Source of the DNA: Methylocystis rosea
GTDB taxonomy: Bacteria; Pseudomonadota; Alphaproteobacteria; Rhizobiales; Beijerinckiaceae
Direction of reading: 5' to 3'
Length of the DNA: 64,000 bases
Assembly: GCF_003855495.1 (NCBI RefSeq)
Contig: NZ_CP034086.1
Span: 3,199,501 to 3,263,500, forward strand
The notes below the pieces were generated by a model that made no database searches, was not told the origin of the DNA, and saw only the letters and a list, made by a program, of their open reading frames with translations. Shown here piece by piece: positions 1 through 64,000 of the stretch. How positions within the stretch are numbered: the stretch's first letter is position 1; the number at the start of each line of letters is the position of its first letter. The position numbers and the translations under genes were made by a program.

Positions 1-93
1 CGCTCACCCTGCTGTCCAATAATGTTCAGCACGCCAATTGAATAATCCTTCCACAGATGACAATAGCATCGCGCTGAGCTGGGGAGAGATACT

Positions 94-546
94 ATGAAAA
101 TTAGATTGCTTCTTATCGTGGGCGCCGCTTTGGGATTTGCCGCGCCGGCGATGAGTAGCGCAATGGCGGCCGCTGCTGGAGCGATCTTGGTCTTTGGGAA
201 GAGCGGCGGCGCCTCCCGTCTCGCCGATATCTCAAGTGATGCGGCTGAGGTCGTCAAAGTGCGTGGGGTTTCAGGCAGCGACAGAGCTAGTCTTATAAGC
301 GGCGGTATGAAGACTTGCGTCCCCGCAGCGAGCAAACAGCTTGAGGGCAATGAAGAAGCCCTGAAAAAGGCCGGCGTTTCGGCAGAAACGATTCGCATGT
401 ATTGCGAATGCGCGTTGAACTATGCAGCCGACAACATAGAACCTTCTGATGCGATCAATATCTTGAAGGGGGACTCGCCGTCGCTTTTCTTGGAGAAGGT
501 GAAAACCGGCGCTTCGGAGTGCGCGAAGTCAATTTTTAAGAAGTGA
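94..546 (+). CDS. small exported protein of unknown function
   Basis: A 150-residue protein with an N-terminal signal peptide (Lys/Arg then a hydrophobic Ala-rich stretch to about residue 26), so it is probably periplasmic. The mature part is helical-looking and has four cysteines, one in KTCVP, two in MYCECAL and one in SECAK, compatible with disulphide bonds. A good ribosome site (GGGGAGAG) lies just upstream of the ATG. I do not recognise the family; no neighbour suggests a role. Confidence 0.7.
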   Translation: MKIRLLLIVGAALGFAAPAMSSAMAAAAGAILVFGKSGGASRLADISSDAAEVVKVRGVSGSDRASLISGGMKTCVPAASKQLEGNEEALKKAGVSAETIRMYCECALNYAADNIEPSDAINILKGDSPSLFLEKVKTGASECAKSIFKK

Positions 547-766
547 GCCGGCGAGTCTTCGCGGAAGGAGGGTCAATCGCGGCTAAACCAAAACCCTTTG
601 TCATAATATTTCGCTCGTACATCGAGACAGGGCATCGGTTCTATGACAACCAGCTAATTCAATAATTTTCGACGCAACACTCCTGCTCCATTTGAGGACG
701 CCTGTTTCGGTGCATTCTTAAGCGCCCGGCACAATTCCACTGCTGGTGCTAAATCGCCACGACCGA

Positions 767-1135
767 TCAGTGAAAGTAGAAATCCTGCGCCAGATACAGT
801 TCCCGACCATTCGGGGGACGCGGTGGACGAATGCTCGCGAACAGACGGCGTAGAATTTCAGCGTGGACCTCCGTACCGCCCGTAATTCGAACTATCCTCA
901 TACGCCCGCTTGGCGCGATCTTGAACGCTACGCCAACACGCGCTTCCCCCGGGGATTGAGACTGTGGCAGGCGTCGCCGCAGCTCCAGCGCCAGCCAATT
1001 GTAAAATCCACGCATTGCGCCGAGGTCAGCATTCATCGAAGCCTCCGGCGTGGGCGCAAGATATTGCGCATGCGCGAACGGCGAAACGAACAACGCAACT
1101 AAAACGACCGTGAGGGGAAATTTGTAGATCAGCAC
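767..1135 (-). CDS. periplasmic TonB C-terminal-like protein
   Basis: A 122-residue protein with a cleavable signal peptide ending AHA-Q near residue 23. The remainder resembles the TonB C-terminal fold: a helix with LALELRRRLPQ, then VGVAFKIAPSGRMRIVRI and a final RPPRPPNG stretch. The proline-rich spacer and membrane anchor of true TonB are missing, so it is a free periplasmic TonB-C-like domain, not an energy transducer by itself. The start is GTG, only three bases after the ecm stop, so it is probably co-transcribed with and translationally linked to ecm. Confidence 0.7.
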   Translation of the reverse strand: MLIYKFPLTVVLVALFVSPFAHAQYLAPTPEASMNADLGAMRGFYNWLALELRRRLPQSQSPGEARVGVAFKIAPSGRMRIVRITGGTEVHAEILRRLFASIRPPRPPNGRELYLAQDFYFH

Positions 1136-1138
1136 CTT

Positions 1139-3112
1139 CTAAACGGCCGCCTTCTCGATGATGTGGGCGAGGTCGGTCATGATGGCGTTGAGGTCGTAGT
1201 TCTTCGGCGTATAGACCGCCGCCACGCCCGCTTCGCGCAAGAGCTTCTCATCGGCCGGGGGAATGATGCCGCCGACGACCAGCGGCGCGTCGACGCCTTC
1301 CTGCTTCATCAGCTTGATCACCTCATGGGCGAGCGTCACATGCGAGCCGGAGAGAATGGAGAGGCCGATGCAATGCGCGCCTTCCTTCTTCGCCGCCTCG
1401 ACAAGTTCAGCCGGCGTCGAGCGGATGCCGGCATAGATGACGTCGAAGCCGGCGTCGCGCGCGCGCACGGCGATCTGCTCGGCGCCGTTGGAATGGCCAT
1501 CGAGGCCCGGCTTGCCGACCAGGAATTTCGCCCGCTTGCCGAGCTTTTGCGAGACGCGTTCGACTTCGCCGCGCACCGCGTCGAGCGCGCCGCCGACCTG
1601 ACGGGCCGTCGAAGAGACGCCGGTCGGGGCGCGGTATTCCCCAAACACGCCGCGCAAAACATTGCCCCATTCGCCGGTGGTGACGCCCGCCTTCGCCGCG
1701 GCGATGGAAGGCTCGACCATGTTGCGGCCTTCCTTGGCGGCGCGCGCCAACTCTTCGATCGCGGCTTGGGCGGCCTTCTGGTCGCGGGCTTCGCGCCAGG
1801 CCTTCAGCCGCGAAATCTGTTCGGATTCGACATGTTCCGGAACGACCATGATCTGGTCGTCGCCCGAGGCGAGCGGCGACGGTTCGCCGCCGATGAATTT
1901 ATTGACGCCGACGACGATCTGCTCGCCGGCTTCGATCGACTCAAGACGCGCGGTGTTAGCTTCGACGAGCTTGCCCTTCATATAGCCGATCTCGACCGCC
2001 GCGGCCGCGCCGCCGAGTTCTTCGATTTTCTTGAGTTCGGCTTTCGCCTCGGCCTTCAGTTCAGCAACCTTACGGGCGATCTCGGGATTGCCGTCGAATA
2101 TGTCGCCATATTCGAGCAGATCCGTCTCATAGGCCATGATCTGCTGCATGCGCAGCGACCATTGCTGATCGAAGGGGCGGGGCAGGCCGAGCGCTTCGTT
2201 CCAGGCCGGCAGCTGCACGGCGCGGGCGCGGGCGTTCTTGGAGAGAACGACGGCCAGCATCTCGATCAGGATGCGATAGACGTTGTTTTCCGGCTGCTGC
2301 TCGGTCAGGCCGAGCGAATTGACCTGCACGCCATAGCGGAAGCGGCGGAGCTTCTCGTCCTTCACGCCGTAGCGCTCGCGCGTGATCTCTTCCCAAAGCT
2401 CCGCGAACGCCCGCATTTTGCACAGTTCGGTTACGAAGCGCATGCCGGCGTTGACGAAGAAGGAGATGCGGCCGACGACCTGAGCGAAGTCCTCCCCAGG
2501 CATTCCCGCGGCTTTCACGCCGTCGAGAATGGCGACAGCGGTCGCGAGCGCGTAGGCGAGCTCCTGCGACGGCGTCGCGCCCGCTTCCTGCAGATGGTAG
2601 GAGCAGACGTTCATCGGATTGAACTTGGGGCATTCCTTCGTGGTGAAGAGAATGAGGTCCTGCGTGAGGCGCAGCGACTGCGTCGGCGGAAACACATAGG
2701 AGCCGCGCGACAGATATTCCTTGATGATGTCGTTTTGCGTCGTGCCCTGCAGTTTTACGCGCGGCGCGCCCTGTTCCTCGGCGGCGGCGATGTAGAGCGC
2801 CATCAGCCACACGGCGGTGGCGTTGATGGTCATCGACGTATTCATCTCGGCGATCGGAATGCCGTCGAAGAGCGCGCGCATGTCGCCAAGATGCGAGACC
2901 GGCACGCCGACCTTGCCGACCTCGCCGCGCGAGAGAATGTGGTCGCAGTCGTAGCCCGTCTGCGTCGGCAGATCGAAGGCGATAGAGAGACCGGTCTGCC
3001 CTTTGGCGAGATTGGAGCGATAGAGCTTATTGGACTCGCTGGCCGTCGAATGGCCGGCGTAAGTGCGAAACATCCAGGGCTTGTCGCGGCGCGGGGCGGA
3101 CATGTCGTTCAT
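1139..3112 (-). CDS. ecm: ethylmalonyl-CoA mutase
   Basis: Adenosylcobalamin-dependent mutase of the EMC pathway that converts (2R)-ethylmalonyl-CoA to (2S)-methylsuccinyl-CoA in the cytoplasm. At 657 residues it is the single-chain form: an N-terminal substrate barrel (RTYAGHSTASESN near the start, AFDLPTQTGYD, TTQNDIIKEY) followed by a C-terminal cobalamin domain from about residue 520 with the DxHxxG ligand motif (DGHSNG), then GLSILSGSH and VVGG. It could be confused with methylmalonyl-CoA mutase, but the length and the nearby ccr and mcd genes favour Ecm. A strong Shine-Dalgarno (GGAGAGG) precedes the ATG. It is encoded away from ccr, with two small genes between them. Confidence 0.93.
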   Translation of the reverse strand: MNDMSAPRRDKPWMFRTYAGHSTASESNKLYRSNLAKGQTGLSIAFDLPTQTGYDCDHILSRGEVGKVGVPVSHLGDMRALFDGIPIAEMNTSMTINATAVWLMALYIAAAEEQGAPRVKLQGTTQNDIIKEYLSRGSYVFPPTQSLRLTQDLILFTTKECPKFNPMNVCSYHLQEAGATPSQELAYALATAVAILDGVKAAGMPGEDFAQVVGRISFFVNAGMRFVTELCKMRAFAELWEEITRERYGVKDEKLRRFRYGVQVNSLGLTEQQPENNVYRILIEMLAVVLSKNARARAVQLPAWNEALGLPRPFDQQWSLRMQQIMAYETDLLEYGDIFDGNPEIARKVAELKAEAKAELKKIEELGGAAAAVEIGYMKGKLVEANTARLESIEAGEQIVVGVNKFIGGEPSPLASGDDQIMVVPEHVESEQISRLKAWREARDQKAAQAAIEELARAAKEGRNMVEPSIAAAKAGVTTGEWGNVLRGVFGEYRAPTGVSSTARQVGGALDAVRGEVERVSQKLGKRAKFLVGKPGLDGHSNGAEQIAVRARDAGFDVIYAGIRSTPAELVEAAKKEGAHCIGLSILSGSHVTLAHEVIKLMKQEGVDAPLVVGGIIPPADEKLLREAGVAAVYTPKNYDLNAIMTDLAHIIEKAAV

Positions 3113-3272
3113 ATAGCCTCTCCTCCGCCGTTGCGCTTAGCATGCGGCCAGCGCCGGAGGAAGACGGGCGCAATTGGCGGTAAGCCCTCCGAAATCCAGC
3201 GGCCGCCCGCCCGATATTTTACTTAGCCATTGAGTGATATGGCGGCTTGAGTAGGTCGACGCACGCGTCGAG

Positions 3273-3488
3273 TCAGCGCTCATCTTTCTTCAGCGCCTTC
3301 GGCTTGTGGATCGCGCGGGCGCCCGTCTTGCCGCTTTCGACCAGATATTGTGGATCGTCCGGGCTCGCCTCGGCGACATGGCCTTTCACGCGCGCCCGCG
3401 CCGTGACCTTCTTGACGACCTTGCCGGTCGTCACTCCCTGGGATGTCTTCCAGCTGACAGGGTCGCCGGGCTTGAACCTACGCGGCAT
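3273..3488 (-). CDS. DUF2945 / HVA1 Tudor-like small protein
   Basis: A 71-residue basic protein starting MPRRFKPGDPVSW with a GKVVKK turn and a lysine-rich tail (HKPKALKKDER). This matches the DUF2945 (hypervirulence-associated, Tudor-like) family, small SH3-barrel proteins of unknown biochemical role common in alphaproteobacteria. A GGAGG ribosome site sits eight bases before the ATG. It is monocistronic by appearance. Confidence 0.8.
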   Translation of the reverse strand: MPRRFKPGDPVSWKTSQGVTTGKVVKKVTARARVKGHVAEASPDDPQYLVESGKTGARAIHKPKALKKDER

Positions 3489-3558
3489 GGCGTTGCCTCC
3501 GGCCAGAGAAACCCGCTTTCCCGGCCTTCCTGAGTTCCAGGTCCTATAAGGGCCACGC

Positions 3559-4137
3559 CTATTGCGATGTCAGGCGCGGCGCGATTTCGTTCAGCGACTG
3601 CACGCGCCTGGCCTGCGGACCCTCACGGCCTTGACCTTCCAGAAACTCCACCCGCTCGCCGATTTTGAGCGCGTCAAAGCCGGGTTCGGCCACGCTGTTG
3701 CGGTGAAAATAAATCTCGCGTCCATCCTCGCTTTCGAGGAAGCCGAAGCCGTCGGCGCGAAAGACGCTTTTCACCACGGCCGTCGGCACCGTCTCGTGAT
3801 GCTTGACCTTGCCGCGTATCTGGCGCGACTGATCGCGCAACTGCCGCCGCGCCCGCCTGAAGGCGTCGTTGAGGGCGAACTCGGCGTCCATGAAGCGCTC
3901 GTCGGCGTCGGGCGTGCGCTCCACCGACACTTCCCGACCATCCGGGAGTGCGATGTAGATCGTGAAATGGTGTTGGCCGCCCGTCCGATGATGGCCGCTC
4001 GGCCCCTTGGCGACGACGCGGCAGGCGGTCATGCGCCCATAAACCTTCTCCAGCTGCGCCAGCTTGGCGACGATCTTGGCGCCCAACTCGGGGCGCGGCT
4101 CCATGTCGATGAAATCGATCTCGGGCGCGGTTTCCAT
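3559..4137 (-). CDS. HPF/RaiA-like ribosome-associated protein with C-terminal cold-shock domain
   Basis: A 192-residue protein with two parts. Residues about 1-115 resemble hibernation-promoting factor/RaiA (a Y-G-R-M-T-A-C-R-V strand, GQHHFTIYIALPDGREV, then a helix with DAFRRARRQL). Residues about 125-180 form a cold-shock-like barrel (GFGFLESEDGREIYFHRNSV, VEFLEGQG). The family probably dimerises or protects ribosomes under stress; the fusion is known in proteobacteria. I chose the ATG at 4137 (METAPEI) over one seven codons upstream because AGAAAGAGA sits just before it. Confidence 0.82.
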   Translation of the reverse strand: METAPEIDFIDMEPRPELGAKIVAKLAQLEKVYGRMTACRVVAKGPSGHHRTGGQHHFTIYIALPDGREVSVERTPDADERFMDAEFALNDAFRRARRQLRDQSRQIRGKVKHHETVPTAVVKSVFRADGFGFLESEDGREIYFHRNSVAEPGFDALKIGERVEFLEGQGREGPQARRVQSLNEIAPRLTSQ

Positions 4138-4319
4138 CGGGTCTCTTTCTGCCTCCAAGCGCAGATAAATAATGCGCGAGCGCCGAAAGGCTTCCTGCAG
4201 CCATAGAGAAACACTTGCCGATCCATAGGAATTTCGCGCTATGAAGCGCGTCGTCGCCCTATTATAAGCTCCGCCGGAACTTTATCGGCGCAAGATTCAA
4301 AGTCGGAGGGAACGAAACC

Positions 4320-5573
4320 TTGAGCGAGAAGAAAGACCTCTATGAGATGGGCGAGATTCCGCCGCTCGGGCATGTTCCCAAGAACATGTACGCCTGGGCG
4401 ATCCGCAAGGAGCGGCATGGGCCGCCGGAAACCGCCATGCAGCTCGAGGTCTTGCCGACCTGGGAGCTCGATAGTCACGACGTGCTGGTGCTCGTGATGG
4501 CGGCCGGCGTCAATTACAACGGCGTCTGGGCGTCGCTGGGCGAGCCGGTTTCGACGCTCGACGTTCACAAGAATCCCTATCATGTCGCCGGCTCCGACGC
4601 CTCGGGCATCGTCTGGGCGGTGGGCTCCAAGGTGAAGCGCTGGAAGGTCGGCGACGAGGTCATCATCCATTGCAACCAGGATGATGGGGACGACGAGGAG
4701 TGCAACGGCGGCGATCCGATGTTCTCGCCCTCGCAGCGCATCTGGGGCTATGAGACGCCGGACGGCTCCTTCGCCCAGTTCTGCCGCGTCCAGGACCGCC
4801 AGCTCATGGAGCGCCCCAAGCACCTCACCTGGGAGGAGGCGGCCTGTTACACGCTGACGCTCGCGACCGCCTATCGCATGCTCTTTGGCCATGCGCCGCA
4901 TCAATTGAAGCCCGGCGACAATGTGCTGGTGTGGGGCGCCTCCGGCGGCCTCGGCGTGTTCGCCGTGCAGCTCTGCGCCGCCTCGGGCGCCAACGCCATC
5001 GGCGTCATCTCGGACGAGAGCAAGCGCGACTACGTGCTCTCGCTCGGCGCCAAGGGCGTCATCAACCGCAAGGACTTCAAATGCTGGGGCCAGTTGCCGA
5101 AGGTCAACACGCCCGAGTTCAATGAATGGACCAAGAACGCCCGCGCCTTCGGCAAGGCGATCTGGGACATCACCGGCAAGAAGGACGTCGACATCGTCTT
5201 CGAACATCCGGGCGAACAGACCTTCCCGGTCTCCTGCCTCGTGGTGAAGCGGGGCGGCATGGTGGTTTTCTGCGCCGGCACCACCGGCTTCAACCTGACT
5301 TTCGACGCGCGCTATGTGTGGATGCGTCAGAAGCGCATCCAGGGTTCGCATTTCGCGCATCTGAAGCAGGCGTCGGCCGCCAATCGCTTCGTCCTGGACC
5401 GGCGCGTCGACCCCTGCATGTCGGAAGTCTTTTCATGGGAGAAGATTCCCCTCGCCCACACCAAGATGTGGAAGAACGAACATGCGCCCGGCAATATGGC
5501 GGTGCTCGTGATGTCGCCAAAGCCCGGCTTGCGCACGGTCGAGGATGTGACGGACGCCTATAAGCAGAAGTAG
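4320..5573 (+). CDS. ccr: crotonyl-CoA carboxylase/reductase
   Basis: Key EMC-pathway enzyme: NADPH-dependent reductive carboxylation of crotonyl-CoA to (2S)-ethylmalonyl-CoA. The 417-residue protein is a zinc-free MDR-family enzyme with an N-terminal GroES-like region (VAGSDASGIVWAVG, VGDEVIIHCNQDDGDDEEC) and a Rossmann domain with WGASGGLGVFA; the acidic N-Q-D-D-G-D-D-E-E insertion is typical of Ccr. Translation starts at TTG (4320), supported by GGAGG ten bases upstream and no better in-frame ATG. It lies about 1.2 kb from, and divergent to, ecm. Confidence 0.95.
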   Translation: MSEKKDLYEMGEIPPLGHVPKNMYAWAIRKERHGPPETAMQLEVLPTWELDSHDVLVLVMAAGVNYNGVWASLGEPVSTLDVHKNPYHVAGSDASGIVWAVGSKVKRWKVGDEVIIHCNQDDGDDEECNGGDPMFSPSQRIWGYETPDGSFAQFCRVQDRQLMERPKHLTWEEAACYTLTLATAYRMLFGHAPHQLKPGDNVLVWGASGGLGVFAVQLCAASGANAIGVISDESKRDYVLSLGAKGVINRKDFKCWGQLPKVNTPEFNEWTKNARAFGKAIWDITGKKDVDIVFEHPGEQTFPVSCLVVKRGGMVVFCAGTTGFNLTFDARYVWMRQKRIQGSHFAHLKQASAANRFVLDRRVDPCMSEVFSWEKIPLAHTKMWKNEHAPGNMAVLVMSPKPGLRTVEDVTDAYKQK

Positions 5574-5594
5574 AGCGCTGCGGCGGTCGATGAG

Positions 5595-7541
5595 CTACTC
5601 GACCTCGATGATCGCCATCAACCCGCCGCCGCCTTTCGTCTCGGTGTTGTCATTGCTGGTGTGATGGGGGATGTGGCAATGGATCAGCCACTTCCCTCGT
5701 CGCCGCGCCGTCCAGATGACGTCATAGCGCTGACCGGGGCCGACATTGACCGTGTCGGCGAGATAGCGTGCGCTTTCAGCAAGCGTCTCGCCGTCGCGCG
5801 CCACCACTTCAAATGGTCCCCCGTGAATATGCATCGGGTGGATGAAGCCGTTGTTGGTGCCGACGAAGCGCACTTTGAGCGTTTCGCCGAGCTTCATGCG
5901 GATCGTGTCCGTCGACGGAAATGACTTGCCGTTAATGGTGAAGTAATTCGGCTGCATGCCGTCCATAGGCATCGCCGGAAACGTCAAGCCTTCGCGCCAC
6001 AGCCATTCCTGCAGCTGCATGACATATTCCTGGTCGGCGGGGACCTCCTTGGCGGGCGTTGCGGGGTCGATGATGAGCGCGCCATAGAGGCCGAGAGCCT
6101 GGCTTCGATCCGGCTCTGCGTGCGGGTGATAAAAATAAGTTCCATGCTGATGCGCCGTGAACGCGTAGTCGAAGTATCCGCCCGGCGGAATCGGCGGCTG
6201 CGTGATTTCGCTCGGCCCGTCCATGGCGTTCGGCAGAATGAGCCCGTGCCAGTGAACGGTCGTGCCTTCCGGCAAGTCGTTGCGCACCCTTATTCGAACC
6301 CGGTCGCCCTCACGAATATGGATGCGTGGTCCCGGTATCTGCTGGTTATACGCATAGGCGTCGACGGCGACGTCGGGGAGGATGCTCCAGCGGATGACGG
6401 ACGCGGTGAGTTCGAAGACCTTAACGCCGTCGTCCATCGTGAAAGGCAGCTCCCGATCGCCGCGGACGTCAATTGGAAAACGCGCGCGCACGAGCCGCGA
6501 ATCCGCGAAGCTCATCTCGCGCATCGCTTCGGCGGTTGTGTCTCGAAACATGAGCATTCCGGGCGGCATGATCAGACCGCCCACCTCATGCGCAGAAAGC
6601 CCCATGTTCACCCAATTGGCGGGCGCGAGCATGCCGGTGGCGAGAAGAACGAGCGACGTCAGGCTGAAAGCCGCGATCTGAGCGCTTGTCGCCTCCGGCG
6701 TCGCGTGCATATGCATGGAGGCCGCGTGACCGACAGCATGTGAAGCGATCGCGTCACTCGGCGCTGTCTCTTCGGTCGCGTCCGCATGCCCATTGTGATC
6801 GTGATGCGGATGATGGGCGCCGCGTTCGGTCGACTCGGCGCTCTCACTCTTCTCAGGTTGAATGCCGACCTTCCGCTCCGTCATCAGCCCATGCTTCAGC
6901 CCTTGCGCGACCATCCAGACGTTCGAGGGATAGGCTGTGGCGAAGCCCGCCATCACGCCAAGCGACATGACTCCCCAGAAGATGAGTTCGGTGGGAACCA
7001 TGGCGCGCATGTCATGCCCCATCATCAGGAAGCTCATGACCGGGGCCATGCCGGCCATCATGAAATTCATGCTGATGAATTCAGGAAAAAAGCTGCGCCG
7101 CACATTCTCCCAATAGGAGCCGCCCATCATTTCCTTCATGAACAGCGACTGAAAGATGAAGAGGCCGAAAGCGAATCCGGCGAGATATTCGACGATGAGA
7201 TCGAGCCACATCGGCAGGCCCATCCAGGCGACGATGACGGCGGCCAGAATGATGCCTGTCGCGTCGCCGGCGACGCAATGGATCGTCGAGCCGACGCCCT
7301 GCTTCCACTGCGGCCGCACAAATTGCTCATGCGCCCCGGGCCGCGGCTCCTTGTCGGCGATGACATAAAGCAGAAGGCCGAAAGGTCCCGTATAGAGCGT
7401 GACGAGAATGAACCCCCACTTCATCACGACCGGTTCGGGATTCTTGTAGCCGTCGATGGCGACGTAGAGCGTGCAGGCGGCGGTTAGCGCAAACCATGCG
7501 GCAAGAAAATAGTCGATCGGCAAGAGGAGGAGCGAATGCAT
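5595..7541 (-). CDS. multicopper oxidase with N-terminal DUF4396-like membrane domain
   Basis: A 648-residue fusion. Residues about 1-215 contain several hydrophobic helices with the DUF4396 pattern; a His-rich cytoplasmic/periplasmic linker follows (HHPHHDHNGH, HMHATPE), then another hydrophobic segment near residue 290. Residues about 370-648 form a cupredoxin oxidase with all four copper motifs: HWHG, YHPHAE, HPMHIHG and HCHIPHH. The usual axial Met eleven residues after the HCH motif is absent; a later GGGGLM could serve. Likely a membrane-anchored copper-dependent oxidase, substrate unknown. The His-rich linker may bind copper. It stands alone, convergent with ccr. Confidence 0.85.
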   Translation of the reverse strand: MHSLLLLPIDYFLAAWFALTAACTLYVAIDGYKNPEPVVMKWGFILVTLYTGPFGLLLYVIADKEPRPGAHEQFVRPQWKQGVGSTIHCVAGDATGIILAAVIVAWMGLPMWLDLIVEYLAGFAFGLFIFQSLFMKEMMGGSYWENVRRSFFPEFISMNFMMAGMAPVMSFLMMGHDMRAMVPTELIFWGVMSLGVMAGFATAYPSNVWMVAQGLKHGLMTERKVGIQPEKSESAESTERGAHHPHHDHNGHADATEETAPSDAIASHAVGHAASMHMHATPEATSAQIAAFSLTSLVLLATGMLAPANWVNMGLSAHEVGGLIMPPGMLMFRDTTAEAMREMSFADSRLVRARFPIDVRGDRELPFTMDDGVKVFELTASVIRWSILPDVAVDAYAYNQQIPGPRIHIREGDRVRIRVRNDLPEGTTVHWHGLILPNAMDGPSEITQPPIPPGGYFDYAFTAHQHGTYFYHPHAEPDRSQALGLYGALIIDPATPAKEVPADQEYVMQLQEWLWREGLTFPAMPMDGMQPNYFTINGKSFPSTDTIRMKLGETLKVRFVGTNNGFIHPMHIHGGPFEVVARDGETLAESARYLADTVNVGPGQRYDVIWTARRRGKWLIHCHIPHHTSNDNTETKGGGGLMAIIEVE

Positions 7542-7768
7542 ATCAGTCTTCTCTCATCTGGACTTGCGAAAGCGCGGCCGCCCAATCGACTTATTTGTAG
7601 ATCGACTCCGACGCAGGATGAGCGGGCGAAAGCGACGGTTCAAGTCAATTGCGCGGCCAGCGTTGCTTGACGGCCCTCATGCAAAGATGCAGTCTCGACG
7701 CAGAGATCATACTCGATGCAGGCGCGGGCCACGCGCGCCGAGTCGGGGGCTGTAAGGCGGATGCGGCG

Positions 7769-8485
7769 ATGCTCGAAGCGCGCAATCTCACCAAGCGTTA
7801 CGACGGCGCGGACTCTCCGGCGCTCGATCGTTTGAATTTGACCGTGCCGGCGGGCGAGGTGTTTTGCCTGCTCGGTCCGAACGGCGCCGGGAAGACGACG
7901 ACCGTCAATCTCTTCTTGAATTTTATACAGCCGACCGCAGGCCAGGCGCTCGTCTGCGGCGTCGACGCCGCGGTTGATCCCTCGGAGGCGCGCGCGCTTC
8001 TCGCCTATATCCCCGAGCAGGTGATGCTTTACGGCGCGCTGACGGGCCTTGAGAATCTGCAATATTTCACCGAAATCTCCGGCGCCGAGGCGCCGCGCGA
8101 GACGCTGCTCTCGCTGCTCGCCGCCGCCGGCCTGCCGAGCGACGCCTTCGATCGTCCCGTACGCGGCTATTCCAAGGGCATGCGCCAGAAGGTCGGCGTC
8201 GCCATCGCGCTCGCAAGGCGCGCGCAGGCGCTCGTGCTCGACGAACCGACATCCGGCCTCGATCCGCTCGCGGCGAGTGAGTTCGCGGCGCTGATCGAGC
8301 GGCTGCGCAAGGACGGCATGGCGGTGCTGATGGTCACGCATGACCTCTTCCTCGCCAAGCAGTGCGGCACCAAGATCGGCATCATGGCGCAGGGGCGTCT
8401 GGCGTCCGTCTTCGGCGCCGACGACGTCGATCATCTGGGGCTGGAGCGTGCCTATCTCGATCTCTTCGCGAGGGCGGCGGCGTGA
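7769..8485 (+). CDS. ABC exporter ATP-binding protein
   Basis: A 238-residue ABC ATPase with Walker A GPNGAGKTTT, the signature YSKGMRQKV, Walker B VLDEPTSGLD and H-loop MVTHD. The open frame extends 40 codons further upstream, but MLEARNLTKRY is the usual ATPase start and AAGG precedes it. The stop overlaps the GTG of the next gene, so it forms a three-gene ABC-2 unit with the two permeases. The substrate is unknown. Confidence 0.88.
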   Translation: MLEARNLTKRYDGADSPALDRLNLTVPAGEVFCLLGPNGAGKTTTVNLFLNFIQPTAGQALVCGVDAAVDPSEARALLAYIPEQVMLYGALTGLENLQYFTEISGAEAPRETLLSLLAAAGLPSDAFDRPVRGYSKGMRQKVGVAIALARRAQALVLDEPTSGLDPLAASEFAALIERLRKDGMAVLMVTHDLFLAKQCGTKIGIMAQGRLASVFGADDVDHLGLERAYLDLFARAAA

Positions 8486-9960
8486 GCGATCTCGCCCTCG
8501 CCCCGCTCGCCACGACTGCGCCGGCGAAGAGCCGCTGGCGCGTCGTGCGCGCCGTCGCCGCCAAGGAATGGCTGGAGCTGTTCCGTGACCGTCGCCTTGT
8601 CTGGCTCTGCGCCTTCGTCGTCGCGCTGATGCTCGCCGCGCTCGCCTTCGGCTATGTCGAGAACGCCCGCATCCTGCGCGAGCGCGACTCGGCGGCGCGA
8701 GCCGATCGCGAACTCTGGGTCGGACAGAGCGCCAAGAATCCCCACGCCGCCGCGCATTTCGGCCAATACGCGTTCAAGCCCTTAAGCCCGCTGGCGCTCG
8801 CCGATCCCGGCGTCGACGCCTATGTCGGCTCGGCGGTGTGGCTCGAGGCGCATAAGCAGAACGAGACCCAGTTCAAACAGGCGCGCGACGGCGGCGTTGG
8901 CGCGCGGCTCGGTTCGCTGTCGCTCGCCTTCATCCTGCAGACGATCGCGCCGCTGATCGTCATCCTGATGGGCTTCGCAAGCTTCTCGGGCGAGCGCGAA
9001 AGCGGCACGCTGAAGCAGTTGCTCAGCGTGGGCGCGCGGCCGCGAGACATTCTCGCCGGCAAGGCGATGGCGCTCATCGGCGCCATTTTCGCGCTGCTCG
9101 CGCCGGCCTTTTTCGGCGCGGCGCTCGCGCTCGTCTTCTTCGTCGATCGCGAGCGCCTGTCGCTTGCCGATCAATTCCTTAGGCTCGCAGCGCTCGGCGC
9201 CGCCTATGCCGCCTATCTCGCGGGCTTCGCTTTTCTCGCGCTGGGCGTTTCGGCTTTGGCGAGAAACTCCCGCGCGGCGCTCGTGACGCTGCTCGCCTTC
9301 TGGCTCGCCAACTCCTTTCTCGCGCCGCGCCTCGCCACCGACGCGGCGCGCGCCTTCGCGCCGACGCCGACATGGCAAGACTTTCGCGCCCGCATCGCGC
9401 AGGACAAGGCGAAGACATTCGGCCATGACGAGAGCCATCCCGCCTTCGTCGCCTTCCGCGACGAGACGCTCAAGAAATACGGCGTGTCGCGCGTCGAGGA
9501 TCTGCCGGTCAGCTTCCGCGGCCTCTCGCTGCGCAAGGACGACGAGGCCGGCTATGCGATCTTCGATCGCCACTTCGGCGCGCTGCAGTCGGCCTTCGAC
9601 CGTCAGGACGCGCTGCGCGCCGCGCCCGGCTTCCTGTTCCCGCTGCTCGCGCTGCGGCCGATCTCCATGGCCTTCGCCGGCGTCGACAGCCGCAGCCAGT
9701 TCGATTTCGCCACGGCGGCCGAGGCGCATCGGCGCGACATCCAAAATCAGGTCAGCGACAACATCATCCATTTCGCCCACGACAAACAATATGTCGCGGG
9801 GCCGGAGCTATGGCGAAAGATCGCTTCCTTCGCCTATCGCGCGCCCGGCGCGGTCTTCGCCCTCGGCTACAGCGCCCTCCCCATTATCGGCCTGTTAGCC
9901 TGGCTCGCGCTCGCTTGCGCTTTCGCGCTCTTTGCGGCGCGGCGTCTGCGGCCGGTATGA
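8482..9960 (+). CDS. ABC-2 type permease (DUF3526 family), first subunit
   Basis: A 492-residue membrane protein starting at a GTG that overlaps the ATPase stop (GTGA). It has an N-terminal helix after KEWLELFRDRR, a large extracytoplasmic insert, then a helix cluster with GERESGTLKQLLS, the coupling motif of ABC-2 permeases of the NosY/DUF3526 type. A second long soluble loop (about residues 290-440) precedes the last helix. Its partner starts in ATGA overlap, so the two probably form a heterodimeric transmembrane unit. Confidence 0.85.
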   Translation: MSDLALAPLATTAPAKSRWRVVRAVAAKEWLELFRDRRLVWLCAFVVALMLAALAFGYVENARILRERDSAARADRELWVGQSAKNPHAAAHFGQYAFKPLSPLALADPGVDAYVGSAVWLEAHKQNETQFKQARDGGVGARLGSLSLAFILQTIAPLIVILMGFASFSGERESGTLKQLLSVGARPRDILAGKAMALIGAIFALLAPAFFGAALALVFFVDRERLSLADQFLRLAALGAAYAAYLAGFAFLALGVSALARNSRAALVTLLAFWLANSFLAPRLATDAARAFAPTPTWQDFRARIAQDKAKTFGHDESHPAFVAFRDETLKKYGVSRVEDLPVSFRGLSLRKDDEAGYAIFDRHFGALQSAFDRQDALRAAPGFLFPLLALRPISMAFAGVDSRSQFDFATAAEAHRRDIQNQVSDNIIHFAHDKQYVAGPELWRKIASFAYRAPGAVFALGYSALPIIGLLAWLALACAFALFAARRLRPV

Positions 9961-11420
9961 GCGCGCCCATGTCTTCGGCTTTTCTCGCAGGCTTGCGGTT
10001 CGAGGCGCGCATGATGCGCCGTGACGGCGCCATCTGGTTCGCGCTGCTCGCGCTGGCGGGCGTCGCGCTTTTTGCGCTCGCAATGGGCGCCTCGCGCGTC
10101 GTGTCGCAACAGGCGGCGATCGCGGGCGCCCGCGCCGACGAGACGCAGCGCCTGACAAATCTCCAGAAAACTCTGGCGCAATTGCAGCAGGGTGAGACGC
10201 AGGGAAAGCCCGCGCCGGAGCCGCCGCCGTTCCGAGATCCGCGCAACGCCGCCTTCATGGGCGGAGGCCCCGCCGCGGCGGTCGCCGCGCTCGCGCCCGG
10301 GCCCTTGGCGCTCGTCGCCACCGGGCAGAGCGACCTGCTTCCGCCCGCCGTCCGGGTGACGACCGGCTCGAAGGACAGTTTTCTCTTCGCCGATGAGATC
10401 GACAATCCGGCGAATCTGATGTCAGGCGCGACCGATCTCGCCTTCGTGGTCGTCTTCGTCTATCCGCTGGTCATCCTGGCGATGGCCTTCAATCTGCTCG
10501 CCGGCGAGCGAGAGCAGGGAACGCTGTCGATGTCGCTGGCCTCGGCGCGCCGGCCCGCCGCCGCGCTCGCCGGCAAGCTGACGGCGCGCGTCGCCGCGCC
10601 GATCCTCGCGACGCTTCTCGCCGTCGCCGCTGGCGTCTGGATATTCGCCGGCTGGGAGCGGCTTGCGACGCCCGGCTTCGCAGTGCTGCTCATTGTCGTG
10701 CTGCTTTACGGTCTCTTCTGGGCGGCGCTGGCGGCCGCCGTCGACGGGCTCGGCCGGAGCTCCGCCTTTAACGCGCTGACGCTGATCGGCGCCTGGGTGG
10801 CGATCACCATGATCCTGCCGGCGGCGATCAACAGTATCGCCGGCTTCGCTCATCCCGCGCCGTCGCGAACCGACATGGTGCTCGCGGCGCGGGCGGCCTC
10901 GATCGACGCCGACCGCGCCCGCGACGCCTCGCTCGCGCGCTACGCTCAGGAACATGGCGACGCGGAAAAGCCGGCCGGCGGTCCGCAGGAGGCGACGTTG
11001 CGGCGTCTGGCGACGCAGGAGGCGGCGTTTCAGCGCGTCGAAGCGATCGTCGCCGAGCATGACGCGCAGCTTGCGCGCCAGCGCGATATGGCCGACCGGC
11101 TCGGCTATCTCTCGCCGGCCTATCTAACCTATCAGGCGCTCGCCGATATCGCCGGCTCGGGGGAGACGCGCTACCGCGCCTTTCTCGACCGTATCCGCGC
11201 CTTTCATCTCGACTGGCGCGAATTCTTCCTTTCGCGCGCCAAGGCCGGCGCCGCGCTGACGGCGCAGGATTACGCCGCAATGCCGAAATTCACGCAGGCG
11301 GATGAAGAATTGGTGGGGCCCGCCCCGGCGGGGCTCGCCGGCCCGCTCATCGGCGTCGCGCTGCCGATGCTGATACTCGCCGCGCTCGCCATGCGCGGCT
11401 ATCGCCGCTGCAGGATCTGA
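9957..11420 (+). CDS. ABC-2 type permease (DUF3526 family), second subunit
   Basis: A 487-residue protein, paralogous in architecture to the preceding permease: N-terminal helix (FALLALAGVALFAL), large extracytoplasmic loop, the GEREQGTLSMSLAS coupling motif, five more hydrophobic segments, a long soluble loop, and a last helix before a short basic tail. The ATG overlaps the previous stop. No binding protein or outer-membrane partner follows, so the cargo cannot be named. Confidence 0.85.
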   Translation: MSAPMSSAFLAGLRFEARMMRRDGAIWFALLALAGVALFALAMGASRVVSQQAAIAGARADETQRLTNLQKTLAQLQQGETQGKPAPEPPPFRDPRNAAFMGGGPAAAVAALAPGPLALVATGQSDLLPPAVRVTTGSKDSFLFADEIDNPANLMSGATDLAFVVVFVYPLVILAMAFNLLAGEREQGTLSMSLASARRPAAALAGKLTARVAAPILATLLAVAAGVWIFAGWERLATPGFAVLLIVVLLYGLFWAALAAAVDGLGRSSAFNALTLIGAWVAITMILPAAINSIAGFAHPAPSRTDMVLAARAASIDADRARDASLARYAQEHGDAEKPAGGPQEATLRRLATQEAAFQRVEAIVAEHDAQLARQRDMADRLGYLSPAYLTYQALADIAGSGETRYRAFLDRIRAFHLDWREFFLSRAKAGAALTAQDYAAMPKFTQADEELVGPAPAGLAGPLIGVALPMLILAALAMRGYRRCRI

Positions 11421-11553
11421 CGGGAGCGGCAGCACGACCCGCGCGGGGGCGGGCCGCCTCTATGGATAACGAAGGCCCCACAATGAGGCTTGCGCGCTTC
11501 CGGCTATGAGGAGATTTTCCGATTGCTGCGACATGAAGGCGCGCAAGCACCGG

Positions 11554-12204
11554 TTAGCTCGGCGTATCTGAACCGAGCGTAATCGCCTTGCCCTTGGCCG
11601 CCCTGTCTGACGTGTAGGCGTCCACAAGCGCGACAATGCGCGAAAAGGTTTCGCGAGCCATCGTCAACACGCCAAAATAGGCGTCTACGTCCTGCGCTGC
11701 ATAGCCTGAGAAGCGCAGCCCGTGGGCGCGCGCCATGAAGATCGCACGTTCGGCGTGGAAGCGTTGCGAGATCACAATCGCGTCACTCAGGCCGAACAGG
11801 AGATGCGCTCGGGCTACAGAGTCGCGCGTATGAAAGCCCGCAGCGTCTCGATAGATGCGATCTGGCGGAACTCCCTCGGCAACTAGCGCATCTCGCATGG
11901 CTGTGGGCTCGTCATAGCCATCGTCCCGACGATCGCCGCTAACGACGAGATATTGAATCTTGCCTGCCTTGTACAAGGCCGCCGCCGCGTCGATCCTGTA
12001 GGCGAAGTAGGCGTTGGGCGCATCGCCATTGCGATTTCTAGGCGAGGCGCCGAGAACCAGACCTGCCTGGACCGGGGTCACATCCCGCACGGAGTCTGCG
12101 ATATGAGGACTGGAGACATGGCTTACCCAGACCCATGCGCCCGCCGCCAGGAGCGCGTATGCAACAAACCCGAATATCGCGACGCGTTGCAGGCGATTGA
12201 CCAT
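11554..12204 (-). CDS. sanA: SanA/YdcF-type DUF218 membrane protein
   Basis: A protein of 216 residues with one N-terminal transmembrane helix and a periplasmic DUF218 domain. The order of motifs follows SanA of enteric bacteria: VLGASPRNRNG, YRIDAAAALYKAGK, LVVSGD, EPTAMRDALVAEGVP, DSVARA, ISQRFHAERA. SanA affects envelope permeability to vancomycin; the biochemical activity is not settled. The frame opens 18 codons earlier, but starting at MVNRLQ places the helix at the extreme N terminus as in the family. Confidence 0.8.
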   Translation of the reverse strand: MVNRLQRVAIFGFVAYALLAAGAWVWVSHVSSPHIADSVRDVTPVQAGLVLGASPRNRNGDAPNAYFAYRIDAAAALYKAGKIQYLVVSGDRRDDGYDEPTAMRDALVAEGVPPDRIYRDAAGFHTRDSVARAHLLFGLSDAIVISQRFHAERAIFMARAHGLRFSGYAAQDVDAYFGVLTMARETFSRIVALVDAYTSDRAAKGKAITLGSDTPS

Positions 12205-12396
12205 TCTTGAAAAACTTTCTCGAAGGCCGCCCCCGGCTTCCCGGAGGCCTAGCCCCATAAAAAACTCTTAGCTTTAGAATTTATGTCGCTTCGCAGCGTA
12301 GCTCCAGCCCTCCGGTTGCGTCTCCGGCCAAATGGCGGCATGTAAGGCGCAAATTCGCCCAGCGCCTACGGGCGCCTCGACTTCCGGAAAGAAAGA

Positions 12397-14070
12397 ATGA
12401 CCGCAGCCGTCGCGACGAAACTTGAAGCCGCCGATTGGACGAGTGACGCGAAAGAGGCGCTCGCCGCCGTCGAGGCGCTTTACAAGGACGCGCTCGCCAG
12501 CGTGCGCGCCCGCGATTCCCGCGACGGCAAGATCGCCAATGATCTGTTCGAGGCCGACCAGCACGCCGCCCACGGGCTCGCCTGGCTTGCGACCTATGTG
12601 CAGGGTCTGCGCGAACTCATCGACTATGCCGAACGCCTCTCGGCGGAAGGCGCCTATGGCGAGACCGAAGAGCTTTTGAACCAGATCGGCTTCGCCGAAT
12701 TCCTCGCCCAGGTCTATGGCGGCATTCCGATGAGCCAGGGCGAGATCGTCCGGCTCAGCGATTTCGGGCTTTCAAGCCAGCAGATCGCGGCGCGGCGCCC
12801 CGCCTCGATCGACCGGCTGATCCTCACCGGCAACACGCCGGCAAACCGCGCCCGCCTCGCCGAACTCATCGACCACCACGCCGCGGCCGAAACCATCGGC
12901 GCGTCGGGTCTCGACGAGACGCTCGAGGCGATCCGCAGCGAGATGCGCAAATTCGCCTCCGCCAATGTCACGCCCTATGCGCACGACTGGCATTCGAAAA
13001 ATGACTACATCCCGCTCGACGTCATCTCCGGCCTCGCCGAACTCGGCGTCTTCGGCCTGACGATTCCGGAAGAATTCGGCGGCTCGGGCATGGGCAAGAT
13101 CGCCATGTGCGTCGTCTCCGAGGAATTGTCGCGCGCCTATATCGGCGTCGGCTCGCTCGGCACGCGTTCGGAAATTGCGGCGGAACTGATCCTGGTCGGC
13201 GGGACAGAGGCGCAGAAGGAGAAATATCTCCCCAAGATCGCCGCTGGCGACATCCTGCCGACCGCCGTCTTCACGGAGCCCAACAATGGCTCCGACCTTG
13301 CCGGCCTGCGCACCCGCGCGACGCTCGAGGGCGGCGTCTACAAGGTCTTCGGCAACAAGACCTGGATCACCCATCCGGTCCGCGCCGATGTCATGACGCT
13401 GCTCGTGCGCACCAATCCGAATGAGAAGGGCTATAAGGGCCTGTCGATGCTGCTCGCTGAGAAGCCGCGCGGCACGGACAGTGATCCCTTCCCCGCCAAG
13501 GGCATGACCGGCGGCGAGATCGAAGTGCTCGGCTATCGCGGCATGAAGGAGTTCGAAATCGGCTTCGACAATTTCGAAGTGCCGGCCGAAAATCTTCTCG
13601 GCGGCGAGGAGGGCAAGGGCTTCAAGCAGCTCATGGAGACCTTCGAGTCGGCCCGCATCCAGACGGCGGCGCGCGCGCTCGGCGTCGCTCAATGCGCCCT
13701 CGACCTCGGATTGAAATACGCCAAGGAGCGGATCCAGTTCGGCAAGCCGCTGTTCTCCTTCCCGCGCGTCTTCAACAAGATTGTCTCGATGGCGATCGAG
13801 ATTCACGTCGCCCGCCAGATCACCTATTTCGCCGCGCGCGAGAAGGACGAGGGCAAGCGCTGCGATCTCGAGGCGGGGATGGCGAAGCTGCTCGGCGCCC
13901 GCGTCGCCTGGGCGGCGGCGGACAACGCGCTGCAGATCCACGGCGGCAACGGCTTCGCGCTCGAATATCCGGTCTCGCGCGTGCTCTGCGACGCCCGCAT
14001 CCTCAACATTTTTGAAGGCGCCGCGGAAATTCAGGCGCAGGTCATCGCGCGGCGGCTTCTGGAGGGGTAG
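12397..14070 (+). CDS. mcd: (2S)-methylsuccinyl-CoA dehydrogenase
   Basis: FAD-dependent enzyme of the EMC pathway oxidising (2S)-methylsuccinyl-CoA to mesaconyl-CoA. The 557-residue length, with an extra N-terminal helical domain of about 150 residues before the acyl-CoA dehydrogenase fold, is characteristic of Mcd and not of ordinary acyl-CoA dehydrogenases. Visible signatures: FTEPNNGSDLAGLRTRA (FAD/substrate segment), TWITHPVRAD, GYRGMKEFEIGFD, ERIQFGKPLFSFP and C-terminal QIHGGNGFALEYPVSR. With ecm and ccr it gives three EMC enzymes within 13 kb. Confidence 0.93.
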   Translation: MTAAVATKLEAADWTSDAKEALAAVEALYKDALASVRARDSRDGKIANDLFEADQHAAHGLAWLATYVQGLRELIDYAERLSAEGAYGETEELLNQIGFAEFLAQVYGGIPMSQGEIVRLSDFGLSSQQIAARRPASIDRLILTGNTPANRARLAELIDHHAAAETIGASGLDETLEAIRSEMRKFASANVTPYAHDWHSKNDYIPLDVISGLAELGVFGLTIPEEFGGSGMGKIAMCVVSEELSRAYIGVGSLGTRSEIAAELILVGGTEAQKEKYLPKIAAGDILPTAVFTEPNNGSDLAGLRTRATLEGGVYKVFGNKTWITHPVRADVMTLLVRTNPNEKGYKGLSMLLAEKPRGTDSDPFPAKGMTGGEIEVLGYRGMKEFEIGFDNFEVPAENLLGGEEGKGFKQLMETFESARIQTAARALGVAQCALDLGLKYAKERIQFGKPLFSFPRVFNKIVSMAIEIHVARQITYFAAREKDEGKRCDLEAGMAKLLGARVAWAAADNALQIHGGNGFALEYPVSRVLCDARILNIFEGAAEIQAQVIARRLLEG

Positions 14071-14102
14071 GGGCGGCGGACGAGAATGGGGAGCAGAGCG
14101 AA

Positions 14103-14341
14103 ATGCCGGTCATCTTTCGACAGGACGGCTTTCGCTTCTTTTCTATTCAAACGAAGGCAGCCCGCTCGAGCCGATCCATGTGCATGTGCGAAAAGGCGAG
14201 GGCGACGCGAAGTTTTGGCTTTCGCCCGTCGGCCTCGCAGCCAGCGACGGTTTTGACGCGCGGACCTTGCGCCAACTGGAGAAAATCGTCCAGGATCGCG
14301 CAACCTTCATAGAAAGGGCCTGGCATGAGCATTTCGGCTAA
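14103..14341 (+). pseudogene. DUF4160 protein gene with one-base frameshift
   Basis: The first frame reads MPVIFRQDGFRFF; the rest of the domain (FYSNEGSPLEPIHVHV, GDAKFWL, FIERAWHEHFG) continues in the -1 frame. The join lies in the run CTTCTTTTC near 14134-14139, where one more T would restore the family consensus FFFYSNEG. DUF4160 and DUF2442 genes form a common toxin-antitoxin-like pair, and a DUF2442 gene follows with overlap. The shift could be a real inactivating deletion, a slippage site, or a sequencing error in the T run. Confidence 0.75.
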
Positions 14342-14576
14342 GTCCCTGCGCTTTGACGACGACAGCATGTGGGTCGAACTGTCGGATGGACGCACGCTCG
14401 GCGTGCCGCTCGTTTGGTTCCCGCGTCTTCTGCATGCGACACGGGCGCAGCGCCTCGCTTACGAGCTCAGTCGCAAAGGGCTGCATTGGGATGAACTCGA
14501 CGAGGACATCTCCATCGAAGGACTGCTCGCCGGCCGCGGCGACGAGACGCGACACACGCCGGTGGCGGCGCAGTAG
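14325..14576 (+). CDS. DUF2442 protein, partner of DUF4160
   Basis: An 83-residue acidic protein with the DUF2442 pattern: FDDDSMWVELSDGRTLGVPL, W-F-P-R-L, and a C-terminal GLHWDELDEDISIEGLL. These small proteins are usually encoded immediately after a DUF4160 gene and are thought to bind it or DNA. Its start overlaps the end of the shifted DUF4160 frame by 17 bases, so translation of the two was coupled. Confidence 0.8.
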   Translation: MSISAKSLRFDDDSMWVELSDGRTLGVPLVWFPRLLHATRAQRLAYELSRKGLHWDELDEDISIEGLLAGRGDETRHTPVAAQ

Positions 14577-14657
14577 GGCGCGAGCAGCGCTGACGGCGAA
14601 GGGCGAGGCCGATAAACTAAAAACGCGACGACTGAATCGAAGAAGCGCAACTTCTCC

Positions 14658-14690
14658 GCGTCATGCCCGCGCTTGTCGCGGGCATGACGC
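14658..14690. repeat. perfect 14-bp palindrome, REP-like
   Basis: The arms GCGTCATGCCCGCG and their exact complement flank the five-base loop CTTGT. It sits between the DUF2442 gene and the convergent MAPEG gene. There is no T run after it, so it looks more like the intergenic palindromic repeat common in Rhizobiales than an intrinsic terminator, although it could stabilise both mRNA ends. Confidence 0.7.
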
Positions 14691-14727
14691 TCCCATGAGC
14701 TGCCGCCTCAGAGACTGAAGCTTCTCG

Positions 14728-15153
14728 TCACCCCTGCGCCAAAATCGCGATCAGCGCGCCCATGGCGAGCGTTGAGATCGCTTGCGCGAAGTAAAAGGCG
14801 AAGCGGACCGAGACGACGACATTCGTCTGCTCGAAGAGCAGATGAACCGCGCTCTGGCAGATCCTCGCGATAAGGATGATGATCGCCAGCGCATCGAGGA
14901 GGGGGCTCGCGACGCGCGCGGCGAGCATCGCGACAACGATCGCGCCGTAGACGGGCAGGTTCTCGACGCAGTTCATATGGGCGCGCACAGCGCGGCGATA
15001 CCATTCGCCGCCTTGCGGCTCGTCGGCGCGCCAGTCGGAGATCGCCGTGCGACCGGTCAAGATCCGGCTCCAGCGATAAACGCCGACGGTCGTAAAAAGC
15101 AGCAGTAGTGTCCAAAGCGCGAAACCGAGCAGGACCCAGACGGGGATGGGCAT
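14728..15153 (-). CDS. MAPEG family membrane protein
   Basis: A 141-residue protein with four hydrophobic helices and the MAPEG pattern: RTAISDW, RAHMNCVENLPVYGAIV, and R-I-C-Q-S-A-V-H. Members are membrane-bound glutathione-dependent or related enzymes; bacterial members of this subgroup are mostly uncharacterised. It is monocistronic and convergent with the DUF2442 gene. Confidence 0.82.
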   Translation of the reverse strand: MPIPVWVLLGFALWTLLLLFTTVGVYRWSRILTGRTAISDWRADEPQGGEWYRRAVRAHMNCVENLPVYGAIVVAMLAARVASPLLDALAIIILIARICQSAVHLLFEQTNVVVSVRFAFYFAQAISTLAMGALIAILAQG

Positions 15154-15288
15154 TGGAGCCTCCTTGAGCCTTCCGTGGAGAGAATGCGCGCGTTAGGGCG
15201 GGGAGATCTCGGCGATCGTCCGAACAGTTTGATTATGACATTCGTGAGCGCTCTGGAATAAACAGGCGGCCGCGCGCATAATGTAGCC

Positions 15289-15483
15289 ATGCGCGAAACA
15301 GATCTGTTTACATCCAGAATCGAGCCTGACCCGCTCTACGCTGAGCGGTTCCGTTGGACTGTCTGCGAGGGCTCCCAGATTCATCTGCGGTCGCCGCATT
15401 CCTACGCGACCAAGCGCGAGGCTGAGCAGGAAGCGGATAAGGCGCTGCAAAAGCTCGCGTCCACATGGACGGGCAAGCGCTGA
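15289..15483 (+). CDS. small hypothetical protein
   Basis: A 64-residue reading frame with a plausible compact protein: FRWTVCEGSQIHLRSPHSYATKREAEQEADKALQKL. The W-x-V-x-E-x-x-x-I-x-x-S strand followed by an acidic helix recalls small DUF1508-like repeats, but the match is not firm. No antisense frame is better. Confidence 0.55.
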   Translation: MRETDLFTSRIEPDPLYAERFRWTVCEGSQIHLRSPHSYATKREAEQEADKALQKLASTWTGKR

Positions 15484-15620
15484 CCAGCCATTGCGCCCGC
15501 GCGACGAAGGGTAAAGCGCGTTCGACACCGCCCACGGGCGCTCTCGAAGACCCATAAGCGCGCGGCGCTATCTCGGTTCACGGCCTTTCTCGCGTGCGCC
15601 CGGCGCCTTACCTTCCGCTC

Positions 15621-16052
15621 ATGAGCAAGCGCGTCTATCGCCTCGTTGACGGCTCACGCGGGCCGCGGCGGGATTTCCGCATCACCGTCGGGCTACGCGA
15701 GGGCTGGGAGGCGGAGGGCCGCGTCTATGACGTTTCCGAAGCGGTGCGCTGCGCGCACGCCTGGATGCGCCGCCGCGTCGAAGCGGGCCAGCCCGCGCTC
15801 TCAGGCATGTTCACCCGCGGCGAGGTGACCTACGCCTGGCCCAAGGACGACGGCACGGTCGGTTCCGACCGCGAGCCGGTTGCGATCCTCACCGGCGAAG
15901 CGGTGCACGCCTATCTCGGCGGCCTTCCCGACGCGCATATCGAGGCGATGCTGAACGAACTCGCCGGCGAACTCGGGGCGGCGCTGGGGCAGGAGCGCCT
16001 CTATGTCGCCTTCTGCGACAAAACCTGGATTCTCGACTGCGGCGAGGGATAG
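15621..16052 (+). CDS. hypothetical protein
   Basis: A 143-residue protein (start MSKRVYRLVDG) that I cannot assign. Features: an N-terminal basic region with FRITVGLREGWE, a helix with CAHAWMRRRVEAGQP, a TRGEVTYAW strand, and a C-terminal helix-strand ending DKTWILDCG. The ATG at 15621 is preferred over an upstream GTG because the protein core begins there. Confidence 0.6.
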   Translation: MSKRVYRLVDGSRGPRRDFRITVGLREGWEAEGRVYDVSEAVRCAHAWMRRRVEAGQPALSGMFTRGEVTYAWPKDDGTVGSDREPVAILTGEAVHAYLGGLPDAHIEAMLNELAGELGAALGQERLYVAFCDKTWILDCGEG

Positions 16053-16114
16053 ACGCGACGCACTCGCGGGCCGCCGCCCTATTCTAAGAGCGACGCTCTC
16101 AACCGGAGGCCCTC

Positions 16115-16732
16115 ATGCTCACGCTCTACTATCATACAGGCGCGTGTTCGCTCGCGCCGCATATCGCGCTTGAATGGATTGGCGAACCCTACGAAACCAA
16201 GGCGGTCGAGTTCGGCGACAAGGAATATTTGAAGATCAATCCGGCGGGGGCGGTGCCCGCGCTCGACACCGGCGAAGGCTGGGTCCTGACCCAGGCCGCG
16301 GCCGTGCTGCGCTATCTCGCCGACCGCTTCCCGCAGGCGGGGATCGCGCCCGACGGGTCGCCGCGCGACGAGGCCGAGGCCGATCGCTGGTCCTCCTTCA
16401 TCACCGGCGATCTCCACCCGGCCTTTTTCCCGCTGTTTTTGCCGGACCGCTATACGCGCGCCCGCGAGAAGGAGGCGTTCGACAATGTGCGCGAAGCCGC
16501 AAAGGCGCTGGTGCGTAAGAAATTCGATATTGTCGAAGCGCATCTTGCGGGCCGCCGCTTCATGGCCGGCGACAAATTGAGCTATCTCGACGCCTATGTT
16601 TTCCCGATGGAGCGCTGGGGCGCGTCGCTGCTGGAGGACGGGCTGTCGAAATACCCCAACATTCAGAAACATCATGACATGATGGCGGCGGACGAAGCCG
16701 TAAAGCGCGTGCTCGCCGCCGAAGGCGCGTGA
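16115..16732 (+). CDS. glutathione S-transferase, beta-like
   Basis: A 205-residue GST. The N-terminal thioredoxin fold begins MLTLYYHTGACSLAPHIAL, with the catalytic Cys of beta-class enzymes in ACSLAPH; NPAGAVPALDTGEGW supplies the cis-Pro glutathione site and TQAAAVLRYL the gamma-glutamyl contact. The helical C-terminal domain contains LSYLDAYVF. Cytoplasmic; substrate unknown. Confidence 0.85.
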   Translation: MLTLYYHTGACSLAPHIALEWIGEPYETKAVEFGDKEYLKINPAGAVPALDTGEGWVLTQAAAVLRYLADRFPQAGIAPDGSPRDEAEADRWSSFITGDLHPAFFPLFLPDRYTRAREKEAFDNVREAAKALVRKKFDIVEAHLAGRRFMAGDKLSYLDAYVFPMERWGASLLEDGLSKYPNIQKHHDMMAADEAVKRVLAAEGA

Positions 16733-16812
16733 ACGCCTTGAATGATCGCTTCTTACGAGCTTGACCGCGACGGCGGCGAGTGAAAGCTTCCGCTCAGGCG
16801 CGGGAGAGGTTC

Positions 16813-17577
16813 ATGGCTCGATTTGATGGGAAAGTTGCGCTCGTTACGGGCGCGGCGCGAGGTCTTGGCCGGGTCACGGCGCTCGCCTTCGCCCGCGAGG
16901 GGGCGAGGGTCACGCTTGCCGATATCGACGAGGCTGGCGGGCGCGAGACTCTCGACATGATCCGCGCGGCGGGCGGTGAGGGCCTCTTCACGCTCGCAGA
17001 TATGCGGATCGAGCGGGACGTCGAAGCCATGGTCGCGAAGACCGTCGAGGCCTATGGCCGCCTCGACTGCGCGGTGAACAACGCCGGCGTCGTGCGCTTC
17101 AAGCCCATCGCCGAGGAGACGGAGGAGGGCTTCAATTTCCACATCGACGTCAATCTGCGCGGCGTGTTCTTCTGTATGAAGCACGAGATCCGGCAGATGC
17201 GCCAAAACGGCGGCGGCGCCATCGTCAACCAGTCCTCGATCACCGGCAGCCTCACCGGCAATCCCGCGGAGGGCGCCTATGCCGCCTCCAAGGGCGGCGT
17301 CGACGGCCTGACCAAGACGGTCGCGCTCGAGGTCGCTAAGGACAATATCAGCGTCAACGCCATTTGCGCCTGCGGGATCGACGCCCCCGGCGACGTCTTC
17401 CACCAATGGATGGAGAAGGAGCACATCAGCCCTGAGCAAGCCGGGAAGCTGTTTCCGATCGGGCGGATGGGCAAGGCCGAAGAGCTGACCGAGGCCGTGC
17501 TGTTCCTGTGCTCCGAACAGGCGCGCTTCATCGTTGGCCACCTCCTCGTTGTCGACGGCGGATGGATCGCCCGCTGA
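16813..17577 (+). CDS. short-chain dehydrogenase/reductase
   Basis: A 254-residue SDR. The cofactor motif TGAARGLG lies near residue 12, NNAG near 90, and the catalytic Ser, Tyr and Lys lie in SSITGS and YAASKGG. The end VVDGGWIAR is the classical SDR tail. I chose the ATG at 16813 because GAGAGG precedes it; the frame opens 11 codons earlier. Substrate unknown. Confidence 0.85.
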   Translation: MARFDGKVALVTGAARGLGRVTALAFAREGARVTLADIDEAGGRETLDMIRAAGGEGLFTLADMRIERDVEAMVAKTVEAYGRLDCAVNNAGVVRFKPIAEETEEGFNFHIDVNLRGVFFCMKHEIRQMRQNGGGAIVNQSSITGSLTGNPAEGAYAASKGGVDGLTKTVALEVAKDNISVNAICACGIDAPGDVFHQWMEKEHISPEQAGKLFPIGRMGKAEELTEAVLFLCSEQARFIVGHLLVVDGGWIAR

Positions 17578-17652
17578 AGAGTCGCTCTCCGCGCTTGATT
17601 CTCCGCCGCGCCTCCCGTAACGTCGCCTGCGAACAAAGGGGCGGAACGCGTA

Positions 17653-17700
17653 ATGCGTGCAATTCTCGTATCTGAAGCGCCACGGACGGAGCAGGGCTAG
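17653..17700 (+). CDS. leader peptide of the ilv operon
   Basis: A 15-residue peptide, MRAILVSEAPRTEQG, with consecutive Ile, Leu and Val codons (ATT CTC GTA) at positions 4-6. It ends at TAG just ahead of an attenuator and about 110 bases upstream of the acetolactate synthase gene. AAAGGGG precedes the ATG. It fits classical ribosome-mediated attenuation by branched-chain amino acid supply: stalling at the Ile-Leu-Val codons would prevent terminator formation. Confidence 0.8.
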   Translation: MRAILVSEAPRTEQG

Positions 17701-17752
17701 GCCCGACCTCCGTCAATGGCGCTTGACCCAAGGCCCCAAGAGGGCCTTTTTT
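17689..17752 (+). terminator. transcription attenuator of the ilv operon
   Basis: A terminator hairpin with stem AAGGCCC/GGGCCTT (17730-17736 and 17742-17748), loop CAAGA, and a T run to 17752. Just upstream an alternative stem is possible: ACGGA with TCCGT around GGGCTAGGCCC. Its place after the leader peptide and before ilvB makes it an attenuator and not an operon end. Confidence 0.8.
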
Positions 17753-17810
17753 GTTGCCCGAAGACGAAAAACATCCTAGTCGCCCGCCGCGAGAAGCAAG
17801 ACGGAAAATC

Positions 17811-19586
17811 ATGATGTCGAAGGAAATGTCCGGCGCCGAAATGGTGGTCGAAGCCCTGAAGGACCAGGGCGTGGAGATTCTTTTCGGCTATCCTGGCGGC
17901 GCCGTCCTTCCGATCTACGACGTGCTCTTCCAGCAGGAGAAGGTGCAGCACATTCTCGTGCGCCATGAGCAGGGGGCCGCCCATGCCGCGGAGGGCTATG
18001 CGCGCTCCTCGGGCAAGGTCGGCGTGTTGCTCGTCACCTCGGGACCAGGCGCCACCAATACGGTGACGGGCCTCACCGACGCGCTGATGGATTCGATCCC
18101 GCTCGTCTGCATCACCGGGCAGGTGCCGACGCATCTCATCGGCTCCGACGCCTTTCAGGAATGCGACACGGTCGGCATCACCCGCCACTGCACGAAGCAC
18201 AATTATCTCGTCAAGAACATCGCCGATCTGCCGCGCGTGCTGCATGAAGCCTTTTATGTGGCTTCGTCCGGCCGGCCGGGACCGGTGGTCATCGACATCC
18301 CCAAGGACGTGCAGTTTGCGCGCGGCGTCTACGCCCCGCCGCGCAGCGCCGCGCACAAGACCTATCATCCCAAGCTCGACGCCGACATGGAGGCGATGCA
18401 GCAGGCCGTGCGCATGATGGCGGCGGCGAAGCGTCCGATCTTTTACACCGGCGGCGGCGTCATCAATTCCGGACCCGCAGCCTCGACCCTGCTGCGCGAA
18501 CTCGTCGGCCTGACGGGCTTTCCCATCACCTCGACGCTGATGGGGCTCGGCGCCTATCCGGGGTCGGGCGAAAACTGGCTTGGCATGCTCGGCATGCACG
18601 GCACCTGGGAAGCCAATCACGCCATGCATGACTGCGATCTGATGATCGCGGTCGGCGCGCGTTTCGACGACCGCATCACCGGACGTCTCGACGCCTTTTC
18701 GCCGGGCTCAAAAAAGATCCACATCGACATCGATCGTTCGTCCATCAACAAGAACGTCAAGGTCGATCTCGCCATCGTCGGCGATTGCGCCCATGTGCTC
18801 GAAGCCATGGTGCGCCTGTGGCGCGCCGAGGCGATGAGCGCCGACAAGCAGCCGCTCGACGATTGGTGGGCGAAGATCAACGAGTGGCGGGCGCGCAAGT
18901 CACTGGCGTTCCGCAATTCGGACGCCGCGATCAAGCCGCAGCATGCGGTGCAGCGGCTCTATGCGCTGACCAAGGATCGCGACGTCTATGTCACCACCGA
19001 GGTCGGGCAGCATCAGATGTGGGCCGCCCAGCATTATCATTTCGAAGAGCCGAACCGCTGGATGACCTCGGGCGGACTCGGCACCATGGGCTACGGCCTG
19101 CCGGCGGCGATCGGCGCCCAGCTCGCGCACCCGGGGTCGCTCGTGATCGACATCGCCGGCGAAGCGTCGATTCTGATGTGCATTCAGGAAATGTCGACGG
19201 CGATCCAATATCGCCTGCCGGTGAAGATCTTCATCCTCAACAACGAATATATGGGCATGGTGCGCCAGTGGCAGGAGCTGCTGCATGGCGGGCGCTATTC
19301 CCATAGCTACTCCGAGGCGCTGCCCGATTTCGTCAAGCTTGCTGAGGCGTTCGGCGCCAAAGGCATCCGCTGCTCTGATCCCGCCTCGCTCGACGCCGCG
19401 ATCCAGGAGATGATCGACTATGACGGACCGGTGATCTTCGATTGCGTCGTCGACAAGGTCGAGAATTGCTTCCCGATGATTCCCTCCGGCAAGGCGCATA
19501 ACGACATGCTGCTCGCCGATCTTTCCGACGACGCTGGGATAGAGATCGGCGCGGTCATCGACGAAAAAGGCAAGATGCTTGTTTAG
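17811..19586 (+). CDS. ilvB: acetolactate synthase large subunit
   Basis: Thiamine-diphosphate enzyme making 2-acetolactate or 2-aceto-2-hydroxybutyrate, first common step to Val, Leu and Ile. About 591 residues. Seen: [27 protein letters not shown] (catalytic Glu region), [31 protein letters not shown], and the cofactor region AGEASILM...[13 protein letters not shown]. The metal-binding motif has Glu (AGEAS) where Asp is the textbook residue. Translation begins at one of two adjacent ATGs (17811 or 17814). First gene of ilvB-ilvN-ilvC, controlled by the leader/attenuator upstream. Confidence 0.93.
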
Positions 19587-19667
19587 GCGGTCGGGTTTCG
19601 GCGCTCGGCAGTCGTAGCGCTGCAATCGACCGCCGACCGCCGATTTGCCGACCGTCCAGGAAAAAAG

Positions 19668-20219
19668 ATGAACGCTCCCGCTTCTCCGCCATCTCCCTAT
19701 TCCGCCGCTGCGCCGAACGCCAAGGTCGAGTCGCATACGCTCTCCGTGCTCGTCGACAATGAGCCGGGCGTCTTGGCGCGCGTCGTCGGCCTGTTTTCCG
19801 GCCGCGGCTACAATATCGAGAGCCTCACGGTCGCCGAGGTCGCCCACGCCGAGCACCTCTCGCGCATCACCATATTGACCTCCGGCGCGCCGGAGACGAT
19901 CGACCAGATCCATCATCAGCTCGAGCGACTCGTCCCGGTGCATCAGGTGACCGACCTCACCATGTCGATGCGCTCGCTCGAACGCGAGCTCGCCATGGTC
20001 AAGGTCAAAGGTCGCGGCGAGCACCGCACCTTCGCGCTACAGCTCGCCGAAGCCTTTCGCGCCCGCATCGTCGACGCGACGACTGAGAGCTTCATTTTCG
20101 AATTGACCGGCAAACCGCACAAGATTGATGAATTTATCGACCTGATGCTTCCGATCGGGCTCGTCGAAGTCTCCCGCACAGGCGTCGCCGCCATCTCGCG
20201 TGGGCCCGATCCCATCTAA
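19668..20219 (+). CDS. ilvN: acetolactate synthase small (regulatory) subunit
   Basis: A 183-residue regulatory partner of the large subunit. The N-terminal ACT domain reads HTLSVLVDNEPGVLARVVGL and GRGYNIESLTVA, which binds valine for feedback inhibition in the family; a second ACT-like half (IVDATTESFIFELTG) follows. It lies 81 bases downstream of ilvB in the same operon. Confidence 0.93.
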   Translation: MNAPASPPSPYSAAAPNAKVESHTLSVLVDNEPGVLARVVGLFSGRGYNIESLTVAEVAHAEHLSRITILTSGAPETIDQIHHQLERLVPVHQVTDLTMSMRSLERELAMVKVKGRGEHRTFALQLAEAFRARIVDATTESFIFELTGKPHKIDEFIDLMLPIGLVEVSRTGVAAISRGPDPI

Positions 20220-20257
20220 GGCTGGAGAATTTTGACCTTGCCGGGCGGCCCGCGTAG

Positions 20258-21355
<1,098 letters not shown>

Positions 21356-21461
21356 CGCATAATGATCCCAAAAAGGCGAGCGCGCACTCGGGTTTGGGGC
21401 GTTGCCGAGGCGCAGTCGGCGCATCGCGCATCGACAAATGCATCGCCATAGCGGGGAATGA

Positions 21462-22340
21462 ATGCACGGGCCGGGCGGGCGGTCGAGTAATGTTATCGAG
21501 AGCGAAACGCGTCGGCGCGTACATGAGATTGTACGGAGCCGCATGTCGTATGACGTCTCGACATTGGTCGAACATTTCGTCGAAGACGTCGAGTTGAACT
21601 ACAGCTGCTCGCGACTTGGCGTGCTTCCCCCGGGCCAATGGCGCGGGCGCGACGCGCTGCGCGCCCATTTGCGTCGCGTCGACGTCGATTATGAACCGCT
21701 CGACGCGGAAGTTCTCTCGGTTCTTGTCGAAGGCGACAATACCGTGGTGCGATGGATCAGCCGGTGGCGCCACCGCGCCACCGGCCATATCCACAGCATG
21801 GACATGGCGCATTTTCTGCGCTGGCGGAACGGACTCGTTTCGGAAATGTACGAGTTCCGGGATCATCGTTGCGTCGCGCGCGGCGCCGATTTCCTGCCGC
21901 AAAGCCTCGACGACATTCTCAATCCCCGCAGCCCGGGACTGTCGCGCGATGAAATGGCGCGCCGGTTGATCGCCATGGGCAGTTTCACGTGCGCGCCCGA
22001 CGTTGCGCTGTTCCGTGAGCTGTGTTCGCCTGACGTCGTGTGCGAATTTGTCGGCGACCGCACGACGGTTTCGCACGCCGGGCGACATCGCGGCATAGAG
22101 GCGCTGATCAACATCGTGCGCAGCATCGAGGTCGAGTTCGAGCAACTCGGACTCGCCATGCCCGAGGTCATCGTCGACGGCGGCGCCGCCGCTGCGCGTC
22201 GGATCGTCGAATGGCGTCATCGCGGCACAGGCCGCTGCGGCCAAGTTCAGCTTGCCGACTTCGTGCGCTTCGAGGACGGCCGCATCGTCGAGATCGTCGA
22301 ATTTCGCGACAGCACGGCGCTTTTGCAGATGCAGGCGTAA
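21462..22340 (+). CDS. tandem SnoaL/NTF2-like protein
   Basis: A 292-residue protein made of two NTF2-like (SnoaL) modules, residues about 10-145 and 155-290. Each has a helix followed by strands ending in the same signature (MAHFLRWRNGLVSEMYEFRD and LADFVRFEDGRIVEIVEFRD). Such folds act as enzymes or binding proteins; nothing here fixes the ligand. GGGG lies about nine bases before the start. Likely an internal gene duplication. Confidence 0.75.
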   Translation: MHGPGGRSSNVIESETRRRVHEIVRSRMSYDVSTLVEHFVEDVELNYSCSRLGVLPPGQWRGRDALRAHLRRVDVDYEPLDAEVLSVLVEGDNTVVRWISRWRHRATGHIHSMDMAHFLRWRNGLVSEMYEFRDHRCVARGADFLPQSLDDILNPRSPGLSRDEMARRLIAMGSFTCAPDVALFRELCSPDVVCEFVGDRTTVSHAGRHRGIEALINIVRSIEVEFEQLGLAMPEVIVDGGAAAARRIVEWRHRGTGRCGQVQLADFVRFEDGRIVEIVEFRDSTALLQMQA

Positions 22341-22467
22341 CAAAGCGCGTGACGTGTGCGATGCGATTTAGTCGGTCCAGTCGACATCCGGCAATCATCG
22401 CGCGCAGTCCCGTTGATTACAGATGTGACGGCCCGGCGCGCCGTTGCGGCCAAGGAGCGGTCCGCCC

Positions 22468-23214
22468 GTGACTCTCGAAATTGTGGATTTCGATCGGCTC
22501 GAGTGTCGCTTTGTCGACCATCGCTGGGGCTTCGTTGAGGAGCGCGCCGTCGACATCGAGCGCCATTGGGAGGAGCGTCGACGCGCCAATCCGGCGCTCT
22601 ACGACGGCTCGGTGTTGCTCGCCTGTCGCGTCGAGCGGGCGATCGGCGAAGACGGCGCGCGCATCTTGCGCATGGCGTTCTTCAAGACGCCTTTCTCAAG
22701 CTTTCTTGCCTGGCGAGAATTCGGCTGGCCGGACGAAGCCGTATACAATTGCTTCTCGATGCCGGCGGCGCGCGCGCGCGACGGCGCCTATCTCCTCGGG
22801 GAAATGGGGCCAAGCCACTCATTCGCCGGTCAGCTCTATTTTCCCTGCGGCACCCCCGACCTTTCCGACGTCGTCTCGGGCGGTCGCGTCGATCTTGCCG
22901 GCAGTCTTGTGCGCGAACTCGCAGAAGAGACGGGCCTCGCCGCTTCGGAGGCGCATGCGTCGGCCGTCTGGACGGCGATATTCGATCGACAGCATGTCGC
23001 CTGCGTCAAGAAGCTGGATTTCGATGCGCCGTCGCACGCCATCCTCGCCAGGGTGAAGGACTTTATCGCGACCGAAAGCGCGCCCGAACTCGCGGACGCG
23101 CATATGGTTTCGAGCTTGACGGCGCTTTCCGACCCGCGCCTGCCCGCCTTCATGGTCGCGTATCTTTCGCGCGCCCTCGCCGGCGCGGATGAAATTTCGC
23201 TCGGCGCGAGTTAG
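22468..23214 (+). CDS. Nudix-like protein with degenerate box
   Basis: A 248-residue protein with a C-terminal Nudix-type region (GGRVDLAGSLVRELAEETGL). The core RExxEETG is intact, but the first Glu of the Nudix box is replaced by Val, so hydrolysis may be altered. The first 120 residues are not recognised. It starts at GTG, chosen because AAGGAG lies ten bases upstream. The end overlaps the open frame of the aroKB gene but not its likely start. Confidence 0.7.
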   Translation: MTLEIVDFDRLECRFVDHRWGFVEERAVDIERHWEERRRANPALYDGSVLLACRVERAIGEDGARILRMAFFKTPFSSFLAWREFGWPDEAVYNCFSMPAARARDGAYLLGEMGPSHSFAGQLYFPCGTPDLSDVVSGGRVDLAGSLVRELAEETGLAASEAHASAVWTAIFDRQHVACVKKLDFDAPSHAILARVKDFIATESAPELADAHMVSSLTALSDPRLPAFMVAYLSRALAGADEISLGAS

Positions 23215-23224
23215 ATTTGCGCAA

Positions 23225-25033
23225 ATGACTCGACCGCAACACTCCGGCGTCGTCCTACCAGCTCCGCAAGCGCCCAGTGACGAGCGCGCTTTGGCCGTGC
23301 GCGCCGCCCTGAACGGCAGGGTTATCGTGCTTGTCGGCATGATGGGCTCCGGCAAGAGCGCCATCGGCCAGAGGCTCGCTGTGCGGCTCGGCCTTCCGTT
23401 CGTCGACGCGGACGCTGAGATCGTCGCCGCGGCGGCCGGCATGTCCATTCCCGAGATTTTCGCCAAATATGGCGAGCGCTATTTTCGCGACGGCGAGAGG
23501 CGCGTCATCATGCGCCTGCTGAACGGCGGCCCGGTCGTGCTCGCGACCGGGGGCGGCGCGTTTCTCGACCCTCGCACGCGCGATCGCATCGACGAACGGG
23601 GCGTATCGGTATGGCTTGACGCCGATCTGAAGACCCTGTTGAAGCGCGTGCGCCGCAAGAACGATCGTCCCCTGCTGCAAACGGAGGATCCGGAGGAGAC
23701 GCTGCGCCAGTTGCTGGAGGCGCGACGCCCCCTATACGAACTCGCCGATCTTCGCGTCGAGTCGCGCGAAGTTCCGCAGGATGCGATGGTGGATGATACG
23801 CTCGCCGTTCTCGCTGCAGGCTTGCCGATATTGGAAGACTTGCGACAGCGGGCGCAAAGCAAAGGTTTCGCCAAAGCCATGACGCATCTGTATCCCGCGC
23901 GCACGGAAGGCGACGCCCGCCGCCAGGAAGTTGTCCGGGTCGCGCTTGGCGGACGCTCCTACGACATCATCATCGGCGACGGGCTGCTGCAGCGCGCCGG
24001 CGATTATATTGCGGAAATCGCGCCCGGAGCGGCATGCGCCATCATCACGGATGAGAATGTCGCCAGACTGCACCTTCCGACGGTTGAGCAGAGCCTAAAG
24101 GACGCCCGCCTGCGTGCGACGACCATCATCGTTCCGCCTGGCGAGGCGTCAAAGTCGCTTTCGGTCTATGGCCGCGTCTGCGACGATGTGCTGACCGCAA
24201 GGATCGAACGGCGCGATCTGATCGTCGCGCTTGGCGGCGGCGTCGTCGGCGACCTCGCCGGATTCGTCGCGGCGAGCGTGCGGCGCGGCTCGCGCTTCGT
24301 GCAAATTCCGACGACGTTGCTGTCGCAAGTCGATTCTTCGGTCGGCGGCAAGACCGGGATCAATTCGCGCCATGGCAAGAATTTGATCGGCGCCTTTCAC
24401 CAGCCTTCGTTGGTTCTGGCCGACGTCGACACGCTGCGGACGTTGCCGCTCCGCGAGTTCCGCGCCGGCTACGCGGAGGTGGTGAAATATGGCCTGATTG
24501 GCGACGCCCGGTTCTTCGATTGGCTCGACGCCGACTCGGAAGCGGTATTCCATAGTCAGGCGGAACAGATCTGCGCCGTCGCGGTGAGCTGCGAGACCAA
24601 GGCGACGATCGTCGCGCGGGACGAAACAGAGCAGGGCGAACGGGCGTTGCTCAACTTCGGTCACACGTTCGGCCACGCCTTCGAGCGGCTGACCGATTAC
24701 AACAGCGCGCGCCTGGTTCACGGGGAGGGCGTTGCGATCGGCATGGCGTGCGCCGCGCGCTTCTCCGTGCGCCGCGGCCTGTGCCCCGAGGCCGCCGCGG
24801 AGCGCGTCGAACGCCATCTGAAGGGCGTCGGTCTGCCGACGAAGATCCACGACATTCCGGATTGGCGCGACGACGCCCAGGCCATCCTCGACGCCATGTA
24901 TCAGGACAAGAAGGTCGAGCGCGGCGCGCTGACCTTCATTCTCCTGCGCGGCATCGGCCAGGCGTTCATTGCAAAATCCGTCGACGCCAATGAGGTGCTT
25001 GGCTTTCTTAAAGACGAGCTAAAGCGGACATAG
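23225..25033 (+). CDS. aroKB: bifunctional shikimate kinase / 3-dehydroquinate synthase
   Basis: One 602-residue frame covers two shikimate-pathway enzymes usually made separately. The AroK part (about residues 25-215) has the P-loop GMMGSGKSAIG, the Asp motif FVDADAEI, GERYFRDGERR and ATGGGAF. The AroB part (from about residue 222) has GGGVVGDLAGFVAA, QVDSSVGGKTGIN, RAGYAEVVKYG and the zinc His motif GHTFGHAFE. A Met in MTHLYPAR at the junction could be an ancestral or internal AroB start. Confidence 0.92.
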   Translation: MTRPQHSGVVLPAPQAPSDERALAVRAALNGRVIVLVGMMGSGKSAIGQRLAVRLGLPFVDADAEIVAAAAGMSIPEIFAKYGERYFRDGERRVIMRLLNGGPVVLATGGGAFLDPRTRDRIDERGVSVWLDADLKTLLKRVRRKNDRPLLQTEDPEETLRQLLEARRPLYELADLRVESREVPQDAMVDDTLAVLAAGLPILEDLRQRAQSKGFAKAMTHLYPARTEGDARRQEVVRVALGGRSYDIIIGDGLLQRAGDYIAEIAPGAACAIITDENVARLHLPTVEQSLKDARLRATTIIVPPGEASKSLSVYGRVCDDVLTARIERRDLIVALGGGVVGDLAGFVAASVRRGSRFVQIPTTLLSQVDSSVGGKTGINSRHGKNLIGAFHQPSLVLADVDTLRTLPLREFRAGYAEVVKYGLIGDARFFDWLDADSEAVFHSQAEQICAVAVSCETKATIVARDETEQGERALLNFGHTFGHAFERLTDYNSARLVHGEGVAIGMACAARFSVRRGLCPEAAAERVERHLKGVGLPTKIHDIPDWRDDAQAILDAMYQDKKVERGALTFILLRGIGQAFIAKSVDANEVLGFLKDELKRT

Positions 25034-25037
25034 CGCC

Positions 25038-26333
25038 ATGCATGGGCTCGAATCCGGCGCGCCGCAGGTCGACATATGGACTGCGGTTGGCATCGTCATC
25101 GTCTGCGTATTCCTGTCGGCGGTCTTTGCTGGATCGGAGACGGCGCTCACCGCCGCGTCGCACGCCCGGATGCATTCGCTGGAAAAAGAGGGCGATAAGC
25201 GCGCCGCCGCCGTCAATCGGCTGCTGCGCCAGCGCAACCGCATGATCGCCGCGCTGTTGCTTGGCGGCACCCTGGTCAATATCGGCGGCTCCGCTTTCAC
25301 CACGAGCGTGCTGGTCGTCGTCGCGGGCGACAATGGGGCGGTGTATGCGACCGTCATCATGACCGTGTTGCTGCTTGTCTTCGCCGAGGTTTTGCCGAAA
25401 ACGCTGGCGATCAATCATCCCGACGAAACGTCGCTGCGCGTCGCGAAGTTTATTGCGCCCTTCGTTCGAGTCGTCGGGCCGCTTCTCGCGGGCGTCGAAT
25501 ATATCGTGCGCATGGTGCTCGCGTTGGCGGGCGTCGAGGTCGGCCATGGCCGAACGGTTCGCTCGCCCTATGACGAATTAAAGAGCGCCGTCGACATTTT
25601 GCATGACGAAGGCAATGTCGAGCGCGCCGCGCGCGACATGTTCGGCGGCGTCCTCGATTTGCAGGTGCTGCATGTGTCGGACGTGATGATCCACCGCACC
25701 AAAATGCGCACGATCGACGCGGATCTGCCGCCGGACCAGATCGTGCGCGAGGTGCTGTCGTCGCCCTTCACCCGCATGCCGCTCTGGCGCGAGCGACCGG
25801 ACAATTTCGTCGGGGTCCTGCATTCGAAGGACATACTGCGGGCGCTGAACGCCGCAGGCGGCGACGCCTCCAAGCTCGACGTCGGCGAGGTGATGTTCGC
25901 CCCGTGGTTTGTCCCTGAGGCGACGACGCTCGAGGATCAGCTCGAAGCCTTCCTGAAGCGTAAGACGCATTTCGCTTTGGTCGTCGACGAATATGGCGAG
26001 GTGATGGGACTCGTCACACTCGAAGATATCCTCGAGGAAATCGTCGGCGACATTCGCGACGAACATGATCTCGCGGTCCAGGGCGTGCGTCCGCAGCCCG
26101 ACGGGTCGGTGCTGGTCGACGGCGCCGTGCCGGTGCGCGATCTCAATCGCGTCATGGCGTGGGAGCTGCCCGACGAGGAAGCGACAACGATCGCGGGACT
26201 GGTGATCCACGAGGCGGGCGCGATTCCAGAAGCCGGGCAGGTCTTCACCTATCACGGTTTCCGTTTCGAGGTGATGCGGAAGATCAGAAATCGCGTCACC
26301 GCCTTGCGGGTGACGCCGCAGCAAGCCGTTTGA
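25038..26333 (+). CDS. CNNM/CorC (HlyC) family membrane protein
   Basis: A 431-residue protein: N-terminal DUF21/CNNM membrane domain (helices around AVGIVIVCVFLSAVF, AALLLGGTLVNIGG, VIMTVLLLVFAEVLPKTLA), a CBS pair (VMIHRTKMRTID, FALVVDEYGEVMGLVTLEDILEEIVGDI), and a C-terminal CorC_HlyC FAD-like domain. Family members affect Mg/Co efflux or Na/Mg exchange. It starts two bases after the aroKB stop, so they are co-transcribed, a conserved neighbourhood in alphaproteobacteria. Confidence 0.9.
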   Translation: MHGLESGAPQVDIWTAVGIVIVCVFLSAVFAGSETALTAASHARMHSLEKEGDKRAAAVNRLLRQRNRMIAALLLGGTLVNIGGSAFTTSVLVVVAGDNGAVYATVIMTVLLLVFAEVLPKTLAINHPDETSLRVAKFIAPFVRVVGPLLAGVEYIVRMVLALAGVEVGHGRTVRSPYDELKSAVDILHDEGNVERAARDMFGGVLDLQVLHVSDVMIHRTKMRTIDADLPPDQIVREVLSSPFTRMPLWRERPDNFVGVLHSKDILRALNAAGGDASKLDVGEVMFAPWFVPEATTLEDQLEAFLKRKTHFALVVDEYGEVMGLVTLEDILEEIVGDIRDEHDLAVQGVRPQPDGSVLVDGAVPVRDLNRVMAWELPDEEATTIAGLVIHEAGAIPEAGQVFTYHGFRFEVMRKIRNRVTALRVTPQQAV

Positions 26334-26359
26334 CGACCCGCGCAGAGGATCATTTTTTC

Positions 26360-27796
26360 TTAAATTTCGGCGGATAATTCGGCTTGCAGGCCTTCGGCGC
26401 GATACGAGAGCCTGACGTCTCCGCCCATCTGGCGCGCGAGCACATTGGTGATCAGGAAGTGCCCGACCCCGGTTTGCTCCGGGTTTTCGACCTTTGGCCC
26501 CCCCGTCTCCGTCCAATTCAAGATGAGACGCGGACGATCCTCTTCGCGATCGATACGCCAGCTGATCGCGATCCGACCGTCGTCTTCGGAGAGCGCTCCG
26601 TGCTGCTCGGCGTTGGCAAGCAGTTCGTTGATGGTCAGACCCAAGGCGGAGGCGACCGCGGAGCGCAATTCCACGTCTTCGCCCGACAGTGAGATGCGCT
26701 CGGCGTAGTCGTGGCTGCCACAAGACAGCGCGATCATGAGCAGGTCCCTGAGCGGCGTTCGTTCCCAGGAGGTCTGCACGAGCAGCGTGGAGATGCGGCT
26801 GAGACACTGCACGCGGTGCGAGAAGCCTTGCTGAAAGCTCGAAAAGTCCTGCGCCGTGCGCGCGGTAATATTGGCGATTCCCTGGATCATCGCGAGCGAA
26901 TTGTTCACCCGGTGATGCAGTTCGCGGTTCATCATCTGATTGTGCATCTCCGCGTTTTTGATCTTGTCGACGTCGGTAATGGCGACGATCGCGCCGATAA
27001 CGGCCCCCTTGTCGTCGCGGATCGGCGCGCCGACGATGTTGATCCAGACGTAGGCGCCGTCGCCGCGCTCGATCTTGCACTCGAGCTGCGGATGGTTCTC
27101 CCCAGCAAGGGCGCGCGCGAGCGGGTATTCCTCATTCGCGACCGGGCGGCCGTCCTGATGAATGGCGTTCCATTTGGAATAGGCTTGGGCGCTTTCCGAG
27201 TAGCGAACAGGGCGACGCAGAATCGCTTCAATGACGTGATTGCCCTCGACGATTCGGCCGCTCGGGGCTTCGGCGATGATGATTCCGACCGGCACGGCGT
27301 CAAGCAGCGCGCGCAGTTGCAGATTCGCCCCGGCGCGGCTGACAATCGTCGAGCTTTTCAGGAGTAAATCGTTTAGCTCGGACAGCCTCTTGCGCTTTTC
27401 GCGCAGGCGCTCGTCCATGTCCTGAATGCTATGCGCGATCGCATCGACCTCAGGAACGCCGGTGTCGCTCCAATGCGAGGCGCCGCGCGCTTCCACGGCC
27501 AGACTTAATTCCGCGAGTTCATGTTGCGCCCTTTGCGCTTTCCGGCGCTGTCTCACCAGCCAAAAAATCACGGCGAGAGTCGTCGCCAGCGCGAATGTGA
27601 GCGCGCCAACGATCGGGCGCCAGACCTCGATCATGTTTGTCGCGCCTTCCGCGGCGCGGGCGGCAGACGTCATCGCCAGCAAGAAAGCCAGCGCAGCCCG
27701 CAGGGCGGCGACCCCCTGCGCCCGCGGATACGCTTTGAACGCCGCCACCACGGGAGGCGACGGCCGGGCTGATTGACCGTTACGGCCTTCCGTCAT
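26360..27796 (-). CDS. PAS-containing HisKA_2/HWE-type sensor histidine kinase
   Basis: A 478-residue kinase. The N terminus has a hydrophobic segment and one membrane helix near residue 60 (VGALTFALATTLAVIFWLV), then coiled coil, a PAS domain (LLDAVPVGIIIAEAPSGRIVEGN), and a histidine box ELHHRVNNSLAMIQG typical of HisKA_2 kinases. The ATPase lid reads TINELLANAEQHG. Kinases of this class often phosphorylate PhyR; its place beside ecfG supports that role. The start at 27796 (MTEGRNG) gives the shorter product; the frame opens 67 codons upstream, inside ecfG. Confidence 0.85.
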   Translation of the reverse strand: MTEGRNGQSARPSPPVVAAFKAYPRAQGVAALRAALAFLLAMTSAARAAEGATNMIEVWRPIVGALTFALATTLAVIFWLVRQRRKAQRAQHELAELSLAVEARGASHWSDTGVPEVDAIAHSIQDMDERLREKRKRLSELNDLLLKSSTIVSRAGANLQLRALLDAVPVGIIIAEAPSGRIVEGNHVIEAILRRPVRYSESAQAYSKWNAIHQDGRPVANEEYPLARALAGENHPQLECKIERGDGAYVWINIVGAPIRDDKGAVIGAIVAITDVDKIKNAEMHNQMMNRELHHRVNNSLAMIQGIANITARTAQDFSSFQQGFSHRVQCLSRISTLLVQTSWERTPLRDLLMIALSCGSHDYAERISLSGEDVELRSAVASALGLTINELLANAEQHGALSEDDGRIAISWRIDREEDRPRLILNWTETGGPKVENPEQTGVGHFLITNVLARQMGGDVRLSYRAEGLQAELSAEI

Positions 27797-27887
27797 TGAC
27801 GCTGCCAAGACTCTCGGGACCCTGCCGGGCGTAACCGTCAGATAGCGCGGTTTCTTGGTCGCGCATCCCACGCGAAGGCTTGGGCTG

Positions 27888-28442
27888 TCAAACGGCGCGA
27901 GAAGGTCGGCGCGCGGCCAGGTCCGACACGGTGGGGTCGGTGTCGATGTCGCTAGTGTTGAGCAGGCCCAGATGCTCGGCAAGTTTGGCGCGCGCACGGT
28001 TCAACCGGCTCTTGACCGTGCCAATGGCCACGCCGCAAATCTCCGCCGCTTCATCATAGGAGAGCTCGGTGATCCCGATCAGCAGCAAAATTTCCTTGTG
28101 TTCGGGGGCAAGCTTATCCAGCGCCGCCTGAACATCCGAAAGGGTGAGCGCCGACTCCTGTCCGCCTTTCACAGGGATTTGCTGGGCCAGGAGATTATCG
28201 CTGTCCTGCACTTCGCGCGAGCGTTTCCGGTAGCCGGAAAAATAGGTATTGCGCAGAATGGTCACGAGCCAGGCGCGCAGATTGGTGTTTCTCTGAAAGG
28301 AGTCGGCGTGCGACCAGGCTTTGACCAAAGTGTCCTGGACCAGGTCGTCGGCGAGGCTATGAGATCCGCAAAGCGAAATGGCGAAGGCGCGCAGATAGGG
28401 CATCTGCGCCACCATCTGATCTCCGAAGGCCTCGTCGCTCAT
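27888..28442 (-). CDS. ecfG: general stress response sigma factor EcfG
   Basis: A 184-residue ECF sigma factor (EcfG group). Region 2 reads LPYLRAFAISLCGSHSLADDLVQDTLVKAW and region 4 LAPEHKEILLLIGITELSYDEAAEICG with VGTVKSRLNRAR-like helix (AIGTVKSRLNRARAK). The ATG overlaps the nepR stop (ATGA), so the anti-sigma factor and sigma are translationally coupled. The order nepR-ecfG-kinase with divergent phyR is the standard alphaproteobacterial locus. Confidence 0.92.
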   Translation of the reverse strand: MSDEAFGDQMVAQMPYLRAFAISLCGSHSLADDLVQDTLVKAWSHADSFQRNTNLRAWLVTILRNTYFSGYRKRSREVQDSDNLLAQQIPVKGGQESALTLSDVQAALDKLAPEHKEILLLIGITELSYDEAAEICGVAIGTVKSRLNRARAKLAEHLGLLNTSDIDTDPTVSDLAARRPSRAV

Positions 28443-28717
28443 TTCTTTTCGCGCTGTTTGGCTTCCAGCTTGGCCAGCAGCACAGTGAATTTGTCTGGAA
28501 TAGGTTGGTGGATCAGATCGTCGCAATAGGCGCGAAACACCCGCCCGAGCTGAGCTTGCACCTTTGGGTCCAGCGCAACGCCGTCAGCTTGTGCCCCGTC
28601 AGCATCCTGGAAGCCGTCAGCATCAGCCTCCTCACGACCACCAGTCTTATTGTTCAAGTTTGGTTCCGCGTCGCGGGAGGGGCCATCGTTGTCGTGAGGA
28701 TTTTCGCGTTGGCTCAT
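28439..28717 (-). CDS. nepR: NepR anti-sigma factor
   Basis: A 92-residue protein with a disordered acidic/polar first half and the conserved NepR core (IG-like LGRVFRAYCDDLIHQPIPDKFTVLL). In the family it binds EcfG until phosphorylated PhyR takes it away. The start MSQRENP is chosen because upstream codons run into the divergent promoter. Confidence 0.9.
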   Translation of the reverse strand: MSQRENPHDNDGPSRDAEPNLNNKTGGREEADADGFQDADGAQADGVALDPKVQAQLGRVFRAYCDDLIHQPIPDKFTVLLAKLEAKQREKK

Positions 28718-28786
28718 TCTCGACCCCGAGTTCGCCCCGAGACTGCCGCCTCTACCCGGGGCGGCCGAGGGACGACCTCCCTTGAT

Positions 28787-28813
28787 GGAACGCGTAAGAA
28801 CACTAATTGTTCC
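28787..28813. promoter_or_regulatory. symmetric EcfG-type promoter between nepR and phyR
   Basis: GGAAC at 28787-28791 and GTTCC at 28809-28813 are separated by 17 bases, so the same block reads as GGAAC-N17-GTT on both strands. The reverse-strand copy has the preferred C before GTT, and leads to nepR-ecfG about 70 bases on. The forward copy leads to phyR about 80 bases on. The EcfG consensus (GGAAC, 16-17 bases, GTT) is established; two-way use is inferred. Confidence 0.72.
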
Positions 28814-28893
28814 GCCATTGCAAGCAAGGAACACTATGACATATCAGCGGGCGCTTGAATTGACTTGGGCGCTGGGCGGCATAGGATGAAACT

Positions 28894-29682
28894 ATGAACC
28901 TCTCCAGAGAAATTGCGGTCCACCTGCCTTACCTCCGCCGGTTTGCGAGGGCGCTTTGCGGCTCGCAAAAGAGCGGCGACGCTTACGTTGTCGCCACGCT
29001 CGAGGCGCTGGTGGTGGATCCGGATGCCTTTCCGCTGAATATGTCGCCCAAAGTCGGGCTTTACCACCTTTTCATGACCTCGTGGTCGTCGATCCGGCTG
29101 AACACCGAAGCAGCGCCCGATGACGAGATATCCGCAGCACAGCGGAATATCAGCTTGCTGACGCCGCGGTCGCGACAGGCCTTTTTGCTGCGCACGGTCG
29201 AAGGGTTTTCGGTCGCTGACGCCGCCGCCATCCTGGGCGCGACCGAAGAAGAGGTCGAAGCGCTCGTAACGGAGGCCGGCCGGGAAATCGCTGAACGCGT
29301 CGCGACGGACGTGCTCATCATCGAGGATGAATCGCTCATTGCGCAGGATATCGAGTTCATCGCGCGCGATCTGGGCCATCGCATCATCGGCGTCGCCCGC
29401 ACCCATCAGGAGGCGGTGGAGCTCGCGGCGCGCAAGCGGCCGGGGCTGATTCTCGCGGACATTCAGCTCGCCGACGGCAGCTCTGGCCTGAACGCCGTCA
29501 ATGAAATGCTCGAAAGCTTCGACGCGCCCGTGATTTTCATAACTGCATTTCCCGAACGCCTGCTGACCGGCGAGCGGCCCGAGCCGGCGTTTCTCATCAG
29601 CAAGCCCTACAAGGTCGACACGGTCAAGGCGACGATCAGCCAGGCGCTGTTCTTCGAGCGCAAGGCGTCTCGCGCGGCCTAG
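28894..29682 (+). CDS. phyR: PhyR anti-anti-sigma response regulator
   Basis: A 262-residue response regulator with the PhyR domain order: N-terminal sigma-like domain (LPYLRRFARALCGS, LTPRSRQAFLLRTVEGFSVADAA) and C-terminal receiver (VLIIEDESLIAQDIEF, phospho-acceptor Asp in ILADIQLADGSSG, Lys in ISKPYK). When phosphorylated it binds NepR and frees EcfG. Transcribed divergently from nepR-ecfG. Confidence 0.95.
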   Translation: MNLSREIAVHLPYLRRFARALCGSQKSGDAYVVATLEALVVDPDAFPLNMSPKVGLYHLFMTSWSSIRLNTEAAPDDEISAAQRNISLLTPRSRQAFLLRTVEGFSVADAAAILGATEEEVEALVTEAGREIAERVATDVLIIEDESLIAQDIEFIARDLGHRIIGVARTHQEAVELAARKRPGLILADIQLADGSSGLNAVNEMLESFDAPVIFITAFPERLLTGERPEPAFLISKPYKVDTVKATISQALFFERKASRAA

Positions 29683-29861
29683 CGGTTTGCGGCGGAATAT
29701 CCCCATCAACGCCGCTCAAGTTTCACGAAAAGGCCGCTTCTAAGCTGTAGTCTGGCTGTTTCGCCGCGCCATATAAGATATGCGCATTAGGGCTCCGCTG
29801 AGCCGCTCGAGAAGAGCCTTCGTCGCGTTCGGCGCGCTCGAGCCGAGGGGGCTCTTGGACT

Positions 29862-31682
29862 GTGAATAGTCAAGCTATAGCGGCAAACGTAGCTGCAGAG
29901 GCGACGCGGCCTGCTCGAGCGCGTTGGCGGGAGTTCTGCGCGCTTGCTCTGGGATTCTGGGCCGGCGAGCAGAGCCGACGGGCATGGAGTCTGACGGGAT
30001 TAGTCGCCCTGTGCATCGGGCTGCAGCTTGGGGCGCAGCTCAGCATCAACGAATGGAACCGCAAGTTTTTCGACGCGCTCGAAAGCAAGAACGTCGAAGC
30101 GTTGAGTTGGGCGACGATCCTGTTGCCCGGCCTCGTCGCATTCAGCGGCCTCGCCATCAGCGGAACGCTCGTCGCGCGCATGACGTTGCAGACGCGCTGG
30201 CGAGAATGGCTCACTGAAAAACTCGCCGGCTGGTGGCTCGAGGACCAACGCTACTACCGTCTCGAGATCGCCGCAGCCGAGCAAACCTCGCCGGAATACC
30301 GGATCGCCAAGGACGTGCAACTTGCCGTCGAGCCGCTGGTCGAATTCGCCGTCGGCTTTTTGACGGCGCTGGCGACGGCATTGGCCTTCGTCGGGGTTCT
30401 GTGGACCGTTGGCGGCGCCCTGGAGCTTCATCTGCTTGGCGCGCGCCTCGTGTTGCCGGGATATCTCGGCTTCGCCGCGGTGGTTTATGCGACGATCGCC
30501 GGCGGCCTCGCCTACTTCGCCGGCCGTCCGCTGGTTCCGGCCGTTGCGCAGAAGAATGAAGCTGAAGCGCAGTTCCTCTCTGAACTCACACGGCTGAAGG
30601 AAAACGCGGAAAGCATTGCGCTCATTCGCGGCGACGCCGACGAATTGAGTTCTATCCTGCAGAACTATCGACGCGTCGTCACCGCCTGGATTCGCCAGAT
30701 CCATCGCAACGGGGTCATCGCCACCGTGCAGAGCGCAAATGGCGCGCTGGTGCCGCTGATCCCGCTCGTGCTCGTCGCGCCCAAATATCTCACGGGCGCG
30801 CTCACGCTCGGCGCGGTCATGCAGCTTACCGCCGCCTTCGTCTCTGTGCAGATCGCCTTCAACTGGTTCATCGACAATTCGGTGCGCGTCGCGGAGTGGA
30901 TGGCCTCGGCCAACCGGGTCGACGAACTCGCAGAAGCGCTCGAGAGTCTGGATATCGCCGTCATCATGGAGGAGAAAGAGTTTATCGATTTCGGCGTCAG
31001 CGACGACGATACGATTCACTTAGAAGATCTCGCGGTCGCGCATCGCAATGGCCGAATCGTGATTGCTGGCGCGAACGTTGTCATTCCAACTGGCGAAAAG
31101 CTGCTGGTGGCGGGGCCGAGCGGCACGGGAAAGAGCACGCTTGTTCGCGCCCTCGCCGGGTTATGGCCGTGGGGCTCCGGGCGTATCCTCTTGCCGAAAG
31201 ACGCCCACATCGCCTTTGTGCCGCAGAAGCCGTACATCCCCCTGGGCGCGCTTCGTCAGGCCATGCTCTATTCAATTTCCGACAAGGAAATCACCGACGA
31301 TATGCTCGAAGGCGCGATGCGGCGATGCGGCCTGGGTTATCTCGTCAAGCATCTCGACGAAGAGCAGCGCTGGGACCAAACGCTTTCCGGCGGCGAGCGG
31401 CAGCGAACGGCTTTTGTTCGGCTCTTGCTGGAAAGGCCGCAGATCATCATCATGGATGAGGCGACGTCGGCGCTCGACGAAGAGAGTCAGGTTTCGATGC
31501 TTCGCCTGTTCAATGAAGATCTCGCCGGCGCGACGGTGATCAGCGTCGGCCATCGCGTTGGCATGGAAGATTTTCACGACAAGAAACTCGTTCTTGAGCG
31601 CCGTCCGGCCGGCGCGCATATTACAAGCCGTAAGCTACAAAAATCCCTGTGGCACTTGTTCGACGAGGCCGCGCTTCATTGA
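29862..31682 (+). CDS. SbmA/BacA-type ABC transporter, fused membrane and ATPase domains
   Basis: A 606-residue half transporter: six-helix membrane domain with the ABC_membrane_2 pattern (NEWNRKFFDALE, YYRLEIAAAEQTSPEYRIAKDVQ) and C-terminal ATPase with Walker A GPSGTGKST, signature LSGGERQR and Walker B IIMDEATSALD. The family (BacA-like/YddA) includes importers of peptides, vitamin B12 or very-long-chain fatty acid handling. The start is GTG with GAGGGG upstream; no ATG is near. Confidence 0.85.
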   Translation: MNSQAIAANVAAEATRPARARWREFCALALGFWAGEQSRRAWSLTGLVALCIGLQLGAQLSINEWNRKFFDALESKNVEALSWATILLPGLVAFSGLAISGTLVARMTLQTRWREWLTEKLAGWWLEDQRYYRLEIAAAEQTSPEYRIAKDVQLAVEPLVEFAVGFLTALATALAFVGVLWTVGGALELHLLGARLVLPGYLGFAAVVYATIAGGLAYFAGRPLVPAVAQKNEAEAQFLSELTRLKENAESIALIRGDADELSSILQNYRRVVTAWIRQIHRNGVIATVQSANGALVPLIPLVLVAPKYLTGALTLGAVMQLTAAFVSVQIAFNWFIDNSVRVAEWMASANRVDELAEALESLDIAVIMEEKEFIDFGVSDDDTIHLEDLAVAHRNGRIVIAGANVVIPTGEKLLVAGPSGTGKSTLVRALAGLWPWGSGRILLPKDAHIAFVPQKPYIPLGALRQAMLYSISDKEITDDMLEGAMRRCGLGYLVKHLDEEQRWDQTLSGGERQRTAFVRLLLERPQIIIMDEATSALDEESQVSMLRLFNEDLAGATVISVGHRVGMEDFHDKKLVLERRPAGAHITSRKLQKSLWHLFDEAALH

Positions 31683-31693
31683 TTTGTTGACGC

Positions 31694-31743
31694 TAGAGCA
31701 GGCTCCGAAAAAGTTGCCAGACTTTTTCGATGAGAACCTGCTC
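31694..31743 (+). repeat. dispersed 50-bp palindromic repeat, copy 1
   Basis: A long interrupted palindrome (AGAGCAGG...CCTGCTC ends, inner TTTTTC/GAAAAA stems). The same 50 bases recur in reverse orientation at 38140-38189 with two differences. It lies 12 bases after the ABC transporter stop and may end its transcript. The similarity continues weakly to a CGATCACATG motif downstream. Confidence 0.85.
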
Positions 31744-31778
31744 GAACATTCTTACTTTTTAAGTTGAGCGACCTCCCT

Positions 31779-31806
31779 ACCGATCACATGATTCCATGTG
31801 ATCGGT
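31779..31806. repeat. 12-bp inverted repeat with CGATCACATG motif
   Basis: The arms ACCGATCACATG and CATGTGATCGGT are separated by ATTC. A matching CATGTGATCG lies at 38101-38110 at the corresponding end of the other palindromic repeat copy, so this hairpin is part of a longer (about 100 bp) dispersed element. The rest of the gap up to 31963 shows no gene. Confidence 0.7.
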
Positions 31807-31962
31807 AAGCGCGCCAGGGTTGGCCGCGCATGTATCCTCAACTGTGCCCAACGATCCATATATCGGGTTTCCCAAAGGACTTATCGTTGCTCTGCGTCGA
31901 TCAGCAAATGCGACATGCGTTTGAGCGGCGCAGATTTCTTTGGCCCTTTGGGAGGATCAGAT

Positions 31963-33339
31963 ATGCAAATGGCTTACAACGGAGCAACGCCGTCGGTCGC
32001 GCCGATGGGCGTGACCATGGATCAGATGTTTGCGCCGCAGGGCTTTATCGGCGGCGCGCTCGGCAGTGCGCTGGGCGGATTAGGCGGCGGCGCGCTTGGC
32101 CGCGCCTTTGGCAACCAGAATCTCGGTCGGCAGATCGGCAGCGTCGCTGGCGGCGTGCTCGGCGGACTGCTGCCGTTTGAGGCCGGCCCGCAGGCCTACG
32201 CTGGAACGTATTATGTTCCGCAGACGGCTGCGCCCGGCTTTGCGCCTCAGGGAATCGTCGGCGATGCGCTTGGCGCCATCGGCGCGCCGCTTGGCGGCTT
32301 CATTGGCGGCCGTTTCGGCAATGCCGGACTTGGCCAGACGATCGGCGGCACGGTGGGCGGACTTGCCCAGCGCTTCCTGCCGTTCGAAGCCGGCCCGCAG
32401 CCCTACGCCGGGACCTATTACGTCCCGCAGACGGCGGCGCCCGGCTTTGCGCCGCAGGGGATCGTCGGCGACGCGCTTGGCGCGATCGGCGCGCCGCTTG
32501 GCGGCTTCATCGGCGGCCGTTTCGGCAATGCCGGACTTGGCCAGACGATCGGCGGCACGGTGGGCGGTCTTGCCCAGCGCTTCCTGCCGTTCGAATCCGC
32601 GCCGGTGTTCGCGCCGCAGGGAATCGTCGGCGATGCGCTCGGCGCCATCGGCGCGCCGCTCGGCGGCTTCATTGGCGGCCGTTTCGGCAACGCCGGACTC
32701 GGCCAGACGATCGGCGGCACGGTGGGCGGTCTCGCTCAGCGTTTCCTGCCGTTCGAATCCGCGCCGGTGTTCGCGCCGCAGGGGATCGTCGGCGACGCGC
32801 TTGGCGCGATCGGGGCGCCGCTCGGCGGCTTCATCGGCGGCCGTTTCGGCAACGCCGGTCTCGGTCAGACGATCGGCGGCACGGTGGGCGGTCTCGCTCA
32901 GCGCTTCCTGCCGTTCGAGGCGGAGCCGGTTTTCGTTCCGCAGGGCTTCATCGGCGATGCGCTCGGCGCGGTCGGGGGCCGGGTTGGCAACTGGATCGGC
33001 GGACGCTTCGGCAACGCCGGCGCTGGCCAGACGGTTGGCAATGTGGTGGGCGGTCTCGCTCAGCGCTTCCTGCCGTTCGAAGCTGGCCCACAGGCTGGAG
33101 CTTATTATGTCCCCCAGACGGCTGCGCCTGTGTTTGCGCCGCAGGGCATCGTCGGCGATGCGCTTGGCGCGATTGGCGCGCCGCTTGGCGGTTTCATCGG
33201 CGGGCGCTTCGGCAATGCGGGACTTGGTCAGACGATCGGCGGCACGGTAGGCGGACTGGCCCAGCGCTTCCTGCCCTTCGACGCAGCGCCGCAGCCCGTC
33301 TACTACGTGCCGCAGATGCAGGCGCCGATGTACGGCTGA
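31963..33339 (+). CDS. tandem glycine-zipper repeat protein
   Basis: A 458-residue protein built of seven modules of about 54-69 residues. Each runs FAPQGIVGDALGAIGAPLGG, FIGGRFGNAGLGQTIGG, TVGGLAQRFLPFE, rich in GxxxG glycine zippers. Some modules carry a Tyr/Pro linker (YAGTYYVPQTAAPG). Modules 2-5 and 7 are nearly identical; 1 and 6 diverge. No signal peptide is visible. GGGAGG seven bases before the ATG marks the start; the frame opens 55 codons earlier. Glycine zippers favour membrane insertion or self-assembly; the actual function is unknown. Precedes a prodomain-like protein and a subtilase. Confidence 0.8.
   Translation: MQMAYNGATPSVAPMGVTMDQMFAPQGFIGGALGSALGGLGGGALGRAFGNQNLGRQIGSVAGGVLGGLLPFEAGPQAYAGTYYVPQTAAPGFAPQGIVGDALGAIGAPLGGFIGGRFGNAGLGQTIGGTVGGLAQRFLPFEAGPQPYAGTYYVPQTAAPGFAPQGIVGDALGAIGAPLGGFIGGRFGNAGLGQTIGGTVGGLAQRFLPFESAPVFAPQGIVGDALGAIGAPLGGFIGGRFGNAGLGQTIGGTVGGLAQRFLPFESAPVFAPQGIVGDALGAIGAPLGGFIGGRFGNAGLGQTIGGTVGGLAQRFLPFEAEPVFVPQGFIGDALGAVGGRVGNWIGGRFGNAGAGQTVGNVVGGLAQRFLPFEAGPQAGAYYVPQTAAPVFAPQGIVGDALGAIGAPLGGFIGGRFGNAGLGQTIGGTVGGLAQRFLPFDAAPQPVYYVPQMQAPMYG
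32029..33300 (+). repeat. seven in-frame tandem repeats (162-207 bp)
   Basis: Repeat units begin near 32029, 32239, 32446, 32608, 32770, 32932 and 33133. The middle units are 162 bp, the ones with the Tyr/Pro linker 201-210 bp. DNA identity between units 2 to 5 is very high, including silent positions, which suggests recent expansion or gene conversion and makes copy number liable to change between strains. Confidence 0.85.
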
Positions 33340-33387
33340 CGTCTGAGCGACGCAATCGACGCGACGCATGAAGGATGATCTGCTGCC

Positions 33388-33417
33388 GCTTCCGGGCCGA
33401 TTCATCGGCCCGGAAGC
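33388..33417. promoter_or_regulatory. 13-bp perfect intercistronic hairpin
   Basis: GCTTCCGGGCCGA and its exact complement flank the loop TTCA, 48 bases after the glycine-zipper gene and 26 before the next. No T run follows. It may terminate poorly, or protect the upstream mRNA from degradation so that the repeat protein is made in excess over the genes below. Confidence 0.65.
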
Positions 33418-33443
33418 CCTCAAGAGATCAGGATCGCGAAATC

Positions 33444-33689
33444 ATGAGCGCAACGAACGGCATCGATCAATTTCTGGTGGCGCCCCGCAACGCGGCGAGC
33501 ACAGGGGATTTGGCCGCTTTCGAACAGGCGATGCAGTCTGTTCCCGGCGCCGCAATTCTTCAGCGCGCCGGCAAGGCCGGTCAACCAAGGCTGGTCGTCG
33601 CTTTACCTGCGGCGAGCGCAAGTCACTTGCGCGAACAATTTAGCGCGACCCTGATCATCGAACCAAACGCTCCGCTGAAACCATTTTAG
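33444..33689 (+). CDS. free-standing prodomain-like protein (putative protease inhibitor/chaperone)
   Basis: An 81-residue protein starting MSATNGIDQFLVAPRN. It aligns by eye with the N-terminal region of the subtilase encoded next: QFLVAPRN with RFMIASRR, PRLVVALP with PEILVAEM, and SATLIIEPNAPLKPF with PNVIVERDAFLRASD. The pattern (strand, helix, strand, strand, helix, strand) suits an I9-type prodomain. A separate copy could inhibit or help fold the protease in trans. No signal peptide. Function is inferred from the internal similarity only. Confidence 0.65.
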   Translation: MSATNGIDQFLVAPRNAASTGDLAAFEQAMQSVPGAAILQRAGKAGQPRLVVALPAASASHLREQFSATLIIEPNAPLKPF

Positions 33690-33750
33690 CGCCGGCGCGC
33701 GTCCTTCATAGCGATGCGCAGGCTGGCCCAATTTTATTAGGAGAGTCGAA

Positions 33751-35559
33751 ATGGCTGGTCCCGACAATAGCAATCCTGCGCCGAATGGCCACAACCCAGA
33801 GCCGCCCGCGCCGTCAACAAATGGCGCCGAAGTGCGGGTCGAACCGATGGCGATAGCCCCCACCGAGCGCTTCATGATCGCCTCGCGGCGCGTGCCAGGA
33901 TTCGCGCCCGCTTCGGCCATGGATCTCGCCAATGCGCTGCCCGACGTTAAGATTGTGCGGCGAATTCAGCCGCGCGGGCTCACCGCTTTTTCTGCGGGGG
34001 GCTCCGCTTCGCAGTCGCCCGAAATTCTCGTCGCCGAAATGGACCCTGCGCGCGGCGCCGCGCTGCAGGCGTCGTCGCCGCCCAACGTCATCGTGGAGCG
34101 CGACGCCTTTCTTCGCGCCTCGGACGACTTCCGTCCTTTCGACTTCAACGGAGCCATGCCGATTGCGGCGGGCGTCGGAGTCGACGTGCAGCTGCGCGTC
34201 GTGGGCGCTGGCGGCAAGCCGCTGTCCAAGGCCACCGTCTATGTCTATGGCCAGGGCTTTCCGGGCCAAGGCGTCACGAATGAGCGCGGCGAAGTCGTCG
34301 TGACCGTGTTCGGCGGTCCGATCGAGACCATCCAGGCGATTTACGTCAAACCTGCCGCCGATCATTGGGATCGTATGCTGCGCGGGCCAGCGCTTCAGGC
34401 CGGCGCCGTGAACACGGTGCAATTGCGTCCGCTGACCGAACGCTTCAACGGCTTTCCTCAAAACGGCATGGTTGGCTGGGGCCAGCGCCTCATGAAGCTC
34501 GACCGGCTCGATCCTTCATTCACCGGCGCCGGCGTCAAGATCGGCATCATCGATTCAGGTTGCGACAGCGCGCACCCGCAGTTGCGCCATGTGACGCGGG
34601 GCGCCGATCTCACCAATGGCGGCGACAAGACGAGTTGGTCGAACGATCAAATCGGCCATGGAACGCATTGCGCTGGAATCATTACGGCCGCCTCCGATGG
34701 CGTCGCCGGCATTCGCGGCTTTGCGCCGAGGGCGGAAGTTCACGCGTTGAAAGTATTTCCCGGCGGACGGTTCAGCGATCTTATCGATGCGCTCGACGAA
34801 TGCATCGAACGGCAGCTCGACGTCGTCAATATGAGCCTTGGCAGCGGCGATCCTTCCGAACTCGTCGCCCAGAAAATCGCCGAAGCGCGCCAGAGCGGCG
34901 TCGCCTGCATCGTCGCCGCCGGAAACTCCAGCGGACCTGTGCAGTTTCCCGGCATGCTGCCGACGGTGCTGACGGTCGCCGCGATGGGCAAACTCGACGA
35001 GTTTCCTTCTGACAGCTACCATGCGCAGACCGTCGTTCCGCAACTTGTCGCGGGGACGATGTTCTCGCCGAAATTCACGTGCTTTGGGCCGCAGATCACT
35101 GTCGCGGCGCCTGGCGTTGCAATTGTCTCCACTGTGCCTGGCGGGGGCTATGCGGCTTGGGACGGCACCTCGATGGCGACGCCTCACGTCACCGGCATGG
35201 CGGCGCTGCTTCTCGCGCACCATCCGCTCCTCGCTGGGGCGCGGACGGGGCGCAACGAGCAACGCGTCGCGCAGCTCTTCTCGTTGTTGGCCGCGTCGGG
35301 CGTCCGCTATCTCGGCGACTCCACGCGCGAAGGAGCCGGCGCGCCGGATTTTGAGCGCACACCCAGTCTCGCCGCGGCTCAGCCTTTGGGCGCGGCTGCG
35401 CCGGCGAACGCGGGACTGGCGCCGGCGGGAGCGATGATCGACGGATTTGCTCCGCTGAGCGCGCCAGCGCCGTGGGCCATCGATCCTGCGATGATGCAAA
35501 GGGTCAATCCGGCGATCATCCAGCGCATGATGCAGCTGCGAGCCGCGGGACTTATTTAG
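33751..35559 (+). CDS. S8 family subtilisin-like serine protease
   Basis: A 602-residue subtilase with a complete catalytic set: Asp268 (IIDSGCD), His303 (GHGTHCAG), Asn392 (AAGNSSG) and Ser474 (GTSMATPH). Residues 1-35 are Pro/Asn-rich, 37-130 resemble a prodomain, and 145-230 look like a carboxypeptidase-regulatory/Ig-like beta domain (GKPLSKATVYVYGQGFPGQG). The C-terminal 80 residues are Ala/Pro-rich. No signal peptide is visible, as for its two upstream neighbours, so export would need a non-Sec route or cell lysis. Separated from the prodomain-like gene by 61 bases; a clear GGAGAG ribosome site precedes the ATG. Confidence 0.88.
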   Translation: MAGPDNSNPAPNGHNPEPPAPSTNGAEVRVEPMAIAPTERFMIASRRVPGFAPASAMDLANALPDVKIVRRIQPRGLTAFSAGGSASQSPEILVAEMDPARGAALQASSPPNVIVERDAFLRASDDFRPFDFNGAMPIAAGVGVDVQLRVVGAGGKPLSKATVYVYGQGFPGQGVTNERGEVVVTVFGGPIETIQAIYVKPAADHWDRMLRGPALQAGAVNTVQLRPLTERFNGFPQNGMVGWGQRLMKLDRLDPSFTGAGVKIGIIDSGCDSAHPQLRHVTRGADLTNGGDKTSWSNDQIGHGTHCAGIITAASDGVAGIRGFAPRAEVHALKVFPGGRFSDLIDALDECIERQLDVVNMSLGSGDPSELVAQKIAEARQSGVACIVAAGNSSGPVQFPGMLPTVLTVAAMGKLDEFPSDSYHAQTVVPQLVAGTMFSPKFTCFGPQITVAAPGVAIVSTVPGGGYAAWDGTSMATPHVTGMAALLLAHHPLLAGARTGRNEQRVAQLFSLLAASGVRYLGDSTREGAGAPDFERTPSLAAAQPLGAAAPANAGLAPAGAMIDGFAPLSAPAPWAIDPAMMQRVNPAIIQRMMQLRAAGLI

Positions 35560-36325
35560 TCGCAAGCGCGAGCGGTGCCCGATTGATCGGCGTATGAAGC
35601 GCTTCTCCGTCATGTGCGGGGGAGCGCTTTCGCATTGAGTGCGCCGCTTCGCCACGGCCGCGCACTTGCAGCTTCTGCAGAACATTGTGCACGTGATTCT
35701 TCACCGTGCCGAGTTCAATGCGTAACCGACGGGCGATCTCCTTATTCGACAGCCCGCGCTCGATCAGTTCAAGTATTTCCCGCTCGCGCGCGGTAAGCGC
35801 GTCCTTTGCGTCCGCGCCGGACGAGAGCGCCTCCTTGCCGATAGGCCGACGCTCCTCGACGGGATGAATCGCGGGCGCCGCCGTCAATCGCTCGAGCAGT
35901 TCGACAACGTCTTCAATCGACCCTTCGCGAGGGATGACGCCGACGATCGAGGGACAGGCGGCCGCCAATGCTGGGCTAGCCGATGCCGGCGCGCCGATGG
36001 CGACGATTTGCAAATCGGGATGCTGCGCGGCGAGACCTTGCGCGATCGCAAGGCCTTCCAACTCGCCGACGTCGAGCAGAGCAATATCGGGCTCCAAATC
36101 AGCCGCCACCGCCAGCGCGGCGTCACACTCGACGACGCCGACAACGCACATTCCCTGATGCTGCCCGAGACGCAAGCCAAGCGCCTCGCTGAACAGGCGC
36201 ATGTCGCTGACGATCAAGATGCGCGCGTTTCGCGGCGGATTTGCCGATGCAGGAACAAACGCGCTCTGCGCTGACAGACCGGGGTCCAGGGCGGAATCGT
36301 CTCGGAAGGCCGCAAACCGAGGCAT
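35552..36325 (-). CDS. LuxR-family transcriptional regulator with receiver-like domain
   Basis: A 257-residue regulator. Residues about 35-150 resemble a receiver (ARILIVSDMRLFSEAL, LLDVGEL with a candidate phospho-Asp), and residues about 185-240 are a LuxR helix-turn-helix (LTAREREILELIERGLSNKEIARRL, GTVKNHVHNVLQKL). It converges on, and overlaps by eight bases with, the subtilase gene, so it may control the protease group. The cognate kinase is not in view. The 320 bases after its start, up to 36647, hold no gene; a hairpin near 36558-36600 (GAAAGCCTCGA and complement) is the only structure I see. Confidence 0.82.
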   Translation of the reverse strand: MPRFAAFRDDSALDPGLSAQSAFVPASANPPRNARILIVSDMRLFSEALGLRLGQHQGMCVVGVVECDAALAVAADLEPDIALLDVGELEGLAIAQGLAAQHPDLQIVAIGAPASASPALAAACPSIVGVIPREGSIEDVVELLERLTAAPAIHPVEERRPIGKEALSSGADAKDALTAREREILELIERGLSNKEIARRLRIELGTVKNHVHNVLQKLQVRGRGEAAHSMRKRSPAHDGEALHTPINRAPLALATK

Positions 36326-36646
36326 GGAACTACTCCTGAGCGCTATGTCTGAGTGGGCGCCTAATACATTGGCGCGATTTGAAAGGCGTAACGCCCGGGC
36401 GTCATCGCCTGCAATTTTTCGGTTTCAGCGTCATGGCCGTTGTTAAACCGCATCGACATTGAGCCATCATGACGCCTTCAGAGGCGTATGGGGCGGTAGT
36501 CAACATGGGGTTTCATAAGCGCGCTTTCGCGAGCTTTGTCCTCCTGCAAATGAATGGTTTTGAAAGCCTCGACAGCTGTTTGCGTTCGAGGCTGCTTTCA
36601 AGACGTCAAGGCGCAGTTTGCGATGCGCGAGGTCGATTAGCGTCCG

Positions 36647-37129
36647 CTATTTTTTTGTCGGATGGAGAATGACATGCTCCTGTTCGTCGCCGTCATTGCG
36701 GGCGACGATGGCGATCGCTGCTTCGCTGTCGCTCAAGTTTACGGGCTGGTGCGGCACGTCAGGAGGAATGAAGATAAAATCGCCCGCGACGTTCACGACG
36801 CTCTTTTCCAGGTTTTCTCCGTACCGCGTCTCGACACGGCCCTGCAGGAGATAAATTGCGGACTCATGGCCCTTATGGGTGTGAGCTTGCGCCTTGCCGC
36901 CGGGAGGAATGACGACCTTTAGCAACGACAGTCCCTTTGCGCCGGCGGTCTTTGTAGAAATTCCAGGGAAGATCGGGAGCGACTGCTTCGATTGTGACGC
37001 TTCGCCGACACGCACCGTCACGATATCCTTCCCATCCTTGTTGCCTATGATCGACGTCTCTGACGCCGCCGTCGACACAAGGGCTGCAAAGATCAAGGAA
37101 AGAAGCAATGGGTTGCGCATGGCGTTCAC
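36647..37129 (-). CDS. exported cupin-domain protein
   Basis: A 160-residue protein with a signal peptide (LLLSLIFAALVSTAAS) and one cupin barrel: GGKAQAHTHKGHESAIYLLQG gives His and Glu metal ligands, and FIFIPPDVPHQPVN the second motif. Probably a periplasmic metal-dependent binding or enzymatic cupin; substrate unknown. Two Met codons close together (positions 1 and 4) are both possible starts. Confidence 0.78.
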   Translation of the reverse strand: MNAMRNPLLLSLIFAALVSTAASETSIIGNKDGKDIVTVRVGEASQSKQSLPIFPGISTKTAGAKGLSLLKVVIPPGGKAQAHTHKGHESAIYLLQGRVETRYGENLEKSVVNVAGDFIFIPPDVPHQPVNLSDSEAAIAIVARNDGDEQEHVILHPTKK

Positions 37130-37196
37130 TCCGAAGGTTTGAGGCGCGAGACTATAGCGCAGGCGCGAGACGCATCGACAAGCGGCTGGCTGGGCG

Positions 37197-38099
37197 ATGA
37201 GCGACGTTTCTCTGATGATCCATGGCGGCGCCGGCGCGATTCGCGATCCGCATCGTTATGAGGCTTCCTTGCGCGCGATCGTTGAATCGGGCGCCAGTCT
37301 TCTTGCAAAGAGATCGTCGGCGCTCGAGGCGGTCGTTCACTGCGTCACGCTGCTCGAAGACGATCCGCTTTTCAACGCCGGTCGGGGTTCCGTGCTCAAC
37401 GCCGAAGGCGCCGCCTTGTGCGACGCATCGATCATGGACGGCCGCACCCTCAAGGCAGGCGCCGTCGCAGCGATACGCGGCGTCAGAAATCCGGTGCGTC
37501 TGGCGTATGAAGTGATGGAGAAGAGCGGCCATGTGCTGCTTGTTGGCGCGGGAGCCGAGCGCTTCGCCCGAGAGCAGCATCTGGCGATCGAAAGCGACGA
37601 CTACTTCAGGACCGAAGAACGCGTCGCGCAGCTCGCCAAGGCGAAGCGAAAGCACGAGATCGCACTCGATCATTCTGACGCGACCGATGCGAAGCTCGGA
37701 ACGGTGGGCGCCGTCGCGCGCGATCGCAACGGCGATCTTGCAGCAGCGACGTCGACCGGCGGCGTCGTGAACCAGCGCGTCGGCCGCGTCGGCGATTCGC
37801 CGCTCATCGGCGCGGGAACCTTCGCCGATAACGTCAGTTGCGCGGTGTCCTGCACCGGCGTCGGCGAGGATTTCATCCGCACGACGCTGGCGCGCACCGC
37901 CGCCTGCTTCGTCGAATTTCGCTCGATGCAGGCTGAAGAAGCGGCCCGCGCCGCGATACGCTATCTCGTCGACAGAGTAGACGGCCGCGGCGGCCTCATT
38001 CTCGTCGATCGCGAGGGGAGATGCGGACGGGCGCACGCGACTCCGGGCATGCTGACGGCGACATTCGCCGAGGGCGTCGTACGGGTCGAGACAACATAG
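37197..38099 (+). CDS. iaaA: isoaspartyl peptidase / L-asparaginase (Ntn hydrolase)
   Basis: A 300-residue type-2 asparaginase: MIHGGAGAIR at the N terminus, LFNAGRGSVLN, DASIMDG, and the autocleavage site G-T in KLGTVGAVARD, where Thr becomes the catalytic nucleophile; STGG and the ring motif follow. The family cleaves isoaspartyl dipeptides and asparagine. Cytoplasmic, monocistronic. Confidence 0.9.
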   Translation: MSDVSLMIHGGAGAIRDPHRYEASLRAIVESGASLLAKRSSALEAVVHCVTLLEDDPLFNAGRGSVLNAEGAALCDASIMDGRTLKAGAVAAIRGVRNPVRLAYEVMEKSGHVLLVGAGAERFAREQHLAIESDDYFRTEERVAQLAKAKRKHEIALDHSDATDAKLGTVGAVARDRNGDLAAATSTGGVVNQRVGRVGDSPLIGAGTFADNVSCAVSCTGVGEDFIRTTLARTAACFVEFRSMQAEEAARAAIRYLVDRVDGRGGLILVDREGRCGRAHATPGMLTATFAEGVVRVETT

Positions 38100-38139
38100 T
38101 CATGTGATCGATAGGAATCGCTCAAAAGCAAAATCGTTG

Positions 38140-38189
38140 GAGCAGGTTCTCATCGAAAAAGTCTGTCAACTTTTTCGGAACCTGCTCTA
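38140..38189 (-). repeat. dispersed 50-bp palindromic repeat, copy 2
   Basis: Reverse-orientation copy of the element at 31694-31743, 48 of 50 bases identical. It follows the iaaA stop and is flanked on the left by CATGTGATCG (38101-38110), matching the outer motif of copy 1. Both copies sit directly downstream of genes. Confidence 0.85.
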
Positions 38190-38201
38190 GGCGCAGTCGC
38201 C

Positions 38202-38528
38202 TCAGGCCGCCCCCGTGCGCGGCGTATGCCGTCGACGCTCGGCAAGCCGCTGCGCCAAGGGGTGCCTGCGATCGAGCGCAAGTTGCGTCAACGGGGCGAC
38301 GAAACTACTAGGGGCGTCGATTTCGTCAGCGATGTCGAAGCGGCACATCAGACCCTGCGTTCCGCCCGCATCGAAGATGTCGACGACGACGAGCCGCGGC
38401 GCGCTTCGCCCGATTGCGCCGCGCGCGCGCAGAAATGCAAGGAGCGCCGGCCGGGGGCGAGCGGAGAGGGGCAGGGCGTCGCGCAGATTGTGGACAAGAC
38501 TTTCCCGATTGACGCGATCAGAATCCAT
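38202..38528 (-). CDS. hypothetical protein
   Basis: A 108-residue frame, start MDSDRVNRES with GGAG eight bases upstream. It has a plausible core (PRLVVVDIFDAGGTQGLMCRFDIADEID) and a basic tail. The opposite strand also has long frames here, so assignment is uncertain. I do not recognise it. Confidence 0.5.
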   Translation of the reverse strand: MDSDRVNRESLVHNLRDALPLSARPRPALLAFLRARGAIGRSAPRLVVVDIFDAGGTQGLMCRFDIADEIDAPSSFVAPLTQLALDRRHPLAQRLAERRRHTPRTGAA

Positions 38529-38805
38529 TTGCCGCTCCATCAATAAACAAAAAATGCGATGCAATCTCAGGCGTTTAGGCAGTCTTCAAAAGGAGACGCG
38601 GCTTTGCATAATCCGTCAAGCTGAGCGGCGTTCCTTTCCTGTGCATAGAACGGCGTCGTCAAGCCGTCGGCGCCGATCGACATCACGCCAATAGCGATCA
38701 CTTAAATTTGGAGATGAGATCCTGACGGAGAGCAAAAATCCGCGCGCGCTCAGAAGTCAGTCATTGAATGCTATCCGATCTGCTCACGAAAAACGCCAGA
38801 TGCGG

Positions 38806-40641
38806 TCAGTCCAGTTCAAACTTTTCTTTATAATCGTGCTTCAGCGACGCGTTCTGATCATCTTTGCGCAGATAGCAGTCGCCGATCACCAGCGTGTCCA
38901 TCTCCGTGCCCATGAAGCAGCCGAAGGCGTCCTCGGGGGTGCAGACGATGGGTTCGCCGCGCACATTGAAGCTCGTATTGACGAGCACGGGACAGGCGGT
39001 CATTCGCTTGAACGCCGAAAGCAGCGCGTGATAGCGCGGATTCGTCTCCTGATGCACGGTCTGGATCCGCGCGGAATAGTCGACGTGGGTCACGGCCGGG
39101 ATGGAGCTGCGCGGCACATTGAGCTTGTCGATGCCAAACAGATTCTGCTGCTCAGCCGTCATTGCGTGACGATGTTTTGCGGCGACGTCGGCGACGAGCA
39201 GCATGTAAGGGGAATCGCCTTCGAGCTCGAACCACTCGGCGACATCCTCACGCAGCACTGACGGCGCGAAGGGCCGAAACGATTCGCGATATTTGATCTT
39301 GAGATTGAGCGTTTTCTGCATCGTGTCGGAACGCGGATCGCCCAGGATCGACCGTCCGCCAAGCGCGCGCGGCCCGAATTCCATTCGGCCTTGAAACCAA
39401 CCGACCGCTTTCTCGTCGGCAAGGTCCCGCGCCGCCGCTTCGATAAGATCGCCTTCCGCCATCGGCTCGAATCTGGCGCCAACGGCATGCAGCCGGCGCT
39501 CGATCTCGGCTTGCGGGAACGAAGGACCGAGATAGGAGCCGCGCATGGCGTCGCCGCCGCCGTTGAGGCTTCGGGGATTTTTTTTGTAGTGATAGTAGCC
39601 GGCGAGCGCCGCGCCGAGCGCGCCGCCAGCGTCGCCGGCCGCCGGCTGAATCCAAATCTGGTCAAAGCTGCCGTCGCGCAGCAGTTTTCCATTCGCGACG
39701 CAATTCAGCGCCACGCCGCCGGCGAGACAAAGATTGCGTGCGCCGGTCTCTTTGGCGAGCGCGCGGGTAAGCCTGAGGACGATCTCCTCGGTGACCGCCT
39801 GTATCGAGGCGGCGAGATCCATGTGCCGCTGCGTCAGCAGTTCCTCCGGCTTGCGCGCCGGTCCGCCGAACAGTTCGTCGAACTTGGCGTTGGTCATTCG
39901 CAGTCCGGTGCAATAATCGAAATACGACTGATCGAGTCGGAAAGTGCCGTCCGGCTTGAGGTCAATTAAACTATCCAGGATCACGTCGGCGTATTTCGGC
40001 TCGCCATAGGGGGCAAGGCCCATCAGCTTATACTCGCCGGAGTTCACCTTGAACCCGGTGTAATATGTGAAGGCCGAATACAGCAGGCCCAGGGAATGTG
40101 GGAAGCGCAGTTCGCGCTGCATGGTCAGTTGATTGTCACTGCCGAAAGCGACCGACGTCGTCGCCCACTCGCCGACCCCATCCATCGTCAGAACGATCGC
40201 GTCCTTGAACGGAGAGGGGTAGAAGGCGCTGGCGGCGTGGCTGAAGTGATGCTCGGCGAACAGCAGCCTTTTCGACCAGTCAACATCCGCCGAATAGGCC
40301 TTCATCTCTTTCAACAGCAGCGACTTTTGAAAGAGCTTTTCGCGCAGCCATAGAGGCAGCGACATCTTGAACGACTGGAATCCGCGCGGCGCAAAGGCGA
40401 TATAGGTTTCCAGCAGCCGCTCGAATTTGATGAACGGCTTGTCGTAGAAGGCGACGAAATCTACATCTTGAGGCGCGGCGCCGGCGGCCTCAAGACAATA
40501 GTCGATCGCGTGACGCGGAAAGCGCGAGTCGTGCTTTTTGCGCGAGAATCGCTCTTCCTGAGCGGCGGCGATAATTTCGCCATCCTCCACCACGGCGGCT
40601 GCGCTGTCGTGGTAGAAGGCGGAGATGCCAAGTATCCGCAT
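38806..40641 (-). CDS. NodU/CmcH-type carbamoyltransferase
   Basis: A 611-residue carbamoyltransferase. The N-terminal Kae1-like ATPase half reads MRILGISAFYHDSAAAVVEDG, EERFSRKKHD, LFAEHHFSHAASAF, LTMDGVGEWATT and LAGGVALNCVANG; the C-terminal half has FGPRALGGRSILGDPR and NTSFNVRGEPIV. The family uses carbamoyl phosphate and ATP to carbamoylate sugars or antibiotics. Here it follows DUF5989 and SxtJ genes by a few bases, a conserved trio, and probably modifies a surface polysaccharide. Confidence 0.9.
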   Translation of the reverse strand: MRILGISAFYHDSAAAVVEDGEIIAAAQEERFSRKKHDSRFPRHAIDYCLEAAGAAPQDVDFVAFYDKPFIKFERLLETYIAFAPRGFQSFKMSLPLWLREKLFQKSLLLKEMKAYSADVDWSKRLLFAEHHFSHAASAFYPSPFKDAIVLTMDGVGEWATTSVAFGSDNQLTMQRELRFPHSLGLLYSAFTYYTGFKVNSGEYKLMGLAPYGEPKYADVILDSLIDLKPDGTFRLDQSYFDYCTGLRMTNAKFDELFGGPARKPEELLTQRHMDLAASIQAVTEEIVLRLTRALAKETGARNLCLAGGVALNCVANGKLLRDGSFDQIWIQPAAGDAGGALGAALAGYYHYKKNPRSLNGGGDAMRGSYLGPSFPQAEIERRLHAVGARFEPMAEGDLIEAAARDLADEKAVGWFQGRMEFGPRALGGRSILGDPRSDTMQKTLNLKIKYRESFRPFAPSVLREDVAEWFELEGDSPYMLLVADVAAKHRHAMTAEQQNLFGIDKLNVPRSSIPAVTHVDYSARIQTVHQETNPRYHALLSAFKRMTACPVLVNTSFNVRGEPIVCTPEDAFGCFMGTEMDTLVIGDCYLRKDDQNASLKHDYKEKFELD

Positions 40642-40647
40642 CGCGCT

Positions 40648-40794
40648 TTAAAACAGCGTATAGATGAACGGAGCGACCGCGGTGCCTTGCAGAACGATCA
40701 GCGCGCCAATCAGCAGCATGATGACCAGAACCGGCGCCATCCAGTATTTCTTGCTGGTTTTGAGATAATCCCAAAGTTCGAGCAGGAAACTCAT
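40648..40794 (-). CDS. DUF5989 small membrane protein
   Basis: A 48-residue protein: MSFLLELWDYLKTSKKYWMAP, one membrane helix (VLVIMLLIGALIVLQG) and a short tail. This is the DUF5989 pattern, typically encoded between SxtJ and the carbamoyltransferase, as here (11-base and 6-base gaps). It may hold the enzyme at the membrane. Confidence 0.85.
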   Translation of the reverse strand: MSFLLELWDYLKTSKKYWMAPVLVIMLLIGALIVLQGTAVAPFIYTLF

Positions 40795-40805
40795 TTTATC
40801 TCTCC

Positions 40806-41222
40806 TCAGAACTGCTTGCTCATGTCGCTCGTCCCTTCGGGGGTATTGCGCAGGGTCCAGTAGGACGTCGCGTTCTTGTCGAATGAAAGTTTGAGCGGAT
40901 CGGCGCGCCGCAGTCGGAAAATCACCGCGATCGGGAGGATCACCCCAAAGAACAGGACGCCCATGATGATCGGGTTGGTGATTTTGTGCAGCGCCAAGCC
41001 CAGCTGGTGCCACAGTCGGTTCAGCGGCCGCAGTTTGGCTGGCGCGGCGAACGCCGCCGCGGCGAAACCCAGCGCTGCGGCGAGCCCCCAGAAGTGAGGC
41101 GCCTCGCCGTGCCGAAGCGGCAACATGCTGATGACCGTGATCGCCGCGGCGATCACCAGGCCGAACGATCGATCGGACCCCATAGCGGCGGAACGGTCTC
41201 TCGAATAGTCCTCATGCGACAT
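40806..41222 (-). CDS. SxtJ-family membrane protein
   Basis: A 138-residue protein with three or four hydrophobic helices, named after a saxitoxin-cluster gene. Visible: RSFGLVIAAAITVISMLPL, LNRLWHQLGLALHKITNPIIMG and D-P-L-K-L. Conserved with DUF5989 and carbamoyltransferases in non-toxin bacteria; function unknown, probably membrane partner of the carbamoyltransferase. Confidence 0.8.
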   Translation of the reverse strand: MSHEDYSRDRSAAMGSDRSFGLVIAAAITVISMLPLRHGEAPHFWGLAAALGFAAAAFAAPAKLRPLNRLWHQLGLALHKITNPIIMGVLFFGVILPIAVIFRLRRADPLKLSFDKNATSYWTLRNTPEGTSDMSKQF

Positions 41223-41443
41223 TCAGACGAGACCCCCCCAGGTCGCCTCACGATCTCTGCGGCTCGCGAACAGCAAACCTTCGCGATGCTTCACCAAATT
41301 CCAAATCGCCTCATTTGAAGGCGCAAATTAAGGGATATCGCCGGGCGTATCAAGCTGCCGGTCCGCCGCGCCGGGCCTGGGGAGCGTCACTCCCATCGCG
41401 TTATTTCCGCAGGTTGCAAAGCCGTCGCGGGCCGGCCGCGCAC

Positions 41444-42604
41444 TTATTCGTAATTCTTGATGAGTTGGCGCGCCAGGAGTTCGTTGCCCCGGGCGTTGAA
41501 GTGAAAGTCTCCCCAGAAATACAGCGATTTGAGGAAATCAGCGTTTTGCGACTTGTATTGAAAAAAGTCGGGGAAGTGATCGAAATATCTCCTGCATTTG
41601 CCCGCGCACCAGTCGCGCCAGAGCCGAGCTTGCCGCGAGTTCTCGCCGTCGTAGAGAAGCTGTTGCGGCCAGGGATAGACGCCAACCGAAAGCGCGATGC
41701 CGCGCGACGACAGAAGTTCATGCAGGCGATCCATCTGCTTTTTGGCTTTGTCGATTGACGCTTCGATCCCCAGAGCGCCATAGCAGCTGGAATCGTCCCT
41801 ATAGGTCCAACTTGGGCGCGCGTAGTCGCGACTATAAACGCTCCGCGATTTGGCTAAGTCCTCGAGGCTCGCCTGTTCGATCGCTCTCCCCAATTGCGCC
41901 GAATAGCGCATCTGGCCGAGGAACTCCCCGACATAGGAGACTTTCTCCCACCATCGCTTCTCCGGGCGCGGCAGCGGCGGGCGCGGCACCGGCGAACATT
42001 CCTCAGAGCCGGTCTGAAACAAGCCCATCTGCAATGCGCCATTTTTATCATACGAATAGAGAATGGCTTCGTCCTGTATGTCGGAGATGTCGATATAGAC
42101 GACGGCCTCGTCGAACGTGAGCCCAGAGTCGAGAAAATACTTGAGCTTCTCGTAATAGACCGACGGCGCGTAGCTCGAGACGCCCGCGTTCAGAACGTCG
42201 ATCGCGGGAAACGCCTGAGCGAAGAGGCCGACGAAAGATTGTTCGTAAGGAACGCCAAGGCTTTCGGTGAAGGAATCGCCGATAAAGACGACGCGCTTGC
42301 GGTCCGCCGTCATCGGCACCCTGCGCACGGCGGCGTCTCTAAAGCCCAGTGAATTGGTGAAAATGGGAAATTTATTGGAGCCCCAGGCGTCGAAGCCGTA
42401 AAAATTGGGCTTGAGGCCATGGGTGTAATGCGGATCGCTTACCCTCAACTCGTTTCTCGCAGGCGCCAGAAACGGATTGCCGCCCTTGTAGACGAGATGA
42501 AGAACAATCTCCGCAACGACGACGAGACTGAGGAGCAGGCCAAAGTTAATGAAAAGAATGCGAAACAGCTTGTATGTTGAGTTTTTGCGCGACGACATCG
42601 ACAT
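41444..42604 (-). CDS. membrane-anchored SGNH/GDSL-like hydrolase
   Basis: A 386-residue protein with an N-terminal membrane anchor (ILFINFGLLLSLVVVAEIV) and a periplasmic SGNH fold: block I VFIGDSFTES with the candidate Ser, a Gly/Asn pair in LNAGVSSYAPS, and C-terminal DFHFNARGN with His. Such proteins often act as acyl- or carbamoyl-modifying enzymes on surface sugars. First gene of the carbamoyltransferase cluster, 221 bases upstream of sxtJ. Confidence 0.8.
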   Translation of the reverse strand: MSMSSRKNSTYKLFRILFINFGLLLSLVVVAEIVLHLVYKGGNPFLAPARNELRVSDPHYTHGLKPNFYGFDAWGSNKFPIFTNSLGFRDAAVRRVPMTADRKRVVFIGDSFTESLGVPYEQSFVGLFAQAFPAIDVLNAGVSSYAPSVYYEKLKYFLDSGLTFDEAVVYIDISDIQDEAILYSYDKNGALQMGLFQTGSEECSPVPRPPLPRPEKRWWEKVSYVGEFLGQMRYSAQLGRAIEQASLEDLAKSRSVYSRDYARPSWTYRDDSSCYGALGIEASIDKAKKQMDRLHELLSSRGIALSVGVYPWPQQLLYDGENSRQARLWRDWCAGKCRRYFDHFPDFFQYKSQNADFLKSLYFWGDFHFNARGNELLARQLIKNYE

Positions 42605-42766
42605 TGGCCAAAATCTGGCTTCCCCGGGATTGTGAGCGCCACTCTTGTCATAGATCGACTGAAATGAGCAAGCTTCCTTTGCAAAAAATCATTTTGCGGC
42701 GTCGAATGCTGTGCGGCCGTTGCGGTTCGCTAAGAAGCCGCAATAAATCGCGTCTCGGAGCTGCTC

Positions 42767-44431
42767 ATGACCTCGCGTCTCAGTTGTTCGCTTGCTGAAT
42801 TTCTGCTGGGCTCTGCGTCGTTGCGGATTTTCTGCACGGCCCTCGCCGTCGCATGGGGCGGTTGCGCGGTCCATGCGCGCGATATGTCGCGCGCCGCCGC
42901 CGTGAGCGACACGTCCGCGGCGCTGGAAGGCCTGCGCGGCAATGGCGCCGCTCTACGCAGCTTCCTTGTCGAAATGCCGAAAGGCGCCGATTTGCACAAT
43001 CACCTTGCGGGCGCCGTCTATGCGGAGAGCGCATTGGCCTGGGCGCGCGCGGAGGGGTGGTGTTTTGACGTCAAGAGCAAGGCCGCGCTGCCGCCGCCTT
43101 GCGACGCCGCGTCCAAGCCGCCTCTGGACGAGGCGTTGCGCTCGACGCAGGCCTACCGAGACGCGGTCAACGCTTGGTCGATGCGCGACGTTATCACCGC
43201 GCGCGTGAGCGGCCATGATCAGTTCTTCAACAGCTTCTTCCGATTTTCAGACGTGACGGGAAACAATATCGGCGCCGCCCTCGCGGAGGTTGTCGAGCGC
43301 GCCGCGTCCCAGAACATCCTATATCTCGAATTGATGATCAGTCCGCTGATGGGCGAGGCGCGCGATCTTGGCGAGCAGATCGGCTGGAAGGACGATCCCG
43401 ACGCAATGCTCGCGGCGCTCGACGCCAAAGGTCTCGGCGATCTCGTCAAGCGTGCGGCGGAGAGCGTTGTCGCCGTCGTCGCCGACAAGGACCGGCGTCT
43501 CGCCTGCGGCGACACGGTTCATCGTCGGCCCGGATGCGACGTCGCGGTACGGTTTCTCGCCCAGGTCTATCGCAATGTCGACCGCGCGAAATTGTTTGCG
43601 CAGACGGCGCTTGCGGCGCGTCTCGCCTCGCGCGAAGGGCCGGTCGTCGGATTGAACCTCGTCGCGGCTGAGGACGATGAAATCACGCTGGGAAATTATA
43701 GCGAACAGATGCGGATCGTCGGCGACATCGGGCGCCGCCACCCGAAGGCGCGGATCAGTCTCCATGCCGGGGAGCTGACAATGGGGCTCGTGCCTCCCAA
43801 GGACCTGACCTTCCATATTCGCGAGGCGGTCGAGGTCGCTGGCGCGGGGCGCATCGGCCATGGCGTCGACATCGGCTTCGAGCACGACGCCAAAGGTCTG
43901 ATGGCGCGAATGGCGCGCGATGGAATAATGGTCGAGATCAATCTCACGTCCAATGCGCAAATTCTCGGCGTCGAAGGCGCGAACCATCCATTCCCGCTCT
44001 ATCGCAACGCGGGCGTGCCGACGGCCCTATCGACCGACGACGAGGGCGTATCGCGAATCGATCTCACGCACGAATATCAGCGCGCCGCGCGCGTCTACCA
44101 ACTTTCCTACCGCGACTTGAAACAGCTCTCTCGAAACAGCCTGAGTTACGCTTTTCTTCCAGGCGAGAGCCTGTGGCGCGATCCTGCGGCCGCGCGACCC
44201 GTTTCGGCTTGCCTCGACGCACAGCTTGGCGGGACTTCGCCTTCCGCTGAGTGTCGACGTTTCCTGGCCGGTTCCGAAAAAGCCAGACTGCAATGGGAGC
44301 TCGAGACGCGCTTCGAGCGCTTCGAGTCGACATGGAGCGGGGGCGGGGGAAAGCCAGCGAACAGCGTAGCGCTCGCTTCCCCGCCTTCGTCTTCGGCCAA
44401 ACGAGAGCGTTCCTCGCGCGGCGTTCGCTAA
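42767..44431 (+). CDS. exported adenosine deaminase-like protein (ADGF type)
   Basis: A 554-residue amidohydrolase with an N-terminal signal-like segment and the metal-binding motifs of adenosine deaminase: HNH in KGADLHNHLAGAVY, SLHAGE, IGHGVDIG and the Asp pair in STDDEGVS. The N-terminal 70 residues and a 120-residue insert place it in the secreted ADGF-like group. It would deaminate extracellular or periplasmic adenosine. Its stop overlaps the stop of a small gene on the other strand. Confidence 0.85.
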   Translation: MTSRLSCSLAEFLLGSASLRIFCTALAVAWGGCAVHARDMSRAAAVSDTSAALEGLRGNGAALRSFLVEMPKGADLHNHLAGAVYAESALAWARAEGWCFDVKSKAALPPPCDAASKPPLDEALRSTQAYRDAVNAWSMRDVITARVSGHDQFFNSFFRFSDVTGNNIGAALAEVVERAASQNILYLELMISPLMGEARDLGEQIGWKDDPDAMLAALDAKGLGDLVKRAAESVVAVVADKDRRLACGDTVHRRPGCDVAVRFLAQVYRNVDRAKLFAQTALAARLASREGPVVGLNLVAAEDDEITLGNYSEQMRIVGDIGRRHPKARISLHAGELTMGLVPPKDLTFHIREAVEVAGAGRIGHGVDIGFEHDAKGLMARMARDGIMVEINLTSNAQILGVEGANHPFPLYRNAGVPTALSTDDEGVSRIDLTHEYQRAARVYQLSYRDLKQLSRNSLSYAFLPGESLWRDPAAARPVSACLDAQLGGTSPSAECRRFLAGSEKARLQWELETRFERFESTWSGGGGKPANSVALASPPSSSAKRERSSRGVR

Positions 44432-44577
44432 AGAATGCTGCGGCCCTGAATGACGCGCAGAATGATCACGATGATGGCGATGACAAGCAGAATGTGGATA
44501 AAGCCGCCGAGCGTATATGAGGAGACCAGCCCGAGCAGCCACATGATGATGAGGATGACCGCGATCGTTTCAAGCAT
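44428..44577 (-). CDS. Lmo0937/DUF5670 family small membrane protein
   Basis: A 49-residue protein: MLETIAVILIIMWLLGLVSS, then YTLGGFIHILLVIAIIVIIL and RVIQGRSIL. Two membrane helices with a YTLGG turn are the family pattern; function unknown, often stress-induced. The stop TAG (44428-44430) overlaps that of the adenosine deaminase gene on the opposite strand. Confidence 0.85.
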   Translation of the reverse strand: MLETIAVILIIMWLLGLVSSYTLGGFIHILLVIAIIVIILRVIQGRSIL

Positions 44578-44609
44578 TGTTCAGCCTTCCATTTGGCCAG
44601 CAAGGGGGT

Positions 44610-44942
44610 TCACAACTTTTTGCCAAGCGACTTTGCGTCGGTCTCGACCTTTTTCCAAGCGCCCTTGAGCTTGCTCCAGAAGGACTCTTGCGGCGCCTTC
44701 TTGCAATCATCGATGATTATAGGAATGACCTTCTCCGTTCCTTCGATATCGACGTCTGTTGCAAGCGGCTTGCCTTTCTTGCTCTGCGCAGAAGACCAGT
44801 AGATCACCTTGGGTTGAAATTGGTCGTCGACCGCCAGGAAATCCTCGCACGTCCACTTGGACGTCGGCTTCTTAGTTTCGGCGAGCGCGTTCGTCGCAAA
44901 AAAAGATAATGCGGCCGCGGCAATGAAATAAACTGGCTTCAT
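44610..44942 (-). CDS. HdeA/HdeB-like periplasmic protein
   Basis: A 110-residue protein with a signal peptide (cleavage after NALA) and an HdeA-like core: WTCEDFLAVDDQFQPKVIYW ... IIDDCKK, with the two Cys able to form the family disulphide. HdeA is an acid-stress chaperone. The Lys-rich C-terminal tail (LKGAWKKVETDAKSLGKK) is extra. The start at MKPVYF gives a proper signal peptide. Confidence 0.82.
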   Translation of the reverse strand: MKPVYFIAAAALSFFATNALAETKKPTSKWTCEDFLAVDDQFQPKVIYWSSAQSKKGKPLATDVDIEGTEKVIPIIIDDCKKAPQESFWSKLKGAWKKVETDAKSLGKKL

Positions 44943-45046
44943 AGGATGCTCCTTCGAGTCCAAGCCTTCTGCGAAAAGCGCCGACGAGAGACTATTGCGG
45001 AATTGCGCCGGTATCCAGAGTTGGAGCTGGCGCCGTCGCAGACCCG

Positions 45047-45838
45047 CTATTCCACCGCCAAAATGACGTCCGCAGCGTCGAAGGTCGCCAGCGCGGCGTC
45101 CCCTTCTTTCAGTCCCATGTCTTCAACGAGGTGGCGCGGCGTCACCGCGGTCATCGTCTTTCCGAAACCGACGTCGAGCAGGATTTCGCTATTGCGTTCG
45201 GCGTCGATCCGCTGCGTGACTATGCCGCGGAAGCAATTGCGCTGCAGCGGCGTCGCGTCCCCCGCTGGCGCCAGATTGACGAAGGACGCCTTGATCAGCG
45301 CCAGCGCCTTGCGCCCGCGAGAAAGGCCCAGCCGCTCGGCTGATTCATTGGTGACGATCGCCAGGATCGTATCCTTTTCCGACACGCGCAGCGTCACTTC
45401 GACGTCGACCGGCCACTTCTTGACCTGAGTCACTTCGGCGCGAAAAACATTGCGCGCGGAAATTGTCATGCCCGTGGTCCACAGCAGAAAATCCTCGGCG
45501 CCCGCGAGACCCTCTTCGGCGATCGTCTCGGAGATACGCGCAAGTTTCTCTTCGAGGCGGTGGAAGGTGGCGATCAGCCGACGCCCTTCCTCCGTCACCT
45601 CGGCGCCGCCGCCGGTTCGGCCGCCAGCCTTGGTGATGAAGGCGGGCGTCGGCAAGAGATTGTTGATCGCGTTCACCGCGTCCCATGCGGCCTTGTAGCT
45701 GAAGCCGACGGCCTTGGCGGCCTTCGTAATGCTGCCGTGAAGGGCGACGGCCTCAAGAAGCTTCACGCGGTCGCGCCCAACGAGGAGTCGGCCCTCGCTA
45801 CGCAGCGCCAGTGAAGCATCGATCTTGCCTTCGGCCAT
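45047..45838 (-). CDS. modE: ModE molybdate-responsive regulator
   Basis: A 263-residue ModE: N-terminal winged helix-turn-helix (LLEAVALHGSITKAAKAVGFSYKAAWDAVNAINN, TGGGAEVTEEG) and two C-terminal Mop/TOBE domains (SARNVFRAEVTQVKKW, ALIKASFVNLAPAG ... NCFRGIVTQRID). Molybdate or tungstate binding to the Mop pair lets the dimer bind palindromic operators, usually repressing uptake genes. It follows the XdhC/YqeB-like gene on the same strand. No modABC is nearby; two candidate operators lie in the divergent intergenic region (46986 and 47104). Confidence 0.93.
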   Translation of the reverse strand: MAEGKIDASLALRSEGRLLVGRDRVKLLEAVALHGSITKAAKAVGFSYKAAWDAVNAINNLLPTPAFITKAGGRTGGGAEVTEEGRRLIATFHRLEEKLARISETIAEEGLAGAEDFLLWTTGMTISARNVFRAEVTQVKKWPVDVEVTLRVSEKDTILAIVTNESAERLGLSRGRKALALIKASFVNLAPAGDATPLQRNCFRGIVTQRIDAERNSEILLDVGFGKTMTAVTPRHLVEDMGLKEGDAALATFDAADVILAVE

Positions 45839-45913
45839 GTCCTGCGTCCCGCCTCATCGCCCGGATACAGGGCAAGACGGCCGGAAGCAACCGCGGCTAA
45901 GATGAATGTTCGG

Positions 45914-46783
45914 TTAGTGGAGCGTTACTCTCGTCCGCGATGGTCTCCGTCCCCCCGCCGGCGACTCAGCGATCGCCCTGACCACCGCCTCGGCGATGGC
46001 GCGGCCGCGTTCGTCGGTTCCGGTCCAGTTCGAGGCGCGTCCGCGCGGATCGATTTCCACGAGCTTGACGCCCCGCGCCCCATGGACTCCGTCACGCGCG
46101 ATCCCGCGCAGGAAGCCGTCCATCGGCGCCTGGATGGGAAGGCCGTCGAGTCGGCCGAGCAGATAATCCCTGAAAACCCGAGCGCCGATGTCGAGCGGCG
46201 TCCGCCAGACGCCGTCGCGCGCCGCGTAGACGAAACGCTCCTTGCCGACGCCGCCGAGCACGCGCGCGACGCCGTCTGAAGGCAGCGTGGCGCCGTTTTC
46301 GAGCAGTTCGCCCGTGTGCGCCGGATGAGTCTCGATCGCCACGTCGCAGTTCCAGCCCGCCGTGAAGTTTGGACCCAGCCCGATCACGAGACCTGCGATC
46401 CCGCGCAGATCCGGCGTGACGCGGTGCTTTTGCATGCGCGCGTCGATGAGAACGTCGGGCGCGCGCAGGGGGATGAGATCCGTCAAGGGCAGAGGCGAAA
46501 CGGCGACATGTCCCGGCCGGGACAAGACGTCGACCACATCCAGAGTCGTTTGCGTCAGATCGGCGACCACGCCGTCGACTTCGGCGCGATCTCCATAAAG
46601 CGCGTCGTGGAAGGCCATGCCCCGTCGGATGACCGGCGGGTATGCGTCATGGCTGAGAACCACGCGGCGCCGCTCCCATGTCAATCGCGCCGCGACCGCG
46701 GAGGCGATCTCATTCGTGCCGAGGATGATGACGAAATGCTCACTGCAGTCGGAGAGGAATTCTTTTGCTGAAAAGCCTGGCAT
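45914..46783 (-). CDS. XdhC/YqeB (EF2563)-like molybdenum-enzyme maturation protein
   Basis: A 289-residue protein with an N-terminal Rossmann-like start (HFVIILGTNEIASAVAARL), PDVLIDARMQK, VIGLGPNFTAGWNCDVAIET, and a C-terminal half with DGVWRTPLDIG and APMDGFLRGIARDGV. The pattern is that of EF2563/YqeB proteins linked to molybdenum hydroxylase maturation. The start ATG at 46783 has GGAGG upstream, but both are locked inside a long stem-loop (46764-46812). It shares an apparent ModE-controlled upstream region with the TonB operon. Confidence 0.8.
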   Translation of the reverse strand: MPGFSAKEFLSDCSEHFVIILGTNEIASAVAARLTWERRRVVLSHDAYPPVIRRGMAFHDALYGDRAEVDGVVADLTQTTLDVVDVLSRPGHVAVSPLPLTDLIPLRAPDVLIDARMQKHRVTPDLRGIAGLVIGLGPNFTAGWNCDVAIETHPAHTGELLENGATLPSDGVARVLGGVGKERFVYAARDGVWRTPLDIGARVFRDYLLGRLDGLPIQAPMDGFLRGIARDGVHGARGVKLVEIDPRGRASNWTGTDERGRAIAEAVVRAIAESPAGGRRPSRTRVTLH

Positions 46784-46812
46784 GGGGCGCCCTCCGGCGC
46801 CTTTTCAGCAAA
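46764..46812 (-). promoter_or_regulatory. stem-loop enclosing the ribosome site and start codon
   Basis: TTTGCTGAAAAG (46801-46812 read on the reverse strand) pairs perfectly with CTTTTCAGCAAA at codons 4-7, a 12-bp stem. The 25-base loop holds GCGCC-GGAG-GGCGC, itself a small hairpin with the Shine-Dalgarno in its loop, and the ATG. The structure should hinder translation unless opened by a protein, a small RNA or heat. Confidence 0.65.
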
Positions 46813-46985
46813 TGACGCGCCAAGTCGCACGCCTTTGTTTTGCAGGGAATTCGGCGCCGGCCAGGCGGCGGAGAATCCTCGTTTCGCGCATTTTGTATTG
46901 AAGCCGACAATACGAACAAACAGCAAACGGCGCTAAAATTTGTCCGTTCATCATGTTGAAATATATAACTATTTTTGATGAACAA

Positions 46986-47010
46986 CGCTATGTCATCTGA
47001 AAACATATCA
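46986..47010. promoter_or_regulatory. candidate ModE operator, reverse-strand side
   Basis: CGC-TATGT-N9-ACATA-TCA, the inverted repeat halves at 46989-46993 and 47003-47007. It lies about 205 bases upstream of the XdhC-like start and could make that operon, and modE with it, autoregulated. Same half-sites and spacing as the box at 47104. Confidence 0.6.
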
Positions 47011-47072
47011 ATATCGATCTTTCCATACAGTTTTGCACATGTACTGATCATAAGCTGCTTAAAGTTCTAACA

Positions 47073-47101
47073 TTGACTTTTGTACCGCTCGTTTGTAGTC
47101 A
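47073..47101 (+). promoter_or_regulatory. candidate sigma-70 promoter of the TonB operon
   Basis: TTGACT at 47073 and TAGTCA at 47096 with a 17-base spacer; the -35 is good, the -10 poor. The ModE-like box starts three bases later, where a bound repressor would cover the transcription start. The region is much more AT-rich than the genes around it. Confidence 0.45.
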
Positions 47102-47103
47102 AG

Positions 47104-47128
47104 CACTATGTAAGCTAACTACATAACG
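47104..47128. promoter_or_regulatory. candidate ModE operator, TonB operon side
   Basis: CAC-TATGT-N9-ACATA-ACG, with halves at 47107-47111 and 47121-47125. The right half TACATAACG matches the E. coli ModE box as I recall it. It lies only 12 bases before the ATG of the binding-protein gene. Confidence 0.68.
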
Positions 47129-47140
47129 GTTATCGATCAC

Positions 47141-48442
47141 ATGATCCGCGCTGTCGCCGTCGCTGCATTCGCAAGCTTTTTCAGCATTCTATGCACTCCG
47201 CCGTCTGGCGCGTCGGCCAATGAGACGATCACCGTCGTCACGAGCTTTCCTGAAGAACTGACGACCCGTTACGAGCGGGAGTTCGAGCGCGGCCACCCGC
47301 AAATCCACGTTCGATTCGTCTGGAAGCAGTCCCGCGACGCGCTTGTCGAACTCGCCAAGCCCGAACAGGGCGGTGCGGATGTCTATTGGGCGCCGTCGCC
47401 GGCGAATTTCGCGCTGCTGCGCGACCGTGGCGCGTTTCGCAAGATAACGGTCGACCGCGCTGCGCTTCCCGGCCGGCTGGGCGCGCAGCAATTGTCCGAT
47501 CCCGCTGGCCTCTACGAAGCCTATGATGTCGCCGGCTATGGGTTCGTCGCGAATCCAAGCGCGCTGGCGGCGGCCGGCCTTTCCGCGCCGCGACGCTGGC
47601 GCGACCTCGCGTCGCCAGAATATGCGCGCCAGCTCGCCATGCCGATCGCCTCAAAGGTCGGCTTTTCGCCTGCGCTCTATGACATCGTTCTGCAGAGCGA
47701 AGGTTGGGACGCAGGTTGGCGACTTCTTAGCGAGATGGCCGGCGAGGCGACGCTGCTCGATTCCGGAGTCGCGCCGACGGCCGCTGTGCGAGAAGGCAAA
47801 GCGGCGCTCGCGCTGACGATCGATTTCTTTGCAGAGATCGCCAGAGCCAATGGCGCGGCGGTCGAGATGATCTATCCCGAGCGCACCGCGTTTCTGCCCG
47901 CCCATGTCGCGATGACCACCGGCTCCGAGCATGTCGCCGCCGCGCAGGCGTTCATCGACTTCCTGCTGTCGACGGACGGCCAGCGACTGATGATGGAGCG
48001 CGACAGCCGCCGGCATCCGGCGCGGCCCGACGCCTATCAAAGCGCGCCGCAGGGCTTTGCCGATCCCTTTGCGCTGCCCGACTCGACCCTCCTTGTTTAT
48101 GATTCTGAGATCGGCGGCCGCCGGCCGCCGCTGATCACGCTGCTCTTCGATCTCGCGATCGTCGAAGGCCATGCCGAGAGCGCCGAACTGTGGCGCAAGA
48201 TTCACGACGCCGAGAAAAAATTCGCCGGCAATGCGAAAGCCATGGCGGCGCTGGGCGAAGCGAAGAGACTCGCCGGCTTCATTCCGGTTTCCGAAAGCGA
48301 CGCGGGCACAAGAACCTTCCTCGAGCGCTTCGCGCGTCGCGACGCCATCGATCCGCAGCACCTCGCACAATGGCGCGAGGAGATCGGCGCGGCGCGGCGA
48401 CAGGCGCGTGACCTCGTCAAAAGCCTGGAGCCGGCGCCATGA
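47141..48442 (+). CDS. periplasmic solute-binding protein, orphan
   Basis: A 433-residue protein with a signal peptide (cleavage near GASA-NE) and a type-2 periplasmic binding fold of the Fe/thiamine/oxyanion kind: TITVVTSFPEELTTRYE, ADVYWAPSPANFALL, and AFIDFLLSTDGQRLM near residue 270. About 120 extra helical residues follow the binding fold. No ABC permease or ATPase is present in the operon. There is no clear ribosome site and an in-frame TAA lies 30 bases upstream, so the ATG at 47141 is the only start; the mRNA may be nearly leaderless. Its stop overlaps the next gene (ATGA). Confidence 0.85.
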   Translation: MIRAVAVAAFASFFSILCTPPSGASANETITVVTSFPEELTTRYEREFERGHPQIHVRFVWKQSRDALVELAKPEQGGADVYWAPSPANFALLRDRGAFRKITVDRAALPGRLGAQQLSDPAGLYEAYDVAGYGFVANPSALAAAGLSAPRRWRDLASPEYARQLAMPIASKVGFSPALYDIVLQSEGWDAGWRLLSEMAGEATLLDSGVAPTAAVREGKAALALTIDFFAEIARANGAAVEMIYPERTAFLPAHVAMTTGSEHVAAAQAFIDFLLSTDGQRLMMERDSRRHPARPDAYQSAPQGFADPFALPDSTLLVYDSEIGGRRPPLITLLFDLAIVEGHAESAELWRKIHDAEKKFAGNAKAMAALGEAKRLAGFIPVSESDAGTRTFLERFARRDAIDPQHLAQWREEIGAARRQARDLVKSLEPAP

Positions 48443-49737
48443 AACGCTTCGGACTCCTCCTATGCGCCGCGATGCTTGCGGGCGCAGCGCGCTACGAGAC
48501 GAGCGGCCCCGATACCGAAGCCTTCATCCAGCCGATTGAAGGATTGGACGGCGAACATGCCGCAAGCTTTCGCAAGGGCAGCGGCATCTTCCGCCAGGCC
48601 TGGGTCATCGGACCGTCGCAGGATCATCCCGACTTCGTCGGTCTTGGTCCGTTCTACAACCGGCTTTCCTGCATCGCCTGCCACGTCAAGAATGGTCGGG
48701 GCGCCGCGCCAGACAGCGAAAATGGCGTCGCGCGCACGATGGCGGCGAGGCTGAGCGTCGAGGGAAAGGACGCGCATGGCGGACCGCGCGTTCATCCTGA
48801 ATACGGCGCTCAGCTCAATCCCGAAGGCGTTCCCGGCGTTGCTGGCGAAGGCCAGGCGGTCGTCGAATACGCCGATTTCGATGTGGCGCTCTCTGATGGC
48901 GCGACAGTAAGGCTTCGTCGGCCGACGCTCTCCTTCCGCAATCTCGCTTACGGTTCGCTCGGGCCCGAGACGAAGACGTCGCTGCGCAATGCGCCGCCGG
49001 TCTTCGGCCTGGGTTTGCTGGAGTCGGTGGCCGACGCCGAAATTCTCGCCGGCGCGGGCAGACCGAATTTCGTCTTCAGCGTTGAGACCGGGCAGAGAAC
49101 GCTCGGCCGCTTCGGACTCAAAGCCAATCAGCCCAATCTCAAGCAGCAGATCGCCAACGCCTTCGTCGAAGACATCGGCATAACCTCGTCGCTGTTTCCT
49201 GTCGAGAGCTGCGCGCCGACTCGCAGCGAATGCTATCGCGGCGCTTCGACGCCGGAATTGACCGAAGCCCAACTCGACGCCGTCGTCAATTACATCCGCG
49301 CGCTTGCGCCGCCAGCCAGGCGCAATCTCGACGACCCGCGCGTCAAGGACGGCGAAGTTCTGTTCCATGACATCGGCTGTTCGAACTGCCATCGCGATGC
49401 GCTGCATGTCGCGGACTTCTCGCTGCAGCCCGCGCTCAACGGCGTCGAGATCCATCCCTACACCGACCTTCTGCTGCACGACATGGGCGACGGGCTCGCC
49501 GACGGCCGCGAAGATTTCGAGGCTGGTCCAAGGGACTGGCGAACGCCGCCGCTGTGGGGATTGGGCCTCGCGGGCAAAGGCGGAGACGGCGCCGATTTTC
49601 TGCACGACGGCAGGGCGCGCACGCTCGTCGAGGCGATCCTCTGGCACGGCGGCGAAGCGCAGTCGTCCGCCGACGCCTTCCGCAATCTTCCCGAACCCCA
49701 GCGCGACGCGCTGCTCGCTTTCCTCAACTCTCTCTGA
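48439..49737 (+). CDS. di-heme c-type cytochrome (DUF1111 thiol oxidoreductase-like)
   Basis: A 432-residue exported protein with a short signal sequence and two heme-binding motifs, CIACH near residue 79 and CSNCH near 315. HDMGDGLADG, WRTPPLWGLG and FLHDGRARTLVEAILWHGGEA are the conserved end of the DUF1111/di-heme peroxidase-like family, often beside metal uptake genes. It may oxidise or release metal or ligand in the periplasm. Overlaps the binding-protein stop by four bases. Confidence 0.88.
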   Translation: MKRFGLLLCAAMLAGAARYETSGPDTEAFIQPIEGLDGEHAASFRKGSGIFRQAWVIGPSQDHPDFVGLGPFYNRLSCIACHVKNGRGAAPDSENGVARTMAARLSVEGKDAHGGPRVHPEYGAQLNPEGVPGVAGEGQAVVEYADFDVALSDGATVRLRRPTLSFRNLAYGSLGPETKTSLRNAPPVFGLGLLESVADAEILAGAGRPNFVFSVETGQRTLGRFGLKANQPNLKQQIANAFVEDIGITSSLFPVESCAPTRSECYRGASTPELTEAQLDAVVNYIRALAPPARRNLDDPRVKDGEVLFHDIGCSNCHRDALHVADFSLQPALNGVEIHPYTDLLLHDMGDGLADGREDFEAGPRDWRTPPLWGLGLAGKGGDGADFLHDGRARTLVEAILWHGGEAQSSADAFRNLPEPQRDALLAFLNSL

Positions 49738-49754
49738 TCTCCATGGGGGCAATG

Positions 49755-51962
49755 ATGACCAGGCTGCTGACGACAACGGCGATTTCAGGCGGCGTTCTTC
49801 TCTCGCTATCAGCGCCAATGAGCGCGCAGACGCCGCTGCCGCCGATCGAGGTGAACGCGCCCAAAGCCTTCGAACTCGGCCAGATCAAAGTCGGCGCACG
49901 CCGGCTCGGAGTCCCGACGCGCGCTGCAGAGCCCGGCGACGGCGCAGGCGAACCCCGCTCGGCGCAAGCGGTTCCATCGGAAAAGATCGACAATGGTCCG
50001 ACGCCCAGTCAGCACACCGACGCCTTCGGCGGCTACACCATCACCAACAGACAGATGGAGACCTTTGCGCGGCCAACGCTCGACAGCGCGGTCAATATCG
50101 CGCCGGGCGTCAACAGTCAGATCTCCGGCAATTCACGCAATGAGCAAAATATTTATGTGCGCGGGTTCGATCGCTGGCAGGTGCCGCTCACCGTCGACGG
50201 CGTTCGCGTTTATCTGCCGGTCGACAACAGACTCGATTTCGCGCGCTTTCTCACCGCCGACATCGCCGAAGTGCAAATCGCCAAGGGCTATGTCTCGGTG
50301 CTCGACGGTCCGGGCGGCATGGGCGGCCAGATCAATCTGGTGACGCGCAGACCCACCCGAGAGATTGAAGCCGAATGGCGCACGCGATTCGACTTTGGTC
50401 GAGACGGCACATTCCTTGGACCAATGACCTACGGCTTCGTCGGCACGAAAAAGGACATGTATTACGCGCAGCTCAGCGGCACTTTTCAGAACTACGACGG
50501 CTGGATGCTGCCCGCGAGCTATCGCTCGACGCTCGCTCAGGGACCGGGCATGCGCAGTCAATCCTATACGCAAGACTACAATATCAACGCGCGCGTGGGC
50601 GTGACGCCCAACGCGACCGACGAATATTCCCTAAGCTTCAGCCGCCAAGAGGGACAAAAGGGCGCACCGCTTCATACGACCGATCCCATCGCCACGCAGC
50701 GCTTCTGGCGATGGCCGTATTGGCGAGTCCAAAACCTCTATTTCCTGTCGAGAACTCAGCTCAATGAAGCCGCCTATGTGAAGACGCGCGGCTATTGGAG
50801 CAAATTCGACAATTCGCTGGTCTCCTATGACGATCCTTCCTTCATCAATCAGTCGCTGCCTCGATCCTTCAACAGCGCCTATGCGGATTATGCGCTCGGC
50901 GCAGAGGTTGAGGCGGGCGCGCAGATCGGCGACATCGACACGCTGAAAGCGCTGTTCTTCTATCGCCTCGACAATCATTCCGAGTGGCAGGAGAATTTCG
51001 GGCAGAATTTTCGCGGCACGCGTTCGGGCTGCGTGTCCAGCGTGCCGTGCTTCACTCAGCCGCTGATCTCCAGCATAGAAGATACCTATTCAGCGGCCGT
51101 GGAGAACACATTCTATCCGAGGCAGGACATCGATATCGTTGCCGGCTTCAGCTATGATTGGCGGCATCTGCGCCAGGCGCAAGGCTTTGCAGTTCCGCAG
51201 GGCGTCATTGACTATCGGCCCATCGACGTGCAGGCGCCGAACTATCAGGGCGCGGCGATCTGGCGCTATAACGACACCGACCGCATTTATTTCAACGGCT
51301 CGAGCCGAACCCGCTATCCGACGCTTTTCGAGCGTTTCAGCACGCGCTTTGGCGGCGCGACGTCCAATCCCACGCTCATGCCCGAACGCGCTGCCAATTT
51401 CGATCTCGGCTGGTCGAGTCTTATTGCGCCGGGAATGCGGGTGTCGGTCGACGTCTTCTACAGCCTTGTCGACAAACTCATCCAAAGCGTGCCTGCGCCG
51501 CAGTTCGGCGCCAATGTCACACAGTCGCAGAATGTCGGCGGCGGGAGGTTCTGGGGCGCTGAAATCTCGGCCGACTATTTCGTACGCGAGGATTTCTCGC
51601 TCGGCGGCAATGTCACCTTCATTCGGCGCCGGGTCTATTCGCCGTCGATCCTCAATTTTCAGCCGACGGGCGTGCCCGACTTCAAAATGTTTCTTTACGC
51701 CGGATACCGCCCCATTCCCCAGCTGACCTTGACGCCAAGCCTGGAAATCGCGGACGCTCGCTGGACGACCATTACAAACGGCAATTGGTATTATCGGACC
51801 GGCGCTTATTGTCTGACGAACTTCAACGCCGATTATACGCCGGGCGACAACATCAAATTCTCGGCGGGCGTGCGCAACGCGTTCGATGACTACTATGTGC
51901 TCGCCGATGGCTATCCCTCTCCGGGCCGCACCTTCTATCTCGCGTCGAAAGTGAACTTTTGA
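49755..51962 (+). CDS. TonB-dependent outer-membrane receptor
   Basis: A 735-residue receptor. Signal peptide to about residue 26, a 110-residue N-terminal extension, then plug (TITNRQMETFARPTLDSAVN, NIYVRGFDRWQVPLTVDG, VLDGPGGMGGQINLVTRRP) and a 22-strand-type barrel rich in aromatic residues ending FYLASKVNF with the terminal Phe needed for barrel assembly. GGGGG precedes ATGATG; the frame opens far upstream inside the cytochrome gene. Third gene of the apparently ModE-controlled operon; substrate may be molybdate/tungstate or a chelate, by inference only. Confidence 0.88.
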   Translation: MTRLLTTTAISGGVLLSLSAPMSAQTPLPPIEVNAPKAFELGQIKVGARRLGVPTRAAEPGDGAGEPRSAQAVPSEKIDNGPTPSQHTDAFGGYTITNRQMETFARPTLDSAVNIAPGVNSQISGNSRNEQNIYVRGFDRWQVPLTVDGVRVYLPVDNRLDFARFLTADIAEVQIAKGYVSVLDGPGGMGGQINLVTRRPTREIEAEWRTRFDFGRDGTFLGPMTYGFVGTKKDMYYAQLSGTFQNYDGWMLPASYRSTLAQGPGMRSQSYTQDYNINARVGVTPNATDEYSLSFSRQEGQKGAPLHTTDPIATQRFWRWPYWRVQNLYFLSRTQLNEAAYVKTRGYWSKFDNSLVSYDDPSFINQSLPRSFNSAYADYALGAEVEAGAQIGDIDTLKALFFYRLDNHSEWQENFGQNFRGTRSGCVSSVPCFTQPLISSIEDTYSAAVENTFYPRQDIDIVAGFSYDWRHLRQAQGFAVPQGVIDYRPIDVQAPNYQGAAIWRYNDTDRIYFNGSSRTRYPTLFERFSTRFGGATSNPTLMPERAANFDLGWSSLIAPGMRVSVDVFYSLVDKLIQSVPAPQFGANVTQSQNVGGGRFWGAEISADYFVREDFSLGGNVTFIRRRVYSPSILNFQPTGVPDFKMFLYAGYRPIPQLTLTPSLEIADARWTTITNGNWYYRTGAYCLTNFNADYTPGDNIKFSAGVRNAFDDYYVLADGYPSPGRTFYLASKVNF

Positions 51963-52024
51963 ACGCGCGTGCGACTGTGACTCACCACGAAACCCGCTGC
52001 GCTCGCGCGGCGCAGCGGGATCGT

Positions 52025-52960
52025 CTATTTCAACTTCGCGTCCCATGTCGGCGAATCCGGCGCGCGAAAATCAAAGTCCCACGCGAATCGCCGGATGAGA
52101 TTGTAGCCGATTAGGAAAGAAACATCGCGGCCAAGCGCGGCGCGCAAGGCGCCGAAGTCATAGGAGATCGCATAGAGGTCGCGCAGGACGCGACCTTCGC
52201 CCAGGTCAAGCGACTTGATCTTGTAGACTTGCAAGGAAATGCGTTTTCCGCCGACGCCGCTTGCGCGGGCTTTGGCCTTCACCGCCGTGAACAGCCCCTT
52301 GTGCTTGCGTATGAACTGCTGATCGACGGCCGAGACTTCCGCGCCCGTGTCGAACAGGCCGACCGCCGCCGTGGCGCCCGTGTCGAACAGGCCGACCGCC
52401 GCCGTGGCGCCCAGGCGCAGGTCGACGCCGACAAGACGCCCATCGGGTCCCAGCCGCCGAAACGGCTTCGGGCGGCCGCTCGCCGTCGCGTCGCCGAAAA
52501 AGACGAGTTCGCGGCGATCGATATCGAGGCTGAATCGTGCGCCTTTGAAAAAATCGAGCCCCAAAAGGTCGTCAGCATCGCCAGGCGGACATCGCGTGAG
52601 TTGATATTTCGCTCGCGCGATGTTGTTTCCTTGATCGGCGACGAGTTCGACATTCTGCGCTTCAACGTCGTCACAGCGCATTGTCGCGCCTGAGGCTCCC
52701 GTGGAGAGGCTTGCGCCGAGCACCGGCAGGTCCTTGTTCCAGGGCGCCAGCCTGATGCGCGTGCTCGACGCCCCCGTGTCAAGCCGCATGTTTCCCATGA
52801 CATTGCCGATGCGGACCGGCAGGTAGATGCGCCCGCCGGAATATTGATCTTCGCTCAAGGTCAGCGGAATGACGGAACGGCTTCTCTCGGCGCCGACGGC
52901 GGCGACCGAAAACAACAGCGCTGCAAAGAGCACGAACGCCGTCGCTCGAAAAAATTTCAT
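52025..52960 (-). CDS. exported retropepsin-like aspartyl protease
   Basis: A 311-residue protein with a signal peptide (MKFFRATAFVLFAALLFSVAA) and two aspartyl-protease halves. The first has MRLDTGASST; the second has GLFDTGATAAVGLFDTGAEVSAVD. The second active-site loop is duplicated by a 33-bp tandem repeat (52343-52375 and 52376-52408), so it has two adjacent DTGA motifs. The start at 52960 follows GGAAG; upstream frame is spurious. Convergent with the TonB receptor. Confidence 0.82.
   Translation of the reverse strand: MKFFRATAFVLFAALLFSVAAVGAERSRSVIPLTLSEDQYSGGRIYLPVRIGNVMGNMRLDTGASSTRIRLAPWNKDLPVLGASLSTGASGATMRCDDVEAQNVELVADQGNNIARAKYQLTRCPPGDADDLLGLDFFKGARFSLDIDRRELVFFGDATASGRPKPFRRLGPDGRLVGVDLRLGATAAVGLFDTGATAAVGLFDTGAEVSAVDQQFIRKHKGLFTAVKAKARASGVGGKRISLQVYKIKSLDLGEGRVLRDLYAISYDFGALRAALGRDVSFLIGYNLIRRFAWDFDFRAPDSPTWDAKLK
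52343..52408 (-). repeat. 33-bp exact tandem duplication in the protease active-site loop
   Basis: Two identical 33-base units encode LFDTGATAAVG twice. The reading frame is kept. Exact identity suggests a recent slip or an assembly artefact. Confidence 0.9.
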
Positions 52961-53260
52961 GAACTGCTTCCTGCCGCCGAACACGCCTTCAGCCGCTAAG
53001 AAACGCGTCTTGAGCTTCCCGCGCAAGTTCCGCGCCTTTTCCCTTGTAGCGAGGCGAGTAATGGAGGGGCACGAGCCGCTTCGCGAATTCAAAGGTCGTC
53101 GAGGGCAAGAGGCGCTACGGTCCGGAATGCGGCCAATTCCATTCTGCCGCCTGGACCGCATAAGGGGTAAGCAACCGTTCGCGAATGCCACGTCCTGCTT
53201 GCCGCTGTGAGCCGACGTCTGTTGGCTTGGCGGAGGTCGATGCGAAACACTTGATATGCA

Positions 53261-53317
53261 TGGTACCGCCACCCCGGCTCGAACGGGGGACCCCCAGATC
53301 CCCAATCCGATTCGTCA
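53261..53317 (-). tRNA. tRNA 3'-half remnant, probable attachment site
   Basis: On the reverse strand the T arm is perfect (CCCCG-TTCGAGC-CGGGG), followed by acceptor strand TGGCGGT, A and CCA at 53261. Upstream, an anticodon loop TTGGGGA with a wobbly stem can be drawn, but no D arm or matching ACCGCCA acceptor strand exists. It is therefore a partial gene, as left by integrase-mediated insertion, not a functional tRNA. The integrase gene begins about 150 bases away. Confidence 0.65.
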
Positions 53318-53464
53318 CATTTTCTCAAATTTTATGAAATGATATAATGCATTGATATAAAGTCAAAAACTAAATATTTTTGTTTTCTCTTGATTTCCAT
53401 TCAGAGCCGTCATTTTCTCAATTCTGCTTACCGAGTGCTTACCGGAAATCGAGAGAAATCATCC

Positions 53465-54754
53465 ATGCCCAGCGGCAGAATCACCAAGCGCGCCGTCGAC
53501 GCCTTAACATGCGATCGAGGCGCAGATCGCTGCTTCTTTTGGGATGACGCGCTTGCCGGATTTGGCGTCACGGCCTTCCCCAGCGGCCGAAAAATCTACA
53601 TCGCGCAGTTTCGCAAGGACGGGCGCTCACGCCGAATCAGCATCGGGGAGCACGGGCGGTTGACCCCGGACGAAGCGCGCTCGCAGGCGAAGATCATACT
53701 CGGCGCCGTCGAGACGGGCGCGGACCCGATTGCTGACCGCAGGACCGCTCGGGCCGTAAGGACCTTCAGGGAAGTCGCCAATGATTGGATGAGCCAGCAC
53801 GTGACGCCGAAGCGCAAGCCGCGAACGGCGTCGGAGTATCAGCGCATCCTGAATTCACATGTTTTTCCGGCGATAGGATCGAAGCGGATCTGCGAATTGC
53901 GTAGGGCTGATCTCACGCGCCTCCATGCGAGGATGGCCGCGACCCCGCGGGCGGCAAACCATATGCTTGCGACGATCTCGGCGATTTGGAACTGGGCGGC
54001 GCGCCGCGAAGAAGTTGTGTTCGCCGCCAACCCTGTGAGAGGGATCGAGCGCTATGCCGAGAAACGGCGGGAACGCTTTCTGACGAGCGCAGAGTTGGCG
54101 CGTCTCGGCGATGCGCTGCGAGACGCCGAATCGATCGGCCTTCCATGGGCGGTCGATGAAAACGGACCTCACGCAAAGCATCTCGCGAAGCCTGACAAAC
54201 GCCGGGTGAAGCTCGATCCTTTCGCCATCGCGGCGATTCGCCTCTTACTTCTCACTGGCGCTCGCCTGCGCGAGATTCTCAACGCCAGATGGTCAGAGGT
54301 CGATTTGGAACGCGGCGTTATCTTCCTTTCCGACTCCAAGACTGGCAGGAAGCCGATCTATTTGTCGGCGGCGGCGCAGGCGGTGCTCGCCGACCTGCCG
54401 CGCATAGAAGACTGTCCGCATATCATCGCTGGCGCAAAAGAAGGCGCTCCTCGATCAGATCTGAAAAAGCCTTGGGCGGCGGTCACGCGCGCCTCCGGCC
54501 TCGAGGGACTCCGTCTTCACGATCTTCGCCACAGCTTTGCGTCGTTTGGCGCGGGCGCCTCGCTCGGGCTTCCGATTATTGGCAAGCTCCTCGGTCACTC
54601 CCAAGCCGCGACCACCGCGCGCTATGCGCACCTGGACGTCGATCCGCTGCGGCGCGCCGTCGATACGATCGGGGCGACGATCTCCGCGGCAATGGACGGC
54701 GCGGAGCGCCGCGCCGCACAGCCGACACGGGAAACGCGCGGCGACCGCGCGTGA
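53465..54754 (+). CDS. int: tyrosine-type site-specific integrase (DUF4102 arm)
   Basis: A 429-residue integrase: N-terminal DUF4102-type DNA-binding arm (FWDDALAGFGVTAFPSGRKIY), a core-binding SAM-like domain, and the catalytic domain with Arg in LTGARLREIL, the HxxR box LHDLRHSFAS, and the Tyr nucleophile in TTARYAHLD. All catalytic residues are present. GAGAGA precedes the ATG at 53465; 25 codons of open frame lie upstream in AT-rich sequence. It marks the left part of an integrated element next to a tRNA remnant. Confidence 0.92.
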   Translation: MPSGRITKRAVDALTCDRGADRCFFWDDALAGFGVTAFPSGRKIYIAQFRKDGRSRRISIGEHGRLTPDEARSQAKIILGAVETGADPIADRRTARAVRTFREVANDWMSQHVTPKRKPRTASEYQRILNSHVFPAIGSKRICELRRADLTRLHARMAATPRAANHMLATISAIWNWAARREEVVFAANPVRGIERYAEKRRERFLTSAELARLGDALRDAESIGLPWAVDENGPHAKHLAKPDKRRVKLDPFAIAAIRLLLLTGARLREILNARWSEVDLERGVIFLSDSKTGRKPIYLSAAAQAVLADLPRIEDCPHIIAGAKEGAPRSDLKKPWAAVTRASGLEGLRLHDLRHSFASFGAGASLGLPIIGKLLGHSQAATTARYAHLDVDPLRRAVDTIGATISAAMDGAERRAAQPTRETRGDRA

Positions 54755-54843
54755 GAGTTGCGAAGGGATAGGCCAAACGGCCGAAAAGCCGAGAATGCAT
54801 CGCTCGGTTTCCTGCCGCCCGTTCGATGCGCTCGGATGCGCAC

Positions 54844-55422
54844 ATGCAACTGGGTTACTTGACGCTAGACCAAGTAAGAGGAATTGCCGAGACGGCTGGC
54901 GAGCATCATCTGATTTTACTGAATTTTATCGAAAAAATTCGCAGTCTTCATACGGGTGGGCTGCTTGAGATCACAGGCGTTCCTTGGGGAGAGCCCTGTT
55001 CGTTTCCTGTCGCGTCCAAATTCCGTGATATTGCGTTAGGTGAACGCTACATGGTTCTTCCATCCGTATGGGACGATTTCGACCTTTCATTTGATTGCAA
55101 TGGCAAATTTGCAAGCCAGTGCGGAGCGCAGAGCGAAATAATCGACGTTCGGTTCCGCCCCGACCAAGTGGCCAGCATTTGGCCGCCGCGCGCCACTGAA
55201 GGGCCCACGCCAGTTCTCCGGCAGTGCAAGAGAACGGAGCTCGCCAATTGGATGCGCGTTCGCTTTGAGAATCGGCCACCATTATCCGTGGACGAGTTGC
55301 GCCGAATTGTTTTGAAGGACGGCTCTTTTGGCACGCTCTCGAAGAGAACGATTGAGCGTGCGATCTGCGATGCGTGGCCTGTGAGAAGGCAACCTTTGTC
55401 AACCTCTGCCCGTCGGCGTTGA
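54844..55422 (+). CDS. hypothetical protein in integrated element
   Basis: A 192-residue protein with lower GC than the chromosome around it. It begins MQLGYLTLDQVRGIAETAGEH; the C-terminal third has a basic helix (SKRTIERAICDAWPVRRQP) that could bind DNA. No recognised domain. Cargo of the element. Confidence 0.6.
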   Translation: MQLGYLTLDQVRGIAETAGEHHLILLNFIEKIRSLHTGGLLEITGVPWGEPCSFPVASKFRDIALGERYMVLPSVWDDFDLSFDCNGKFASQCGAQSEIIDVRFRPDQVASIWPPRATEGPTPVLRQCKRTELANWMRVRFENRPPLSVDELRRIVLKDGSFGTLSKRTIERAICDAWPVRRQPLSTSARRR

Positions 55423-55551
55423 CGAAACGGCCTGAATTGGCGGCTCTTGACGGATCTTGGCGGGATTTGGCGTGAGACATGTGCGGACGTGTTTGACTAA
55501 TTTTTCTGCGGTTTGCAGGGTTCTCGCAACCTTCCTCGAGGGAACCGCAGT

Positions 55552-55806
55552 ATGGATCAATGCTTCCTGCGCCGCCGAGCGGCGGCGCATTATCTCCAAA
55601 CGAAATATGGCTTCGGCAGCTATCCCACCCTCTGCAAAGGTGTGGTGACCGGCGACTCGCCAGAGTATCGCAAGGCCGGAAAAATCGTCCTCTACACCAA
55701 AGAGGCGTTGGACGCTTGGGCGCTCAGCAAGCTTGGCGCGCCAGTTCGCAGCACGTCGGAAGCCGATTCGGCCCGCCGGGCCGAAGCAACTCACGATGAT
55801 GCCTGA
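55552..55806 (+). CDS. excisionase/AlpA-like helix-turn-helix protein
   Basis: An 84-residue protein with a winged-helix, MerR-like excisionase shape: RRAAAHYLQTKYGFGSYPTL, RKAGKIVLYTKEALDAWALSKLG. GAGGGAA sits before the ATG. In elements like this such proteins direct excision or regulate the integrase. Similarity is by pattern only. Confidence 0.65.
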   Translation: MDQCFLRRRAAAHYLQTKYGFGSYPTLCKGVVTGDSPEYRKAGKIVLYTKEALDAWALSKLGAPVRSTSEADSARRAEATHDDA

Positions 55807-55995
55807 GTAGCGTAAACCGCGGTTCGCTCGCGTGTGGGGATGCCGAGCGCAGATGTGCAGAAGAAAACTTGCGAACGCACGCGGATAGCCGTGGCCGGCG
55901 GGGGGATCGACCACCGAATTCAAGACGTCGCTGGGCACCTTACGAGTCGCAGTCGTGAAGAGCGGCGGCGCTCCTCGAGATAGTCTTCAAAGGCA

Positions 55996-56952
55996 GTGGG
56001 TCGATGGGGGATAAATTCACCGCCCTCAAATTCCAAATGGCTAGAAAGAATCGCAGCCGATCCTGAATTGCCGGCGAGCGCAGCCAGGCTCGCTATAGCG
56101 CTCAACAAACATCTCAATCGAAAGACGGGGGACGCTTTTCCCGCCGTAGCAACGCTTGCGCGCGCGATTAGAATGACCGAGCGACGGGTGCAGAGCCTGC
56201 TGCAGGATCTGGTGAAGCGCGGTCATCTGACGATTGAGACCGGCGGCGGTCGCCATGCGACAAATCGCTACCGGCCAGTCTTCAAAGACGCAGACTTCTG
56301 TGCTCCGCCAATGGATCAGAAGAAGTCGGAGAAGTCATCAAACATTCTTCCGGGTACAGCCACGCTAAACCCCGAAGGTCATTTCGGGGTTTCGAGTCGT
56401 AAAACCCAGAAACTTGCAGCATCAAAACCCCGAAATCAGGTTCACCCGAACCCTTATATAGAACCCTGTACCCCTAAAGTCCCCACAGATGCGTCGTGCG
56501 ACGATGCCCATTCTACATGGCTAGCGTTCGAATCGGCCTGGCGATTCGACATGAGCGATCGTCGCGCTGCCACGAGAAGAGAGTTTGAAAATCTATCTGC
56601 AGCGGACCAGCGACTGGCGATCGAGCAAGCGCCCTTTTATCTGCGGCGTTGCGCCAGCGGAGCCAAGCGATGTCGTGCTAGCCGATGGCTGCGAGAGAAG
56701 TTGTTCCAAGATGCTGCGGTCTCGCAATCGGGGCCAAGACCACAGCGGAGCCTTTCAGAGGCGATCCCCACCGACCGGGGTTTTTTCATCCGCATATCGT
56801 CTCCTCAGTGGCGCGAATGGTCGCGGGTCGAGGGGCCATTACCGACGCTAAATACGGAATTCGGCATCGGCTGCTTCAGACCAAGCGAATGGCCAATCGG
56901 GATGGACGCTTCGGCCGAGCCTTTTCTCGCTACGACTGAGCGATCGCCATGA
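55996..56952 (+). CDS. replication-initiator-like helix-turn-helix protein, N terminus probably frameshifted
   Basis: The long frame (GTG at 55996) contains a winged-helix region PELPASAARLAIALNKHLNRKTGDAFPAV-type segment with RAIRMTERRVQSLLQDLVKRGHLTIE and a C-terminal helical domain (FESAWRFDMSDRRAATRREFE). A better family start, MGDKFTALKFQM, begins at ATG 56004 in another frame; removing one G at 56039-56040 joins it directly to LERIAADPEL. So the gene has suffered a one-base insertion, or there is a sequencing error. Plasmid/phage replisome organiser-like; cargo of the element. Confidence 0.6.
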   Translation: MGRWGINSPPSNSKWLERIAADPELPASAARLAIALNKHLNRKTGDAFPAVATLARAIRMTERRVQSLLQDLVKRGHLTIETGGGRHATNRYRPVFKDADFCAPPMDQKKSEKSSNILPGTATLNPEGHFGVSSRKTQKLAASKPRNQVHPNPYIEPCTPKVPTDASCDDAHSTWLAFESAWRFDMSDRRAATRREFENLSAADQRLAIEQAPFYLRRCASGAKRCRASRWLREKLFQDAAVSQSGPRPQRSLSEAIPTDRGFFIRISSPQWREWSRVEGPLPTLNTEFGIGCFRPSEWPIGMDASAEPFLATTERSP

Positions 56953-57240
56953 GGCGGCGATCGCCCCGGTGACGCGCTGCTTCGAACGACGGTTTTGCTT
57001 GCGTGAGGGCGAATAGCCTCAACGCTTCCTTCCGACGAGCCGCCGGATTGTCGGGCCTGTGCCATGCAAGCATTGACCCGAGCCCCAATTACATCATGGC
57101 CGCAAACCCCTGAGCGTAAGCTCCGGAAGAGACTGTCGCGCCAGTCGAGATCCCTCATGAGCGACAGCGGGTCCTTCTCCGGTCCTGACGATACGGGAGA
57201 GGCAGGGGCCCCGGGGTGAGGACGTAATCGCAATTTTGAT

Positions 57241-57300
57241 CAGGGTTGCGGATCATTGGTTGCGACAAGGCCGGTTGCGATGTGGTTGCGGACCCGAGCG
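57241..57300. repeat. cluster of four GGTTGCG motifs
   Basis: GGTTGCG occurs four times within about 50 bases, near 57244-57290. It lies beside the IS21-type remnant and could be part of an IS end with multiple transposase sites. From 56952 to 57430 I see no gene. Confidence 0.4.
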
Positions 57301-57429
57301 CGAAGTTGCGTAGCTTGGCTGGCTAGCAACAGCCACGCGAGAAAGGATGACGCGGCTTAGTTCAAGCCCTCTACTCTAATGAGCGCCAGCGGACTTTGGA
57401 GGGCGCGCGTGTCAATAAGCATTGAAACG

Positions 57430-58206
57430 AACCCCGATCGGCGTCAAAGGTGGTCCGTTACGCTGCGGGATGTCGCTGAGTTGATCGTATCTGACGTAGT
57501 CGGCGATCGGCACATGTCGCATGCGAAGCGCTTGCGGGGTCGCGGATTGCCGGCGGTTCGGGATCGCGGCGGCGCGCAGGATGTTGAGGATGTCGTCGCA
57601 GAATGGACGCCATTTTCGAGCGCTTCGGCGCAGGCCGCGTCGATGGCGGGCAAATCCGTCGGTGAGCACGGCGACGAGAATGACGACCATCTGACGATCG
57701 CCATCATCGGACCCAGCAAGTTTGCGCCGCACGCGCTCTGAAACCCCGGGCAAAAACTCAGTCCTTGAACGGCGACCCATTCTTCAGCGCGCCCGGCTTG
57801 CTGGCCAGAACAGGAACATAGTGCCATGGGTTGTAGATCGTCTCTCCGCGCCCGGAGCAGCGCGCATGTTCGGCGACGACGCGCCCATCCTGGCGGATAA
57901 CGATGCTATCGGCATAGACGTGGATCTCTACCGGACGTCTGACAGCGTCGGCGTTCACCGAGGAATCATGTTATGAGGCGAAGAGCAGCGGACTCCCATC
58001 AAGGCTAGGGGCACGAACTGTCCCGTGACAGGCCGGAGAGATTCATGCATTCCATGCCCGCAGACATCAGTAGATCGCCGTGCGCCTGAGGCTTACATAG
58101 ATTTTCGTAGACGCCGCGCGCGCGGGCGCCCTTGGAAGAAGGCGCGCTCGAGCGCGTCAGAGGCCATCTCCTGCGTCTCGCGCGGATAGGCCCGGGCGAT
58201 AAACAT
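57430..58206 (-). pseudogene. istA: IS21-family istA transposase remnant
   Basis: Pieces of the IS21 large transposase occur in order on the reverse strand in several frames: MFIARAYPRETQEM (from 58206), VEIHVYADSIVIRQDGRVVAEH and ETIYNPWHYVPVLASKPGAL (57958-57758), VRRKLAGSDDGDRQM, AACAEALENGV and ALRMRHVPIADYVRYDQL (to about 57450). Frameshifts, stops and an internal deletion make it inactive; istB is not seen. Confidence 0.75.
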
Positions 58207-58329
58207 TCAGGGTTTTCTCCTTCGTCAGGGTCACCGCTATGCCGACGCAGTATGGAAGAAGAAGCATCGTGTGTGGCTTGCCAATCAGAGCTCCAATCAT
58301 TCCGCGCAGCAGATCGCCTTTCAGACCCA

Positions 58330-58850
58330 TCTTAACGCCATGAATCAACGATCGCCCGCAAGAATTTCACGCAAATCGAAACTCTCATTCCGAAATGGTC
58401 CTTGGGTCCCGACGTCGAAGCCCTCCAGGCGTTGCGCGGCGACTCCCTTGTGGCTGCCGCCGGTGTGATCGCTGAACTCGGCAATATGCCGCGCTTCGAC
58501 AATCCGCGCCAGTTCATGGCCTTCATCGGTCTCGTTCCGGGCGAGCACTTGAGTGGCATCAAGCGGAAATTGACCGGCATCACCAAAGCGGCGACTGATC
58601 GTCGAAGCGGCTTGGGCCTATCGTCTGCCCGTGACGATTGGTCAGGCGAAAATGCTGCGACAGCAGTCGACTGCGGTCGCGATCCCTGAAATGCTTGGAA
58701 GGTGCGGGTCAGGTTGTGTGCCCGACATCAGAGCATGCTGGCGCGCGGCAATAAGGCGCCGATCGACATTATCGCCATCGCGCGAACCCGTCGGCTTCGT
58801 TTTGGCGATCACACAACATGTCGATACGAATTCGAGTCGTTTCCACAACT
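58330..58850 (+). pseudogene. IS110-family transposase remnant
   Basis: The C-terminal half of an IS110-type transposase: WSLGPDVEALQALRGDSLVAA, AELGNMPRFDNPRQFMAFIG, LVPGEHLSGIKR, GITKAA, then after a frameshift RLIVEAAWAYRLPVTIGQAK and, after another, AWKVQVRLCARHQ. The N-terminal DEDD part is absent. Confidence 0.75.
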
Positions 58851-59034
58851 TGCATGCCAACCCCTACCTCCCTCGCGCCAGAAGGCCATTGTGGACCTTT
58901 TTCCCCCGAGGGTTCCGATGGGACGCCCGATCAACCCGAAAGCGTAGCGCTTAGTCCATGCCGATCCAAATGTGTGCTCCACCAGATCGAGCCCGACGGC
59001 TATGGCCGAAAGGTCAACTTCATTGCCCATGGAA

Positions 59035-59490
59035 GTCGCTCCGCAAGACAGGGTTTCTCAGGCGGCCATCTTGGCACGATCGCTGCACGGCGGGACCTGT
59101 GGAGAGCACGTCCCCTCCATCAAGACAGCCTGAGAGCACTCGCCAAGCGGTATGGCGTCAACCAGAAAATCATTGCCAATGAAACAAGCGAACTTCGGCT
59201 TCTGACGAGCACACAACCGCAAAGAGCCGAGGTCGATAGTTCTATCGATCGAGCAAGAGGCGATTATCGTCGCCTTCCTCCCACGCTGCTGTCGCTCGAT
59301 GATGCCTCTACGCCTTGCAGGCGACGATCCCGCATCTAACGCATTCGTCACTGCGTCGCTGTCTTCAGCGGCACGGCAATACCGGCTTGCGTGAGCATCT
59401 CGCAGCCTTGCCCGCCTACAACTTTGCGAAACGCCTGAAGACTCTGCACGGCCTGACGCCTCATGATATGTCCGCGTCGCGGCTTCGCCG
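59035..59490 (+). pseudogene. IS481/IS3-like transposase remnant
   Basis: Fragments in different frames: QDSLRALAKRYGVNQKIIAN (helix-turn-helix), LSIEQEAIIVAF, then MQATIPHLTHSSLRRCLQRHG joined to YNFAKRLKTLHGLTPHDM, the normal C terminus. The catalytic core between the last two is deleted. Confidence 0.7.
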
Positions 59491-59492
59491 CT

Positions 59493-60380
59493 CTATCCGA
59501 CGGGAGAGAATTCCCGCTCCATCTCCGCGAGCACCTGCGAGATATATTGACCATAGCCGCTTTTGGAGAGTTTTGACGAGGCGGCGCGCGCCTGCGCGGC
59601 GTCGATCCACCCGGCGCGGAAGGCGATCTCTTCGAGGCAGGCGACGCGCTGTCCCTGCCGCTGCTCGATGGCGCGCACATATTCGCTGGCTTCGATCAGC
59701 GCCTCGGGCGTGCCGGTGTCGAGCCAGGCGAATCCGCGGCCAAGTCGGGCGACCTGCAGTTCGCCGAGCTCCAGATAGATGCGGTTGAGATCGGTGATCT
59801 CCAATTCGCCGCGCGGCGAAGGCTTCAGTTGCGCCGCGAATTCCGGCGCGCGTTCATCGTAAAAATAAAGGCCGGTCACCGCCCAATTCGATCGAGGCCG
59901 AGGCGGCTTCTCTTCGATCGAGATGGCGCGGCCGGCGGAGTCGAATTCGACGACGCCGTAACGCTCCGGATCGCGCACGTGATAGGCGAAGACCGCCGCC
60001 GAGCTGCGCGACGATTCGCTCAACACTTCCGGCAGGCCGTGGCCGTAGAAGATGTTGTCGCCAAGGATGAGCACCGAGGGTTCGCCATCGACGAATTCGG
60101 CGCCGATGAGATAGGCTTGCGCCAGCCCCTCCGGCCGCGGCTGCACGGCGTAAGACAGCGACAGGCCCCATTGCGCGCCGCTCCCGAGCAGCCGCTTGAA
60201 AGAAAGCAGATCCTCGGGCGTGGTGATGATCAGGATCTCGCGCACGCCCGCGAGCATCAGCGTGGCGAGCGGGTAGTAGATCATCGGCTTGTCGTAGACG
60301 GGGAGCAATTGCTTCGACGTGACGAGCGTCATCGGATGCAGCCTGGTGCCGCTTCCTCCGGCGAGAATGATGCCGCGCAT
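59493..60380 (-). CDS. rfbA: glucose-1-phosphate thymidylyltransferase
   Basis: A 295-residue RmlA making dTDP-glucose from dTTP and glucose-1-phosphate, first step of dTDP-L-rhamnose synthesis. Seen: [18 protein letters not shown] (nucleotide loop), [39 protein letters not shown] and [17 protein letters not shown]. Last gene of rfbB-rfbC-rfbD-rfbA; degraded IS sequence abuts its 3' end. Confidence 0.95.
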
Positions 60381-60392
60381 GGAGAATCCTGT

Positions 60393-61283
60393 TCAGGTTG
60401 GAATTAATCGGGCGACGCAGGCGTTCACGGAGTCGCGCCATTTCGGCAGCGCGACGCCATAGCTGACTTCGAGCTTGGCGTTGTCGAGCCTTGAATTCGC
60501 GGGGCGGCGCGCCGGCGTCGGATAGTCCGCCGTCGCGATGCGCTTGACGCGCACGGGCTTACGGCCTTTCGTCTCCGCCGCCGAAAAGATCGCATCCGCC
60601 ATGTCCGCCCAACTGGCTTCGCCTTGCCCGGTCATGTGGAAAACGCCGCGCAGGCGCGGATCGGAATCGTCGACGAGTCTTTCCGCGATGGCGAGCAGCG
60701 CATCGGCGATGTCGAGCGCGCTTGTCGGATTGCCGATCTGATCGGCGACGACGCCGATTTCCTCGCGGGTCTCGCCGAGACGCAGCATCGTCTTGACGAA
60801 ATTCGTTCCAAACGGACTGTAAACCCAGGCGGTGCGCAAAACGGCGCAATTCTCGCAGCGCGCGGCGATCTGCCTTTCGCCTTCGAGCTTCGAGCGCCCA
60901 TAGGCGCCGGTCGGACTGGGTGCGTCGTCTTCGCGATAGGGACGGTCGAGCGTCCCGTCGAAAACATAGTCGGTCGAAAGATGCAGCAGCGGCACCTTCA
61001 GTTCGGCGGCGGTTTCGGCGACGAAGCCCGCGCCCGCGCCATTGACGCGCAACGCGACGTCAGGCTCGCTCTCGGCCTTGTCGACCTGAGTATAGGCGGC
61101 GGCGTTGATGATGGCGTCGCAGCGCACGCTGCGCAAAGACGCAAGAACCATGTCGCGGGAGGAGAGATCGAAGCGCGGGCGGCCGAGCGCCAGCATTTCG
61201 ACGCCTCTCGGCGCACGCTCGATGAGCGAGCTGACGACCTGGCCGGTGAGCCCCGTGACGGCGATGCGCTTCATCTTGCCCAC
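60393..61283 (-). CDS. rfbD: dTDP-4-dehydrorhamnose reductase
   Basis: A 296-residue RmlD, NADPH-dependent last step to dTDP-L-rhamnose. Modified Rossmann start AVTGLTGQVVSSL, then LHLSTDYVFDGTLDRPYREDD, PTGAYGRSKLEGE with Tyr/Lys, and RTAWVYSPFGTNFVKTML. Lies 12 bases upstream of rfbA and starts one base after the rfbC stop. Confidence 0.93.
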   Translation of the reverse strand: MGKMKRIAVTGLTGQVVSSLIERAPRGVEMLALGRPRFDLSSRDMVLASLRSVRCDAIINAAAYTQVDKAESEPDVALRVNGAGAGFVAETAAELKVPLLHLSTDYVFDGTLDRPYREDDAPSPTGAYGRSKLEGERQIAARCENCAVLRTAWVYSPFGTNFVKTMLRLGETREEIGVVADQIGNPTSALDIADALLAIAERLVDDSDPRLRGVFHMTGQGEASWADMADAIFSAAETKGRKPVRVKRIATADYPTPARRPANSRLDNAKLEVSYGVALPKWRDSVNACVARLIPT

Positions 61284-61284
61284 T

Positions 61285-61875
61285 CTACGCGAAAACTTCC
61301 GTCAGATTCCGCAGCCGCGGCCATTTGCGATCCTTGTCCGACAGCACGGCGCTTTCGGCGGCGGCCGGCCACGGGATCCCAATGTCAGGGTCGTCCCAGG
61401 CGACGCCGCAATCATGCTGCGGCGAATAGAAATTCGTCACCTTGTAGATGACTTCCGTATCGGGCTCGAGCGTGACGAAACCATGCGCGAAACCGATGGG
61501 AATGAACAGCTGACGCCAGTTCTCTTTTGAAAGCTCGACCACGACGTGACGCCCGAACGTCGGCGAAGACTGTCGAAGATCGACCGCGACGTCGAGTATG
61601 CGGCCGCTGATCACGCGGACGAGCTTGTCCTGCGCGAAAGGCGCGGTCTGGAAATGCAGACCACGCACCGTCCCGACGTCGCGGGACAATGAGTGATTGT
61701 CCTGGACGAAGTCGAAATTCAATCCGGCGTTCGCCCAGGTCTTTTCATTATGCGTTTCGCAAAAGAAGCCGCGCTCGTCGCCAAATTTTCTAGGCGTGAC
61801 GAGCTTCAGCCCCGAAAGCTCGAGATCTTCAAACAAACAGCCCCCCTGTCGCGCGTCAGGCGACGGCTTCTTCAT
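61285..61875 (-). CDS. rfbC: dTDP-4-dehydrorhamnose 3,5-epimerase
   Basis: A 196-residue RmlC cupin epimerase: [62 protein letters not shown] and W-D-D-P-D. The ATG at 61875 overlaps the rfbB end by 20 bases; the longer frame through rfbB is spurious. Confidence 0.94.
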
Positions 61876-62932
61876 CTTGCTCGGTAAGCACGCCGAGGCG
61901 CTCGCCGCGATATGTGCCCGAACGGATCGCTTGCCACCACTCCGAATTATCAAGATACCAGCGAACAGTTTTGCGAAGACCAGTCTCAAACCGCTCGGCC
62001 GGCCGCCATCCGAGTTCGCGCTCGATCTTCGAGGCGTCGATGGCGTAGCGCAGATCATGTCCCGGCCGGTCGGCGACAAAAGCGATGAGATCGCGATGCG
62101 ATCCGGCGCGCCGCGGACGAAATTCGTCCATCAGTTCGCAGATGGCTTCGACCACGTCGATATTGCGCCATTCATTGCGGCCGCCGACGTTATAGGATTC
62201 GCCGACGTCGCCTTCGCGCGCCACGCGCATCAGCGCCGAGGCGTGATCCTCGACATAAAGCCAGTCGCGCACATTCTCGCCGCGGCCATAAACCGGCAGC
62301 GGCTTCTCCTCGATCGCATTGATGATGGTGAGCGGAATGAGCTTCTCCGGAAAATGATAGGGTCCGTAATTATTGGAGCAATTGGTGACGATCGTCGGAA
62401 GACCGTAGGTGTGACGCCAGGCCCGCACGAGATGGTCGGAGCCCGCCTTCGACGCCGAATAGGGCGACGTCGGGGCATAGGGCGTTTCTTCGCAGAAGAG
62501 GCCCTCCTTGCCGAGGGCGCCGAACACCTCGTCGGTAGAGATATGCATGAAGCGGAAGTCTCGCGCGTGGGCGCGATCGAGCTGGCGCCAATAGTCCAGC
62601 GCCGCCCGCAGCATGACGAAGGTCCCGACGACATTGGTTTCGATGAAGGCCGCCGGCCCGTCGATCGAGCGATCGACATGGCTTTCGGCGGCAAGATGCA
62701 TGACCACGTCGGGCCGAAAATCCTCGAAGGCGCGCGCGACTGCCGCCGCGTCGCAGATATCGGCTTGGAGGAAGGAGAAACGCGGACTATCCGCGATGGG
62801 CCGCAGCGAGGCAAGATTCCCCGCATAGGTGAGCTTGTCGAAAACGAGAATCTGATCGACGCTCTTGCCGATGACGGCGCGCGCAACGGCCGAGCCGATG
62901 AACCCCGCGCCTCCGGTGATCAATATTTTCAT
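61856..62932 (-). CDS. rfbB: dTDP-glucose 4,6-dehydratase
   Basis: A 358-residue RmlB, NAD-dependent. [18 protein letters not shown] cofactor loop, [40 protein letters not shown] with catalytic Tyr/Lys, and [18 protein letters not shown]. The start at 62932 removes 16 non-family residues. First gene of the dTDP-rhamnose operon; the product feeds O-antigen or exopolysaccharide synthesis. Confidence 0.95.
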
Positions 62933-63044
62933 CAAAGCCCCGCTTTTATCTATCGCTCCGCCCTGAAATCGCGCCCTCACGCCCGCGCAGGGGAGCCCTA
63001 TTGCGAAGGCGACGGTCGGCGCTTAAGGCGTTTACGCGGACTAT

Positions 63045-63590
63045 GTGGCGGAACAACGTCATGGCATTGCGCGAGAATTTGGCGCGGCGGCGAGCGCCAC
63101 GGCGCAGAATTGCGTGATTGCGGCGCGCGCGGATATGCTCCTGGCGACTTCAGCTTCGCATGGCGACGGCGCCATGCCTCACGCTTGGGCGCGGCCGTCA
63201 ATGTGGAGAGCAACTCGAGATTGGTCGCGGCCGGCGACGACAATGTCGCTTTCTCTTACAAGGGCTATCGCCGTCGGGGGCGTTGTCGGATCATGCGTCG
63301 CCTCTCGCCGGACGCGTTCATTCGCCGCTTTCCGCTGCATGTCCTCCCCGACAGCTTTCACCGCATCCGCCCTTATGGCCTCCTGCCCAGGGGCGACCGT
63401 GAGGAGCGGCTCGCGTTATGTCACCGGCTCACTGTCGCCGCCGAACATCCGGTCGAGCCGAAGGTCGGCGCTTGCGGAGTCGTCGAGCGTCGCACTTTGT
63501 CTCCGCCTTCCCATGCCCGACTGCGGCGGACTCATGCGCCGCATCGGCATCGTTCCGACCGCGAGGCATCGCCCGCTCCGATGCGACACG
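63045..63590 (+). pseudogene. IS91-family transposase remnant
   Basis: The C-terminal half of a rolling-circle IS91-like transposase: VAFSYKGYRRRGRCRIMRRL, SPDAFIRRFPLHVLPDSFHRI, RPYGLLPRGD, and in another frame CPDCGGLMRRIGI, the usual zinc-like end. The catalytic N terminus is degraded or absent. Confidence 0.7.
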
Positions 63591-63897
63591 TGATGAGCCC
63601 GGCTATCACCTCCGCGTGGAACCCTGCGCAACTCCCTGTTTCGCTCGTCGTACGATACGGCGACGGGACGCCGCCTCGCGCCGTGACCGCAAAAATCTTC
63701 ATCCAAAAAATCTTCATCCACATGACGCCAATGCCGCGACAAGGGCCCCAAACTGCGGCCCACTCGAGCACTTCCTGCCCATGCGCGGACTTCGCGTCTC
63801 CCACCACAAGCGCCGGCGCCCGCCGTGGCCCTGCTAACAACGACGAGACGCGCTTTCCCCATATCGGCTAACGACCCGCGGCTTCGTTCAATCCGGC

Positions 63898-63952
63898 TTA
63901 TGTGAGGTCCGCCCCCGGGCAAGCAAAACATTGCGCTGCGGACCTAACATAA
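63898..63952. repeat. inverted repeat, possible IS91-type terminus
   Basis: TTATGTGAGGTCCGC at 63898-63912 faces GCGGACCTAACATAA at 63938-63952 with one mismatch. It follows the IS91-like remnant and may be its origin end. The final 48 bases show nothing. Confidence 0.5.
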
Positions 63953-64000
63953 CCCTACGCGAATGGGCGAGGAAGACTGTGCGCATACGCTCGTGGTGTT

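Follow-up and report, generated by a model that had tools for sequence, protein, structure and literature searches.

A TonB-dependent operon with conserved ModE-type operators in Methylocystis, a candidate system for scavenging molybdenum

To our knowledge, little has been established about how molybdenum, the metal of the main nitrogenase, passes the outer membrane under scarcity or when organic matter binds it. Azotobacter is known for catechol siderophores that bind molybdenum, and operons that join an imelysin to a di-haem protein of the DUF1111 family (DHOR) are thought to serve iron. The closest described regulatory systems are ModE with its modA operator in E. coli and the ModE-type proteins MopA and MopB of R. 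capsulatus, which are reported to repress anfA (PMC6925177, PMC7294313). Among the matches listed in the openly licensed literature, none presented a ModE-controlled TonB receptor in its title or in the opening of its abstract.

We analysed a window of 64,000 nucleotides of the Methylocystis rosea chromosome, in which positions 45047-51962 hold modE and a YqeB-like gene, transcribed away from an operon for a periplasmic solute-binding protein (PBP), a DHOR and a TonB-dependent outer-membrane receptor (TBDR); gene calls and domain matches agree on this arrangement, which the first-pass annotation had described. The modE gene (45047..45838, minus strand) encodes a molybdate-responsive regulator with an HTH and two Mop/TOBE domains (Pfam TOBE, 92.3 bits in two stretches; NCBIfam Mop, 105.4 bits, cut-off 55; ModE_repress, 95.5 bits, just below its cut-off of 98.5). 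The protein aligns with 1b9m, the E. coli ModE, across residues 9-261 at E 3e-27 and has the LysR-type HTH and di-Mop architecture of the family, while the E. coli equivalog model PRK10676 is not reached (144 vs 369 bits). The YqeB/XdhC-like molybdoenzyme maturation gene (45914..46783, minus strand) scores 158.1 bits with NCBIfam TIGR03309, short of the cut-off of 220, and seems not to be essential to the module, because it was not found in the corresponding loci of four relatives (L010, L011, L013 and L014). The plus strand carries PBP (47141..48442; SBP_bac_6, 88.8 bits), DHOR (48439..49737; PF06537, 267.3 bits) and TBDR (49752..51962), with a 4-base overlap between the first two genes and a gap of 14 bases before the third. 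TBDR has the plug and barrel of a TonB-dependent transporter, both above cut-off (PF07715, 55.4 bits; PF00593, 81 bits), and falls outside the siderophore-receptor model TonB-siderophor (TIGR01783; 108.3 bits, cut-off 223.5). No Rfam family or tRNA was detected in the window.

Between the divergent genes lie two inverted repeats, both exact matches to TATGT-N9-ACATA as first reported. The predicted ModE-type operator 1, CGCTATGTCATCTGAAAACATATCA, spans 46986..47010 (exact repeat core 46989-47007), and the predicted operator 2, CACTATGTAAGCTAACTACATAACG, spans 47104..47128 (core 47107-47125) and ends 12 bases before the PBP start codon; each has a spacer of 9, and the half-sites are those of the E. 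coli modA operator, whose spacer is 8. When one mismatch was allowed, shuffled versions of the window gave on average 0.14 repeat matches, and two were reached in 1 of 100 shuffles. The 4.2 Mb genome holds three exact repeats, two of them here, against one for a reversed control pattern, and the extended motif CGNTATRT-N9-AYATANCG with one mismatch gave 3 sites vs 3 control sites, so that genome-wide counts alone are weak proof and it is position and conservation that matter. Across 12 related upstream regions, mean conservation is 0.893 in the half-sites of operator 1 vs 0.676 in its spacer, and 0.917 vs 0.806 for operator 2. The same comparison brings out TTGACT at 47073..47078 on the plus strand (mean conservation 0.986, five of six bases invariant), a probable −35 element of the operon promoter, which would place operator 2 near the transcription start. 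A consensus scanner predicted no sigma-70 promoter on the plus strand of 46780-47160 and did not pick up TTGACT. A role of operator 1 in serving the YqeB-like gene was rejected, since this gene was not found in L010, L013 and L014, where a degenerate site persists 118 bases from operator 2. We also rejected the bare TATGT-N9-ACATA repeat as an exclusive mark of ModE; in Methylocystis, TATGTTATAACATAACATA sites also lie ahead of a ZnuD-like receptor and are presumably Zur sites.

The scan of related genomes showed the operator to be conserved within Methylocystis, in Azospirillum, in one genome from the same order and in another alphaproteobacterial family; a box scoring 12/14 or more stands upstream of orthologous operons in 18 of the 20 distinct loci tested. 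These loci were hand-picked: from the 13 close relatives L004-L016 only L011, L013, L014 and L015 were taken, together with the window, and the others were compared separately except L012, whose contig ends inside the PBP gene; scores for L156, L157, L159 and L160 were taken with in-frame start codons. Scores of 13-14 were reached by none of 400 or 1000 shuffles, and the best spacer was 9 in 11 of the 14 loci scanned, 8 in two Azospirillum loci and an 8/9 tie in one. No convincing box was found in Beijerinckia (L017; 11/14, reached in 66 of 400 shuffles) or in a bog MAG (L030/L164; 10/14, reached in 260 and 240 of 400). In three genomes (G782, G783 and G797), the box scores 13-14/14 although modE is not adjacent. 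A survey of 39 Methylocystis genomes found an exact site at most 134 bases upstream of the PBP match in 14 of the 22 genomes with PBP, a count that includes one fragment with a stop (G793) and one PBP in two pieces (G802); such sites near PBP account for 21 of all 55 exact sites. ModE occurs in all 22 of these genomes vs 10 of the 17 without PBP, as raw counts uncorrected for kinship and genome incompleteness. The locus and genome surveys are not independent, because many of the loci come from the same genomes; L015 is equated with G782 on the basis of position. Regulation of the operon by ModE, as predicted from this conservation of the operator upstream of orthologous operons, is well supported at the level of sequence. 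As for breadth, PBP was matched at E 1e-75 in 2 of the 398 genomes of a phylum sample, its own included; DHOR was matched in 82 of the 385 genomes of a class sample, and among 30 DHOR loci viewed PBP lies within the roughly 4.3 kb inspected only at our own locus and at L055 (G043).

The neighbourhoods of the box tie it to molybdenum and nitrogenase genes. In two relatives (L156 and L157), the operon lies beside a ModE-HTH gene, two NifQ genes, NifX and a full ModE, with several boxes, and the same neighbourhood adds ModA in L156 and Mop in L157. A molybdenum role, as originally proposed, is supported by these NifQ, NifX, ModA and Mop neighbours; the cargo itself may be molybdate, tungstate, a molybdenum chelate or another metal required under molybdenum starvation. 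Three other placements of the same box serve as positive controls: ahead of the NifA-family activator of an anf cluster (L186), ahead of VnfD and of a NifA-family activator (L183), and, in L182, in the gap separating YqeB-like from formate dehydrogenase genes. The alternative-nitrogenase genes preceded by the box belong to two relatives, G784 with vnf genes and G693 with the anf activator, and each of these genomes has PBP and TBDR as well. Further 12-14/14 sites have no visible molybdenum link (L117, L119, L129, L170, L180, L182:5355 and L185). Azospirillum, L112 and L159 have a TonB gene next to the operon.

PBP has an extra C-terminal helical part (structure model pLDDT 76.2), and its nearest solved folds are of the sugar-phosphate AfuA type, P5PA and the ferric FbpA type. 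The adjacent tyrosine pair of the FbpA-type protein 1y4t, which we take to be its iron ligands, faces a gap in the PBP profile in a weak alignment, and FbpA-type iron ligands are thus not apparent. No permease or ATPase gene lies beside PBP in the window's operon or in the annotated Azospirillum loci, which sets the operon apart from binding-protein-dependent ABC importers; PBP relatives elsewhere in the order share 27-34% identity, and two of the three viewed (L114 and L116) adjoin permease and ATPase genes. The locus does lack ModABC, as first noted, but two modABC sets are present in the genome, so that the organism as a whole does not lack ModABC. On both C1 and C2, modA and modC exceed the cut-off, and C2 has another modA; modB exceeds it on C2 and is assigned by position on C1. 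The 1300 bases before the chromosomal modA contain no box above 10/14 with spacers of 8 and 9. Permease matches in the genome are of the sulfate type (by neighbourhood), of the ModB type, and a Pot-type pair without an adjacent solute-binding protein, and none of the PhnU2 type is above cut-off.

DHOR has two CxxCH motifs, at residues 78-82 and 314-318; in an alignment of 25 sequences, C78, C81, H82 and C314 are invariant and C317 and H318 nearly so. Its AlphaFold model has a pLDDT of 54.3, and comparison with solved structures gave no meaningful match. Three relatives (L113, L159 and L160) retain the box, PBP and TBDR, with DHOR absent from the 14-17 kb read, which weakens the periplasmic redox step once suggested and makes it optional. 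An imelysin is the partner of DHOR in six of the seven other DHOR loci with neighbours scanned; at our locus, PBP is beside DHOR and there is no imelysin. A DUF1111 protein is counted among the iron proteins of Dinoroseobacter (PMC8007024), and a DUF1111 protein is listed in a chromate-stress table (PMC2996968).

We consider it on balance probable, judging from sequence, that this is a ModE-repressed TonB operon, induced by molybdenum starvation, that scavenges molybdenum, probably in chelated form. Because the control sites recur before the relatives' operons, some of them beside nitrogenase-cofactor genes, the operon is probably induced when molybdenum is scarce in order to scavenge it. With ample molybdate, molybdenum-loaded ModE would sit on both N9 palindromes and shut the operon off, since operator 2 falls downstream of the presumed −35 element and ahead of the PBP start codon. 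Under scarcity, ModE would release the DNA, and PBP, DHOR and TBDR would be produced. The TonB-driven TBDR would then bring a scarce molybdenum species, most likely a chelate with an organic ligand, across the outer membrane, and PBP would bind it in the periplasm; DHOR may be a dispensable accessory, possibly weakening the hold of the ligand by a redox step, and the cargo would reach the cytoplasm via ModABC or another ABC transporter. A bolder version, conceivable yet doubtful, would give alphaproteobacterial nitrogen fixers a complete route for chelated molybdenum, in which TBDR imports a molybdophore complex, the helically extended PBP captures it, DHOR frees the metal by redox chemistry and ModABC or an orphan Pot-type ABC system imports it, with ModE co-controlling nitrogenase-cofactor and alternative-nitrogenase genes and perhaps an outer-membrane porin. 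The locus supplies a candidate receptor, binding protein and operator for methanotrophs and Azospirillum, and is relevant to the way in which methanotrophs and diazotrophs manage when molybdenum is low. Furthermore, a ModE operator with a 9-base spacer is indicated in several alphaproteobacteria, and the regulon thus becomes searchable.

The chief alternative to a molybdenum cargo is vanadium or iron: the operon would be ModE-repressed all the same, and a vanadium or iron chelate would be taken up for V- or Fe-nitrogenase or other molybdenum-free enzymes under molybdenum shortage. The boxes before the vnf genes and the anf activator in genomes with PBP and TBDR fit this reading, as do the closeness of the PBP fold to ferric-binding proteins and the pairing of DHOR with imelysin in six of the seven other loci scanned, but the adjoining Mo-nitrogenase cofactor genes and ModA or Mop in L156 and L157, together with the gap opposite the 1y4t tyrosines, argue against it, and we regard it as unlikely. 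It seems quite improbable that PBP, in a ModE-controlled operon, is a sensor or store without onward transport while TBDR imports a molybdenum-free ligand, such as an apo-chelator or a cofactor precursor. The missing ABC genes beside PBP and the missing PhnU2-type permease would suit such a role, yet the two ModABC sets and the Pot-type system without its own binding protein could take the cargo over.

We give still less weight to the operon serving iron, copper or lanthanide uptake under another regulator, with modE a mere neighbour and the palindromes the sites of another protein, which is very improbable. Such TonB receptors usually serve iron, in line with the sub-threshold siderophore-type match of TBDR, and the bare repeat recurs before the ZnuD-like receptor; however, the flanks set those sites (11/14) apart from the exact operon sites (12-14/14), the box is kept where modE is not adjacent and is found before alternative-nitrogenase genes, and its half-sites equal those of the E. 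coli modA operator.

Several known systems come close to this locus. With E. coli ModE and its modA operator it has regulator domains and half-sites in common, and the R. capsulatus MopA/MopB system has the anf activator as a target, as in G693. Unlike in both of these ModE systems, the target here is an outer-membrane TonB operon, and the spacer is 9 in 11 of the 14 loci scanned, where the E. coli modA operator has 8. TonB-dependent siderophore and metallophore uptake shares the TBDR and a periplasmic binding protein, and in some relatives the adjoining TonB gene, whereas the ModE-type operator, the di-haem protein and the lack of adjoining ABC genes set this locus apart. Imelysin-DHOR operons have the same DHOR family (39-48% identity in L020-L039), and in one of them (L033) a TBDR lies one gene further on, but they carry imelysin where this operon has a solute-binding protein, and the ModE boxes and modE are found here. 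The ABC systems for 2-aminoethylphosphonate and those of the FbpA and AfuA types share the PBP fold, which here comes without permease, ATPase or an apparent FbpA tyrosine pair. Finally, ModABC and R. capsulatus MorABC are reported to be molybdenum-repressed, and L156 has ModA next to the operon; the two transporters are, on the other hand, inner-membrane ABC systems, to which this operon would add an outer-membrane step.

The five genes of the ModE/TonB island lie where the first-pass annotation had placed them, as gene calls and domain searches bore out. On the minus strand, modE (45047-45838) and a YqeB-like gene (45914-46783) diverge from plus-strand genes for a solute-binding protein (PBP, 47141-48442), a di-haem DUF1111 protein (DHOR, 48439-49737) and a TonB-dependent receptor (TBDR, 49752-51962). 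The PBP and DHOR reading frames overlap by 4 bases and TBDR starts 14 bases on; the three genes therefore look translationally coupled. The two TATGT-N9-ACATA palindromes proposed between the divergent arms, which are putative ModE sites, are exact (operator 1, 46986-47010; operator 2, 47104-47128), with 0.14 matches expected in the window when one mismatch is allowed, and a search of the 4.2 Mb genome gave three exact palindromes versus one for the reversed control pattern. Scored over the 14 positions of CGNTATRT half-sites, both operators reach 13/14. Across 12 upstream regions from Methylocystis and close kin, half-site conservation is 0.893 (site 1) and 0.917 (site 2) versus 0.676 and 0.806 for the spacers, with values outside the sites of 0.792 between them, 0.746 before site 1 and 0.667 before the start codon. 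The same 12 regions share a strongly conserved block between the operators (47035-47062, around TACTGATCA...CTGCTTAAAGTTC), possibly a second regulator's site. Near the 3′ side of the operon are an aspartyl-protease-like gene (52025-53305, minus strand), whose product tandemly repeats ATAAVGLFDTG, and a phage-type integrase gene (53390-54754, plus strand; PF00589, PF13356); a tRNA scan of the window found none.

Within the genus, PBP is present in 22 of 39 genomes (once as a fragment with a stop, once in two pieces) and at least one exact palindrome in 24 of 39. In fourteen of the 22 PBP genomes, the PBP match is preceded by an exact palindrome at a distance of at most 134 bases; of the 55 exact sites counted across the genus, 21 are of this kind. 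Upstream reads cover three of the other eight genomes (the remainder, under those handles, being G793, G794, G803, G805 and G806): G784 (L163) has a 14/14 box, G780 (L162) a 12/14 box and G791 (L164) none upstream of PBP. ModE lies within 4 kb of PBP in 18 of the 22; in G782, G783 and G797, it is far away on the same contig and the box still scores 13-14/14, while in G791 it is on a different contig, with none found in the 12 kb around PBP, and the box is absent too. Overall, ModE occurs in 22/22 PBP genomes versus 10/17 without PBP (Fisher p 0.0013, uncorrected for relatedness or incomplete genomes).

The predicted recurrence of the operator upstream of orthologous operons held in 18 of 20 distinct loci, part of them inside Methylocystis, at a box score of at least 12/14; the misses, Beijerinckia L017 and the bog MAG L030/L164, have no such box within the 450 bases searched. 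Boxes of 13-14/14 were never matched in 400 or 1000 shuffles, and those of 12/14 in 0 to 6 of 400. The best upstream spacer is 9 in 11 of 14 loci and 8 in two Azospirillum, the A. argentinense region carrying one box of each kind. In L017, a divergent TOBE-domain gene sits between the modE-like match and the operon side; in L018 (Azospirillum TSO22-1), PBP is directly preceded by a stretch resembling the ModE HTH. Gene order varies: PBP-DHOR-TBDR-TonB in Azospirillum and L112, PBP-TBDR in L113, TBDR-TonB-PBP in L159, TBDR, a gap and PBP in L160, and TBDR, a gap, PBP and DHOR in L156 and L157. In Azospirillum sp. TSH58 (L149:7926-9178), PBP is annotated as two ORFs and is probably broken. The system is rare in the genome samples searched, with PBP in 2/398 phylum-sample genomes at E 1e-75, own genome counted, and in 6/248 genomes around G043 at 1e-70; in its own order, 32/397 genomes match at 1e-40, with identity above 34% only in the own genome and G693. 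Regulation of the operon by ModE is very probable.

PBP belongs to the SBP_bac_6 family, and its predicted model (pLDDT 76) matches the AfuA, P5PA and FbpA folds, with an additional, mostly helical part at residues 322-429. No ABC genes adjoin it. Among three loci viewed for relatives in the order (27-34% identity), L114 and L116 adjoin permease and ATPase genes, and L115, by inspection, has sensor-kinase-like genes alongside. In the own genome, no permease of the PhnU2 type scores over cut-off; one set of Pot-type genes (ATPase-permease-permease) lacking an adjoining binding protein (L194:3367-6377, G000:C1:922866-925876), with no box above 9/14, is a possible but unproven partner. The closest relatives place the genome in Methylocystis, its DHOR being 97% identical to that of Methylocystis sp. 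L43. DHOR has two CxxCH motifs; an imelysin neighbour accompanies it in 6 of 7 other loci scanned, the neighbour in the seventh (L022) matching no family. A redox role for DHOR is a tentative suggestion, rather doubtful at present. TBDR has plug and barrel domains and scores under the siderophore-receptor cut-off. In three other Methylocystis loci (L132, L133, L135), TATGTTATAACATAACATA or its complement, probably a Zur box, lies upstream of a TonB receptor; the L132 receptor, the sole one scanned for family, is ZnuD-like.

In the mechanism that we propose, Mo-loaded ModE would repress the operon and Mo shortage would induce it; TBDR would then import a molybdenum species for capture by PBP, with DHOR assisting where present. 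Molybdenum is the somewhat favoured cargo, the main rival being vanadium or iron serving alternative nitrogenases. Downstream of the operon, L156 carries a ModE HTH-only gene, NifQ, an opposite-strand NifX-NifQ pair, full ModE and ModA; L157 shows two NifQ, NifX, Mop and full ModE along with a stretch resembling the ModE HTH, and several 12-14/14 boxes lie among these genes (NifX scores of 79.4 and 61.2 fall under the NCBIfam cut-off of 112). On C2, a further replicon of the own genome, a ModE HTH-only gene, an N8 box (12/14), a TauE-like gene directly downstream of it, two modA, modB and modC form an operon (L050:10137-10160 and 10186-10641). As positive controls for the box, sites in G784 (L183) lie 123-124 bases upstream of a NifA-family activator and of VnfD, and in G693 (L186) one precedes a NifA-family activator, a NifH-family gene and AnfD, which runs past the stretch end; G1306 has a site between NifE and a NifA-family gene. 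These NifA-family genes score under the NifA cut-off.

With one mismatch, eight genomes gave 31 sites versus 10 for the control pattern, unevenly split: own genome 3 versus 3, G784 9 versus 3, and G693, G1278 and G1306 summed 9 versus 0. One G784 site (L182) is flanked by a YqeB-like gene and formate dehydrogenase, and one in G783 lies (L173) ~310 bases upstream of an SBP_bac_11 protein of unassigned ligand; those at L117, L119, L129, L170, L180, L182:5355 and L185 have no visible Mo link, L117 and L129 falling within open frames. The own genome's third exact palindrome (14/14; L040:10919-10943, G000:C1:2142918-2142942) lies ~60 bases upstream of an 849-aa outer-membrane protein (Alginate_exp), possibly a ModE-controlled porin, and is kept before the orthologue in G785, G786, G787, G803, G807 and G813; hydrogenase-like genes were seen downstream by inspection.

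Under the same scoring scheme, the E. coli K-12 modA operator reaches 14/14 with a spacer of 8. In R. capsulatus, according to passages of two papers (PMC6925177, PMC7294313), the ModE-type MopA and MopB repress anfA via Mo-boxes. Titles and abstract openings among the matches listed, a coverage mostly outside subscription papers, describe no ModE-controlled TonB receptor. Both regulation by ModE and metal uptake through TonB-dependent systems are already known; it is their combination, not found in the literature within that scope, that appears to be new.
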